Origin: a virus
Length of the DNA: 37,230 bases
Virus record (IMG/VR): IMGVR_UViG_3300023184_000296
Location: 1-37,230 of that record
Direction: 5' to 3' (one strand)
How positions within the stretch are numbered: the first letter of the stretch is position 1; every line of letters begins with the position of its first letter. Shown piece after piece: positions 1-37,230 of this stretch. The notes under the pieces were generated by a model. The model worked only from the letters and a program-made list of their open reading frames with translations. It made no database searches and was not told where the DNA came from. Position numbers and translations under genes: made by a program.

Positions 1-126
1 TTTGAAAGTATTCACGCCCCCCGGCATTCCACAGGTGCGACACGTACGCGCCACGCGCGCGGGCCAAGTAGATTTCCTCCGGCTCCGGCTCCGCATGCGT
101 GGCCGTGTCGAGCTCCGCATGCATGG
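1..126. repeat. Terminal direct repeat, left copy
   Basis: The first 126 bases are identical to 37092-37217; the match ends at position 127 (C here, A at 37218). Joining the ends once restores a reading frame that runs from 232 back through position 1 to 37039. This shows that the repeat is the overlap of a circular (or circularly permuted) map. A true physical terminal repeat is possible but not required. Confidence 0.95.
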
Positions 127-232
127 CCTGGCGCGTGGCCGTGTCATAGTGAATCGGATCGCCTGGCCGGATCGGCGCGCCCGTGCGCGCGCACGTACCT
201 TTATATTTTGCGTACATTGTTTTAATAGTCAT
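1..232 (-). CDS. Small protein split by the map junction (N-terminal 77 codons)
   Basis: This is the N-terminal part of a 94-aa protein whose last 17 codons lie at 37039-37091. The ATG at 230-232 has GGGG six bases upstream and overlaps the end of the preceding gene by 11 bases. The start reads MTIKTMYAKYKGTCARTGAP, a C-x-x-x-G pattern of the kind seen in small phage proteins with a treble-clef-like metal site. The middle holds an acidic stretch with Glu-Pro repeats encoded by the short GGCTCC repeats. The C-terminus, read across the junction, is cysteine-rich (GRCIDSPCCGCCNI). Total length (232 + 53 bases) is exactly 95 codons. Function is unknown; metal binding is inferred from the cysteines only. 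Confidence 0.8.
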   Translation of the reverse strand, partial: MTIKTMYAKYKGTCARTGAPIRPGDPIHYDTATRQAMHAELDTATHAEPEPEEIYLARARGAYVSHLWNAGGREYFQ

Positions 233-464
233 ATACAGCCCCATTGGACATAATTTTCGTCAGATTAGCCGCCGGTAAGCAACGCACGGTGCCACCGTCA
301 GCGCGTGGCAGCCATGTGCCCGCAAAATCGACGGCCACCACCGCGCCGTCAACGGCCACCACGCGCCCGCGCGCGTCGGCAGCGAATTTATCGTGATCTA
401 AACGCGCCACCACATGGCGAGCCAGTGCGACTTTGTCGCTGATATTAAATGTCAGTTTTTTCAT
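222..464 (-). CDS. Hypothetical 80-aa protein with a KOW/SH3-like beta core
   Basis: The protein starts MKKLTFNISDKVALARHVVA, with GAAGGG at 472-477 (minus strand) upstream of the ATG. The centre alternates small hydrophobic residues (GRVVAVDGAVVAVDFAGTWL), as in small SH3-like beta barrels. The C-terminus (RCLPAANLTKI) resembles the end of small phage beta-barrel proteins of unknown role. It follows the DUF7227-like gene and overlaps the junction-spanning gene by 11 bases, so it belongs to the leftward early operon. No catalytic motif is visible. Confidence is good that it is a gene and low for any function. Confidence 0.7.
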   Translation of the reverse strand: MKKLTFNISDKVALARHVVARLDHDKFAADARGRVVAVDGAVVAVDFAGTWLPRADGGTVRCLPAANLTKIMSNGAVYDY

Positions 465-538
465 TTACTTTACCCTTCATTTACTGTGATCGGAGCGGAT
501 TGTCCGCGCATGGCCACCATATGGCCATGCACTGAGAA

Positions 539-1198
539 TCAAGCGGCCAGTTTGATATCTATCACGCGCTTTTTGGTGCCATGCGCTGGGAAGCCGACAA
601 TAACGGCCCGCTGACGTTGGCATAGTTGGCACGTCGCGCAGCTCACGTCGTCGCGCTGGGTTGCTGGGCATATGACGACAGCGCGGCCCGCCGGTGTGGT
701 GGTGTTGGCCGTAGTAGTGCTGGGCAGCACGACCACGACGGGCCCAGCGGCATGATCGGCCAGCAGGTCAGCATCTTGCAAATCATTGGCCGATAGATTG
801 ACAGTGAAACCCCATTGATTAGCGTGGCGGATCCATGCGATGCTGGCCGCGTCGCGGTGGTGGCTGTAAGTGAATCCGCGTTTGCCGGTGTTGGCCGCGA
901 CCAGCTGGCCCAGTTTGACAGCGTCAACGGTGCCACCGGCCACCGGCAAGTCACCGGCTTGATTGTGCCGCCACAATTGACCGTCAGGCATGGCCGCAAT
1001 TATGTTGGTGAATGTTGGCCAGTCGGTGCCGCGCGCGCCAGCGCTGACAGCGGCCCAGTGCAAAGCCAACGGGCCGCTAGCTGCGTAGCATTCTTTTTTC
1101 ATATTGCAGTCGTCGGGGCAACTGGCGCGGTCGGTGGTGCTAACTGGGATCGGGCCGGTTTTGACGTTTGCTGATTTGAGGGTTAAATGTACTTGCAT
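539..1198 (-). CDS. DUF7227-like cysteine-rich phage protein (219 aa)
   Basis: The largest product of the leftward early operon. N-terminal signature: the phrase KTGPIPVSTTDRASCPDDC, then KKECYAASGPLALHW. A central segment reads GQLWRHNQAGDLP and RGFTYSHH. The C-terminus has VVICPATQRDDVSCATCQLC and VGFPAHGTKKR. From memory these phrases typify an uncharacterised phage family I associate with DUF7227, in which the same cysteines recur; here the visible pattern is C-x3-C-x5-C near the N-terminus and C-x2-C-x2-C near the C-terminus. Conserved Cys and His suggest a metal or Fe-S site, but no reaction is known to me. The gene lies just downstream of a perfect 21-bp hairpin. Its Shine-Dalgarno is poor (GAAAG), so expression may depend on the processed transcript. 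Confidence 0.8.
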   Translation of the reverse strand: MQVHLTLKSANVKTGPIPVSTTDRASCPDDCNMKKECYAASGPLALHWAAVSAGARGTDWPTFTNIIAAMPDGQLWRHNQAGDLPVAGGTVDAVKLGQLVAANTGKRGFTYSHHRDAASIAWIRHANQWGFTVNLSANDLQDADLLADHAAGPVVVVLPSTTTANTTTPAGRAVVICPATQRDDVSCATCQLCQRQRAVIVGFPAHGTKKRVIDIKLAA

Positions 1199-1234
1199 GA
1201 TTTACTTTCGATTAGTTGATTGAATTGAATCGGT

Positions 1235-1282
1235 GACAAGTCACCCGCTAGCCCTCAAACAAGGGCTAGCGGGTGACTTGTC
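1235..1282. promoter_or_regulatory. Perfect 21-bp inverted repeat (hairpin) between two early genes
   Basis: The arms are 1235-1255 and 1262-1282, with a 6-base loop CAAACA at 1256-1261, and every base pairs. The right arm touches the stop codon of the leftward gene 1281-1469. No T-run follows on either strand, so it does not look like an ordinary intrinsic terminator. Each arm contains a smaller palindrome-like unit (GGTGAC-AA-GTCACC on the left). A transcript stabiliser, an RNase III-type processing site, or a replication or packaging structure are all possible. Confidence 0.85.
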
Positions 1283-1469
1283 AAAGGGTTGTAGAGGTTG
1301 CGATTAAACGCGTCTGCATGTGCGCCGGATATGAATTAAAAATCTGACATAGTGTTATGTCGTCGGCGACTAGCTCAGTGGCTGCAATGACGGCCTGAAT
1401 AGCGCGGAATTCAGTTTCAGCGTCTACGATGTACTGTTGACGGTTTGCGGCAATGATGTACTTTGTCAT
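1281..1469 (-). CDS. Hypothetical 62-aa early protein
   Basis: The start chosen is the ATG at 1467-1469. It overlaps the previous stop as ATGA and has GGGG seven bases upstream; a longer in-frame extension to 1556 lies inside the upstream gene and has no such support. The product begins MTKYIIAANRQQYIVDAETE. The segment DAETEFRAIQAVIAATELVA suggests a beta hairpin followed by a helix. No motif is recognised. The stop codon abuts the 21-bp hairpin. Confidence 0.65.
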   Translation of the reverse strand: MTKYIIAANRQQYIVDAETEFRAIQAVIAATELVADDITLCQIFNSYPAHMQTRLIATSTTL

Positions 1470-1699
1470 ACTGTTACCCCATAAAATTCTTTGCCGCGAG
1501 CTTGGATCTGCTTGTTGGCTATGTCGTGCATCGTCCAGCAGTCTCTGTTGCCCCAATACGCGGCCTCCTCGTCGCTGTCTACGATGCTTTGCACTTCACG
1601 GGTAATTAACACGTTATGCACAATGTCAGAATTACGCGGAAACTGGTAATGCAACCAGTTGCTAAAAAAATTCAGGTATTCGGCGCGAGTTGATTTCAT
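1466..1699 (-). CDS. Hypothetical 77-aa protein, first gene of the leftward early operon
   Basis: Starts MKSTRAEYLNFFSNWLHYQF with AGGA seven bases before the ATG. It is the promoter-proximal gene of the operon that reads leftward through the map junction. The protein is polar with tryptophans and aromatic residues (AAYWGNRDCWTMHDIANKQI) and no signal peptide or membrane segment. Being first after the origin-side promoter makes an early, host-directed role plausible, but that is inference from position alone. Confidence 0.65.
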   Translation of the reverse strand: MKSTRAEYLNFFSNWLHYQFPRNSDIVHNVLITREVQSIVDSDEEAAYWGNRDCWTMHDIANKQIQARGKEFYGVTV

Positions 1700-1730
1700 G
1701 GTGTTTTCCTTTGGTTAATTTACTGAACTC

Positions 1731-1759
1731 TCTATATATACATGAGAGAATCGTGCCAA
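1731..1759 (-). promoter_or_regulatory. Candidate leftward early promoter
   Basis: On the minus strand TTGGCA (1754-1759) and TATAGA (1731-1736) are separated by 17 bases, close to a sigma-70 pattern. The -10 box lies inside a short inverted repeat (CTCTC at 1729-1733, GAGAG at 1744-1748). It sits 32 bases upstream of the first gene of the leftward operon. No transcript data are available, so this is a sequence match only. Confidence 0.45.
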
Positions 1760-2000
1760 CTCTTGCAAGTGATTGATTTACATAGTATAGAAAAAACCCT
1801 ATGTAAGGGAATTACTTACAAATATGTGGGTAATGTGGGTTTGACGTGGGTTAGTGGCATGACCCACGGAATAGCTATATGGGGCTTGATAATTTTCATG
1901 TTGTGGACTATGTACCCATTATTTTAGAAGATGTTAACTGTTGAATTAGATGTAATACTATATAGCTATATAACCATGTATATGGGCGGCGACCGCAAAA

Positions 2001-2022
2001 TCAAATGACCCACATGTCCACA
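2001..2022. repeat. 22-bp direct repeat, copy 1
   Basis: Identical to 2124-2145, 123 bases downstream. It contains ACCCAC followed by ATGTCCACA. It flanks the left side of the AT-rich stretch while the second copy flanks the right side. Confidence 0.9.
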
Positions 2023-2123
2023 CACGTTTCATATAGGCCATAAAATTACATTATAGGTATTATATTGAAACCTTATAGCCTACAATATAAATATAAACTT
2101 AATACTTTGCAGGTGGGTAAATC

Positions 2124-2145
2124 TCAAATGACCCACATGTCCACA
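2124..2145. repeat. 22-bp direct repeat, copy 2
   Basis: Exact second copy of 2001-2022. It is followed after one base by the 16-bp palindrome at 2147-2162. Confidence 0.9.
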
Positions 2146-2146
2146 T

Positions 2147-2162
2147 GTTAGTGGCCACTAAC
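2147..2162. promoter_or_regulatory. 16-bp perfect palindrome
   Basis: GTTAGTGGCCACTAAC reads the same on both strands. Half-site relatives (CACTAACTTG) recur at 2244 and 2272, and a looser GTTAG...CTAAC pair lies at about 2180-2195. This looks like a binding site for a dimeric protein in the origin region. Confidence 0.7.
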
Positions 2163-2428
2163 TGGCGTGAAAATCTAAGTTAGTAACCGCTAACCAGGTG
2201 ATGTAAGTACTCACTCACTTAAGTCTAGCCGTAAGTGTGCGGCCACTAACTTGCAGATGTAAGTGAGCACTCACTAACTTGTGGCCTGTAAGGATGCAGT
2301 AAGAATGCTTTTAGTTTGAGGGGGAGGGTAGGGCCCGCACGAAGGGCCAGCGCGTACGGAGCGTTCACGAACAATTTTTTTTTATTTTTAAATTGCCCAC
2401 ATGACCCACAGTCTGATATATTTCAATC

Positions 2429-2500
2429 GCTGGCGCATAGCACCTGGTTTGACCAACGCTCCTTAACTTTGTATTTCCAGAACTCCCTGCGCCAGCACCA
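2429..2500 (+). ncRNA. 72-nt hairpin-closed element ending in ACCA (tRNA-like, uncertain)
   Basis: Perfect 9-base arms GCTGGCGCA (2429-2437) and TGCGCCAGC (2488-2496) close a tRNA-sized element, and the 3' arm is followed directly by ACCA. An internal hairpin TGGT-TTG-ACCA lies at 2445-2455. No T-arm or clear anticodon stem can be drawn, so it is not a standard tRNA. It sits four bases upstream of the initiator-like tRNA. It may be a decayed tRNA, a tRNA mimic, or a processing structure for the adjacent tRNA. Confidence 0.3.
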
Positions 2501-2504
2501 ACAT

Positions 2505-2579
2505 TGCGGGGTGGAGAAGAAGTATCTCGTTGGGCCCATAACCCAAAGATCGCTGGTGCGAATCCAGCCCCCGCTACCA
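2505..2579 (+). tRNA. tRNA-Met (CAT), initiator-type, with encoded CCA
   Basis: All stems pair. The acceptor TGCGGGG/CCCCGCT has only the 1-72 pair mismatched (T-T). The D-stem is GAGA/TCTC, the anticodon stem TTGGG/CCCAA has loop CCCATAA (anticodon CAT at 2537-2539), and the T-stem is GCTGG/CCAGC; A73 and CCA follow. A mismatched 1-72 pair, an A11-T24 pair and three G-C pairs next to the anticodon loop are the known hallmarks of bacterial initiator tRNA. Odd features are C instead of U at 33, a 7-base D-loop without GG, and G instead of U at 55. Those changes could mean decay or a special use. Confidence 0.8.
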
Positions 2580-2597
2580 TCCATTACACTCGCGCAC

Positions 2598-3047
2598 ATG
2601 ACATTCCACAGTCTTCCATTTGAGCCGCGCAAAATCGTTGCGACCGAAGCGCGGTTGAACAAAATCTACGACGCCGCCAAGCTGGGCTTGAAGGGCGACG
2701 CATTGGCGTTGGCTTCCGGCATGTTGCCGACCGAGTACCGGCAACTGTGCGAGCTAGACCCCATCGCAGACCTGGCGGCGCAAAAAGGCAAAGCCGACGG
2801 CGAACTGGAAATGTCCACCTGTCTGCACAAGGCAGCCAAGGAAGGCGACGCTAAGGCGGCGCTAGCGATCCTGCAACACTCCCACGGTTGGGTGGCCAAG
2901 CAATCCATCAGCATAGATGTCGATCAGCGCATCAGCATCATCGGCGCATTGCGCCAAGCAGAGTCACGGGTTGTTGATGTGATCGCCCACGAACCGAGTC
3001 CTACGTTACAACCGAAGCTAAATGCAGAACACCATATACAGCGCTGA
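2598..3047 (+). CDS. terS: Putative terminase small subunit (149 aa)
   Basis: Small terminases recognise phage DNA and load the large subunit. This protein sits directly upstream of, and overlaps by 26 bases, the large terminase gene. It is mostly helical and charged. Residues about 14-50 (EARLNKIYDAAKLGLKGDAL, then a PTEYRQL segment) look like an HTH-type DNA-binding start, and the middle (ADLAAQKGKADGEL) like an oligomerising helix. The ATG at 2598 is chosen because the open frame upstream to 2316 runs through the tRNA gene. The Shine-Dalgarno is weak. Identity rests on position, size and fold guess. Confidence 0.7.
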   Translation: MTFHSLPFEPRKIVATEARLNKIYDAAKLGLKGDALALASGMLPTEYRQLCELDPIADLAAQKGKADGELEMSTCLHKAAKEGDAKAALAILQHSHGWVAKQSISIDVDQRISIIGALRQAESRVVDVIAHEPSPTLQPKLNAEHHIQR

Positions 3048-4545
3048 AGACGAACAAGAGTTGATGGCCAGGCTTTGGAGTCCGGCGATCAAGGACAACC
3101 CGCTGGCGTTTGTAATGTTTGCGTTTCCCTGGGGCGTTAAAGGTACGCCGCTGGAAAACTTCAGCGGCCCGCGCCGTTGGCAGCGCGAGGTGTTGCTGGA
3201 CATCGCGGAGCACATCCGGCTCAACCAAAGCAAGCTGGACTTTGACGTGCTGCAAGAAGCAATATCGTCTGGCCGTGGTATTGGTAAGTCAGCTTTGGTC
3301 AGTTGGGTCACCATCTGGATGCTGGCCACAAGGATTGGCTCGACAACCATCATCTCGGCCAACAGTGAGTCCCAGCTCCGCAGTATCACATGGGCCGAGA
3401 TCACCAAGTGGCTGGCAATGTCGATCAACAGCCACTGGTTTGAGGTGTCAGCCACCCGAGTGATGCCCGCCAAGTGGCTGACTGAGTTGGTTGAGCGCGA
3501 TTTGAAGAAGGGCACACGCTACTGGGGCGTTGAAGGGCGGCTGTGGTCAGCCGAAAACCCCGACGCTTACGCTGGTGTGCACAACTTTGACGGTGTTTTG
3601 GTGATTTTTGACGAGGCAAGCGGCATAGACGACTCAATTTGGGCCGTTACTGGCGGTTTTTTCACAGAAAACACGCCAAATCGCTTCTGGCTGGCGTTTT
3701 CTAACCCGCGCCGCAACACTGGGTACTTCTACGAAGCGTTCAACAGCAAACGCGAGTTCTGGAAAAGCCGCGTGGTGGACGCTAGGACGGTCGAAGGCAC
3801 CGACAAACAGGTCTACGAGCGAATAATTGCGGAATATGGGCCAGAGTCGGCGCAAGCGCACGTCGAGGTGTACGGCATGTTCCCCAACGCGGGCGATGAC
3901 CAGTTCATTGGGGCTGACATTGTGGACGACGCGATGAAGCGGACAAAATACCAAGATCAATCCGCGCCAATAGTGATCGGGGTCGATCCGGCGCGGTTTG
4001 GAGCGGATGCGACCGTCATTGCGGTGCGCCAAGGGCGCGACATTGTGAAGATCATGCGCCACAGGGGCGACGATACCATGACGGTGGTCGGGCACGTGAT
4101 CGAAGCGATTGAAGAATTCAAACCAACGCTGGTGGTGATCGACGAAGGCGGCCTGGGCGCGGGCATCGTGGATCGGCTCAAGGAGCAGCGGTACAAGATC
4201 AAGGGCGTGAACTTCGGAAATAAGGCGAAGAACCCGATCATGTATGGCAACATGCGCGCGCAGATGTGGGGCGACATGCGCGATTGGCTCAAGACGGCGA
4301 GCATTCCAAACGACAGGTTCTTGAAGACGGACTTGATTTCGCCTATGATGAAGCCTGACTCAAGAGGCACGATATTCTTGGAGTCGAAGAAGGACATGAA
4401 GTCGCGGGGGCTGGCGTCACCAGATGCCGCCGACGCGATTGCTGTTACATTTGCATTTCCTGTGGCGCATCGTGAGTACACTGAACCGACGCGCAAGGTA
4501 TACTCTGGCCAACGTGCCGTAGCAACTGGATGGATGGGAGCTTAA
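3022..4545 (+). CDS. terL: Terminase large subunit (507 aa)
   Basis: The ATP-driven DNA-packaging motor and headful or cos nuclease. The ATPase domain has Walker A S-G-R-G-I-G-K-S at residues 83-90 and Walker B VLVIFDE with D197-E198. The RNase H-like nuclease domain has VIGVDPARFGAD with D322, LVVIDEGG with D374-E375, and SPDAADA with D468/D471, the acidic triad positions expected for terminases. Length is usual for the family. It overlaps the small subunit gene by 26 bases and is followed by a small basic protein and the portal, the standard packaging order. Confidence 0.95.
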   Translation: MQNTIYSAEDEQELMARLWSPAIKDNPLAFVMFAFPWGVKGTPLENFSGPRRWQREVLLDIAEHIRLNQSKLDFDVLQEAISSGRGIGKSALVSWVTIWMLATRIGSTTIISANSESQLRSITWAEITKWLAMSINSHWFEVSATRVMPAKWLTELVERDLKKGTRYWGVEGRLWSAENPDAYAGVHNFDGVLVIFDEASGIDDSIWAVTGGFFTENTPNRFWLAFSNPRRNTGYFYEAFNSKREFWKSRVVDARTVEGTDKQVYERIIAEYGPESAQAHVEVYGMFPNAGDDQFIGADIVDDAMKRTKYQDQSAPIVIGVDPARFGADATVIAVRQGRDIVKIMRHRGDDTMTVVGHVIEAIEEFKPTLVVIDEGGLGAGIVDRLKEQRYKIKGVNFGNKAKNPIMYGNMRAQMWGDMRDWLKTASIPNDRFLKTDLISPMMKPDSRGTIFLESKKDMKSRGLASPDAADAIAVTFAFPVAHREYTEPTRKVYSGQRAVATGWMGA

Positions 4546-4546
4546 T

Positions 4547-4684
4547 ATGCCACTCGTTAAATCAAAATCACCCGAAGCGTTTCGCAAGAACATCAAGGCC
4601 GAAGTTGCTGCCGGTAAGCCTGTCAAACAAGCAGTCGCAATTGCTTACGCAACCAAGCGCGAAGCAGAAAAGAAGAAGAAATAA
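4547..4684 (+). CDS. Small basic head-region protein (45 aa)
   Basis: MPLVKSKSPEAFRKNIKAEV... ends in a run of lysines. It lies between the large terminase and the portal, and its stop overlaps the portal ATG as TAATG. Short proteins of this type (N-terminal MP-x-x-KSKS, then KAAGKPVKQAVAIAY-like text) are widespread next to phage packaging or head genes. Their role is not established. High Lys content suggests nucleic-acid contact. It is too short for most gene finders at default settings. Confidence 0.75.
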   Translation: MPLVKSKSPEAFRKNIKAEVAAGKPVKQAVAIAYATKREAEKKKK

Positions 4685-6900
4685 TGGCAGATTACACAGG
4701 CATCGCCGCAGCTGGCGCTGTGGCCAACGGTGGCGACAAGAAGACCGACTCTGGCATTCTGTCCACCGCCCGCACTCGCCTCAACATGGCGATCGCCGCG
4801 CTGTCTGAAAGTCGTGAAGATGAGATTGATGACCTGAAGTTCTACGCTGGTTCGCCCGACAACCACTGGCAATGGCCAGCGGACGTGTTGGCCACCCGTG
4901 GTGCTGTGCAAGGTCAGACGATCAACGCACGACCGACGCTTACCATTAACAAGCTGCCCCAACATGTACGACAAGTCACCAACGACCAAAGGCAGAACCG
5001 CCCAAGTGGCAAGGTTATTCCAGCCAATGACGACGCCGACGTTGAAGTCGCCGAAATCTTCAACGGCATGGTCAGACACATCGAATACATCAGCGACGCT
5101 GACGTCGCCTACGATACGGCGTGTGAAAACCAAGTCTCCTACGGCGAAGGCTACATCCGCATCCTGACCGAATACTGCGACGACAACACGTTTGACCAAG
5201 ATTTAAAGATTGGTCGCATCCGCAACAGTTTCAGTGTCTACATGGATCCAATGATCCAAGACCCAACTGGCGCAGATCAAAAATGGTGCTTGGTCACTGA
5301 AGACATACCCAAAGACGAATACGCCCGCAACTACCCTGACTCAGCCCCGATCACCACCTTGCAATCAATGGGTGTTGGTGACCAGAACCTGAGCCAGTGG
5401 ATAACTGAAGACACCGTGCGGGTGGCTGACTATTACTACCTAGACTACGACAAAGCAACGCTCAACCTGTACCCAGGGAACGTGACCGCATTTGACGGCA
5501 CCCCAGAAGACAAACAACTGAAAGAGCTATATGGAAAACCTAAAAAATCTCGTCAATCTGATCGTGTCCAAGTTAAATACTGCAAGATTAACGGCTATGA
5601 AATTCTTGAAGAACGCGATTGGGCGGGGAAATATATCCCCATAGTCCGAATCGTTGGTAATGAGTTTGAGGTCGATGGCCGTTTGTATGTGTCTGGCCTT
5701 GTGCGTAACGCCAAGGATGCCCAGCGCATGTACAACTACTGGGTCAGCCAAGAAGCAGAAATGCTGGCCTTGGCACCGAAAGCGCCATTTATTGGCTACG
5801 GCGGCCAGTTTGAAGGCTACGAAACCCAATGGAAATCAGCAAATACGCAAAATTGGCCGTATTTGGAGGTCAATCCAGACGTTACAGACGGTCAAGGTGC
5901 AGTACTGCCGTTGCCTGCTCGCGCGCAGCCACCTATGGCTTCCAGCGGTCTGTTGCAAGCCAAAGCCGGTGCATCTGAGGATATTAAGTCCACCACCGGC
6001 CAATATGATGCGTCTTTGGGTATGAAATCCAATGAACGCTCAGGCAAAGCGATCCTCGCGCGCCAGCGCGAAGGCGACGTCGGCACTTACCATTACGGCG
6101 ACAATTTGGCCCGTGGTGTGCGCCACATCGTGCGTCAATTGGTGGACTTGATCCCCAAGATTTACGACACCCAGCGTGTGGCTCGCATCATCGGCATGGA
6201 TGGCGAAACCAAGATGGTCAAGCTAAACCCTGATCAGCCTGAAGCAGTTCGCAAGATCACTGACCCGAACAACCCCAACGTGGTGATCGACAAGATTTAC
6301 AACCCAAGCGTTGGCAAGTACGACGTGGTGGTGGCGACCGGCCCAGGGTACGCGACCAAGCGCCAAGAGGCGTTGGAAGCAATGGCTCAACTGTTGCAAG
6401 GCAACCCACAACTATGGGCTGTTGCCGGTGATTTGTTTGTCAAGAACATGGATTGGCCAGGCGCGCAAGAGATGGCCAAACGGTTTGCCAAAACGATTGA
6501 CCCCAAACTCATGGAAGACGGCGACAAGCCGCCAGAGTTGCAAGCCGCCGAACAACAGATTCAAGCAATGGGCCAAGAATTGGATCAGTTGCATGGAATG
6601 CTTACCAATGTCGGCAAATCCATTGAAGCGCAAGACATGCACCGCAAAGACTTTGAAGCTCAGGTCAAAGCGTACCAAGCTGAAACACAGCGAATTTCTG
6701 CTGTACAAGCCAGCATGTCACCTGAACAGATTCAAGACATTGTGCTGGGCACCGTGCATGGCATGATTACTTCTGGCGATTTGATTAACGAAATGCCTAG
6801 CCGAGACATGGATACTGGCCCTGAGATGCCGCAAGAAGGTATGGAACAACAAGGTATGCCGCCTCAAGGCGGTATGCCACCACAAGGAATGCCACAATGA
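4684..6900 (+). CDS. P22-like portal protein (738 aa)
   Basis: The portal forms the dodecameric ring at the capsid vertex through which DNA enters and leaves. Recognised by length (P22 portal is 725 aa), by place after the terminase, and by text typical of the P22 portal family: EDEIDDLKFYAGSPDNHWQWP, TINARPTLTINKLPQHVRQV, and SYGEGYIRI. The C-terminal 120 residues are a long helical region (the barrel in P22) and end in a Met-Pro-Gln-Gly repeat tail. Its stop overlaps the next start as ATGA. Confidence 0.93.
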   Translation: MADYTGIAAAGAVANGGDKKTDSGILSTARTRLNMAIAALSESREDEIDDLKFYAGSPDNHWQWPADVLATRGAVQGQTINARPTLTINKLPQHVRQVTNDQRQNRPSGKVIPANDDADVEVAEIFNGMVRHIEYISDADVAYDTACENQVSYGEGYIRILTEYCDDNTFDQDLKIGRIRNSFSVYMDPMIQDPTGADQKWCLVTEDIPKDEYARNYPDSAPITTLQSMGVGDQNLSQWITEDTVRVADYYYLDYDKATLNLYPGNVTAFDGTPEDKQLKELYGKPKKSRQSDRVQVKYCKINGYEILEERDWAGKYIPIVRIVGNEFEVDGRLYVSGLVRNAKDAQRMYNYWVSQEAEMLALAPKAPFIGYGGQFEGYETQWKSANTQNWPYLEVNPDVTDGQGAVLPLPARAQPPMASSGLLQAKAGASEDIKSTTGQYDASLGMKSNERSGKAILARQREGDVGTYHYGDNLARGVRHIVRQLVDLIPKIYDTQRVARIIGMDGETKMVKLNPDQPEAVRKITDPNNPNVVIDKIYNPSVGKYDVVVATGPGYATKRQEALEAMAQLLQGNPQLWAVAGDLFVKNMDWPGAQEMAKRFAKTIDPKLMEDGDKPPELQAAEQQIQAMGQELDQLHGMLTNVGKSIEAQDMHRKDFEAQVKAYQAETQRISAVQASMSPEQIQDIVLGTVHGMITSGDLINEMPSRDMDTGPEMPQEGMEQQGMPPQGGMPPQGMPQ

Positions 6901-7265
6901 TGTACAAGGCCGCTGATTTCGTAGGTATGCTGTTTTTGGCCAGAGATGTGGCGCACAGCGTTCACCTGAACACTCGTAGCTATTCCAAGCACGTTGCGCT
7001 CAATATTTTTTACGACCGCATCATTGACGCAGCGGATGATTTTGCTGAAGCCTATCAAGGTCGTCATGGTTTGATGGGGCCAATCACACTGCATTCGGCC
7101 ACCAAAACAGCCAACATCATTGATTTCTTGCAAGGTCAATTGGACGACATTGAAAAGTGTCGTTATGACGTAGTGGACAGAACCGATATGTCGCTACAAC
7201 AATTGATTGATAATATCATTGAGATTTATCTGCGTACCCTCTATAAACTTCGCTTTTTGGCATAA
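6897..7265 (+). CDS. DUF5856-like protein (122 aa)
   Basis: All-helical protein starting MMYKAADFVGMLFLARDVAH. The phrases LFLARDVAHSVHLNTRSYSKH and FYDRIIDAADDFAEAYQGRHG match my memory of the phage DUF5856 family, which is related in sequence style to Dps-like four-helix proteins. Conserved His, Asp and Glu are present but no iron site can be proved. It sits between portal and scaffold and is coupled to the portal by an ATGA overlap, so a role in head assembly or in protecting packaged DNA is possible. Confidence 0.75.
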   Translation: MMYKAADFVGMLFLARDVAHSVHLNTRSYSKHVALNIFYDRIIDAADDFAEAYQGRHGLMGPITLHSATKTANIIDFLQGQLDDIEKCRYDVVDRTDMSLQQLIDNIIEIYLRTLYKLRFLA

Positions 7266-7274
7266 GGACACATC

Positions 7275-7550
7275 ATGGCAAATTACAAAGCTCTCACTGC
7301 CACAGCACAAGTAAAAGTTGGTGCAGGCAAACTTAAAGGCATTTTTGTCAGTTCTGGCACTGCGCCCACTGTTGCTGTTTACGACACCGACACGGCCAGC
7401 ACCAGCGGCACCACATTGATTGCGACGTTTATCGCGGCTTCCCCAGGCAACTATCCGTTGCCAGGCGACGAAGCGGGCGTATACTTCAGCAAAGGACTGT
7501 ATGTTGTACTGGGTGGAACAAGCCCAGTTGCGACAGTTATTTACGATTAA
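7275..7550 (+). CDS. Putative head decoration or structural protein (91 aa)
   Basis: MANYKALTATAQVKVGAGKL... is a small beta-rich protein of Gly, Ala, Thr and Val with no charged helices or catalytic motif. The segment SSGTAPTVAVYDTDTASTSG and the final PVATVIYD resemble small phage head-surface proteins. It is preceded by AAGGA and lies between the portal and the scaffold. A decoration role is inferred from position and composition. Confidence 0.6.
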   Translation: MANYKALTATAQVKVGAGKLKGIFVSSGTAPTVAVYDTDTASTSGTTLIATFIAASPGNYPLPGDEAGVYFSKGLYVVLGGTSPVATVIYD

Positions 7551-7555
7551 CCGTA

Positions 7556-7588
7556 CTGGTGCGGATCACCAGGGAATCTTTGAGATTC
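7556..7588 (+). promoter_or_regulatory. Two tandem hairpins in the leader of the scaffold gene
   Basis: CTGGTG (7556-7561) pairs with CACCAG (7567-7572), and GAATCT (7574-7579) pairs with AGATTC (7583-7588). The only good Shine-Dalgarno (AGGG, 7571-7574) lies before the second hairpin, 19 bases from the ATG at 7593. Folding the hairpin would bring it to about 4 bases. A weaker GAGA at 7582-7585 is an alternative site. Confidence 0.5.
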
Positions 7589-7592
7589 AAAA

Positions 7593-8381
7593 ATGACTGA
7601 AGAAGTCCAACAACCCTTAGCGGAAGTAGACTCCGCGCCCGCAGCAGAAGTGACGGCCACTCCTGAGACAAATGTAAACGCGCCGGAAGTCGCTGATGAA
7701 GCAAAAGAATCAAGGGTTTTTACCCAAGAAGAACTTGATGCAGCAATCGGCAAAAGGCTTGCAAGAGAACAACGTAAGTGGGAAAGAGAGCAGACTCAAC
7801 GCCAAGCGGAAGCCCAAACGCTGAGAGCGCCAGCAAGTATCCCGTCAGTTGATCAGTTTGAAAGCACTGAAGCCTATGCAGACGCATTGGCCTATCAGAA
7901 AGCCGAACAACTGCTTGCCCAACGAGAACAAGCACGGCAGCAATCTGCAATCATTGAGTCTTATCACGAACGCGAAGAAGAAGCTCGGACAAAGTACGAC
8001 GATTTTGAACAAGTCGCCTACAACCCGAAACTTCCAATTACTGACGTGATGGCTGAGTCGATTCGCGCCTCGGATATTGGCCCTGAAGTAGCTTACTACC
8101 TCGGAGCAAACCCCAAGGAAGCGGAACGAATTTCTCGTCTTGCGCCTATCGTGCAGGCTAAAGAAATTGGGAGAATTGAGGCCAAGATGGCCAACGATCC
8201 TCCCGTAAAACGAACCTCGTCTGCGCCAGCACCGATTTCGCCTGTTACTGCTCGCTCCTCTGGGGGCCCAGCTTATGACACTACTGATCCACGGTCTACC
8301 AAGACCATGACGGATTCGCAGTGGATTGAAGCTGAACGAGCAAGACAACGAAAAAAGTGGGAATCGCAAGCCAACCGCTAA
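7593..8381 (+). CDS. Putative scaffolding protein (262 aa)
   Basis: Scaffolding proteins guide procapsid assembly and are then removed. This one is highly charged and helical: an acidic, Ala/Pro-rich N-terminus (residues 1-45), then a long coiled-coil-like stretch with Glu, Gln, Arg (KRLAREQRKWEREQTQRQAE and REQARQQSAIIESYHEREEE), and a basic C-terminus (EAERARQRKKWESQANR), the end that in P22 binds coat. It sits between portal and coat, the usual scaffold position; P22 gp8 is 303 aa. Start by ATG after a structured leader. Confidence 0.85.
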   Translation: MTEEVQQPLAEVDSAPAAEVTATPETNVNAPEVADEAKESRVFTQEELDAAIGKRLAREQRKWEREQTQRQAEAQTLRAPASIPSVDQFESTEAYADALAYQKAEQLLAQREQARQQSAIIESYHEREEEARTKYDDFEQVAYNPKLPITDVMAESIRASDIGPEVAYYLGANPKEAERISRLAPIVQAKEIGRIEAKMANDPPVKRTSSAPAPISPVTARSSGGPAYDTTDPRSTKTMTDSQWIEAERARQRKKWESQANR

Positions 8382-8404
8382 ACAATTTTTGAAGGATTTT
8401 TTCC

Positions 8405-9604
8405 ATGTCTAACAGTATCTTAACGATTGACATGATCACCAGAAAAGCTCTCGAGATTCTCGAGAACAACTTGGTGCTCACCCGTAACGTGAACCGTCAG
8501 TACGACGACAGCTTCGCTGTCGAAGGTGCCAAGATCGGTTCAACCCTGCGTATCCGTTTACCCGACCGCGCTCTGGTAACTGACGGTGCCGCCCTGCAAG
8601 TTCAGGACGACAACGAACAGTACACAACTCTGTCTGTTGCTTCACAAAAGCACATTGGCGTGAACTTCACTTCTGCTGAATTGACCATGCAATTGGACGA
8701 TTTTGCAGAACGTGTTCTCAAGCCCCGTATTAGCCAATTGGCTTCCAGCATTGATGCTGACGTTGCCAATGCTTACAAAACCATTGGTCAAACTGTTGGC
8801 ACACCTGGCACTACTCCTTCTTCTTCTTTGGTGCTGTTGCAAGCCCAGCAGAAGCTGAATGAATCTGCCGCTGTGATGTCACCTCGTTATGCCACCGTCA
8901 ACCCTGCTGCAAACGCTGGTTTGGTCGAAGGCATGAAAGGTTTGTTCAATCCCACCGACACCATCAGCAAGCAGTTCAAGAACGGCATGATGGGCACTGG
9001 CGTGTTGGGCTTTGACGAGATCAACATGTCTCAGTCAATCAAGCAACACACTACCGGCACTCGCGCCGCCACTGGCAACACCACTGGCGCTGCTGTGACA
9101 ACTGAAGGTTCTTCTACTCTGACATTGACTGTCGGCTCTGGTGAACTGATCGCTGTTGGTGACGTGTTTACGATTGCTGACTGCTACGCTGTGAACCCAC
9201 AAACCCGTGAATCCACTGGTTCGTTGTTCCAGTTCGTTGCTTTGGCTTCTTCAACTTCCACCACCACTGCTACAGTGACCGTGGCTCCTATGTACTCAGC
9301 AGCTCATGCTCTGGCTACCATGCTGACTTTGCCTGCTACCAGCAAAGCCGTCGTGTTTGTCGGTACGGCCAGCACTCAGTATCCACAGAACTTGATCTAT
9401 CACAAAGACGCGATTACTTTTGCAACCGCCGACTTGTTGCTGCCTCAAGGTGTCGATATGGCTGCTCGCGCTGTCCATAACGGTATCAGCTTGCGCGTTG
9501 TTCGTCAGTACGACATCAACAACGATCGTATGCCTTGCCGTATCGACGTACTGTATGGCTACAGCACAATTCGTCCACAGATGGCTTGCCGTCTCTGGGG
9601 TTAA
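8405..9604 (+). CDS. Major capsid protein, P22 gp5-like (399 aa)
   Basis: The main shell subunit. The start MSNSILTIDMITRKALEILE, the phrase RQYDDSFAVEGAKIGSTLRI, the segment KHIGVNFTSAELTMQLDDFA and the end NDRMPCRIDVLYGYSTIRPQ match the P22 coat family. P22 coat is 430 aa with an inserted I-domain; the Ser/Thr-rich middle (about residues 215-300) occupies a similar place. GGA lies upstream of the ATG. The gene directly follows the scaffold. Confidence 0.95.
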   Translation: MSNSILTIDMITRKALEILENNLVLTRNVNRQYDDSFAVEGAKIGSTLRIRLPDRALVTDGAALQVQDDNEQYTTLSVASQKHIGVNFTSAELTMQLDDFAERVLKPRISQLASSIDADVANAYKTIGQTVGTPGTTPSSSLVLLQAQQKLNESAAVMSPRYATVNPAANAGLVEGMKGLFNPTDTISKQFKNGMMGTGVLGFDEINMSQSIKQHTTGTRAATGNTTGAAVTTEGSSTLTLTVGSGELIAVGDVFTIADCYAVNPQTRESTGSLFQFVALASSTSTTTATVTVAPMYSAAHALATMLTLPATSKAVVFVGTASTQYPQNLIYHKDAITFATADLLLPQGVDMAARAVHNGISLRVVRQYDINNDRMPCRIDVLYGYSTIRPQMACRLWG

Positions 9605-9631
9605 TTTAAATAATTTTTCAAGGAATAAATC

Positions 9632-10042
9632 ATGGCTACATTACCTAATGGCGCAGGCGGTTACCAAGTTGGTGACGGCAATCTGACAGAAGCTCAACTC
9701 GTTGTACAAACTATCCCCGCGTCTTTGACTGCGGATACCACATTGACTGCTGCTCAAGTAGCAGTCGGTTTGGTTGTTTGTGCAAAAGCCTCGGATGCTA
9801 CATTGACAGTTACTCTGCCCACAGCAGCGTTGCTTGATGCAGCTATCCCAAGCGCAAAAGTTGGTTCAGCTTTTAGCTTGACAATTTGCAACAACAACAA
9901 CACTGGCGCATCGTCTACCGTTCCGGTCACAACAGGCACTGGTATTACGATCTTTGGCTCAGTCACTGTCCCACGTTTCGGTGCTTACACCTACCGTTTT
10001 GTGAAGACTGGCGACGCAGCTTATTCGGCATTTTTGATGTAA
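9632..10042 (+). CDS. Putative capsid accessory or decoration protein (136 aa)
   Basis: Starts MATLPNGAGGYQVGDGNLTE; the rest is beta-rich with many Thr, Val and Ala and a small N-rich loop (CNNNNTG). AAGGA precedes the ATG. It directly follows the coat gene and is followed by a strong terminator. Proteins placed here in related phages often decorate the head or form short head fibres. No enzyme motif. The function is inferred from position and composition. Confidence 0.65.
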   Translation: MATLPNGAGGYQVGDGNLTEAQLVVQTIPASLTADTTLTAAQVAVGLVVCAKASDATLTVTLPTAALLDAAIPSAKVGSAFSLTICNNNNTGASSTVPVTTGTGITIFGSVTVPRFGAYTYRFVKTGDAAYSAFLM

Positions 10043-10045
10043 TTA

Positions 10046-10069
10046 ATGGGGGCTTCGGCCCCTATTTTT
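10046..10069 (+). terminator. Intrinsic terminator with TTCG tetraloop
   Basis: An eight-pair stem (10046-10053 with 10058-10065) closes a TTCG tetraloop and runs into a T tract (10065-10069). It follows the 136-aa capsid accessory gene. It probably trims the very high level of transcript covering coat and decoration genes while letting part read through to the tail genes. Confidence 0.9.
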
Positions 10070-10082
10070 AAAGGAAAAAATC

Positions 10083-10499
10083 ATGCCAAATACTCAAGCA
10101 GTAGGTGTTGCGTATAGCGACCCCGAATTCACTACCTGCTACGCTAGTCAAGAAATTGGCTACAGCGCAGCAGCCCAAGGCGCGGTAACGCAGTTAACCA
10201 GCAAATCCACAGGCGTGACGCTGAATAACAGCGCTGGCCGCATCACAATGAACAACGCGGCATTGGCTGGCGCTACTGCTGTGTCGTTCATTTTGACCAA
10301 TAGCTTGATTTCCATCAATGACACAATCATTGTGTGTGTTTCTAGCAATACTACGGGCAGTGCTGCGGGGGCTTACACCACTTACGTTTCGTATTTGGCT
10401 GCTGGCTCTGCTTTAATTACGTTGCGAAATTTGACTGCTGCCACTTCATATTCTGAAGCTGTCATCATCAATTTTTCCATCATTCACGGCGCAAGCTAA
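10083..10499 (+). CDS. Putative virion structural protein (138 aa)
   Basis: Begins MPNTQAVGVAYSDPEFTTCY, with AAGGAAAAAA upstream. It is Ser/Thr/Ala-rich and beta-like (SFILTNSLISINDTIIVCVS). It is flanked by two hairpin terminators, so it may form a separately tuned transcription unit. Related text (SAGRITMNNAALAGATAVSF) occurs in small phage surface proteins that accompany the coat. No function can be assigned with certainty. Confidence 0.6.
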   Translation: MPNTQAVGVAYSDPEFTTCYASQEIGYSAAAQGAVTQLTSKSTGVTLNNSAGRITMNNAALAGATAVSFILTNSLISINDTIIVCVSSNTTGSAAGAYTTYVSYLAAGSALITLRNLTAATSYSEAVIINFSIIHGAS

Positions 10500-10505
10500 C
10501 CAAAC

Positions 10506-10528
10506 GGGGGCCTAAACAGCCCCCTCTT
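10506..10528 (+). terminator. Hairpin, probable weak terminator
   Basis: GGGGGC (10506-10511) pairs with GCCCCC (10519-10524) around CTAAACA, followed by TCTT. The T tail is short, so termination is likely partial. It lies just before the next small gene, whose start lacks a clear Shine-Dalgarno. Confidence 0.6.
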
Positions 10529-10533
10529 AAACT

Positions 10534-10719
10534 ATGGCTGTTATTTACATGTCTCATGAAGTTCACGGTGCCAAGGTTGCAACGATGGAGCTTGAAGCTG
10601 TGGAAGATGAAAAGAATGGCTGGGTGCGATATACTTTAGACACGCCTGTTGAGGCGGCTCCACTGGAAGTCAAACGTCGTCGTAGCCGATCACCAGAGGT
10701 GGTTGAACAAGGAGCTTAA
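10534..10719 (+). CDS. Hypothetical 61-aa protein upstream of the gp4-like gene
   Basis: MAVIYMSHEVHGAKVATMEL... has an N-terminal beta segment, an acidic middle (EAVEDEKNGWVRY) and a basic patch (KRRRSRSPE). Small proteins with the start M-x-V-Y-M-SHxxHGxKVA are common between coat and tail-tube genes of phages with this gene order; their function is unknown. No clear ribosome site precedes the ATG. The C-terminus reads toward the next gene two bases later. Confidence 0.7.
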   Translation: MAVIYMSHEVHGAKVATMELEAVEDEKNGWVRYTLDTPVEAAPLEVKRRRSRSPEVVEQGA

Positions 10720-10721
10720 AC

Positions 10722-11438
10722 ATGGCCACATACACTGCTGGCGATCAAATCAATAGAGCATTGCGATTGCTTGGCGTGTTGGCTGAAGGTGAAACTCCAG
10801 CCGCGTCCGTGTCTCAAGATTCGCTGATGGCGTTGAATCAAATGATCGACTCATGGAACACTGAGCGTTTGGCTGTTTTCAGTACCCAAGATCAAATATT
10901 TACTTGGCCAGCGGGTCAAATTAACCGCACCCTTGGCCCAACAGGTAATTTTGTAGGTAACCGGCCCATATTGTTGGACGATGCTACCTACTATCGTGAC
11001 GCTAGCACCAATGTGTCTTACGGCATAAAAATGATTAACCAACAGCAGTACGATGGTATTGCTGTTAAAACCGTGACATCTACATATCCGCAAGTCTTGT
11101 TTATTAACATGACTTACCCCGATGTTGATATGTACGTCTATCCACAGCCCACGCGGGATTTGGAATGGCACTTCATTTCGGTTGAGGAATTGACTCAGCC
11201 CGCCACTTTGGTGACCAACATCCTGTTTCCACCAGGCTATTTGCGGGCGTTTACTTACAATTTAGCAATGGAAATTGCGCCTGAGTTTGGTGTGGAGCCT
11301 AGCCCTCAAGTGCAACGCATTGCAATGACCAGCAAGCGCAATCTGAAACGCATCAACAATCCTGACGACATCATGTCAATGCCTTACGCCATTGTGGCCA
11401 GCCGCCAGCGTTTCAACATCTACGCCGGTAATTATTGA
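10722..11438 (+). CDS. P22 gp4-like packaged-DNA stabilisation / portal adaptor (238 aa)
   Basis: In P22, gp4 binds under the portal after packaging and extends the tail tube. This protein has the family start (YTAGDQINRALRLLGVLAEG followed by LMALNQMIDSWNTERL) and a helical C-terminus with YNLAMEIAPEFG. It is longer than P22 gp4 (166 aa). It directly precedes the gp10-like gene, as in P22, and its stop overlaps the next start as TGATG. AAGGAG is well placed before the ATG. Confidence 0.88.
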   Translation: MATYTAGDQINRALRLLGVLAEGETPAASVSQDSLMALNQMIDSWNTERLAVFSTQDQIFTWPAGQINRTLGPTGNFVGNRPILLDDATYYRDASTNVSYGIKMINQQQYDGIAVKTVTSTYPQVLFINMTYPDVDMYVYPQPTRDLEWHFISVEELTQPATLVTNILFPPGYLRAFTYNLAMEIAPEFGVEPSPQVQRIAMTSKRNLKRINNPDDIMSMPYAIVASRQRFNIYAGNY

Positions 11439-12880
11439 TGAAGACACCGATTCTTGGCGCAAGCTACGTTGCCCGCAGCGTCAATGCTGCCGACAATCGC
11501 ATGGTCAATCTGTACCCAGAAGCCACGCCAGACGGCGGCAAGGAAGCGGCTTTTCTGACGCGCTGCCCTGGGCTTCAGTTTTTGCAAACCATTGGCACCG
11601 GCCCGATCCGTGCCCTTTGGGCGCATCAGACCAACGGGTCGGACTTTTACGTCGTGTCTGGCTTGGAAGTCTATAAAGTCACAGGGCTCACCAATGTACC
11701 TAGACTGCTTGGCAACGTGACCGGCACAGGCCAAGTATCAATTGCTGACAACGGCACTCAGATATTCTTTGCCTGCAATCCTGACAGTTACATCTACAAC
11801 GAAGTCACAGATGTTTTTCAGCAAATCACTGATCCAGATTTCCCTGGCGCAGTGACCGTGGGCTACTTGGACGGCTACTTTGTGTTCAATGAACCTGACA
11901 GCCAAAAGGTGTGGGTGACATCTTTGTTGGATGGCTTGTCTGTCGATCCGCTGGACTTTGCCAGCACTGAAGGCTCACCCGACGGTTTGGTGGCCATCAA
12001 CGTAGACCACCGCGAAGCATGGATGTTTGGCACCGACTCAATTGAAGTCTGGTACGACGCAGGATTGGCCGACTTCCCCCTGACCCGTATTCAAGGCGCT
12101 TTTAACGAGATCGGCTGCGTGGCGGCATTTTCAGTGGCCAAGCTGGACAACGGTTTGTTTTGGCTGGGCACTGACGCCCGTGGCCAAGGCATTGTCTACA
12201 GAGCCAACGGCTACACCGGCCAACGGGTGTCCACCCATGCTATTGAGTACGCAATTGCTCAGTACAGCGACATTTCAGACGCGGTGGCCTACACCTACCA
12301 GCAAGAAGGCCATGCTTTTTACGTCCTGACGTTTCCCACCGGCAACGCCACATGGGTGTTTGACGTGGCTACCCAAGCATGGCATGAACGTGCTGGCTGG
12401 GACAACGGAGAATTTACCCGCCACCGATCCAATTGTCAGTGCAACTTTGGTGGCAACACCATTGTGGGCGACTTTGAGAATGGCAACATCTACAAAATGA
12501 CGTTGGATGTCTACGCCGACTATGATCAACCTCAAAAATGGCTGCGCTCATGGCGGGCGCTGCCCAGCGGCACAAACAACCTCAAGCGCACCGCGCACCA
12601 CAGTTTGCAATTAAATTGCGAATCAGGCACGGGGTTGGCTACTGGCCAAGGCGATGACCCACAAGTTATGTTGCGTTGGTCTGATGATGGCGGCCATACT
12701 TGGAGTAACGAACACTGGTCACCTATGGGCAAGATCGGTGCGTACTACCAGCGAGTGTTTTGGAGAAGGCTTGGCATGACGCTCAAGCTGCGGGACAGGG
12801 TTTATGAAGTGTCTCAGACTGATCCTGTAAAGGCAGCCATCATGGGCGCTGAATTGATTCTGAGCCCGACCAATGCCTGA
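11438..12880 (+). CDS. P22 gp10-like packaged-DNA stabilisation / tail hub (480 aa)
   Basis: In P22 a gp10 ring closes the tail below gp4. Length here (480) is near P22 gp10 (472). Typical text: GASYVARSVNAADNRMVNLY and PEATPDGGKEAAFLTRCPGL at the start, a propeller-like centre with ADNGTQIFFA and DGYFVFN, and WYDAGLADFPLTRIQGAFNE. ATG 11438 (coupled to the previous stop) is chosen over the TTG three bases earlier. The next gene starts inside its last codons. Confidence 0.9.
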   Translation: MKTPILGASYVARSVNAADNRMVNLYPEATPDGGKEAAFLTRCPGLQFLQTIGTGPIRALWAHQTNGSDFYVVSGLEVYKVTGLTNVPRLLGNVTGTGQVSIADNGTQIFFACNPDSYIYNEVTDVFQQITDPDFPGAVTVGYLDGYFVFNEPDSQKVWVTSLLDGLSVDPLDFASTEGSPDGLVAINVDHREAWMFGTDSIEVWYDAGLADFPLTRIQGAFNEIGCVAAFSVAKLDNGLFWLGTDARGQGIVYRANGYTGQRVSTHAIEYAIAQYSDISDAVAYTYQQEGHAFYVLTFPTGNATWVFDVATQAWHERAGWDNGEFTRHRSNCQCNFGGNTIVGDFENGNIYKMTLDVYADYDQPQKWLRSWRALPSGTNNLKRTAHHSLQLNCESGTGLATGQGDDPQVMLRWSDDGGHTWSNEHWSPMGKIGAYYQRVFWRRLGMTLKLRDRVYEVSQTDPVKAAIMGAELILSPTNA

Positions 12881-14753
12881 ACAACTTAATATAACGAACC
12901 TACCTTCGTCGCGCGTCGAGTTTATCGACCCTCGCACGGGGTTGATGTCGCGTGAATGGTACCGGTTCTTTTTAAACCTGTTTACCTTGACCGGCGGCGG
13001 CAATAACCAGACATCTTTGGATGACCTGCAACTTGCACCGCCGTTTGTGCCATCTAGCGGCGGTACAGGTACGGTTACTTCGGTTGATGTGTCTGGCGGC
13101 ACCACAGGCTTGACCACTTCTGGTGGCCCAATTACCACCAGCGGCACAATTACTTTTGCTGGTACGTTGAATATTGCCAACGGCGGCACGGGTGCCACAA
13201 CAGCCGCAGGCGCTCCATTTGCGCTCAAAGGTGCCAACGCCGACATTACCAGTTTGGCGGGGCTTACTGGCCCTATCAGCAGCCCAACCTATGTGCAATT
13301 TGGCAGTGGGTCAGGCACTACATTAGCCGCTGGCCGCATGTGGTACGACAACTCCACGGGTTCGCTTAACTTTGGTATGGGTGGTGGCAACATTACCCAG
13401 CAAGTTGGTGAAGAGCTATTTATTTACGGCAAAGCCTCTGCGGCAATTACAGACTCCCCGCTTCAAATTGTTTACCATACCGGCACGGTAGGCGCTAGCG
13501 GCGTTATTACGTTTGCCCCTACGATTGCGGGCATTACAAACGCAAACGACATTGTTGGCGTAGCTACTGAAAATTTGGCGCTTAATGATTTTGGACGAGT
13601 CACAACTTATGGTCTAGTACGTGGTATTACAACCAACGGCACTGCTTTTGGTCAAACTTGGGCTGATGATGACGTAATCTGGTACGACCCAGTAACTGGC
13701 AACCCTACTAACGTTGAGCCTGTTGCGCCTAACATTAAGATGCAAATTGGCCTTGTGGTTAGCGCAGGCTCTGGTGGTTCTGGCTCGTTTCAAGTAGCCT
13801 TGCAGCGTGGGTCTACGCTTGGCGGCACTGACTCTAATGTGCAGTTTGGCACTTTGGCCAACAACAACCTGATTGCCTACGACAGCACGTTAGGCTATTG
13901 GAAAAACGTCACCGCGACCACTTTGGGCTTAGGTACGGTTACTTCGGTGGCCGCATCTGTGCCGTCGTTTCTATCAGTTACCGGCTCACCTATCACAACT
14001 TCAGGTACTTTAGCCATTTCCTACTCAGGGACGGCTTTGCCGGTGGCTAACGGCGGTACAGGCACGGCCACACCCGCGCTGGTTGCAGGCACCAATGTGA
14101 CCATTTCAGGCACTTGGCCAAATCAAACAATCAACTCAAGCAACCCAGGCGGCACGGTCACTTCGGTCGCTGCTACGGTGCCTTCATTCTTGTCTGTCAC
14201 CGGCTCACCAATTACTTCATCTGGCACCTTGGCCATCACCTACTCAGGAACGGCGCTGCCTATTCTTAATGGCGGTACAGGTCAAACTACTGCCACCGCA
14301 GCATTTAATGCCTTGTCGCCCATCACAACCGCAGGCGACTTGATCCTTGGAAACGGCACCAACAGCGCCACAAGGCTGGCCATTGGGCTAAATAACTACG
14401 TTCTGACATCCAACGGCACCACGGCGACATGGGCAGCGGCCAGCGGCAGCGGGGCGACGATCAGCAATGACGTAGCCACATCAACCAACATCTATCCCTT
14501 GCTTGCTGCGGCTACGTCAGGTGCTTTGGCCACGGCGTACACCAGCAATGCCAACCTGTTGTACAAGCCGTCTACAGGTGAATTCTTGGCCCAGCAATTT
14601 AACGCAGGGAATGGAATTTACGTCAACAGCAAGACGGTTGCAACAAGTTACACTATAGCCACTGGAAATTCAGGCATGTCGGCTGGGCCGATCACCATCG
14701 CCAGCGGCAAGTCAGTGACTGTTTCGTCCGGCTCCCGTTGGGTAATTCTGTAA
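12873..14753 (+). CDS. Tail fibre-type protein with NGGTG repeats (626 aa)
   Basis: The N-terminus (residues about 1-55, with SREWYRFFLNLFTLTGG) is a common phage adaptor that joins fibres to the tail. The rest is beta-rich with imperfect repeats of GTVTSV...SGTL...NGGTG, starting near residues 63, 354 and 427. Such repeats build trimeric fibre shafts. The last 45 residues share a module with the protein at 19552-20301. The P22 needle gene gp26 normally sits here and is absent, so this fibre may replace it. Starts within the end of the gp10-like gene. Confidence 0.8.
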   Translation: MPEQLNITNLPSSRVEFIDPRTGLMSREWYRFFLNLFTLTGGGNNQTSLDDLQLAPPFVPSSGGTGTVTSVDVSGGTTGLTTSGGPITTSGTITFAGTLNIANGGTGATTAAGAPFALKGANADITSLAGLTGPISSPTYVQFGSGSGTTLAAGRMWYDNSTGSLNFGMGGGNITQQVGEELFIYGKASAAITDSPLQIVYHTGTVGASGVITFAPTIAGITNANDIVGVATENLALNDFGRVTTYGLVRGITTNGTAFGQTWADDDVIWYDPVTGNPTNVEPVAPNIKMQIGLVVSAGSGGSGSFQVALQRGSTLGGTDSNVQFGTLANNNLIAYDSTLGYWKNVTATTLGLGTVTSVAASVPSFLSVTGSPITTSGTLAISYSGTALPVANGGTGTATPALVAGTNVTISGTWPNQTINSSNPGGTVTSVAATVPSFLSVTGSPITSSGTLAITYSGTALPILNGGTGQTTATAAFNALSPITTAGDLILGNGTNSATRLAIGLNNYVLTSNGTTATWAAASGSGATISNDVATSTNIYPLLAAATSGALATAYTSNANLLYKPSTGEFLAQQFNAGNGIYVNSKTVATSYTIATGNSGMSAGPITIASGKSVTVSSGSRWVIL

Positions 14754-14765
14754 AAAGGTGCTTCA

Positions 14766-15101
14766 ATGACTGTAACCGCCAAGAATCTAGTTCCAGCCAA
14801 GACGGTCGAGGCCACGCAGACCACGCAATATATTGCCAATGGTGTGACCACGATCATTGACAAATTCACAGCCACCAATTACAGCGGTTCTGCGGCCACC
14901 ATCAGCGTCAACTTGATCACCGCCACGGGCACCGCCAGCAACGACAACTTGATTGTCAAAGCCAAATCCTTGGCCGCGTCTGAAACGTACATTTTTCCTG
15001 AGCTTGTTGGCCACATCTTGCCATCTGGCGGTTTTATTTCGACAATCGCAGGCACAGCCAGCGCCATCAACATGCGCGTCAGCGGAAGGGAAATCTCGTG
15101 A
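14766..15101 (+). CDS. Hypothetical virion-associated protein (111 aa)
   Basis: Begins MTVTAKNLVPAKTVEATQTT; beta-rich, Thr/Ala/Ser-rich with FTATNYSGSAATISVNLITA, consistent with an immunoglobulin-like or small jelly-roll surface protein. AAGG precedes the ATG and the stop overlaps the next start as GTGA. Proteins with this sequence style are common next to phage fibre genes and may be accessory parts of the fibre. No enzymatic motif. Confidence 0.6.
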   Translation: MTVTAKNLVPAKTVEATQTTQYIANGVTTIIDKFTATNYSGSAATISVNLITATGTASNDNLIVKAKSLAASETYIFPELVGHILPSGGFISTIAGTASAINMRVSGREIS

Positions 15102-15532
15102 ACGATGTAATAGCTTCTGATTTAATGCAGGGTAAAGTCCAAGCGTTGCAAGATGCTTTGATGGCTTTTGAGCCTTATCAACCTGAAACTGAACATGTGT
15201 TCCACGGCGGTATGTACTGCCGTAAAGTCTTTCGCCATGCTGGCGTTTTAGTGGTTGGTAAGGTTCACAAAAAAGAACATTTTTATTTGATAGTGTCGGG
15301 CACAGTAGCAATCACTACCGACGATGGGGTGCAGCGTGTAACAGGGCCACATTTGCTGTGCAGTAAGCCTGGCACCAAACGCGCGGTGTACGCGGAGACA
15401 GATGCGCTGTGCATGACGTTTCACAGAACTGAATCTACAGATGTAGAAGCAGCAGAAGAAGAACTTGTTGAAGATGAGCCTAACAGTATGTATGGCATCG
15501 GCAACCAAGTAAAAGTTAAGGAGCTAACATGA
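15098..15532 (+). CDS. Cupin-like small protein (144 aa)
   Basis: GTG start overlapping the previous stop. The central part (residues about 45-110) reads as a single-domain cupin: HGGMYCRKVFRHAGVLVVGK, then KKEHFYLIVSGTVAITTDDG, then GTKRAVYAETDALCMTFHR. Cupins bind metal and small ligands; the metal-site pattern here (H..., E-H, H) is incomplete. The C-terminal 30 residues are acidic. It lies between fibre and ejection genes, an odd place for an enzyme. A structural or ligand-binding role in the tail is possible. Confidence 0.7.
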   Translation: MNDVIASDLMQGKVQALQDALMAFEPYQPETEHVFHGGMYCRKVFRHAGVLVVGKVHKKEHFYLIVSGTVAITTDDGVQRVTGPHLLCSKPGTKRAVYAETDALCMTFHRTESTDVEAAEEELVEDEPNSMYGIGNQVKVKELT

Positions 15533-16239
15533 CTTTTTGGGTCGCAGGAGCTGTAGTAGGCAGTTCAATCATAGGCGCAAACGCCGCAAATAGGTCTGCT
15601 AGCGCAATGGCGGGCGCGTCTGACCGCGCTGCGGATTTGCAATACGAACAATACCAAGACACCGTTAGACGTCAAAAACCGTTTTATGATGTAGGCGTTA
15701 ATGCGTTGCCGGAATTGGTTGAAGCGTCAAAATACAAACCGTTTGGTATGGATCAGTTTCAAGCCGATCCAGGTTACGCATTTCGATTAAGCGAAGGCAC
15801 AAAAGCCTTGGAGCGATCCGCTGCGGCCCGTGGTGGTTTGCTGTCTGGCGGCACTGGCAAGGCGCTTACGCGATTTGGCCAAGAAATGGGCTCGCAAGAG
15901 TACACCAACGCATTCAATCGCTATCAGGCCGAGCGTACCGCTCGTCTGCAACCTTTACAATCATTGACAGGTATGGGTCAAAGTACAGGCCAACAAGTTA
16001 GCCAAGCGGGGCAAAGTATGGCTTCAAATGTTGGTGAAGCTATTGGCAGCGGCGCGGCTGCACGGGCGTCTGGCTATGTAGGCGGCGCAAATGCGCTAAC
16101 CGGCGGTTTAAATACTTACTTGAATTATTCAAATAGCCAAAATATGTTGGGTGCATTAAGAGGTGGTGGAAACGGTATTCCATTAGGCCCAACCGGCTCA
16201 TACCCGACTAATGCCTCTGGCGCTGTTCCATTATATTAA
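15529..16239 (+). CDS. Ejection / internal virion protein, P22 gp7-like by place and size (236 aa)
   Basis: Starts MTFWVAGAVVGSSIIGANAA, a Gly/Ala-rich membrane-like N-terminus, then FQADPGYAFRLSEGTKALER and SAAARGGLLSGGTGKALTRF, a phrase widespread in phage DNA-transfer proteins. P22 gp7 is 229 aa and heads the gp7-gp20-gp16 set; the three lengths here match closely. These proteins leave the head with DNA and form a channel through the cell envelope. Good AAGGAG before the ATG. Confidence 0.82.
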   Translation: MTFWVAGAVVGSSIIGANAANRSASAMAGASDRAADLQYEQYQDTVRRQKPFYDVGVNALPELVEASKYKPFGMDQFQADPGYAFRLSEGTKALERSAAARGGLLSGGTGKALTRFGQEMGSQEYTNAFNRYQAERTARLQPLQSLTGMGQSTGQQVSQAGQSMASNVGEAIGSGAAARASGYVGGANALTGGLNTYLNYSNSQNMLGALRGGGNGIPLGPTGSYPTNASGAVPLY

Positions 16240-16249
16240 GGACTAAACC

Positions 16250-17674
16250 ATGCCTATTGACCCTAGAATTTCACTTGGCGTTCAATCACTTCAGTTGGCT
16301 GATCCGTTGGCGCAGTACGGCCAAATTGCGAATATCCAAAATGCGCGAAATCAAAATGCGTTGGCGCAGTATCAGTTGTCTACTGCTCAACGTGAGCAAG
16401 AGTCGGTAAATGCTTTGAACGAAGCGTATGCAAAAGCGTATGACGTTAGAACAGGCAAGATAGACCGCAATCTTCTACGCGAATCTTTGGCTAGAGGCGG
16501 TTTTGGGTCTAAGTTGCCTGGGATTGAAAAAACGCTTACCGAAGCCGATAAAGAAGCGGCGCTGCTTCAAGAAGTGCAAGGCAAAGTAGCGGCGCAACCA
16601 ACAGCATTGGCCAAACAACAATCTGACTTGCTTGATGCAAAACTAAAACAATCCCGCGCGTTTTTAGATACGCTTGACCCCGCCGATCCAAACGCGCCTG
16701 CAAAGTATTTGCAATGGCATGAAGCTAACCATACAGACCCAATTATTGGCCCTGCGTTAAAAGCGCGAGGCGTGACCGCAGATCAATCGCGCGCTCAAAT
16801 TGAAGCCGCACTTGCACGAGGCCCACAAGCCTTTGCTGATCTAATCAACGGTTCCAAACTTGGCACTGAAAAGTTTATGGAGTTAAACAAGCCAAATACA
16901 ACTACGATTAATCAAGGTGGTCAAACGCAAGTGCTTCAAACCCCTGGACTTGGTGGTACGCCCGTATCTAAGGGGATATACGCCGATGTGCCGTTGCCGC
17001 CGCTTGTGGAAGCACAAAAATCACGAATTGCTAAAGCTGGCGCGTCAAATATTACGATGTCCACCGAAAAAGCGTATGGCAGCCAACTTGCGGGTAAAGT
17101 AGCTGACGCTGACATTGCTAAATTAACTACCGCAGAAAAAGCGCCGGAAATGGCTGCAAACGCTGACCGCGTACTTGATTTGCTTAAGCAAGGCAACGTA
17201 TTTACAGGCTCTGCTGCCGATATTAAACTTAATATCGCCAGAGGTTTAAATATTCTTGGCGCAAGCAACGACGAAAAAATTGCAAACACTGAATTGTTAG
17301 TTTCTGGTTTAGCAAAGAACACTTTGGGCGCGGTTAAATCGTCAGGTTTAGGTACAGGTCAAGGATTTACAGATAAAGACTTGTCGTTTTTGCAAGATGC
17401 TGAAGGTGGCCGCATCACGCTTAACGCGCAAACTTTGGAGAGATTGGCTAGATTGTCTCGCAAAGCCGCAGAAGGCAGTGCTGAAGCATGGAATAAACGA
17501 TCCAAACAAATTCCCAAAACGGCAACCGAAGGCACGGGCCTTTCTACTGAGCCAATTAACGTGCCTAAACGTGTAGAAGCCGCGCCAGCGTTAACTGCGG
17601 TTAACCCAAAAACAGGTGAACGCATACAGTCTCTTGATGGTGGCAACACTTGGAAACCAGTAGGAGGTAAATAA
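16250..17674 (+). CDS. Ejection / internal virion protein, gp20-like by place and size (474 aa)
   Basis: A long mostly helical protein: the N-terminal region is Gln/Asn/Ala-rich (NIQNARNQNALAQYQLSTAQ), as usual for internal proteins that are threaded through the portal. Residues about 225-250 carry TINQGGQTQVLQTPG. The centre has ITLNAQTLERLARLSRKAAE. The length equals P22 gp20 (471 aa) within three residues. It is followed by a gene coupled with TAATG. Function is inferred from order and composition rather than from a catalytic motif. Confidence 0.72.
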   Translation: MPIDPRISLGVQSLQLADPLAQYGQIANIQNARNQNALAQYQLSTAQREQESVNALNEAYAKAYDVRTGKIDRNLLRESLARGGFGSKLPGIEKTLTEADKEAALLQEVQGKVAAQPTALAKQQSDLLDAKLKQSRAFLDTLDPADPNAPAKYLQWHEANHTDPIIGPALKARGVTADQSRAQIEAALARGPQAFADLINGSKLGTEKFMELNKPNTTTINQGGQTQVLQTPGLGGTPVSKGIYADVPLPPLVEAQKSRIAKAGASNITMSTEKAYGSQLAGKVADADIAKLTTAEKAPEMAANADRVLDLLKQGNVFTGSAADIKLNIARGLNILGASNDEKIANTELLVSGLAKNTLGAVKSSGLGTGQGFTDKDLSFLQDAEGGRITLNAQTLERLARLSRKAAEGSAEAWNKRSKQIPKTATEGTGLSTEPINVPKRVEAAPALTAVNPKTGERIQSLDGGNTWKPVGGK

Positions 17675-19533
17675 TGGCTTTACCCGCTGGATTTGAACTT
17701 GAACAAGCCGCACCGCAGCAGCCGCCTGCGGGCATGAAGTTGCCGCTAGGTTTTGAAATGGAAACCAGTAGCGGCATCCCTAAACAACGCAGATCGTTTT
17801 CCGATGTACCTAGCGAAGCCTTAGCTAATCTTCCGTCAAGCGCGTCCAGTTTTTACAAAGGTTTGGTAACCGCAATTACAAACCCTGTGCAAACAGTGTC
17901 GGGCGTGTTGGATGTTGGGGCTGGCGCGTTGCAAAAATTGTTACCTAAAGATTTGGTAGATATGGTCAACCAAATTGACAACAACCCTGAAGCAGCTAAA
18001 CGTGCTGTTGATGCGGCTAATGCTGTTGGTGGCATGTTCAAAGACCGCTATGGAAGTGTTGAAGCGTTAAAGAACACTTTGGCGACTGACCCTGTGGGCG
18101 CAGCAGCCGATTTATCTACGCTGTTCACCGGCGGCGCATCAGCAACGGCGCGTGTAGCGCCCGCCGTATCAAAAGTAATGGGCACAGTTGGCAAGTACAC
18201 CAATCCATTGGCACCTGTCACTGCGGCAGTTGGATATGGAACAGCGTTGGGTGCTAAAGGCGCAGGAAATGTGATTGACGCAATCACCGGTGATCGTGCG
18301 GCAAACCGCGCGGGTACTATTGTTCGCAACGCGCTAACCGAAGAAGGCAGAACGCCGCAAAATTTAGCTGCGGCGCAAAATGCCTTGGCCAACGCGCAAC
18401 CTAACATGACAGTACGGCAGGCTTTGGCTGATGTGACATCACCACAAGTTCAATATCTTGGCGAAACTGTTCAAGCTAAGACTGCACCTGGACGCGCTTT
18501 GTCTGTGCAACAAGCTCAAGAAGCCGACCGTTTGGCACGTCTGCAAGCTGTTACGCCAAGTTTAAAATCCGCTGAAGCTATGCGGGGCAACGTAAGCGGC
18601 CCGTTGTACGCCGCAGCTACGCAACCCACTACAGCAGTAAACGTGTTGCCGTTGACGCAACAAATTGACGGTTTGCTCGCCGCAAACCCAGGCAACGCCA
18701 AACTGGTGTCTGCATTGAACCAAGTCAAAACTGGTTTAGAAGCAAGCACAAATGCTCAACAAGTTTCTTCGGTATTGGACAACCTTAAAGATTTGATTTC
18801 CAATAAAGACAACAAGTTTATTGTCAAGAATCTGACCAATGTTAAAAGCACGATTGAACAAGCGTTACCTGGATACCAACAGGCGCAGCAAGTCTTTGCC
18901 GCCGCGTCACCACCAGTTAACCAAGCCAAAGTCTTGAACGCTATGACAAACGTGCTTGAGCAACCGCTGGGCGTTGGTGAACGTGCGGGGCCGTTTATGA
19001 ACGCATTGGGTCGTGGTGAGTCGGCGCTACTCAAAAAAGCGACTGGCGAAGCGCGATACTCTGATTTAAGCCAAGTGTTGTCTCCGCAACAAATGAATGT
19101 CGTTAAAGGCGTTGAGTCTGAATTGAAACGCAATGCTGAAGTTGTCAGTCAGACGCAAAAAGGCGCGGATGCCATGAAGATAATCATGGACGCTAACCAA
19201 TCCAAGTTCCGCTTGCCAAGTTTTCTGGATGTTAAAGTAACTTTGACAAACCAAGTGCTTGATATTCTTAAAGGCAAGATGAGCACCAATGTACTGAAAG
19301 AATTGGAAAAAGGATTTGCGTCTGCGGATAACTTTAAAGACCTTTTAGGTAAAGTCCCCGCATCGCAACGAATTGATGTTCTCAAAGCGCTTGGCCAAGC
19401 CCAAAGTGAGTTAAGCCCCACCAAACTTAACATCATTACGCAAACTCAAAATGCGTTGGCCCCCACGCAAGAAAATCAAAACGCTTTGAGTGAGCCTTTA
19501 AAAGTTGAAATTAGAGGTTTCAATCGTGAATAA
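17674..19533 (+). CDS. Ejection / internal virion protein, gp16-like by place and size (619 aa)
   Basis: The last of the three ejection proteins (P22 gp16 is 609 aa). It begins with two short MALPAGFELEQ / LPLGFEME repeats, then a Gly/Ala-rich amphipathic region (residues about 65-220) able to touch membranes, and a long helical C-terminus with many Gln and Ala. A consensus GGAGGT precedes its ATG, and the start overlaps the previous stop. No lysozyme or transglycosylase motif was noticed, unlike many internal virion proteins. Confidence 0.72.
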   Translation: MALPAGFELEQAAPQQPPAGMKLPLGFEMETSSGIPKQRRSFSDVPSEALANLPSSASSFYKGLVTAITNPVQTVSGVLDVGAGALQKLLPKDLVDMVNQIDNNPEAAKRAVDAANAVGGMFKDRYGSVEALKNTLATDPVGAAADLSTLFTGGASATARVAPAVSKVMGTVGKYTNPLAPVTAAVGYGTALGAKGAGNVIDAITGDRAANRAGTIVRNALTEEGRTPQNLAAAQNALANAQPNMTVRQALADVTSPQVQYLGETVQAKTAPGRALSVQQAQEADRLARLQAVTPSLKSAEAMRGNVSGPLYAAATQPTTAVNVLPLTQQIDGLLAANPGNAKLVSALNQVKTGLEASTNAQQVSSVLDNLKDLISNKDNKFIVKNLTNVKSTIEQALPGYQQAQQVFAAASPPVNQAKVLNAMTNVLEQPLGVGERAGPFMNALGRGESALLKKATGEARYSDLSQVLSPQQMNVVKGVESELKRNAEVVSQTQKGADAMKIIMDANQSKFRLPSFLDVKVTLTNQVLDILKGKMSTNVLKELEKGFASADNFKDLLGKVPASQRIDVLKALGQAQSELSPTKLNIITQTQNALAPTQENQNALSEPLKVEIRGFNRE

Positions 19534-19551
19534 CAAACTTGAGGTAAACAC

Positions 19552-20301
19552 ATGGCTGGTTTAACCCCCTCCCCCAAACAACAGATTTTCGGAACGGATG
19601 GCCTGCCTCTCGTCGGCGGCAAAATCTACACCTACGCAGGCGGTACTTCAACGCCTATCGCCACCTACACCGACTCGACTGCGACCACGGCCAACACCAA
19701 TCCAATCATCTTGGACTCGTATGGCCAAGCCAATATCTGGTTGGTCAACACCACCAGTTACAAGTTTGTGGTCAAGACTGCTACGGACGTGCTGCTTTAC
19801 ACCGTAGACAACATTTCCATTCCGTTGGACGTGCTTGGCCTTGCCTCACCCCCACCGATTGGCAATACCACACCCAACACCGGCGCGTTCACCACGCTGT
19901 CGGCCAGCGGTGCCGTAGCGTTTGCTACTACCTTGGGCGTGACGGGTGCGGTGACCTTGGGCAGCACCTTGACAGTAGCTGGCCAACTGACGTTGAACAA
20001 CACGGGTGCAGCCAAACTGAGCGTGGGCACCACCGTCCAACGCCCCACAGCCGTTACCGGCATGGTGCGCTACAACACCACCACCGGCAAGTTTGAAGGC
20101 TACGGCGCAACAGCGTGGGGAGCCTTGGGCGGCGGCGCAACTGGCGGCGGCGCTGACCAAGTGTTTGTGGAGAACGGCCAAACTGTGACGACAAGCTACA
20201 CTCTCAGCACTGGCTTTAATGCAATGTCCACCGGCCCGATCACGTTGGCCAGTAGCGTTGTGGTCACTGTCCCTACCGGCGCTCGCTGGGTTGTTCTGTA
20301 A
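19552..20301 (+). CDS. Tail fibre / tailspike-like protein with head-binding-like N-terminus (249 aa)
   Basis: Residues about 1-95 (PKQQIFGTDGLPLVGGKIYT, then PIATYTDSTATTANTNPIIL and DSYGQANIWL) match the P22 tailspike-type head-binding domain seen across podovirus fibres. The middle is a short shaft (VTLGSTLTVAGQLTLNNTG). The last 45 residues share the SYT...MS(T/A)GPIT...RWV(V/I)L module with the large fibre. It is short for a complete spike, so receptor binding may be shared with the following genes. Confidence 0.8.
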   Translation: MAGLTPSPKQQIFGTDGLPLVGGKIYTYAGGTSTPIATYTDSTATTANTNPIILDSYGQANIWLVNTTSYKFVVKTATDVLLYTVDNISIPLDVLGLASPPPIGNTTPNTGAFTTLSASGAVAFATTLGVTGAVTLGSTLTVAGQLTLNNTGAAKLSVGTTVQRPTAVTGMVRYNTTTGKFEGYGATAWGALGGGATGGGADQVFVENGQTVTTSYTLSTGFNAMSTGPITLASSVVVTVPTGARWVVL

Positions 20302-20310
20302 AGGAAATAT

Positions 20311-20889
20311 ATGTCATCAGTCGTTATCTCAGGAGACACCAGCGGGGCGGTAACAATATCAGCGCCTGCGGTGTCCGGCACAAACACGCTGACTTTGCAA
20401 GCCGCCACTGCGACAAGTGCTGTCAATACATTGGCAACAGCGGTTGCGTCAACATCTGGAACAAGCATTGACTTCACAAGTCTACCAAGCTGGATTAAAC
20501 GAATCACTGTAAATTTTGCTGGCGTAAGTACAAGTGGAACAAGCGTAATACTTATCCAATTAGGGGATTCTGGCGGTATTGAAAATACAGGATACACCGC
20601 AGCGTCTTACAACGATACAGGCGGCTCAAACTCTACTTCAAGTGCTGGTTTTTCTGCAAACCAAGCTAGTGTTGCTGCATCAGCTTATAACGGATCGATG
20701 ACAATAACAAGCCTGGGGTCAAATATTTTTGCTGAAACTGGAATTTTCTACAGATCAGGAACTGCTGGCATGGCGTATTGTGCTGGCACTAAAACACTTT
20801 CAGATACATTGACGCAAATACGCATTACAACAGTCAACGGCACAGACACATTCGATGCTGGCACTATCAACATTCTGTACGAAGGATAA
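20311..20889 (+). CDS. Tail-associated protein, paralogue A (192 aa)
   Basis: Beta-rich, Ser/Thr-rich protein. Its core TAVASTSGTSIDFTSLPSWI, KRITVNFAGVSTSGTS and the end TDTFDAGTINILYE recur in the product of 21509-22042, so the two arose by duplication. AAGGAAATAT precedes the ATG. Domains of this type (SGTSIDF-SLPS-W-KRIT) are frequent at the tips of phage fibres and are thought to be small jelly-roll or lectin-like modules. Receptor contact is inferred. Confidence 0.7.
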   Translation: MSSVVISGDTSGAVTISAPAVSGTNTLTLQAATATSAVNTLATAVASTSGTSIDFTSLPSWIKRITVNFAGVSTSGTSVILIQLGDSGGIENTGYTAASYNDTGGSNSTSSAGFSANQASVAASAYNGSMTITSLGSNIFAETGIFYRSGTAGMAYCAGTKTLSDTLTQIRITTVNGTDTFDAGTINILYEG

Positions 20890-20891
20890 TC

Positions 20892-21512
20892 ATGTCAATA
20901 CTTGCTTTAACTTCTAACACGCTATCAAGTCCTGCCGCCGCAGGGCAGATCGAATACACAAGCCCCATCTTTGCCGCTACACCTATTGGTACACAGCGAG
21001 GCATTGTTCCTACTCAACAATATTACAGATTGAATTCTGACTATGTTGGTTCAAACGTCAATACAGCGCAGTCTATCTTTGGTGTTGGTGTGACGCTATC
21101 AAGCAGCACTGTGTACGAAATTGAAATGGTAGTTGCGTTCAATAAATCTGCTGGCGCAACTTCACATACTTTTTCAATTGGTTTTGGTGGTACAGCGACC
21201 GTGAACAATATGATGTATGAAGCAGTAGCAACCTCTAATGCCACATCCTACGCAACTTCAACAGCATCATTTTTGCAAACACTTCAAACGGCTGCATCAC
21301 AACAAATTTTTGGCGCGGTAGCCAGTGCGACTTATTTCAACATGATTGTTGTAAAAGGCACAGTGTCAATCAACGCTGGCGGCACATTCATTCCGCAATA
21401 CACGCTGTCAGCCGCCCCAGGCGGGGCTTACTCAACAGCCGCTGGTAGCTACATCCGAATCAATCCGCTTTCCGCATCTGGCGCAGCGACTAACGTGGGG
21501 ACATGGGCATGA
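20892..21512 (+). CDS. Tail-associated protein (206 aa)
   Basis: Begins MSILALTSNTLSSPAAAGQI and carries EYTSPIFAATPIGTQRGIVP, then YRLNSDYVGSNVNTAQSIFG and VYEIEMVVAFNKSAGATSHT. It reads as a jelly-roll-like beta protein found beside fibre genes in many environmental phages. It lies between two paralogous tail proteins, starts two bases after the preceding stop, and its own stop overlaps the next start. A role at the fibre tip is probable but unproven. Confidence 0.68.
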   Translation: MSILALTSNTLSSPAAAGQIEYTSPIFAATPIGTQRGIVPTQQYYRLNSDYVGSNVNTAQSIFGVGVTLSSSTVYEIEMVVAFNKSAGATSHTFSIGFGGTATVNNMMYEAVATSNATSYATSTASFLQTLQTAASQQIFGAVASATYFNMIVVKGTVSINAGGTFIPQYTLSAAPGGAYSTAAGSYIRINPLSASGAATNVGTWA

Positions 21513-22042
21513 GTACAGTAATTGATGGATCAGCAAGCGTCACGATCAACTCTGGCGCAATTCTTGGCATTACTTCTGGCACTGCGGTTGCATCTACCAG
21601 CGGTACAAGCATTGACTTTACAAGTTTGCCAAGCTGGGTGAAGCGTATCACGGTGATGTTTAATGCTGTGTCTACTAACGGCACAAATATCCCTCAAATT
21701 CAAATAGGTTCTGGTAGCGTGGTTACAACAGGGTATAACTCTGTGGCAGGATATACATATTCTACTTCTACTGTCACCAGTTCAGCAACATCAGGATTTA
21801 TTTTAGTAGGCGCGGGATCAATTGCAGCTACTTTTAGTATGTTTGGAAGTTTTGTTTTAACTAATATTTCAGGAAATACATGGGTACAAGCTGGAATTTT
21901 ATCTAACACAGTTGGAACAGCAACTTCATCAGCATCTGCTGGTTCTCTTGCACTTAGTGGCACATTAGACCGCGTTCGCATTACTACGGTAGGTAGTACA
22001 GACACCTTTGACGCTGGTTCAATCAACATCCTTTACGAGTAA
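21509..22042 (+). CDS. Tail-associated protein, paralogue B (177 aa)
   Basis: The ATG at 21509 overlaps the previous stop as ATGA and has GGGG eight bases upstream, better than the in-frame ATG at 21503 with only two bases of spacing. The core ASTSGTSIDFTSLPSWVKRI and end TDTFDAGSINILYE match the product of 20311-20889; the middle differs strongly, as expected of a variable receptor-facing part. Local base use is more AT-rich than the neighbouring head genes, which may signal recent exchange. Confidence 0.7.
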   Translation: MSTVIDGSASVTINSGAILGITSGTAVASTSGTSIDFTSLPSWVKRITVMFNAVSTNGTNIPQIQIGSGSVVTTGYNSVAGYTYSTSTVTSSATSGFILVGAGSIAATFSMFGSFVLTNISGNTWVQAGILSNTVGTATSSASAGSLALSGTLDRVRITTVGSTDTFDAGSINILYE

Positions 22043-22047
22043 ACATC

Positions 22048-22203
22048 ATGACACACAGAATCGTAGTAAACGTAGAAACAGGCGTAGTCTCTCAAGTTGA
22101 GTACACCGCTGAAGAACAAGCTGCATACGATGCGGCTGTGGCTGCACAAGCAGCAGAGGCAGAGGCTGTGGTAGTAGTGCCGCCAACTGAGCCAGCAGCA
22201 TGA
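22048..22203 (+). CDS. Small fibre-region protein (51 aa)
   Basis: Starts MTHRIVVNVETGVVSQVEYT, followed by EEQAAYDAAVAAQAAEAEAV and a short Pro tail. Small proteins with a VNVETGE-like start and an E(E/Q)xAAYxAA helix regularly close phage fibre gene clusters; some act as fibre assembly helpers. Stop and next start overlap (ATGA at 22200-22203). It is under most length cut-offs but its coding text and coupling support it. Confidence 0.72.
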   Translation: MTHRIVVNVETGVVSQVEYTAEEQAAYDAAVAAQAAEAEAVVVVPPTEPAA

Positions 22204-22397
22204 GCGAAGAAATTGAAATAGATTTTGCAGTACATGAAGCTGTTTGCTCTGAACGCTACGCGGCCATTGAAAAGTCATTTGTCGATGGCGACAAGCGCAT
22301 GACGCGGATTGAATACTTGCTCTACGTGCTGATTGGTGCCGTGCTACTTGGTCCAGGCTTTGCCGGTGATCTGGTCAAAAAAATATTGGGGCTGTAA
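22200..22397 (+). CDS. Small membrane protein (65 aa)
   Basis: Acidic N-terminus (MSEEIEIDFAVHEAVCSERY), a short helix, then one transmembrane segment at about residues 40-57 (YLLYVLIGAVLLGPGFAGDL) and a basic end. The layout resembles phage membrane proteins of the XhlA/haemolysin type near lysis genes. It is coupled to the gene before by ATGA, and its stop directly abuts the ATT proposed as the start of the next gene. Confidence 0.7.
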   Translation: MSEEIEIDFAVHEAVCSERYAAIEKSFVDGDKRMTRIEYLLYVLIGAVLLGPGFAGDLVKKILGL

Positions 22398-23066
22398 ATT
22401 GATCCGATCAGTTTGCTCATTGCTGCGAATTCCTGTGTTCAAGGAATTACAAAGCTGTGCGACCTGTACAAGCAAAGCAAAGCCAATTTCATCAAGATCA
22501 AGTCCACCGCTACAGAAATTGCATCCGACGCTCAAGCAGTCAGATCATGGTGGCAGCGACTGTTCGGAGCCGCGCCAGCCAGCCCCAAGCCTATGGCGAA
22601 AAAGGAAAAATTCGTTGACTACAACGAATCACAAGCGATGGCAGACATCGTTGCCGAGCTAACAAAATTCTGGACGCTGCAAGATAAGTTGGCCGAGTTT
22701 TTGAGGGCAGAGGAAACAAAGGCAAAAGTCTATGATCCAAACGTCACCAACGCCGAGCAGATGAAAACCGCGATGAACCGGATCATGTGCCAGCAAGAGA
22801 TGGCCAAGCTGGACGTGACGATCCGAGAGATTATGGTGTACCAGACCCCTGGCCTTGCTGACCTGTACACCCAGACGTATGCGATGCGCGGCGTGATCCG
22901 AGAGCAACAGGAAAAAGCCAGACTTGCAAATGTTTCACAGGAAAGGCAGGCGCAATGGCGGGAAAGAAACCTACGAGCAAAACTGGCGGCAGTAGTAGTG
23001 ACTTCTATATTCCTGCTGTACCTGTGGTTGTGGCTCCTCCTCGTCAGTCGCTGGGGGAAGACATGA
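22398..23066 (+). CDS. Helical protein with C-terminal membrane anchor, probable ATT start (222 aa)
   Basis: The frame is coding from its first codon. ATT at 22398 would give MDPISLLIAANSCVQGITKL, a familiar opening for this type of phage protein; GGGG lies six bases upstream and the ATT abuts the previous stop. The only other near start (TTG 22413) has no ribosome site. Residues 20-190 are charged helices (EFLRAEETKAKVYDP, TIREIMVYQTPGLADL), and a single transmembrane segment (AAVVVTSIFLLYLWLWLLLV) lies near the end. It heads the lysis-side cluster. Role unknown. Confidence 0.75.
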   Translation: MDPISLLIAANSCVQGITKLCDLYKQSKANFIKIKSTATEIASDAQAVRSWWQRLFGAAPASPKPMAKKEKFVDYNESQAMADIVAELTKFWTLQDKLAEFLRAEETKAKVYDPNVTNAEQMKTAMNRIMCQQEMAKLDVTIREIMVYQTPGLADLYTQTYAMRGVIREQQEKARLANVSQERQAQWRERNLRAKLAAVVVTSIFLLYLWLWLLLVSRWGKT

Positions 23067-23248
23067 TGGGCTGGGTGGCCGCTGTGGTGCTGGTCGGGCT
23101 GCTGCTGCCCTTGCTTGGGTTCCTGTACGTGGACATTTTGGTGGCCAAAACCGAAGTCAAAGCGCAAGTTGAAAAAGTTGAACGGCTCAGACAGAAACTT
23201 GAACAGAAAGAACGAGATGATTCCAATAATCGCATCCCTCCTCGGTAG
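23063..23248 (+). CDS. Small membrane/coiled-coil protein, possible i-spanin-like (61 aa)
   Basis: ATG 23063 overlaps the preceding stop as ATGA with GGGGGAAGAC just upstream; the longer frame from 22955 would overlap 112 bases of the upstream gene. One transmembrane segment (residues about 4-24, GWVAAVVLVGLLLPLLGFLY) is followed by a charged helix (EVKAQVEKVERLRQKLEQKE), the plan of an inner-membrane spanin or a holin regulator. It is short for Rz and no partner lipoprotein is embedded here. It overlaps the holin gene by 32 bases. Confidence 0.65.
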   Translation: MMGWVAAVVLVGLLLPLLGFLYVDILVAKTEVKAQVEKVERLRQKLEQKERDDSNNRIPPR

Positions 23249-23729
23249 CCTTGCCGAAAATGGGCTGGGTCTGCTCTCCAGCGCCATCCAAGCCAAAGGC
23301 AAGGAAGTTGTTGAGAACACCTTGGGCGTGAAGATACCCGACGCGCCCACACCTGAAGACGTGGCCAAACTGCGCCAGTTGCAGTTCGATCATGAGGAGC
23401 GCCTGCTGGAGTTGGGTATCGAGAAGGCCAAGATGGAACTGGCCGAGCTTGACCTGTTGGCCAAGGCCGCGCAAAACGACGCTGACAACATCACAGACCG
23501 CTGGCAAGCTGACATGGCATCAGACTCTTGGCTGTCCAAAAACATACGCCCCATGAGCCTCATAGCGATCTTTCTGGGGTATTTCTTGTTTGCCATGATG
23601 TCTGCCTATGGGCTGAACGCCAATGAGTCCTACGTCACGCTGCTGGGCAACTGGGGCATGTTGATCATGGGCGCTTATTTTGGTGGCAGGACTGTTGAGA
23701 AACTGGCTGAAATGAGGAATAAAAAATGA
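23217..23729 (+). CDS. Holin, 3-TM type (170 aa)
   Basis: The product (MIPIIASLLGSLAENGLGLL start) has an N-terminal hydrophobic part, a charged helical middle (FDHEERLLELGIEKAKMELA) and two C-terminal membrane segments (MSLIAIFLGYFLFAMMSAYG and LLGNWGMLIMGAYFGGRTVE). This matches the GTA/3-TM holin family. Holins open the inner membrane so that endolysin can reach the wall. The start is the ATG at 23217, inside the previous gene. The stop overlaps the endopeptidase start. Confidence 0.85.
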   Translation: MIPIIASLLGSLAENGLGLLSSAIQAKGKEVVENTLGVKIPDAPTPEDVAKLRQLQFDHEERLLELGIEKAKMELAELDLLAKAAQNDADNITDRWQADMASDSWLSKNIRPMSLIAIFLGYFLFAMMSAYGLNANESYVTLLGNWGMLIMGAYFGGRTVEKLAEMRNKK

Positions 23730-24064
23730 GTTTAAGCACCGAACAAGCCGCATTCTTACTTGATGCCTGCAAACTGATCCAATACGCCACTGAGCAAGGT
23801 TTTATGGTTACTGGTGGGGAACTAACCCGCACACCCGAACAGCAGGCTATTTACGTCAAAACAGGGCGTTCTAAGACAATGAACAGCATTCACCTGAAAC
23901 GGTGCGCCATTGATCTAAACTTTTTTAAAGATGGCAAGATTGTCTGGAATAGAACGATCATTGAGCCGTTGGGGCTGTACTGGGAATCGTTGCACCCGAA
24001 GAACCGCTGGGGCGGTCACTTCAGTAACCTGGTTGACTGCCCGCACTTTGAACGCAACGTCTAG
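23726..24064 (+). CDS. M15-family peptidase, endolysin (112 aa)
   Basis: Cuts the peptide part of peptidoglycan. The zinc site is visible as S-x-H56...D63 in SIHLKRCAIDLNF and H107 in CPHFE, with the downstream WESLHPKNRWGGHFSN core typical of phage L-Ala-D-Glu peptidases (VanY-like). No signal peptide, so it needs the holin just upstream, with which it overlaps as ATGA. Its stop codon overlaps the stop of a converging small gene by four bases (CTAG at 24061-24064). Confidence 0.92.
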   Translation: MSLSTEQAAFLLDACKLIQYATEQGFMVTGGELTRTPEQQAIYVKTGRSKTMNSIHLKRCAIDLNFFKDGKIVWNRTIIEPLGLYWESLHPKNRWGGHFSNLVDCPHFERNV

Positions 24065-24147
24065 TCAGCAAGGATCACCAACAACAATATGACGCCGCCG
24101 ATGCCGATGACGGCACCTAGCAGCAGAATGAAGATGGTTGTGATCAT
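24061..24147 (-). CDS. 28-aa single-span membrane microprotein
   Basis: MITTIFILLLGAVIGIGGVI then LLLVILAD: almost the entire peptide is one hydrophobic helix with a Gly-rich centre. The ATG overlaps the previous stop as ATGA, and GGGAG lies eight bases upstream. It is the last gene of the leftward module and its stop overlaps the endolysin stop. Microproteins like this can tune holins or host membrane proteins. The function is unknown; the coupled start and coding text argue that it is made. Confidence 0.6.
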   Translation of the reverse strand: MITTIFILLLGAVIGIGGVILLLVILAD

Positions 24148-24293
24148 TTGATCAACTCCCTGTACGCCTTGATGGCATCTTTAAGATCATTTTGCAATTG
24201 CTCAATATGGTCTTGCTGATCCTGCAATTTCTTGTATGACTCTTGGGCAAACTTGACCAAGTTCTCATGGCTCCATTTTTCAAACGCTGGCAT
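24144..24293 (-). CDS. Small coiled-coil protein (49 aa)
   Basis: The ATG at 24293 has AGGAGA six bases upstream, which decides it over a longer frame. MPAFEKWSHENLVKFAQESY continues as a helix with heptad-like Leu and Gln (KLQDQQDHIEQLQNDLKDAI). The stop overlaps the following microprotein start. No function recognised. It could dimerise. Confidence 0.65.
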   Translation of the reverse strand: MPAFEKWSHENLVKFAQESYKKLQDQQDHIEQLQNDLKDAIKAYRELIK

Positions 24294-24426
24294 CGCGCTT
24301 CTCCTGTAAAAGTTTTCGCAACCACTTGGTGGCACCAATTTTTAACCATTGCTGATACTCAGACTCAGTGAGCCGAATACCAATCGCCCTGCCGGACTTG
24401 GTCAGTTCAGTTTTTGGTCTGGGCAT
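24280..24426 (-). CDS. Small ribbon-helix-helix-like protein (48 aa)
   Basis: ATG 24426 follows GGAG. MPRPKTELTKSGRAIGIRLT then ESEYQQWLKIGATKWLRKLL: a short beta strand (AIGIRLT) followed by two helices, the plan of phage ribbon-helix-helix DNA-binding proteins such as Arc/Mnt relatives. It overlaps both neighbours by a few bases. A regulator of the leftward or divergent promoter is plausible; the assignment is from pattern only. Confidence 0.65.
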   Translation of the reverse strand: MPRPKTELTKSGRAIGIRLTESEYQQWLKIGATKWLRKLLQEKRDASV

Positions 24427-24569
24427 GGGTGCTGCTCCGCTGTTGTTCTGGTTAGAAAGACGTGGTTGCACTCTGTGCAGCGCCACACAAAACCTTGCTC
24501 CACGATTGTGCTGCGCTCACCATGTTGGCCGCGCAGCTTCCCTAAGAATGTTCTAATTGTTTCAAGCAT
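24402..24569 (-). CDS. Small zinc-ribbon-like protein (55 aa)
   Basis: ATG 24569 has GGAGG six bases upstream and overlaps the previous stop (ATGCTTGA). The second half reads WRCTECNHVFLTRTTAEQHP then CPDQ: C-x2-C with H and C about 14 residues on, a one-finger zinc site of the kind found in small phage DNA- or RNA-binding proteins. The first half is a basic helix. The role is inferred. Confidence 0.65.
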   Translation of the reverse strand: MLETIRTFLGKLRGQHGERSTIVEQGFVWRCTECNHVFLTRTTAEQHPCPDQKLN

Positions 24570-24753
24570 TGTGTTCCTCCCATTTTTTGCATAGTTCTTT
24601 GACCGTCTTAGTCTTCTTCTTTTTAGCGCAAACTGCGCTCACAGATTTGTACTTGGCTTTAGCTTGCAAAGTCATTGGTACTGGCGGCTCGGGGTACAAG
24701 CCATGCCAGCCAGCGGTTCCCAGTACAGCACTCAGGATCAATCGTTCAATCAA
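24562..24753 (-). CDS. Hypothetical 63-aa basic protein with N-terminal hydrophobic segment
   Basis: TTG 24753 is chosen: AAGGAG lies six bases upstream and the codon overlaps the previous stop region. The N-terminus (MIERLILSAVLGTAGWHGLY) could be a signal or membrane anchor, followed by a proline patch (PEPPVP) and a Lys-rich C-terminus (CAKKKKTKTVKELCKKWEE). It could be exported or membrane-tied. No family recognised. Confidence 0.55.
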   Translation of the reverse strand: MIERLILSAVLGTAGWHGLYPEPPVPMTLQAKAKYKSVSAVCAKKKKTKTVKELCKKWEEHNA

Positions 24754-25537
24754 AATTCTTCTCCTTGAGCCTGGCTTCAATTGCTTGGCAAAACACATAT
24801 GAATTTACATCGTGATGCACAGCCCGGACTCCTGTGTAAATGTGGTCAATATCTTCATCAGTCAGTCCTACCCATGTGCGCTGCAATAAGGTGGTGTCGC
24901 CATACACAAGTGTTCTAATTTCGTGACCCTTTGAAACTAATGACAAGGCCCATTCTTTTTCATTGGTATAGGCATACAAACGCCCATCCTCACCTTTGAC
25001 TGCTGGCGAAATACTCCAAGCCGCAGGCTCTTGCTCTGTGCGCTGTGGTGGGCGGGTGTAGGACGACAATCTGTTAATAACGTCTTGCCCAGTGTGTCCA
25101 TCGAATTCAAACAATGCTTTTTCTGTTTCTTTGATTTGAAATAAGCCCCAATCTTTTGCCTCATAATGATTGCTTATCTGTCCGTTAGGAAGAACAGCAA
25201 CAACAATAAACCACCCACCACCAAAACAAAGTTCGCCATCATGATGTCGCCATGATTTATGAACAGAGCATTTCCCGCTTGCCGACCATTCATTAAACAA
25301 TGCAATGTTGTATGCCTTGCGAAACTCATACAGTTCGTTGAACGTGTGGTATCCATCTGACGTATTGCCATCAATAGCCACAGGCTCTTGGCTTTCCAAC
25401 TCTTTGATGGCTTGTTGCAGGGATGTGATGGCATCGTGCATTTTTTCTGCTGATGCGTTGAATTCATCGTTGTTTGTCCAATCAATAGACACCTCAGTTT
25501 CCAACGCATCAAGCGCCTGTTTCAATACTTCAATCAT
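24746..25537 (-). CDS. Phage protein with WDGH-like domain (263 aa)
   Basis: Residues about 1-50 form an acidic helix. The middle (about 60-155) has the order YHTFNELYEFR, HKSWRHHDGE, GGWFIVVAVLPNGQISNHYE, DWGLFQIKETEKA and FDGHT, which matches the phage WDGH-type domain (normally W-D-G-H, here F-D-G-H). That domain has no proven activity I can name; the conserved His and Asp could bind metal. The C-terminal part (YAYTNEKEWA...) is a separate small module found in several phage proteins. Starts two bases after the lipoprotein gene. Confidence 0.75.
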   Translation of the reverse strand: MIEVLKQALDALETEVSIDWTNNDEFNASAEKMHDAITSLQQAIKELESQEPVAIDGNTSDGYHTFNELYEFRKAYNIALFNEWSASGKCSVHKSWRHHDGELCFGGGWFIVVAVLPNGQISNHYEAKDWGLFQIKETEKALFEFDGHTGQDVINRLSSYTRPPQRTEQEPAAWSISPAVKGEDGRLYAYTNEKEWALSLVSKGHEIRTLVYGDTTLLQRTWVGLTDEDIDHIYTGVRAVHHDVNSYVFCQAIEARLKEKNFD

Positions 25538-25539
25538 GT

Positions 25540-25809
25540 TCAGTACCTGTACTTAGGGGCGCACGTCACGTCAGCTACGACATCGGCGGTGTGGTTGTTG
25601 ATCTTACGTTTACCAAAAATCATCACCGCGCGCAGGCCAGAGCTTTCACACTCTTGCACGGCCAAGATCACCTCGTTGCGGCTCATGGCGTGAATGTCCT
25701 TGTCCAACACCATCTTCTGTTCTGGCCCGCCAGCAGAATCGCCCAGGCTGGCCTGCCAAGACGATCCCGCCGCGCATCCGGTCATCAATAAAAATAAAAG
25801 ATACTTCAT
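25540..25809 (-). CDS. Putative small lipoprotein (89 aa)
   Basis: N-terminus MKYLLFLLMTGCAAGSSWQA is a lipoprotein signal: hydrophobic core then a lipobox-like LMTGC with Cys12 as the acylated residue. The mature part is about 78 aa and polar (NEVILAVQECESSGLRAVMI) with two more Cys. It could act as an outer-membrane spanin part or an exclusion lipoprotein. It is not Pro-rich like Rz1 and is encoded away from the holin. Its start overlaps the previous stop as ATGA. Confidence 0.7.
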   Translation of the reverse strand: MKYLLFLLMTGCAAGSSWQASLGDSAGGPEQKMVLDKDIHAMSRNEVILAVQECESSGLRAVMIFGKRKINNHTADVVADVTCAPKYRY

Positions 25810-25997
25810 GGTTGTGTCGCCTCATGTAAAAGTTCAATACGTTCGCGCGACGCCCTGAGCGTGGTGTAGCGTTGGTGCAGTCGCTCCAACACCACCACAC
25901 GCTTGGCGTTCGCCCGCTCATGGGTCAGCATCTCCAACACTTTGTCTTCGTCAAAGGTCTTGAGTTGTTCATTTAATTTTCGCCAAGTGAGTTGCAA
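25806..25997 (-). CDS. Hypothetical 63-aa protein, TTG start
   Basis: TTG 25997 is supported by GGAGG six bases upstream. The product (MQLTWRKLNEQLKTFDEDKV, then RVVVLERLHQRYTTLRASRE) is a charged helix pair. It overlaps the upstream small gene by 29 bases and the lipoprotein start by four. Small helical proteins with EMLxxERxxxxRxxVLERLHQR are common near phage helicases and MTases; the function is unknown. Confidence 0.65.
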   Translation of the reverse strand: MQLTWRKLNEQLKTFDEDKVLEMLTHERANAKRVVVLERLHQRYTTLRASRERIELLHEATQP

Positions 25998-26136
25998 CTT
26001 TGTCCTCCAGTTTTTTAACTAACGTCATGCTCTTGCTCAACTTGCGCCAAGCGGCGTTAAAGTCTCGCTGGTAAATTTTCTGAATAGACTTCTCAGCTTT
26101 TAACTGTGTCTTCCAATTGTTCAAACGTACACTCAT
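25969..26136 (-). CDS. Hypothetical 55-aa basic protein
   Basis: ATG 26136 overlaps the helicase stop as ATGA and has GGAGG seven bases upstream. The product is Lys/Gln-rich and helical (MSVRLNNWKTQLKAEKSIQK, then LSKSMTLVKKLEDKVATHLA). Nothing is known of its role. The overlap chain with both neighbours supports translation. Confidence 0.65.
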   Translation of the reverse strand: MSVRLNNWKTQLKAEKSIQKIYQRDFNAAWRKLSKSMTLVKKLEDKVATHLAKIK

Positions 26137-27455
26137 TTCAACTCCTCCATTGCAATATCCGATATAGCGCGTTTGTCGTGCAACGCACCCCAGATTTTTT
26201 CATCCACAGTTTTGTTGGTCATCATCACGTACACCCACACACTGTGTGCTTGGCCTGAGCGGTGCAGACGACCAATGACCTGTTCGTACAATTCCAGACT
26301 CCACGGCAAGGACAGAAACACCATGTGACAACCCCCAAACTGGAGGTTGAGCCCGTGGCCTGCTGACTTTGGATGGACAAGTAGTAACTCGATTTGCCCC
26401 GCGTTCCAGCGTTGAATGGCGTCCTTGTCATCAAGGGTTTGGGCTCGGGGGTAGCGGCGCTTAAGTTCTGCCAACTCCTCTTGATACGTGTAAGCAATGA
26501 TCGTATTTGCTCTTTGATTTTCATTTAACAACTCCTCAAGTCGGTCAAATTTATGGGTGCTGAACCACACTGGCGTCTGTGTGACAATGAACTTACCAAG
26601 TATGTCGGAGGCTTGCTTGCGTGTGTCGTACACAAACCCGCTGGCCATCTGTTGCAGCTTGCCGGTCACCACGCCCGCGTTGATGGCCGTGACATCCAGC
26701 GCCTGAAAATCCACACGCATTTTCTCGTAGGGCTTGCGGTCTGGCATGTCGCATCGCACTTCAATGACGTGCAACGGCGGCAGTTTGTCTTTGTAATCGC
26801 CAGCGTCCAAGACATAGGTGGCCGGTTTGATGCGCTCCATGACGTTGGCCAGCGCGCCAACACGCGGTGCCCACTCGCCAAACTCCTTGTTGATCAGCAC
26901 GAAGTACTGTTGCATGAACGCGCCTTTGGAACGGCCAAGCAAAGTCTGGTCAACGATCTTGCATTGGCCAAACACATCTTCCAAGCCGTTGCTGGTGAAC
27001 GAACCGGTCAAGCCCCAGCGGATGGTCATGGGGTCGATCACCTTCAGCAGCGCCTTGAAGCGTGTGCCGGATGGATTCTTTAAACGTGTCAGTTCGTCAA
27101 ACACAATGGCGTCAAAGTCCAGCGCCTGCTCGGCCAGCCATTGGATGTTGTCGTAGTTGCTGACCACGATCTGCGCCTTAGAGCGCAGCGCGGCCAGCCG
27201 TTCCTTTGGTGTGCCCACGGCCACGGCCACCGGTGTCGCTGGTGCCCACTTGGGTTGCTCGACAGGCCACACGTCGGTGCAGACGCGCTTGGGTGCCAAA
27301 ACGAGGAACCGCTTGGCCACACCGTTGGCCAGCATGGCCTGCATGGCTGTCAAAGTGATGGCTGTCTTGCCAGCGCCAACTGGAGCCAAGATCATGGCAC
27401 GGTCACGCTCGTAGAGGAAGTCAGCGGCTTCATTTTGGTAGGGTCTTAACTCCAT
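26133..27455 (-). CDS. SNF2/DEAD-type helicase (440 aa)
   Basis: A superfamily 2 ATPase. Motif I is APVGAGKT (residues 24-31), motif II is DE at 120-121 in AIVFDELTRLK, motif III is GLTGSF, and motif VI is QVIGRLHRSGQ (residues about 392-402), the form seen in SNF2-like phage helicases. Such proteins move along or remodel DNA during phage replication, recombination or repression. It overlaps genes on both sides. The protein is near full length for the phage family; no fused nuclease is present. Confidence 0.93.
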   Translation of the reverse strand: MELRPYQNEAADFLYERDRAMILAPVGAGKTAITLTAMQAMLANGVAKRFLVLAPKRVCTDVWPVEQPKWAPATPVAVAVGTPKERLAALRSKAQIVVSNYDNIQWLAEQALDFDAIVFDELTRLKNPSGTRFKALLKVIDPMTIRWGLTGSFTSNGLEDVFGQCKIVDQTLLGRSKGAFMQQYFVLINKEFGEWAPRVGALANVMERIKPATYVLDAGDYKDKLPPLHVIEVRCDMPDRKPYEKMRVDFQALDVTAINAGVVTGKLQQMASGFVYDTRKQASDILGKFIVTQTPVWFSTHKFDRLEELLNENQRANTIIAYTYQEELAELKRRYPRAQTLDDKDAIQRWNAGQIELLLVHPKSAGHGLNLQFGGCHMVFLSLPWSLELYEQVIGRLHRSGQAHSVWVYVMMTNKTVDEKIWGALHDKRAISDIAMEELK

Positions 27456-27676
27456 TCGCGGGCTCTGATTGCTGCTCCTACCGCGCCCATAAAAGATGCT
27501 TTTGTGTGTTTATCTGCAATTTGCGCGCACGCTTCCCGTTCTTTAGCCGCCACCAGTTTGGCAAACGCTTCAAGCATTTCCATTGGCACACCATCAACAT
27601 CAGCTTTGCAAAATTCATCTTCAATTTCGCGGTAATACATACCCGCTTCAATTGCTAATTGTTTTAATCCACTCAT
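27446..27676 (-). CDS. Hypothetical 76-aa protein
   Basis: ATG 27676 has AAGGAG seven bases upstream and overlaps the methylase stop as TGATG, which favours it over the TTG three bases earlier. The segment LVAAKEREACAQIADKHTKA matches a helix (AAxEREACAxIAD) very common in small phage proteins of unknown role. Its last codons overlap the helicase start by 10 bases. Confidence 0.7.
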   Translation of the reverse strand: MSGLKQLAIEAGMYYREIEDEFCKADVDGVPMEMLEAFAKLVAAKEREACAQIADKHTKASFMGAVGAAIRAREWS

Positions 27677-28668
27677 CAATTTGCTCCTTTGTTTATAATT
27701 TCTGTTTCAAGATATGCCTCTATGAAGGCTTGCGCGACTTGCGGGACGATGGCATTACCGTAGGCGCGCAAACGTCCCACTCTGGCGGTAGCCCCATAAG
27801 CCAACGGGAATGTGCTGGGTTCAACTGGGCGGGTTTTTCCGTCTTTACAGTCAATCCAATCGGCGGCTGCCCAAAAGCCAGTTGTGCCGTTACGTCCAAC
27901 GTGTCCGTGCTGATCTTGCCGTCCCTCATGCGCCCCCCCACGTACCCACCCTTGTGATCCCGCGTCGATGTCGTCGGCCAACTCGCTAGATTGGCGGCTA
28001 CTGTTAACGGCAGTCCCCCTTGCGCGTATGGTTTCGTCCGATTTGACGCGGAGTCTACTGTCGGCGTCGGCCAGCTCGCTAAGTGAACCTCGTCCCTCAG
28101 TTTGTACTTGCCCGCTGTGCCTGGGCGTATCTCCATCACCCCCCCCTCGCCGTCTGACCGCTGGGGACTGCGCCACGAAGTACAGTCGGTGTCGGATATG
28201 CGGCGCACCGACGCCCGCAGCAGGGATACCCGCAGCCCCAAGGATGTAGTTTTCTCTTTCCACGTCAGATTGAACAAGGTCGAGCCATCCGTACTTAATT
28301 GCGCTTTCAACTTGTTCGCCAAAAACAACGTCAGGTCGGCACTGCTTGATAAGCTCAAACCAGACTGGCCACAAGTGGCGTTCGTCGCTTGTGCCTTCTC
28401 CATTACCGGCAACACTAAAGGGTTGGCACGGGCAACTACCTGTCCAAACAGATCGACTATCAGGCCATCCTGATTGACGTAATGCGTGGCTCCAGACTCC
28501 AATACCCGCAAAGAAATGGCACTGGGTGTACCCTGTAAGATCGCTTGCCTTGACATCCACAATACTCCTTGTATCAACATCGCCAGACGCAATGTGACCC
28601 GCGTCAATTAAATTCCGAAGCCACTGCGCGGCATACGGGTCTATTTCGTTGTAATAGGCTTTAGCCAT
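27676..28668 (-). CDS. DNA (cytosine-5) methyltransferase (330 aa)
   Basis: Transfers a methyl group from SAM to cytosine in DNA, often to escape host restriction. Motif I is HFFAGIGVWSHAL (51-63), motif IV is PCQPFS (80-85, catalytic Cys), motif VI is GEQVES (117-122, in place of ENV), motif VIII is RHRLYF (159-164), and motif X is GNAIVPQVA (304-312). The stretch YNEIDPYAAQWLRNL precedes motif I, as in other phage enzymes. Residues about 165-265 are low-complexity (ELADAD repeats); the same DNA is read in another frame by the overlapping gene. Overlaps the nuclease gene by 28 bases. Confidence 0.92.
   Translation of the reverse strand: MAKAYYNEIDPYAAQWLRNLIDAGHIASGDVDTRSIVDVKASDLTGYTQCHFFAGIGVWSHALRQSGWPDSRSVWTGSCPCQPFSVAGNGEGTSDERHLWPVWFELIKQCRPDVVFGEQVESAIKYGWLDLVQSDVERENYILGAAGIPAAGVGAPHIRHRLYFVAQSPAVRRRGGGDGDTPRHSGQVQTEGRGSLSELADADSRLRVKSDETIRARGTAVNSSRQSSELADDIDAGSQGWVRGGAHEGRQDQHGHVGRNGTTGFWAAADWIDCKDGKTRPVEPSTFPLAYGATARVGRLRAYGNAIVPQVAQAFIEAYLETEIINKGAN
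27720..28556 (-). CDS. WPTP-repeat protein encoded in an alternate frame inside the methylase gene (278 aa)
   Basis: Read in a different frame of the same strand as the methylase, fully inside it. ATG 28556 has AAGGAG eight bases upstream. The text is not random: the order DLFGQVVA, TCGQSGLSLSSSADL, STLFNLTWKEKTT, LLRASVRRISDTDCTSW, SWPTPTVDSASN, SWPTTSTRDHKGG, NPAHSRWLMGLPPEW and PSSRKSRKPS matches, from memory, a protein family often annotated beside phage C5 methylases. The WPTPT units and the methylase ELADAD units come from the same bases. Function unknown; a specificity or anti-restriction partner is possible. Confidence 0.7.
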   Translation of the reverse strand: MSRQAILQGTPSAISLRVLESGATHYVNQDGLIVDLFGQVVARANPLVLPVMEKAQATNATCGQSGLSLSSSADLTLFLANKLKAQLSTDGSTLFNLTWKEKTTSLGLRVSLLRASVRRISDTDCTSWRSPQRSDGEGGVMEIRPGTAGKYKLRDEVHLASWPTPTVDSASNRTKPYAQGGLPLTVAANLASWPTTSTRDHKGGYVGGRMRDGKISTDTLDVTAQLAFGQPPIGLTVKTEKPAQLNPAHSRWLMGLPPEWDVCAPTVMPSSRKSRKPS

Positions 28669-28922
28669 TCATCCACCTGTTCTATCGTCCATAAACACGC
28701 ATACTTCTGATTCAGCAAAGTCATGTCTGACATGAACATTTTTTGCAACGCTGACAGCCTGCCGCCCTTGGTCTTCAATTCCACAAACCATGTACTGCCG
28801 TCAGGCAGACACGCGATTCTGTCTGCTACGCCTTTGCGCCCAGGTGACGTGAACTTCCACGTCTTGCCACCAGCGCGCTCAATTGCCCAGACGAAATGAT
28901 TTTCAACTATTTTTTCTTTCAT
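28641..28922 (-). CDS. VRR-NUC-type nuclease (93 aa)
   Basis: A minimal PD-(D/E)xK nuclease. The core is G-V-A-D34 ... E48-L-K50 ... Q60 (GRKGVADRIA, WFVELKTKGG, LSALQKMF), as in the stand-alone VRR-NUC proteins of phages, which cut branched DNA. It is the first gene of the leftward module, starting right at the divergent control region, and overlaps the methylase start by 28 bases. Likely role: resolving replication or recombination intermediates. Confidence 0.88.
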   Translation of the reverse strand: MKEKIVENHFVWAIERAGGKTWKFTSPGRKGVADRIACLPDGSTWFVELKTKGGRLSALQKMFMSDMTLLNQKYACLWTIEQVDEWLKPITTK

Positions 28923-28991
28923 GTCAAAAAGTTTAGCACAGATTTATTTTCTGTGCTATAGTTCAGTCTCAATCAATTACAGGAGAGTTCA
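28923..28991. promoter_or_regulatory. Divergent control region with operator-like inverted repeat
   Basis: A 69-base AT-rich gap between the leftward nuclease gene and the rightward DUF2800 gene. It holds a perfect inverted repeat with 9-base arms TAGCACAGA (28934-28942) and TCTGTGCTA (28950-28958) around TTTATTT. A TATAGT box (28957-28962) overlaps the right arm and could be the -10 of the rightward promoter. AGGAGAG precedes the ATG at 28992. Both modules may be under one regulator. Confidence 0.6.
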
Positions 28992-30113
28992 ATGGATCAC
29001 AGTAAGATAGTCGGCGGCTCAACCGCCAAGCGCGTTATGAATTGCCCAGGCAGTGTGGCCTTGGTGCAAAAGATGCCACCCCAGCCCAGCAACAAGTACG
29101 CCGACGAGGGTACGCTGTTGCACAACGTCATCGCTGAAATAGTGATGTCAGACGAACACCCTGAGTCATTTCTTGGCCGCACTTATAACGACCAAGTGCT
29201 GACACTTGATTTGATTGACAACAAACTGGTGCCAGCCCTTGCGGCGCTTGACGTGATCGACCCCAACAAGGAGATGGAAATTGAAGCTGAAACTCGCGTT
29301 GGCTTTGGTGATTTACTGCCTGGCGTATTTGGTAGCACTGATCTTATCGGGCGCATCGGTAATCGCGCAGTTGTTCTCGATTGGAAGTTTGGTGATGGTG
29401 TTGCTGTTGATGTAGAAGAGAATTCTCAACTGATGTTTTACGCCGCTGCGGCTATGCGTACCGAAGAAGCCAAGTGGGCGTTCAAAGACGTTGAAGAAAT
29501 CGAAATGGTGATTGTGCAACCGCCGCAGGTCAAGCGTTGGGTGACCACACCGGCGCGTATTGCCCAGTTTGAAAAAGACTTGGTCAAGGCCGTCAAGTTG
29601 GCCCAGCAACCGAATGCTGAACTGAAGATCGGCGACCATTGCCGTTGGTGCGCGGCCAAGCCTGTGTGCCCACAGATGACCGGCGCTGTAGACCGCGCGC
29701 TGAAGACGCAAGTTGAAGCTATCGACGTGCAGACGCTAGGCTCGTACTTGGCCAACGCTGACGTATTGGAAGATTGGATTAAAGACTTGCGCGCGCTGGC
29801 GCATCAAATTCTGGACAGCGGCGCGCCGGTGCCTGGGTATAAACTGGTGGCCAAGCGTGGCACACGTCAGTGGGTGGATGAGGACAAAGCCGAAGCAGCT
29901 TTGATTAAACTGAACGTCGCCCCGTACAAAGAACCTGAGTTAATTTCTCCAGCGCAAGCGGAGAAGGAACTCAAAAAGAGCAAGTTGACATTGGCCGACG
30001 ATCTTGTCGTGTCAGTGTCTTCAGGCACAACATTGGCAAGCGCGGATGACCCGCGCCCAGCAGTGTTGCAAATCGGGAAGCAGTTGACTGCCGCCCTTTC
30101 TAAACTTCAATAA
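28992..30113 (+). CDS. DUF2800 RecB/Cas4-like Fe-S nuclease (373 aa)
   Basis: A PD-(D/E)xK exonuclease-like protein. The nuclease core shows D117 (GSTDLIGR) and D130-W-K132 (VLDWKFGDG), with a Q-x3-YA helix (SQLMFYAAAA). Four cysteines suit an Fe-S staple as in Cas4/AddB: C18 (MNCPGS) and C217, C220, C226 in HCRWCAAKPVC. It opens the rightward replication module with AGGAGAG before the ATG. It is followed by a putative ssDNA-binding protein, a pairing typical of phage recombination or replication. Confidence 0.9.
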   Translation: MDHSKIVGGSTAKRVMNCPGSVALVQKMPPQPSNKYADEGTLLHNVIAEIVMSDEHPESFLGRTYNDQVLTLDLIDNKLVPALAALDVIDPNKEMEIEAETRVGFGDLLPGVFGSTDLIGRIGNRAVVLDWKFGDGVAVDVEENSQLMFYAAAAMRTEEAKWAFKDVEEIEMVIVQPPQVKRWVTTPARIAQFEKDLVKAVKLAQQPNAELKIGDHCRWCAAKPVCPQMTGAVDRALKTQVEAIDVQTLGSYLANADVLEDWIKDLRALAHQILDSGAPVPGYKLVAKRGTRQWVDEDKAEAALIKLNVAPYKEPELISPAQAEKELKKSKLTLADDLVVSVSSGTTLASADDPRPAVLQIGKQLTAALSKLQ

Positions 30114-30121
30114 GGAAAATC

Positions 30122-30760
30122 ATGTCCAATTTAGTAGCGTTCTCTCAAGCTGGCTTGCCAGCAGTTTCCACACTGTCATCCGCACTGCGGGCGATCCAAT
30201 CCGATGTCGGCCCTGCCGGTACAGCTATCCTCAAAATGGATAAGACTGGCCACTGGGTCTTCGGTGCCGATCAAACCGAAGTCGAAGACGACAGCAAGTG
30301 GGCGATCAACCCTTTCTCCTTTGTCCACGGTTTCATCGCCTGGGGTGACGGTGAGGTGTTGGCCGAGAAGATGGCCAGTGTCAGCCAGCCGTTGCCCGAA
30401 CTCGACGAAGCGCCTCCGGGTGCCAAGAAGGGTTGGGAGACACAGGTCGGCCTGAGCTTGAAGTGCATCAGCGGCGAAGACAAGGGAATGGAAGCGCGTT
30501 ACACCACCACGTCAGTGGGCGGTAAAAAAGCGGTTCAGTCCATTGCAGTCGCCTTGGCCGAGCAGGTTGACAAGGATCAAACCAAGCCTGTGGCCATCGT
30601 GCGTTTGCGTAAAGACCACTATGCCCACAAGAGCTACGGCAAGATTTATACGCCTGTGTTTGAGGTGGTCGAGTGGGTCAGCATGGACGGTGAGCCTGAG
30701 CCTGCAAAGGTTGAGGAAGCCCCCGCTGCGCCAGCAGGTCGTCGCCGGAGGTCAGCATGA
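30122..30760 (+). CDS. Putative ssDNA-binding protein (212 aa)
   Basis: Start MSNLVAFSQAGLPAVSTLSS; the centre is beta-rich with conserved aromatic and basic residues (KWAINPFSFVHGFIAWGDGE, then GWETQVGLSLKCI and YKSYGKIYTPVFEVVEWVSM-like text). The tail is Ala/Pro-rich and basic. Proteins in this place, between DUF2800 and the polymerase, are often ssDNA-binding. The usual acidic SSB tail is absent. Stop overlaps the next start as ATGA. Confidence 0.6.
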   Translation: MSNLVAFSQAGLPAVSTLSSALRAIQSDVGPAGTAILKMDKTGHWVFGADQTEVEDDSKWAINPFSFVHGFIAWGDGEVLAEKMASVSQPLPELDEAPPGAKKGWETQVGLSLKCISGEDKGMEARYTTTSVGGKKAVQSIAVALAEQVDKDQTKPVAIVRLRKDHYAHKSYGKIYTPVFEVVEWVSMDGEPEPAKVEEAPAAPAGRRRRSA

Positions 30761-30876
30761 AGATAGAACTTGACGTGCAAGAAATCAACGCTGTGATGGC
30801 GTTGCTGGCTTCGCTGATGGACAAAATCCGAATGCAAGCCCAAGCGCAGATGCCTGCGCCTTCAACGCAAGAGTAA
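30757..30876 (+). CDS. 39-aa hypothetical protein
   Basis: MKIELDVQEINAVMALLASL then MDKIRMQAQAQMPAPSTQE: a short beta strand, a helix and a Pro tail. The opening MKIEL-V-x-E-IN-V is a widespread start for tiny phage proteins near replication genes. The start overlaps the previous stop as ATGA with CCGGAGG upstream. The function is unknown. Confidence 0.7.
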   Translation: MKIELDVQEINAVMALLASLMDKIRMQAQAQMPAPSTQE

Positions 30877-30922
30877 TCTTCCTGATGCCGCGTGACAGGC
30901 GGCATTGGAAAGGGGACACAGT

Positions 30923-31624
30923 ATGAAACACGTTATTGGTTTGAGCGGCGGTAAGGATTCAACAGCATTGGCGCTTCGTCTGATGGAAGTTGAGCCGCGC
31001 GAATATGAACTGATCTGCAACGCCACCGGCAATGAGTTGCCAGATATGCTTCAGCATTGGGCCACGCTGGAGCAGATACTAGGTTTGCCTATCAAACGAG
31101 TTGGCCACACGACTGACTTGTATGGTTTGATTGATGAGCAGCAGATGTTGCCCAACTTTCGCGCCAGATGGTGCACTCGCATTCTGAAGATTGAGCCGAC
31201 TATCAAATACTTTGAAACGCTGCCTGAAGGCTCAGTGCTGTACGTTGGCCTTCGCGCTGACGAAGAAGCGCGGCGCGGCATCTACGGCGAAGACATGAAG
31301 ATTCGCTTTCCCATGCGTGAGTGGGGCTGGAAAGAAGCAGACGTGTGGGAATACTTGGCCAAGCGTGAAGTCACCATACCCCGCCGCACTGACTGCGCCG
31401 TGTGCCCGTACCAACGTCTAGGCGAATGGCGTGATTTGTGGCGTGACTATCCTGAAGAGTACGCCAGAGGCGTGGCCATTGAAGAAAAGCTCGGCCACAC
31501 ATTCAGGTCGCCCCAGCGCGACACTTGGCCCGCGTCCCTCAAAGAGTTGGCCGTTGAGTTTGAAAGTGGGCGCAAGATTCGCGGCGAAGGTAAAGTACCA
31601 ACGTGTAGGGTTTGCTCATTGTGA
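30923..31624 (+). CDS. PP-loop, PAPS-reductase-like enzyme (233 aa)
   Basis: N-type ATP pyrophosphatase with the PP-loop SGGKDST at residues 8-14. Cysteines: W-C at about residue 84 (ARWCTRILKIEP), DCAVC with CP at about 156-161, and C-R-V-C near the end. This plan (PP-loop, WCT, C-x2-C) is found in PAPS reductase-like and DndC-like sulfur-transfer enzymes, which can carry an Fe-S cluster. Start ATG 30923 (GGGG upstream) rather than TTG 30905. The stop overlaps the polymerase start, so a DNA- or tRNA-directed sulfur step is as likely as sulfate metabolism. Confidence 0.85.
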   Translation: MKHVIGLSGGKDSTALALRLMEVEPREYELICNATGNELPDMLQHWATLEQILGLPIKRVGHTTDLYGLIDEQQMLPNFRARWCTRILKIEPTIKYFETLPEGSVLYVGLRADEEARRGIYGEDMKIRFPMREWGWKEADVWEYLAKREVTIPRRTDCAVCPYQRLGEWRDLWRDYPEEYARGVAIEEKLGHTFRSPQRDTWPASLKELAVEFESGRKIRGEGKVPTCRVCSL

Positions 31625-33558
31625 CGCTTTGGATCGACTTTGAAACGCGTAGCCAGTGCGACTTACCCAAGCACGGTGTGTACAACTACGCGCAAGACCC
31701 CAGCACTGATGTGCTGTGCATGTCTTACGCTTTTGACGATGATGAGGTGGTGACGTGGATACCTACCGAACCCTTTCCTGAGAAAGTAAAGTCATACGCC
31801 GGCCAAATTTACGCCCACAACGCGGCGTTTGAACGGCTGATCTTCTGGTACGTCTTGCAGATAAATTTCAAGCTGGAGCAGTTCGTCTGCACCGCAACAC
31901 AAGCCCGCGCCAACTGCGCCCCTGGCTCACTTGAAGACGTTGGCCGGTTTGCTGGCGCGTCCATGAAGAAAAGTCACCGTGGCGCTCAGTTGATCCGCTT
32001 GCTGTCGATCCCACAGGCCGACGGCACGTTCAGGCAAGACCCTACGCTCATGGCCGAGATGATTGATTATTGTGAAATGGACGTTAAGGCTATGCGCTCT
32101 ATCAGCAAGGCGTTGCGCCCACTGTCAGCGGACGAACTGACCGACTACCACGTCAACGAGCGCATTAACGATCGTGGCGTGTTGGTGGACGTGCCCCTGT
32201 GCACCGCCGCCATCAAGTTCGCCAGCGATGAGCTGGTCGAGATCGAACAGATTGTGGCCGAGGTAACCGAAGGCGAGATCACCAGCGTCAGGTCGCCTAA
32301 GATGCGCCAGTGGGTGATCGACCGCGTAGGGCCACAGGCTTTGAAGCTGATGGAAACCTACAAAGACGGCGAGAAGAAATATTCAATTGACAAAACTGTG
32401 CGAGCCAATTTGCTTGCAATGGAGAACCCAGATGAGATACCGCCCGCTGTTGCCGAGGTCATCCAATGCGCGGATGATTTATGGGCCTCTTCGGTTGCGA
32501 AGTTCAGCCGCCTTGCATCTCTTGCAGACGTCGAGGACAACCGAGTCCGAGGAGCTTTCGTGTTTGCTGGAGGATCTGCGACAGGTCGAGCTTCAAGCTA
32601 CGGAGCCCAGGTTCACAATTTCGCTCGCAAGTGCGCCAAATCGCCCGAGGACGTTAGAACTGCAATGGTCAGAGGCCATGCAATTGTTCCTCAGTTTGGC
32701 AAGCGCGTTACAGATGTCCTCAAAGGAATGCTCCGGCCCGCACTGATACCGGCTAAGGGAAAGTCCCTAGTCGTGGCCGATTGGGCGTCCATCGAAGCCC
32801 GTGCCAACCCTTGGCTGTCTAACTGCCCAGCCGGTGAGCGCAAACTGGCCATCTTTGCCAACGGCGAAGACGTGTACAAGGTCAACGCCTCGGCCACCTT
32901 TGGCGTGGCCGTCGATCAGGTCACCGGCGAGCAACGCCAGATTGGCAAGGTTCAAGAGTTGGCTTGCGGCTTTGCCGGTGGCGTAGGTGCTTTTGCTGCG
33001 ATGGGTCGTGCCTACGGTGTGCACCTGCCTGAGTCGGATGCCAAGCGCATGGTAGACGCATGGCGTAGGGCAAACCCGTGGTCGGTGCCTTACTGGCAAG
33101 ACTTGGAAGAAGCCTACACCCGCGCCATGCGAAACAAAGGCCATGAGTTCAGCGTGGGGCGGGTTACCTATCTATATGATGGTCAGCATCTCTGGTACGC
33201 TCTGCCCTCCGGTCGCGTCCTGTGTTACCCGTTTGCCAAGCTGGAAGCCGACGGCGTGACCTACGCCAAGGCCGCATGGAAACCGGCAGCAGATGCGACC
33301 GAGTGGCCACGTGCAAGGCTTTGGAAAGGGTTGGCGTGTGAGAATATCACCCAAGCCACCGCCAACGATCTGCTGCGCCACTCACTGCGCCAGCTCGACG
33401 ACGTGGTGCTGCATGTGCATGACGAGATAGTGTTGGAAACCGACCGGCCTGAAGAGATGGCCGTGCGGCTCAAAGAGGTGATGTGTACGCCACCCGAATG
33501 GGCTAAGGGTTTACCCCTTGGCGCAGAGGTAGCGATCATGTCGCGTTACGGCAAATAA
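31621..33558 (+). CDS. polA: Family A DNA polymerase with 3'-5' exonuclease (645 aa)
   Basis: Phage replicative polymerase. Exonuclease: exo I WIDFETRS (D6, E8), exo II AHNAAFER, exo III YCEMDVKAM. Polymerase: motif A VVADWASIEAR (D387), motif B R439-x3-K443-VQEL-ACGF, motif C HVHDEIVLE (D601). The residue four after the motif B lysine (E. coli 762) is Leu447. GTG 31621 overlaps the previous stop and is preferred over TTG 31612, which has no ribosome site. A terminator follows directly. Confidence 0.95.
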   Translation: MTLWIDFETRSQCDLPKHGVYNYAQDPSTDVLCMSYAFDDDEVVTWIPTEPFPEKVKSYAGQIYAHNAAFERLIFWYVLQINFKLEQFVCTATQARANCAPGSLEDVGRFAGASMKKSHRGAQLIRLLSIPQADGTFRQDPTLMAEMIDYCEMDVKAMRSISKALRPLSADELTDYHVNERINDRGVLVDVPLCTAAIKFASDELVEIEQIVAEVTEGEITSVRSPKMRQWVIDRVGPQALKLMETYKDGEKKYSIDKTVRANLLAMENPDEIPPAVAEVIQCADDLWASSVAKFSRLASLADVEDNRVRGAFVFAGGSATGRASSYGAQVHNFARKCAKSPEDVRTAMVRGHAIVPQFGKRVTDVLKGMLRPALIPAKGKSLVVADWASIEARANPWLSNCPAGERKLAIFANGEDVYKVNASATFGVAVDQVTGEQRQIGKVQELACGFAGGVGAFAAMGRAYGVHLPESDAKRMVDAWRRANPWSVPYWQDLEEAYTRAMRNKGHEFSVGRVTYLYDGQHLWYALPSGRVLCYPFAKLEADGVTYAKAAWKPAADATEWPRARLWKGLACENITQATANDLLRHSLRQLDDVVLHVHDEIVLETDRPEEMAVRLKEVMCTPPEWAKGLPLGAEVAIMSRYGK

Positions 33559-33582
33559 AAAGCCCGCTGGCAGGCGGGCTTT
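33559..33582. terminator. Hairpin terminator after the polymerase gene
   Basis: AAAGCCCGC (33559-33567) pairs with GCGGGCTTT (33574-33582) around TGGCAG. It begins right after the polymerase stop and ends 15 bases before the primase-helicase start. A-run on the left and T-run on the right are short, so read-through to the primase-helicase is likely. Confidence 0.75.
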
Positions 33583-33597
33583 AACTGGAGCACTAAC

Positions 33598-35862
33598 TTG
33601 GAATTCTTGGAATTTATCACAAAACTCGCCCCAACTGGCGAGACAGCACTAATTGTCCGACAAAAACCACAATTAAAAGACGGCCAGATCCAACTTCACG
33701 CCGACGGCGCAGTCAAGTGCACATGGCCAGCGTACTTGCCCACCAAGGGCACCAAGCCCAAAGAAGCGTGGTACGCCAACACCGCCAGCTTCGTCGTTGA
33801 CCGCTTCACCGATGGCCGCGTGTCAGCGTCCGCAGCCAACTGCGAGTACATCCTCGTCATGATGCTGGACGACATTGGCACCAAGTCCAAGGTGCCGCCC
33901 ATCGCCCCAACGTGGATCATGGAGACGTCGCCTGGCTCGTTCCAATGGGGCTACGCCTTCGTTGACCAGCCCACCAAGGCCGAGTTCAGCGCGGCCATCC
34001 GCGCCATCGCAGATGCTGGCTACACCGACCCAGGTGCTTGCAACCCTGTGCGCAACTTCCGGTTGCCTGGCTCGGTCAACCTGAAGCCAGACCGCAACCT
34101 GTTTGAGTCGCGTCTGGTCGAGTTTCACCCAGACCGCGAATACACACTAGGTGACATCTGCTTCGCCTTGGGTGTCACACCAGTCGAAGCCGACTCGCTG
34201 ACCCTGCGCCCGATCCGCTTGTCGGACGACGGTGCCGACGATGTCATGGCGTGGTTGTCCCAGCAGGGTCTGCTGCTCTCCCGACCCAATGGCGAGGGCT
34301 GGGCTGGCGTGATCTGCCCCAATGGTGCCGAGCATACCGACGGCAACCCCGAAGGCCGGTACATGCCCGCTAATCGCGCCTACTGTTGCCTGCACTCGCA
34401 CTGCGTAGACTTTGATTCCCGCATGTTCTTGCAATGGGTAGCCGACAATGATGGCCCCAGCCATACGCCTGGGCTTCGCGAAGAACTACTGGCGCAGGCG
34501 ATGGACTCAGCCCTGTCTAAGATCAGCCCCACGCCAGACTACCCCAACGTCGCCGCTGCTGTCGTCGCCGAGGTTGAGCGCAAAGAGTTAGGCCGCATTG
34601 AGAAGGCCGAATGGTTTGAAAGGTTTGCGTACATCCAAGTAGATGATGCGTTCTTCGACATGCAAGACCGCCGTGAGATCAGCAGGCACACTTTCAACGC
34701 CCTGTTCCGTCACATAGATTGCAAGTCAGTTCACAACAGTAAACGCCGCATTGAAGCAGGCACATCGTTCGATGAGCTACGCCAAGCCAAGGGAGCCAAG
34801 GCTCTGGTCGGTGTCACTTACGCCGCCGGTGAGTCCGTGTTGGTCGCTCGTGACGGCATGGTCTACGGCAACCGCTGGCGCGATGCGCGACCCAAGGCCG
34901 CGCCTGGTGACGTCAGCCAGTGGCTCGCGCACGTCGAGCGCATGGTACCTGAGAAGTTCGAGCGTGAACACCTGCTCAACGCGCTGGCGCATAAAGTGCA
35001 GTTCCCCACACACAAGATCAACCATGCCATCCTGATGGGCGGCAACCACGGGTCGGGCAAGGACACCCTCTTTGCGCCGTTCTTTTGGGCGATCGGTGGA
35101 CGCGCCAAGGTGAATTGCAGCATGATCAAGAATGAAGACCTGACCTCTCAATGGGGCTACGGGCTGGAATGCGAAGTGATGGAGATCGCCGAGCTACGCC
35201 AAGCAGAGGCAAAAGACCGCCGCGCATTAGAAAACCACCTAAAGCCCATCATCGCCGCGCCGCCAGAGTACCTGATGGTCAACCGTAAGGGTTTGCACCC
35301 ATACTACGCCCTGAACCGCGTGTTCGTGGTCGCGTTCAGTAATGAGCGCGTGGCCATCAGCATCCCCAGCGAAGACCGCCGCTGGTTTGTGATCTGGGCA
35401 GAGGCATCTAAGCTACCAGAGGCTCAGGCGGTGAGCTTGTGGAACTGGTACCAGCACCGTGGCGGCTTTGAAGCCGTCGCCCATTACCTACACACCCGTG
35501 ACGTGTCAGCGTGGAACCCGTCAGCACCGCCGCCTATGACTGAGGCCAAGGCCATCATGGTCGAGCATGGCATGAGCACCGCCGAGTCGTTCTTGGTTGA
35601 CCTCATGCGCCGCCGCGCTGGCGAATTCTCGCGCGGTGTCGTTGGTGGCCCGTTCCATCCGATCTGCGACCGTTTGCAGGGTCAGGCACCTGTCGGGGTC
35701 AAGATAGTGCAGGCCGCGCTGCTCCACGCGCTGAAAGAAGCCGGATGGGTGGACATGGGTCGAATCAAGTCGCGGGACTACGACAGCAAAAAGCACGTTT
35801 TTTGCGTCCGTGAGATGGTCGATATATCGAAGTCAGACCTGCGCCGGATGGTCGAGCAATAA
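33598..35862 (+). CDS. Primase-helicase (754 aa)
   Basis: N-terminal half: primase-type domain with AANCEYILVMMLDDIG and FQWGYAFVDQPTKAEF (similar to AEP/RepB-like primase text), PVRNFRLPGSVNLKPD, and a zinc-like cluster (VICPNGAEH then AYCCLHSHCVDF). C-terminal half: SF3/D5-type helicase of the DUF5906 kind with Walker A G482-NHGSGK488-DT and a B-like EVMEIAEL, then RVFVVAFSNERVA. It primes and unwinds DNA at the fork together with the polymerase. TTG start with TGGAG seven bases upstream. Confidence 0.88.
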   Translation: MEFLEFITKLAPTGETALIVRQKPQLKDGQIQLHADGAVKCTWPAYLPTKGTKPKEAWYANTASFVVDRFTDGRVSASAANCEYILVMMLDDIGTKSKVPPIAPTWIMETSPGSFQWGYAFVDQPTKAEFSAAIRAIADAGYTDPGACNPVRNFRLPGSVNLKPDRNLFESRLVEFHPDREYTLGDICFALGVTPVEADSLTLRPIRLSDDGADDVMAWLSQQGLLLSRPNGEGWAGVICPNGAEHTDGNPEGRYMPANRAYCCLHSHCVDFDSRMFLQWVADNDGPSHTPGLREELLAQAMDSALSKISPTPDYPNVAAAVVAEVERKELGRIEKAEWFERFAYIQVDDAFFDMQDRREISRHTFNALFRHIDCKSVHNSKRRIEAGTSFDELRQAKGAKALVGVTYAAGESVLVARDGMVYGNRWRDARPKAAPGDVSQWLAHVERMVPEKFEREHLLNALAHKVQFPTHKINHAILMGGNHGSGKDTLFAPFFWAIGGRAKVNCSMIKNEDLTSQWGYGLECEVMEIAELRQAEAKDRRALENHLKPIIAAPPEYLMVNRKGLHPYYALNRVFVVAFSNERVAISIPSEDRRWFVIWAEASKLPEAQAVSLWNWYQHRGGFEAVAHYLHTRDVSAWNPSAPPPMTEAKAIMVEHGMSTAESFLVDLMRRRAGEFSRGVVGGPFHPICDRLQGQAPVGVKIVQAALLHALKEAGWVDMGRIKSRDYDSKKHVFCVREMVDISKSDLRRMVEQ

Positions 35863-35867
35863 AAAAA

Positions 35868-35888
35868 GAGCCCCCTGTGAGGGGGCTC
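35868..35888. terminator. Strong terminator, mainly for the leftward operon
   Basis: GAGCCCCC (35868-35875) pairs perfectly with GGGGGCTC (35881-35888) around TGTGA. On the minus strand it is followed by a T-run (the A-run 35861-35867 on plus), so it stops leftward transcription well. For the rightward primase-helicase transcript it gives a stem with only a weak T tail. It separates the two converging modules. Confidence 0.9.
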
Positions 35889-35907
35889 GTTAAGTTTAGG
35901 CAACTGC

Positions 35908-35967
35908 TCAGAGGCCAAGCAGAACGGCTAGTATAACGGCTATCAAGGCCGCGCAAATGGTTAGCAT
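35908..35967 (-). CDS. 19-aa membrane microprotein
   Basis: MLTICAALIAVILAVLLGL is one hydrophobic helix. The ATG overlaps the previous stop (ATGCTAA) and GAGG lies seven bases upstream. It is the last gene before the strong terminator. Very short, so evidence is coupling, hydrophobicity and the parallel with the microprotein that ends the other leftward module. Confidence 0.45.
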   Translation of the reverse strand: MLTICAALIAVILAVLLGL

Positions 35968-36218
35968 TTCAGCACCTCTATTTTTTGATCGTTTTCTATA
36001 TCGTGCGGATAAAAGCTAAACCCTATATTGTTTTCCCGACTACACCGCACCACAATTGCGCTTGGCGCAAGCCCGTTGGGTAATTCTGGGCCTATGTAAT
36101 AAATCGTTCCAACAACTTGATATTTAAATCCTGACATATCAACCGGTTTGCCTTTGCGGTCAAAGATTGCTTCGCCGTGCAAATGCCACGATACTTTTAC
36201 GCGGTCACCTATTTTCAT
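35961..36218 (-). CDS. Hypothetical 85-aa SH3-like protein
   Basis: MKIGDRVKVSWHLHGEAIFD opens like a small KOW/SH3-type beta barrel (GDRVKVSW, then YQVVGTIYYIGPELPNG). The end is polar (SFYPHDIENDQKIEVLKC). The ATG overlaps the previous stop as ATGA. Small proteins of this type are common in phage early operons; they may be decoys for host proteins. The function is unknown. Confidence 0.7.
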   Translation of the reverse strand: MKIGDRVKVSWHLHGEAIFDRKGKPVDMSGFKYQVVGTIYYIGPELPNGLAPSAIVVRCSRENNIGFSFYPHDIENDQKIEVLKC

Positions 36219-36625
36219 TTCAGCGCCTCGGCTTCGATCTGGTCAATGATGGCGTGGGGAAGCAGCCCTTGCACGTCATGCGCGCCTAAGTAGGCATTGA
36301 CCAGTGTGGCGCGCGCAGGTTCGGTTTCTTCACCCCAGTCAATCTCTAAATAGCATGTCAGCGTGTCACCGTTCGGGTGATCAAAAGTGAATTCAGTTTC
36401 ACCGATACCGCGCGCCGGTGTCATACTGGCCATAAGGCATTCGTCGAGCTCTTCGCGGAGCTCGCGCGTCATGTCTTCCAGCGCGCCCATGTCGTCGCTC
36501 AGTCGCTCATTCTCAGCCACTGATTCACCCAGCGCGCGCGTTAAGTCGTCGATTCGCGCCAGTAGGTCAGCGCGGTCGATATCGCCCGCAGCATATGCGG
36601 CCCGTTCATGTTCGATTGTGTTCAT
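36215..36625 (-). CDS. Hypothetical 136-aa protein with coiled-coil N-terminus
   Basis: Residues about 5-65 are a Glu/Arg/Leu-rich coiled coil (LLARIDDLTRALGESVAENE then DMTRELREELDECL). The C-terminal half is a beta-type domain (ETEFTFDHPNGDTLTCYLEI then DWGEETEPARATLVNAYLGA). The gene overlaps the upstream and downstream genes by four bases each. No family recognised. Coiled-coil plus small beta domain suggests protein-protein contact. Confidence 0.7.
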   Translation of the reverse strand: MNTIEHERAAYAAGDIDRADLLARIDDLTRALGESVAENERLSDDMGALEDMTRELREELDECLMASMTPARGIGETEFTFDHPNGDTLTCYLEIDWGEETEPARATLVNAYLGAHDVQGLLPHAIIDQIEAEALK

Positions 36626-36804
36626 TCTAAAACCCCCAAAAAATTAATTGCGTCCTGTTGTCTTGCAAAGTCAGCCACCCAGACCGCCAGCCCGTCACTG
36701 TCGCGCTCATACACTGACCACTGGTCAGCCACGTTATCCGCGCATTTAGTCCAGCCTTCGCCTTCGCGCATAGTGCCGGTCATCTCATACTTGAATTTGT
36801 TCAT
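36622..36804 (-). CDS. Hypothetical 60-aa protein
   Basis: ATG 36804 has GGAG nine bases upstream and overlaps the preceding microprotein stop; a longer in-frame extension to 36954 covers two other genes and is not used. MNKFKYEMTGTMREGEGWTK then WSVYERDSDGLAVWVADFAR: a small alpha-beta protein common in early operons, with aromatic residues. The function is unknown. Confidence 0.65.
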   Translation of the reverse strand: MNKFKYEMTGTMREGEGWTKCADNVADQWSVYERDSDGLAVWVADFARQQDAINFLGVLE

Positions 36805-36890
36805 GGTGTCATGCTCCAAAAATAAAGAATAAAGGGTAATGCAATGAAAAAAGCAAACCCCAGCGCGTCGAAAAATTGTCGTGTTGTCAT
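36801..36890 (-). CDS. 29-aa single-span membrane microprotein
   Basis: MTTRQFFDALGFAFFIALPF then ILYFWSMTP: a polar start then one hydrophobic helix. ATG overlaps the previous stop as ATGA with GGGG five bases upstream, and its stop overlaps the next start as ATGA. The exact fit between two genes makes chance unlikely. The function is unknown. Confidence 0.55.
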   Translation of the reverse strand: MTTRQFFDALGFAFFIALPFILYFWSMTP

Positions 36891-37042
36891 AGGATCCCCA
36901 TAAAGTGGCCGTCGTCGTCAAAAACTGCCACGTAGAACCCGCGCGGGCTCCCATGCACCTGATAAGACCATGCCTGCATGTCCTGCATGGCCAGCTTGTC
37001 AGCCAGCGCCTGAGCCTGGCCCTTGTGTGTGTAGTAGGTCAT
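36887..37042 (-). CDS. Hypothetical 51-aa protein
   Basis: MTYYTHKGQAQALADKLAMQ then AWSYQVHGSPRGFYVAVFDD: helix followed by a beta hairpin. ATG 37042 overlaps the junction-spanning gene stop as ATGA and is preferred; an in-frame ATG at 37063 (MLRVLQYM...) is the alternative and would overlap more. Similar short proteins with HGSPRGFYVAV-like text occur in phage early operons and have no known role. Confidence 0.65.
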   Translation of the reverse strand: MTYYTHKGQAQALADKLAMQDMQAWSYQVHGSPRGFYVAVFDDDGHFMGIL

Positions 37043-37091
37043 ATATTGCAGCACCCGCAGCATGGCGAGTCGATACAGCGCCCACGTTTAT
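37039..37091 (-). CDS. C-terminal end of the junction-spanning small protein
   Basis: Continues from 1..232 when the map is closed: codons after the split encode NKRGRCIDSPCCGCCNI and stop. The cysteine-rich end is a likely metal site. In this window the coding strand also runs on into the repeat copy at 37092-37217, so part of the gene appears twice. Its stop overlaps the next start as ATGA. Confidence 0.8.
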
Positions 37092-37217
37092 TTTGAAAGT
37101 ATTCACGCCCCCCGGCATTCCACAGGTGCGACACGTACGCGCCACGCGCGCGGGCCAAGTAGATTTCCTCCGGCTCCGGCTCCGCATGCGTGGCCGTGTC
37201 GAGCTCCGCATGCATGG
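37092..37217. repeat. Terminal direct repeat, right copy
   Basis: Identical to 1-126. It marks where the circular map closes. Confidence 0.95.
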
Positions 37218-37230
37218 AGCCGGAGGAAAT
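37163..37230. other. Terminal fold-back: 15-bp inverted repeat at the right end
   Basis: The last 15 bases (37216-37230, GGAGCCGGAGGAAAT) are the exact reverse complement of 37163-37177. Positions 37218-37230 have no counterpart in the left copy of the repeat. A chimeric read end or assembly path is more likely than biology. Confidence 0.75.

Follow-up and report, generated by a model that had tools for sequence, protein, structure and literature searches.

Using a 37,230-nucleotide freshwater phage sequence (IMG/VR record IMGVR_UViG_3300023184_000296; the whole of this stretch is hereafter the window), we examined a tRNA gene that heads a P22-like late block of terL, portal, scaffold and capsid genes (Table 1). 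Among annotated records that state a host, the nearest is that of Phage DSL-LC05 (Dishui Lake), whose host is given only as Gammaproteobacteria, and our search with terL identified one Burkholderiales genome with a close match (G275, 71%), in which the 4.4 kb of the terL locus contain no tRNA. Our scan for promoters and terminators around the tRNA returned nothing better than chance. A remnant of a prophage attachment site was ruled out, as the tRNA is whole and lies inside the phage, and no integrase is present among the ORFs scanned, a set that excluded many small ORFs. The intergenic region 5′ of the tRNA contains a direct repeat, TCAAATGACCCACATGTCCACA, at 2001-2022, 2124-2145 and 2388-2409 of the window, with two copies exact and one at 68%. 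Elsewhere in the window, positions 30122-30760 encode a protein with a match to a PHROG nucleotidyltransferase (1e-15) and no Pfam match.

Table 1. Position of the tRNA, its loops and the adjoining genes and features in the window
Feature	Position	Strand	Basis
Conserved stretch upstream of the tRNA, ...ctccctgcgcYagcaccaacat	2460..2504	+	Comparison with relatives
Initiator-type tRNA-Met(CAU), encoded CCA; C33, A18-G19, G55-C56	2505..2579	+	ARAGORN, Rfam, fold, conservation in 7 related contigs
D-loop AGAAGTA = A14 G15 A16 A18 G19 U20 A21	2518..2524	+	Numbering counted back from the loop's 3′ end
Anticodon loop CCCATAA = C32 C33 C34 A35 U36 A37 A38	2535..2541	+	tRNA parse
T-loop TGCGAAT = U54 G55 C56 G57 A58, matching the UGNRA consensus	2557..2563	+	tRNA parse
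Leader, 18 nt, from the CCA end of the tRNA to the terS ATG	2580..2597	+	Coordinates, relatives
Gene between tRNA and terL, terS by position	2598..3047	+	Same position as the annotated terS in relative DSL-LC05
terL, first late head gene	3022..4545	+	PHROG phrog_2, 8e-38; tblastn to annotated terminases
Late head genes after terL	portal 4684, scaffold 7593, capsid 8405		

ARAGORN identified a single tRNA in the window, a tRNA-Met(cat) on the plus strand at 2505-2579, in agreement with the first-pass annotation of this DNA; the Rfam tRNA model (RF00005) matches the same interval with 54.4 bits (E 3.7e-9), and the cloverleaf is the minimum-energy fold of this RNA (z -2.24). The tRNA parses as UGCGGGG UG GAGA AGAAGUA UCUC G UUGGG CCCAUAA CCCAA AGAUC GCUGG UGCGAAU CCAGC CCCCGCU A CCA. 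Examination of this parse confirmed the cloverleaf, the encoded CCA and the marks of a bacterial initiator that had been proposed earlier, i.e., a CAU anticodon within a 7-nt loop, an unpaired 1-72 position (a U1.U72 mismatch, a feature with a role in formylation; PMC9976931), an R11-Y24 pair (A11-U24), and GGG/CCC adjoining the anticodon loop (G29G30G31/C39C40C41). The window tRNA is like bacterial tRNA-fMet in all of these features and in overall length, but it has a short 7-nt D-loop, and residues general to tRNAs are replaced, with C33 in place of U33, A18 in place of G18 within G18G19, and G55 in place of U55. The changes at 33 and 55 had been noted before, and both are read in the parse; the reported absence of the D-loop GG holds for one base only, since the D-loop counted from A21 reads A18-G19, so that G18 is altered, and G19 and its partner C56 remain. 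Since the same tRNA is present at the same place in seven other contigs, a chance origin is excluded, and positions 2505-2579 are a real tRNA with the full set of bacterial-initiator sequence marks.

Comparison of this region with close relatives, which are IMG/VR contigs, demonstrated that the tRNA copies in the seven related contigs differ by 0-1 changes per 75 nt, and the sole variation falls at base 47, in the window copy. Contigs L095 and L098 show no difference in the flanks compared, and the terS genes of L085 and L097 are 99.6% alike; in the remaining, non-duplicate pairs, the adjoining terS DNA is ~9-16% different and the 300 bases upstream differ by up to 29%. With sites free to vary, a pair at 10% divergence would show no change in 75 bases with a probability of only ~0.0004. 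An earlier suggestion, that the tRNA is a captured host gene in decay, predicts broken stems in many relatives; we saw none, as 8 of 8 copies keep every stem. This suggestion is also contradicted by the 0-1 tRNA changes in eight contigs whose surroundings have diverged, by the paired nature of the change at 18 and 55, and by the occurrence of this covariation in chromosomal initiators too (see below). Its support is the patchy presence of the tRNA: some relatives have none at the site, with the flanks in L005 meeting within a few bases directly after the equivalent of the conserved stretch at 2460..2504, and presence is patchy on the terL tree, where at least two changes are forced. We consider decay very improbable, and read this patchiness as frequent gain, loss or exchange of a tRNA that is dispensable. 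The near-identity of the copies may come in part from recent exchange by recombination. In L004 (4012-4095), and also in L003 and L006, the tRNA site contains an insert with inverted ends, which are GGGGATTG...CAATCCCC in L004.

We scanned IMG/VR and GTDB contigs for G55 initiators with a pattern in which all D-loop bases were left open, and the D-loop was thus free to vary in the G55 initiators collected. A second viral scan of IMG/VR, in which bases 33 and 55 were both free, matched at least 119 stretches, from which 84 unique initiator tRNAs were parsed. The covariation analysis covered 855 unique tRNAs that have U54, C56 and either U or G at base 55. Of the 84 with G55, 79 have A18G19, and of the 771 with U55, 758 have G18G19; the Fisher p for these two main classes is ~1e-99, a value that overstates the evidence since related sequences were counted apart, with kinship uncorrected. 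tRNAs of the A18/G55 type are found in unrelated phages, Patescibacteria, Bacteroidales and one Chloroflexi genome, and in isotypes Met-i, Met-e, Asp, Gly, Ile, Cys, Leu, Asn, Gln, Arg, Thr and Pro; the carriage of A18/G55 by elongator tRNAs rules it out as a trait of initiators only. The initiators with A18/G55 in Patescibacteria, Prevotella and Muribaculaceae share the A18-G19 and UGCRA elbow with the window tRNA but are chromosomal, and most have U33.

The UGNRA lonepair triloop/T-loop motif of rRNA and riboswitches has a G whose usual partner is an A from outside the loop, and the two complete a composite GNRA tetraloop (PMC2258182). Residue 18 of the standard tRNA elbow lies inserted between residues 57 and 58 (PMC4810234), the very place from which A18 would complete a fold of this kind. 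At the level of sequence and covariation, the window tRNA has both a U-G-N-R-A T-loop (U54-G55-C56-R57-A58) and a candidate outside A (A18), with the difference that here the motif would lie inside a tRNA elbow. The elbow, which the first-pass annotation had taken as lost, thus looks like a paired swap of A18/G55 for G18/U55, with G19/C56 kept, and a candidate working elbow rather than a broken one. As a covarying replacement that chromosomal initiators also have, A18/G55 lowers the status of this gene as a typical tRNA, not its status as an initiator. Our literature searches, which covered mainly open-access papers, returned no description of A18-G55 pairing in tRNA, and an earlier description is possible.

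The unusual elbow and anticodon loop could also belong to a decoy, i.e., a tRNA-like RNA without use in initiation that sequesters a nuclease or another host factor, and the S. aureus tRNAs diverted from translation to the cell wall likewise lack G18G19 (PMC4052509). In those tRNAs UU or CU replaces G18G19, where the window tRNA has A18-G19, and the T-stem pairs for EF-Tu are weak; the T-stem of the window tRNA is GCUGG/CCAGC. Against a decoy, all initiator determinants and the CCA are kept, and the elbow change is compensated. Moreover, a G55 initiator is the sole initiator-core match in three draft genomes, one of Prevotella and two of Patescibacteria. We therefore regard a decoy as improbable.

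Three further findings concern tRNAs with G55 in other genomes. In L174, a Verrucomicrobia MAG contig that may be a large phage, the 8 kb examined contain Asn, Gln, Leu, Arg and Met tRNAs with A18/G55 near an RtcB RNA ligase gene. The Pseudomonadota MAGs L162 and L200 contain another G55 initiator tRNA, which in L162 lies ~2 kb upstream of a terL gene, making L162 probably a phage contig. In L185 (Craterilacuibacter sinensis), five initiator tRNA genes are clustered, and one of them, perhaps a decaying copy, has G33 and G55 with G18G19 unchanged.

Since G55 removes the target of the pseudouridine synthase TruB, we compared Patescibacteria genomes for this enzyme. Of the 17 genomes whose initiator parsed as U55, 15 gave a TruB_N match, as did 9 of the 21 that have G55 (4 of these 9 being strong matches), with completeness and kinship uncontrolled; the genomes concerned include G005, G006, G125 and G497-G514. 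The p-values of 0.006 (any match) and 9e-5 (strong matches), with the same two factors uncontrolled, count as U55 one TruB-containing genome (G055) in which base 55 is unparsed. All four G55 Bacteroidales have TruB, and we treat its lower frequency in Patescibacteria with G55 initiators as a lead only.

Our survey of base 33 identified C33 in 8 of 84 viral initiators among the matches listed, in an IMG/VR sample where this base was unselected. Of 150 Burkholderiales genomes, 133 had a match, and the single C33 among the 150 matches listed is on a contig that also encodes portal, head-protease and tape-measure proteins; in Pseudomonadales, a C33 initiator was found in 0 of 126 genomes. C33 is therefore on no chromosomal initiator sampled in these two orders, which may not include the host of this phage. 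Among Patescibacteria initiators, 6 of the 40 matches listed have C33, and animal initiators have it naturally (PMC9023262), so C33 is compatible with initiation. Initiator-type tRNA-Met genes with C33 are also present in the cultured phages D3, BUCT566 and Donnerlittchen, of which D3 and BUCT566 share the GAGA/TCTC D-stem and GCTGG T-stem with the window tRNA, and in Donnerlittchen the gene adjoins terL. All three differ from the window tRNA in keeping G18G19 and TTC; A18/G55 is added to C33 only in the window family, L089, L096 and others.

The first-pass annotation held that phages rarely carry an initiator, which is too strong a statement given the at least 119 IMG/VR stretches with 84 unique tRNAs, and given the examples in cultured D3 and Donnerlittchen. 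We checked 10 phage initiator loci singly, and the largest downstream gene frequently belonged to the late set (terL, portal, head protease or endolysin); in 43 further loci, terminase families were the commonest, each in few loci only. These positions fit late expression of phage initiators. They also favor simple dosage, in which an extra initiator solely raises late initiation capacity, and C33 and A18/G55 reflect neutral drift with structural compensation; the use of the alternative elbow by cells is consistent with this. Drift alone, however, predicts poorly that C33 recurs in phages of several hosts and is absent from the chromosomal initiators sampled, and we judge dosage possible but less likely than not.

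The same distribution of C33, rare or absent in sampled chromosomal initiators and recurrent in phages, would be expected of a replacement initiator resistant to anticodon nucleases, in which C33, and possibly the altered elbow, blocks host tRNases triggered by infection. In van den Berg 2023, VapC toxins are described as cleaving initiator tRNA (tRNA-fMet), and phage tRNAs as carrying anticodon-loop changes that are proposed to confer resistance to such tRNases (PMC10264068). The window tRNA resembles those phage tRNAs in having a loop change beside the anticodon relative to chromosomal tRNAs; it differs in that we found no C33 initiator described there, and its own resistance is putative. 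Against resistance, the same source reports that phages of Shigella bearing VapC (VapC-LT2) avoid tRNA-fMet (PMC10264068). C33 is also present in 25 of 595 other phage tRNAs (~4%), so it may represent general relaxation and not a specific defense. VapC is reported to cut at 38-39, not at 33. A resistant replacement is in our judgment a real possibility that falls somewhat short of an even chance, and we hold equally tentatively to the single step that C33 confers resistance to nucleases cutting tRNA-fMet.

It had also been proposed that the tRNA is a specialized initiator favoring phage messages, and that the phage uses ATT, TTG and GTG starts. We found no evidence for such specialization; any CAU initiator reads AUG, GUG and UUG. 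Our check of start codons demonstrated ATG in most genes, with GTG at 15098 and TTG at 33598 each accompanied by SD-like sequences, and no convincing ATT among the genes checked; the proposal on start codons is weak, and a tRNA for special non-AUG start use is not supported.

Taken together, the sequence and its comparisons argue for a functional phage-encoded initiator tRNA of bacterial type with a compensated elbow (probability about 0.8), and its most likely role would be in phage, probably late, translation. In this functional initiator, the D-loop A18 would enter the U54-G55-C56-R57-A58 T-loop and pair with G55 in a composite, GNRA-like fold of predicted geometry, with G19-C56 stacking on A18-G55, and this alternative contact would mean that no pseudouridine is needed at 55. 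Its transcription would accompany or shortly precede that of the late genes; RNase P would process the tRNA, the host MetRS would charge it, and after formylation it would serve in the P site, either together with the host initiator or in its place. C33, acquired repeatedly by phages, might in addition make the tRNA a poor substrate for host tRNases of the VapC type that cut the anticodon arm of tRNA-fMet, a step of which we are less sure. More broadly, we offer as a conjecture, with odds slightly against it, that A18.G55 with a UGCRA T-loop is a second, psi55-independent class of tRNA elbow with repeated origins in phages and in bacteria whose modification systems are reduced, and that phages combine it with C33 to give initiators independent of host modification that escape tRNA cutters.

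Departures from conserved tRNA residues are often dismissed as pseudogenes (PMC9023262), and psi55 has been called universally conserved (PMC4810234); the strong covariation of A18 and G55 in both phages and cells argues against this dismissal and against universality. The A18/G55 pair provides an annotation rule for such tRNAs. Cultured phages allow these findings to be tested, using Brevundimonas phage Gurke for A18/G55, and Pseudomonas phage D3 and Janthinobacterium phage Donnerlittchen for C33, and the question of why phages carry initiator tRNAs is thereby made testable.

Follow-up and report, generated by a model that had tools for sequence, protein, structure and literature searches.

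The window is a 37,230-nucleotide virus record that encodes portal, head, and terminase proteins, as well as a DNA polymerase and a primase. Its phage replication region also contains a phosphoadenosine phosphosulfate reductase-like gene (positions 30905 to 31624, plus strand; phrog_424, 1.8e-39). A compact run of overlapping open reading frames (ORFs) on the minus strand starts with a VRR-NUC-like nuclease (28922-28641) and continues with a C5 methylase of 330 aa (28668-27676; phrog_363, PF00145), a 77-aa ORF (27679-27446), and a helicase (27455-26133). Nested within the methylase gene, in the +1 frame of the minus strand, is a second ORF of 278 aa (27720-28556; phrog_1008), which starts with the ATG at 28556 and ends with a stop codon at 27722-27720. 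This frame is open up to a TTG at 28607 (28607-27720), 295 codons encoding 295 aa. The Shine-Dalgarno (SD) sequence AAGGAG (28570-28565, minus strand) is located 8 nt before the ATG. An earlier note on this DNA had given the coordinates and characteristic texts of both ORFs correctly, and had rightly described the 278-aa frame as open and preceded by an SD.

The outer frame contains motifs I (CHFFAGIGVWSHAL), IV (TGSCPCQPFS), VIII (GAPHIRHRLYFVA), and X (VGRLRAYGNAIVPQVAQAF; 27724-27780, minus strand), along with a motif VI-like VVFGEQV, so that all five motifs listed in the earlier note can be located. It matches phrog_363 with an E value of 1.5e-81 and PF00145 with one of 7.8e-13, the latter in residues 75 to 167 only. 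In a comparison of profiles with solved structures, its profile matches M.HhaI across positions 71 to 172. The sequences SCPCQPFS (motif IV) and GAPHIR.R (motif VIII) are invariant or nearly so among 31 relatives, as expected of a catalytic C5 methylase chain, and motif X of the outer chain reads VGRLRAYGNAIVPQ, with G304 and N305 invariant in the same 31 relatives.

The nested protein matches phrog_1008 (6.3e-31), phrog_31772, and, weakly, phrog_27243. It has no match in Pfam or NCBIfam and no HNH match in Pfam, NCBIfam, or PHROGs, and its N-terminal block resembles nothing known in Pfam, NCBIfam, PHROG, and structure profile searches. The search of its profile against solved structures matched nothing, and its structure model, built from a 54-sequence alignment, is poor (pLDDT of 55); both results count against the split-enzyme reading favored below. 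The sole confidently modeled part comprises residues 71 to 117 (pLDDT of about 75 to 90), a helix and β-hairpin block (LTWKEK...LRAS; 28206-28346, minus strand) encoded by the same bases as methylase motifs VI to VIII, where both frames are constrained. It is followed by the target-recognition region (27874-28170, minus strand), which consists of WPTP-type modules in the nested frame and of a hydrophilic linker (LADAD...) in the methylase frame. Thus, SWPTPT (28076-28059, nested) and ELADADSR (28077-28054, methylase) are two readings of identical bases, just as the earlier note had observed. The fraction of hydrophobic residues is 0.158 in the methylase linker and 0.328 in the methylase core, compared to 0.212 in the nested reading of the linker bases; since this is just moderately above the linker value, the argument from hydrophobic content is weak. 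The nested C terminus, which overlaps methylase motif X, includes an equivalent of motif IX (QLNPAHSRWLMGLPPEWD; 27774-27827, minus strand), identified in the census of motif IX frames described below. The first base of each nested codon is the second base of a methylase codon, which places the methylase wobble base in the middle of the nested codon.

Relatives of this locus were gathered from bacterial genomes and IMG/VR (best 80 loci per scan) with the methylase protein alone, so the second frame was not itself a selection criterion. The inner nested frame has no stop codon in 150 of these 157 relatives (74/79 bacterial-genome loci and 76/78 viral loci), a set that, being the best 80 per scan, is biased towards the relatives of the window. 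Synonymous codon shuffling within each gene, which draws on that gene's own codons, predicts about 3 (3.05) stops per gene in the nested frame. The other overlapping frame contains about 10 to 27 stops in most relatives, and stops in the nested frame are concentrated just beyond the boundaries of the nested ORF. Ordinary C5 methylases served as the negative control: the 19 retrieved with PF00145 have 12.5 stops in the corresponding frame, against 13.3 expected, and none of them has it open. In the reverse search, all 15 Enterobacteriaceae loci picked by phrog_1008 alone carry an overlapping methylase frame, which for these loci answers the question posed in the earlier note of whether homologs of the nested protein always overlap a methylase. 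In the codon-shuffle test of distant pairs, the nested frame is above the null in nearly all, but so, to a lesser degree, is the control frame; hence, this test is supporting only. At this locus, dual coding is established with about all the certainty that sequence data can provide.

Two loci deserve separate mention. In a close relative of the window (L003 and L011, on the same contig), the methylase frame is broken near codon 216 (position about 780) and both frames shift, through either sequencing error or decay. A bacterial genome locus found with the general PF00145 profile (L484) encodes a 220-aa methylase (1270-1932, minus strand) with a nested frame of 196 aa (1284-1874, minus strand) that contains WPTP and AMGFP texts.

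The start signals of the nested gene are also conserved, if unevenly. Of 154 window-class relatives, 64 use AGG or AGA for the Arg at the SD site, compared to about 17% elsewhere, and the nested ATG after the SD site is present in 110 of 157. A complete SD and start at the conserved site are found in just 75 of the 157 relatives, which counts against the reading favored below. In the other, Firmicutes-like classes, an SD precedes the nested ATG in 32 of 41 cases versus a background of 21%. Nested ATGs that lack an SD include those of Bacteroidetes-like members; Bacteroidetes hosts seldom use SDs.

The positions at which substitutions accumulate show which of the two frames is under selection in each part of the gene. 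Substitution pairs were picked greedily, not on a tree. Upstream of the overlap, the pattern is ordinary, with rates of 0.124, 0.077, and 0.437 at methylase positions 1, 2, and 3, respectively. In mid-gene, position 1 becomes the most variable one in all three separate classes (3/3). Among 65 independent alignable segments between motifs VIII and X, those of 80 to 90% identity differ at 25%, 8%, and 5% of methylase positions 1, 2, and 3, and those of 70 to 80% identity differ at 42%, 18%, and 10%. Since methylase position 1, which varies most, is the wobble base of the nested codon, it is the nested protein that is conserved in this stretch. The window itself differs from its nearest relatives in the recognition region in the same manner, with 17/2/1, 20/5/0, and 18/5/2 differences at positions 1/2/3 in the comparisons with L002, L001, and L006, respectively. 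In the motif X overlap, both frames are constrained, with rates of 0.149, 0.098, and 0.184 at the three positions.

The rate of methylase-synonymous changes declines along the gene, being 0.330 upstream of the overlap, 0.242 in the stretch of motifs IV to VIII, and 0.071 in the recognition region, and over motifs IV to VIII, but not before the overlap, replacements in the nested protein are milder than expected. The proposal of conserved dual coding in the earlier note is thus strongly supported, both by the open frames in 150 of 157 relatives and by the constraint on methylase-synonymous sites; the observations named there as contrary to it, stops throughout the second frame or normal third-position variation, were not encountered among the relatives. 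In the recognition region, nested-synonymous changes swap methylase residues almost freely, yet no methylase-frame stop is seen in 821 opportunities (0/821), which argues that both products are needed and both frames must be read. Here, the nested protein is the one selected, and the methylase frame is little more than a passenger, required only to remain open; of the two frames read, only the nested one carries much information. The earlier suggestion that the recognition region of the methylase co-evolves with a second protein therefore needs to be revised, as in this region selection acts on the second protein, with methylase position 1 being the most variable.

A similar division is seen for motif IX. 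Its core was sought before motif X as [LM][QM]G[FYWL]P, with a few substitutes allowed. It is found in the +1 frame of 355 of the 374 nested-class relatives and in the methylase frame of 8 of the 374, which is the chance level, whereas the main frame contains it in 16/16 actinophage and 9/19 ordinary methylases. No motif IX core was found in the outer frame of the window, and motif IX and a selected recognition domain do not occur together on that chain. As the outer protein has neither of the two, the nested protein supplies both, and since it carries the motif IX that is absent from the methylase frame, it is probably the half that this enzyme lacks and not an unrelated protein. In one further locus (L494, minus strand), the methylase frame, 462 aa in length, has CxxC pairs (CAVCNTET... 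and CPVCAGVG) in an insertion that immediately precedes motif X, and the nested frame stops just after motif IX; by analogy, this may be a homing-type insertion like those described previously (PMC11855218).

Actinophage methylases serve as an internal control. In these proteins, the stretch between motifs VIII and X contains PTP modules and LAPAFSEWMMGWPAGW in the methylase frame, and in the module region the methylase wobble base is free (0.132, 0.092, and 0.360 at positions 1, 2, and 3). Just upstream, over about 98 codons where the nested frame is still used, it is position 1 that is free (0.224, 0.031, and 0.031). Profile-profile comparison matches the nested modules to the in-frame modules of actinophages with an E value of 4e-7. 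Selection that follows the frame, together with this match, indicates that modules of one kind are under selection in either frame, depending on which of the two encodes them. In gp70 of the Mycobacterium phage ShiLan (L261, 1321-2490) and in L348 to L363, only the first part of the nested frame survives; further on, the PTP modules and motif IX are encoded in the methylase frame, which amounts to a change of frame within the gene.

Distant phage methylases were gathered with those of Paenibacillus phage Bloom, Lactobacillus phage Lc-Nu, and Mycobacterium phage ShiLan. The nested frame of the Bloom and Lc-Nu classes typically becomes open at about codon 51 to 59 and continues to near the end of the gene, and phage methylases of Firmicutes type and Bacteroidetes-like ones retain the open frame even at a GC3 of 0.30 to 0.45. 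The typical nested product has an M..EQLTLF..D start, an LTWK block, WPTP modules, and an LNP.WVEWLMG.P.GW end, with the number of recognition modules varying among relatives. Annotation of these genes is inconsistent: both ORFs are deposited for K1ind2, Xanthomonas phage PhiXhv-18, and Paenibacillus phage Bloom, only the nested ORF for PMG1 and Cr-LKS3, and only the methylase for N15. In N15 gene 58 (L086, 2004-2999; “possible cytosine methylase”), the nested frame is open for 242 codons up to motif IX, and stops delete the N-terminal part found elsewhere. The families phrog_363 and phrog_1008, and the “Mte8-like protein” of K1ind2 and K1ind3, correspond to the two frames described here, and their records are annotated as two methyltransferases or as hypothetical proteins. 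No statement uniting phrog_363 and phrog_1008 as one split enzyme was found. Nor was an account of the nested frame found in the literature, an absence that is weak evidence, as most subscription journals were outside the coverage.

The arrangement of motifs and the pattern of selection suggest that the locus encodes a naturally split C5 methyltransferase in two overlapping frames, with the nested half acting in trans (probability of about 0.8). Translation of the outer frame would produce a catalytic polypeptide with motifs I to VIII, a hydrophilic linker at the usual place of the recognition domain, and motif X. Ribosomes would also start at the internal SD and ATG, yielding a +1-frame polypeptide composed of a putative N-terminal docking block (encoded by the bases of motifs IV to VIII), at least one WPTP-type recognition module, and motif IX. 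The two polypeptides might then assemble into a heterodimer, in which the nested one would provide DNA target choice and motif IX in trans. The phage could benefit by having its own DNA methylated against host restriction. It is also fairly probable that this arrangement defines a widespread family of phage methyltransferases, in which the halves of one active enzyme are encoded in two frames, exchangeable target-recognition modules evolve within the nested frame, their bases encoding a neutral linker in the outer one, and the modules have moved to the outer frame in actinophages.

Several other explanations merit consideration. Annotation pipelines frequently call shadow frames, and the nested ORF could be one of these, kept open by mere codon bias and strong methylase conservation; the other overlapping frame, which is likewise above the null in distant pairs, is in line with such a view. 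Nevertheless, the synonymous shuffles lead one to expect about three stops, the nested frame is open even at a GC3 of 0.30, ordinary methylases are not open, and the methylase wobble base is the least variable base in the recognition region, a pattern that no shadow yields. On the grounds of the shuffles, the low-GC relatives, and the position-specific substitutions, this explanation was rejected and its probability is negligible. Unlikely, although less so, is a real but separate nested protein, e.g., an anti-restriction or regulatory one, overprinted on the methylase by happenstance. Dual coding by itself is no proof that the products cooperate, and the lack of recognizable relatives of the nested N-terminal block would fit such a protein. 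Against it, what is missing from the methylase frame, namely motif IX and a recognition domain under selection, is supplied at exactly that place by the nested frame, with a motif IX and modules homologous to the in-frame ones of actinophage methylases.

Programmed frameshifting, from frame 0 to +1 after motif VIII and back before motif X, would produce one ordinary single-chain methyltransferase. It would account for the selected frame running 0, +1, 0 along the gene and would restore the canonical order of motifs I to VIII, recognition region, IX, and X, which actinophages have in a single frame. However, it requires two shifts, and the nested frame has its own conserved starts and is already open and under constraint over motifs IV to VIII, well before the point at which the shift would occur. 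Nor does frameshifting need a stop-free methylase frame in the recognition region, where none of the 821 opportunities gave a stop. These observations make it very unlikely.

A split C5 methyltransferase in two overlapping frames would not be without precedent. The gene for the small polypeptide of M.EcoHK31I lies within that for the large one, in a different frame, and M.EaeI is a further two-polypeptide C5 methyltransferase of this kind. M.EcoHK31I is naturally split (PMC3439449), its large polypeptide carrying motifs I to VIII and X as well as the predicted recognition domain, and its small one motif IX (PMC3404938). Judged by published motif placement, it is the nearest precedent, as motifs I to VIII and X on the large chain and motif IX on the small one are found here as well. 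In contrast to M.EcoHK31I, selection on the recognition region is here in the nested frame and not in the large polypeptide, which counts against the split-enzyme reading; on account of this placement of the recognition region, the locus is not classed as a member of the M.EcoHK31I type. Furthermore, no restriction enzyme was recognized adjacent to it, the number of modules varies, and phages of many bacterial groups share the arrangement. In M.AquI, the distal recognition region and motif IX are on the small subunit and the catalytic motifs on the large one (PMC3404938), a division between a smaller and a larger chain that resembles the one seen here. However, M.AquI has motif X on the small subunit, whereas here it stays on the large polypeptide, so that the locus does not fit the M.AquI type, and here one gene is nested inside the other. 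Another second protein in a different frame of a phage methylase gene is the ShiLan domain, an HNH endonuclease hidden out of frame in the methylase gp65 as a mobile homing insertion (PMC11855218). Unlike that domain, the nested protein described here is not an HNH endonuclease but appears to be an old part of the methylase itself.

If the split-enzyme reading is correct, phrog_363 and phrog_1008, which databases handle as separate or competing annotations, would be one enzyme, and methylases annotated from a single frame would be studied without the half that determines their specificity. The family is also an example of overlapping coding, sampled in depth, where a switch of the dominant frame can be followed along the gene and loci with a moved frame provide an internal control. 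The origin of overlapping gene pairs would thereby become testable; in this case, a recognition domain apparently moved out of the reading frame of the enzyme to which it belongs, or back into it.
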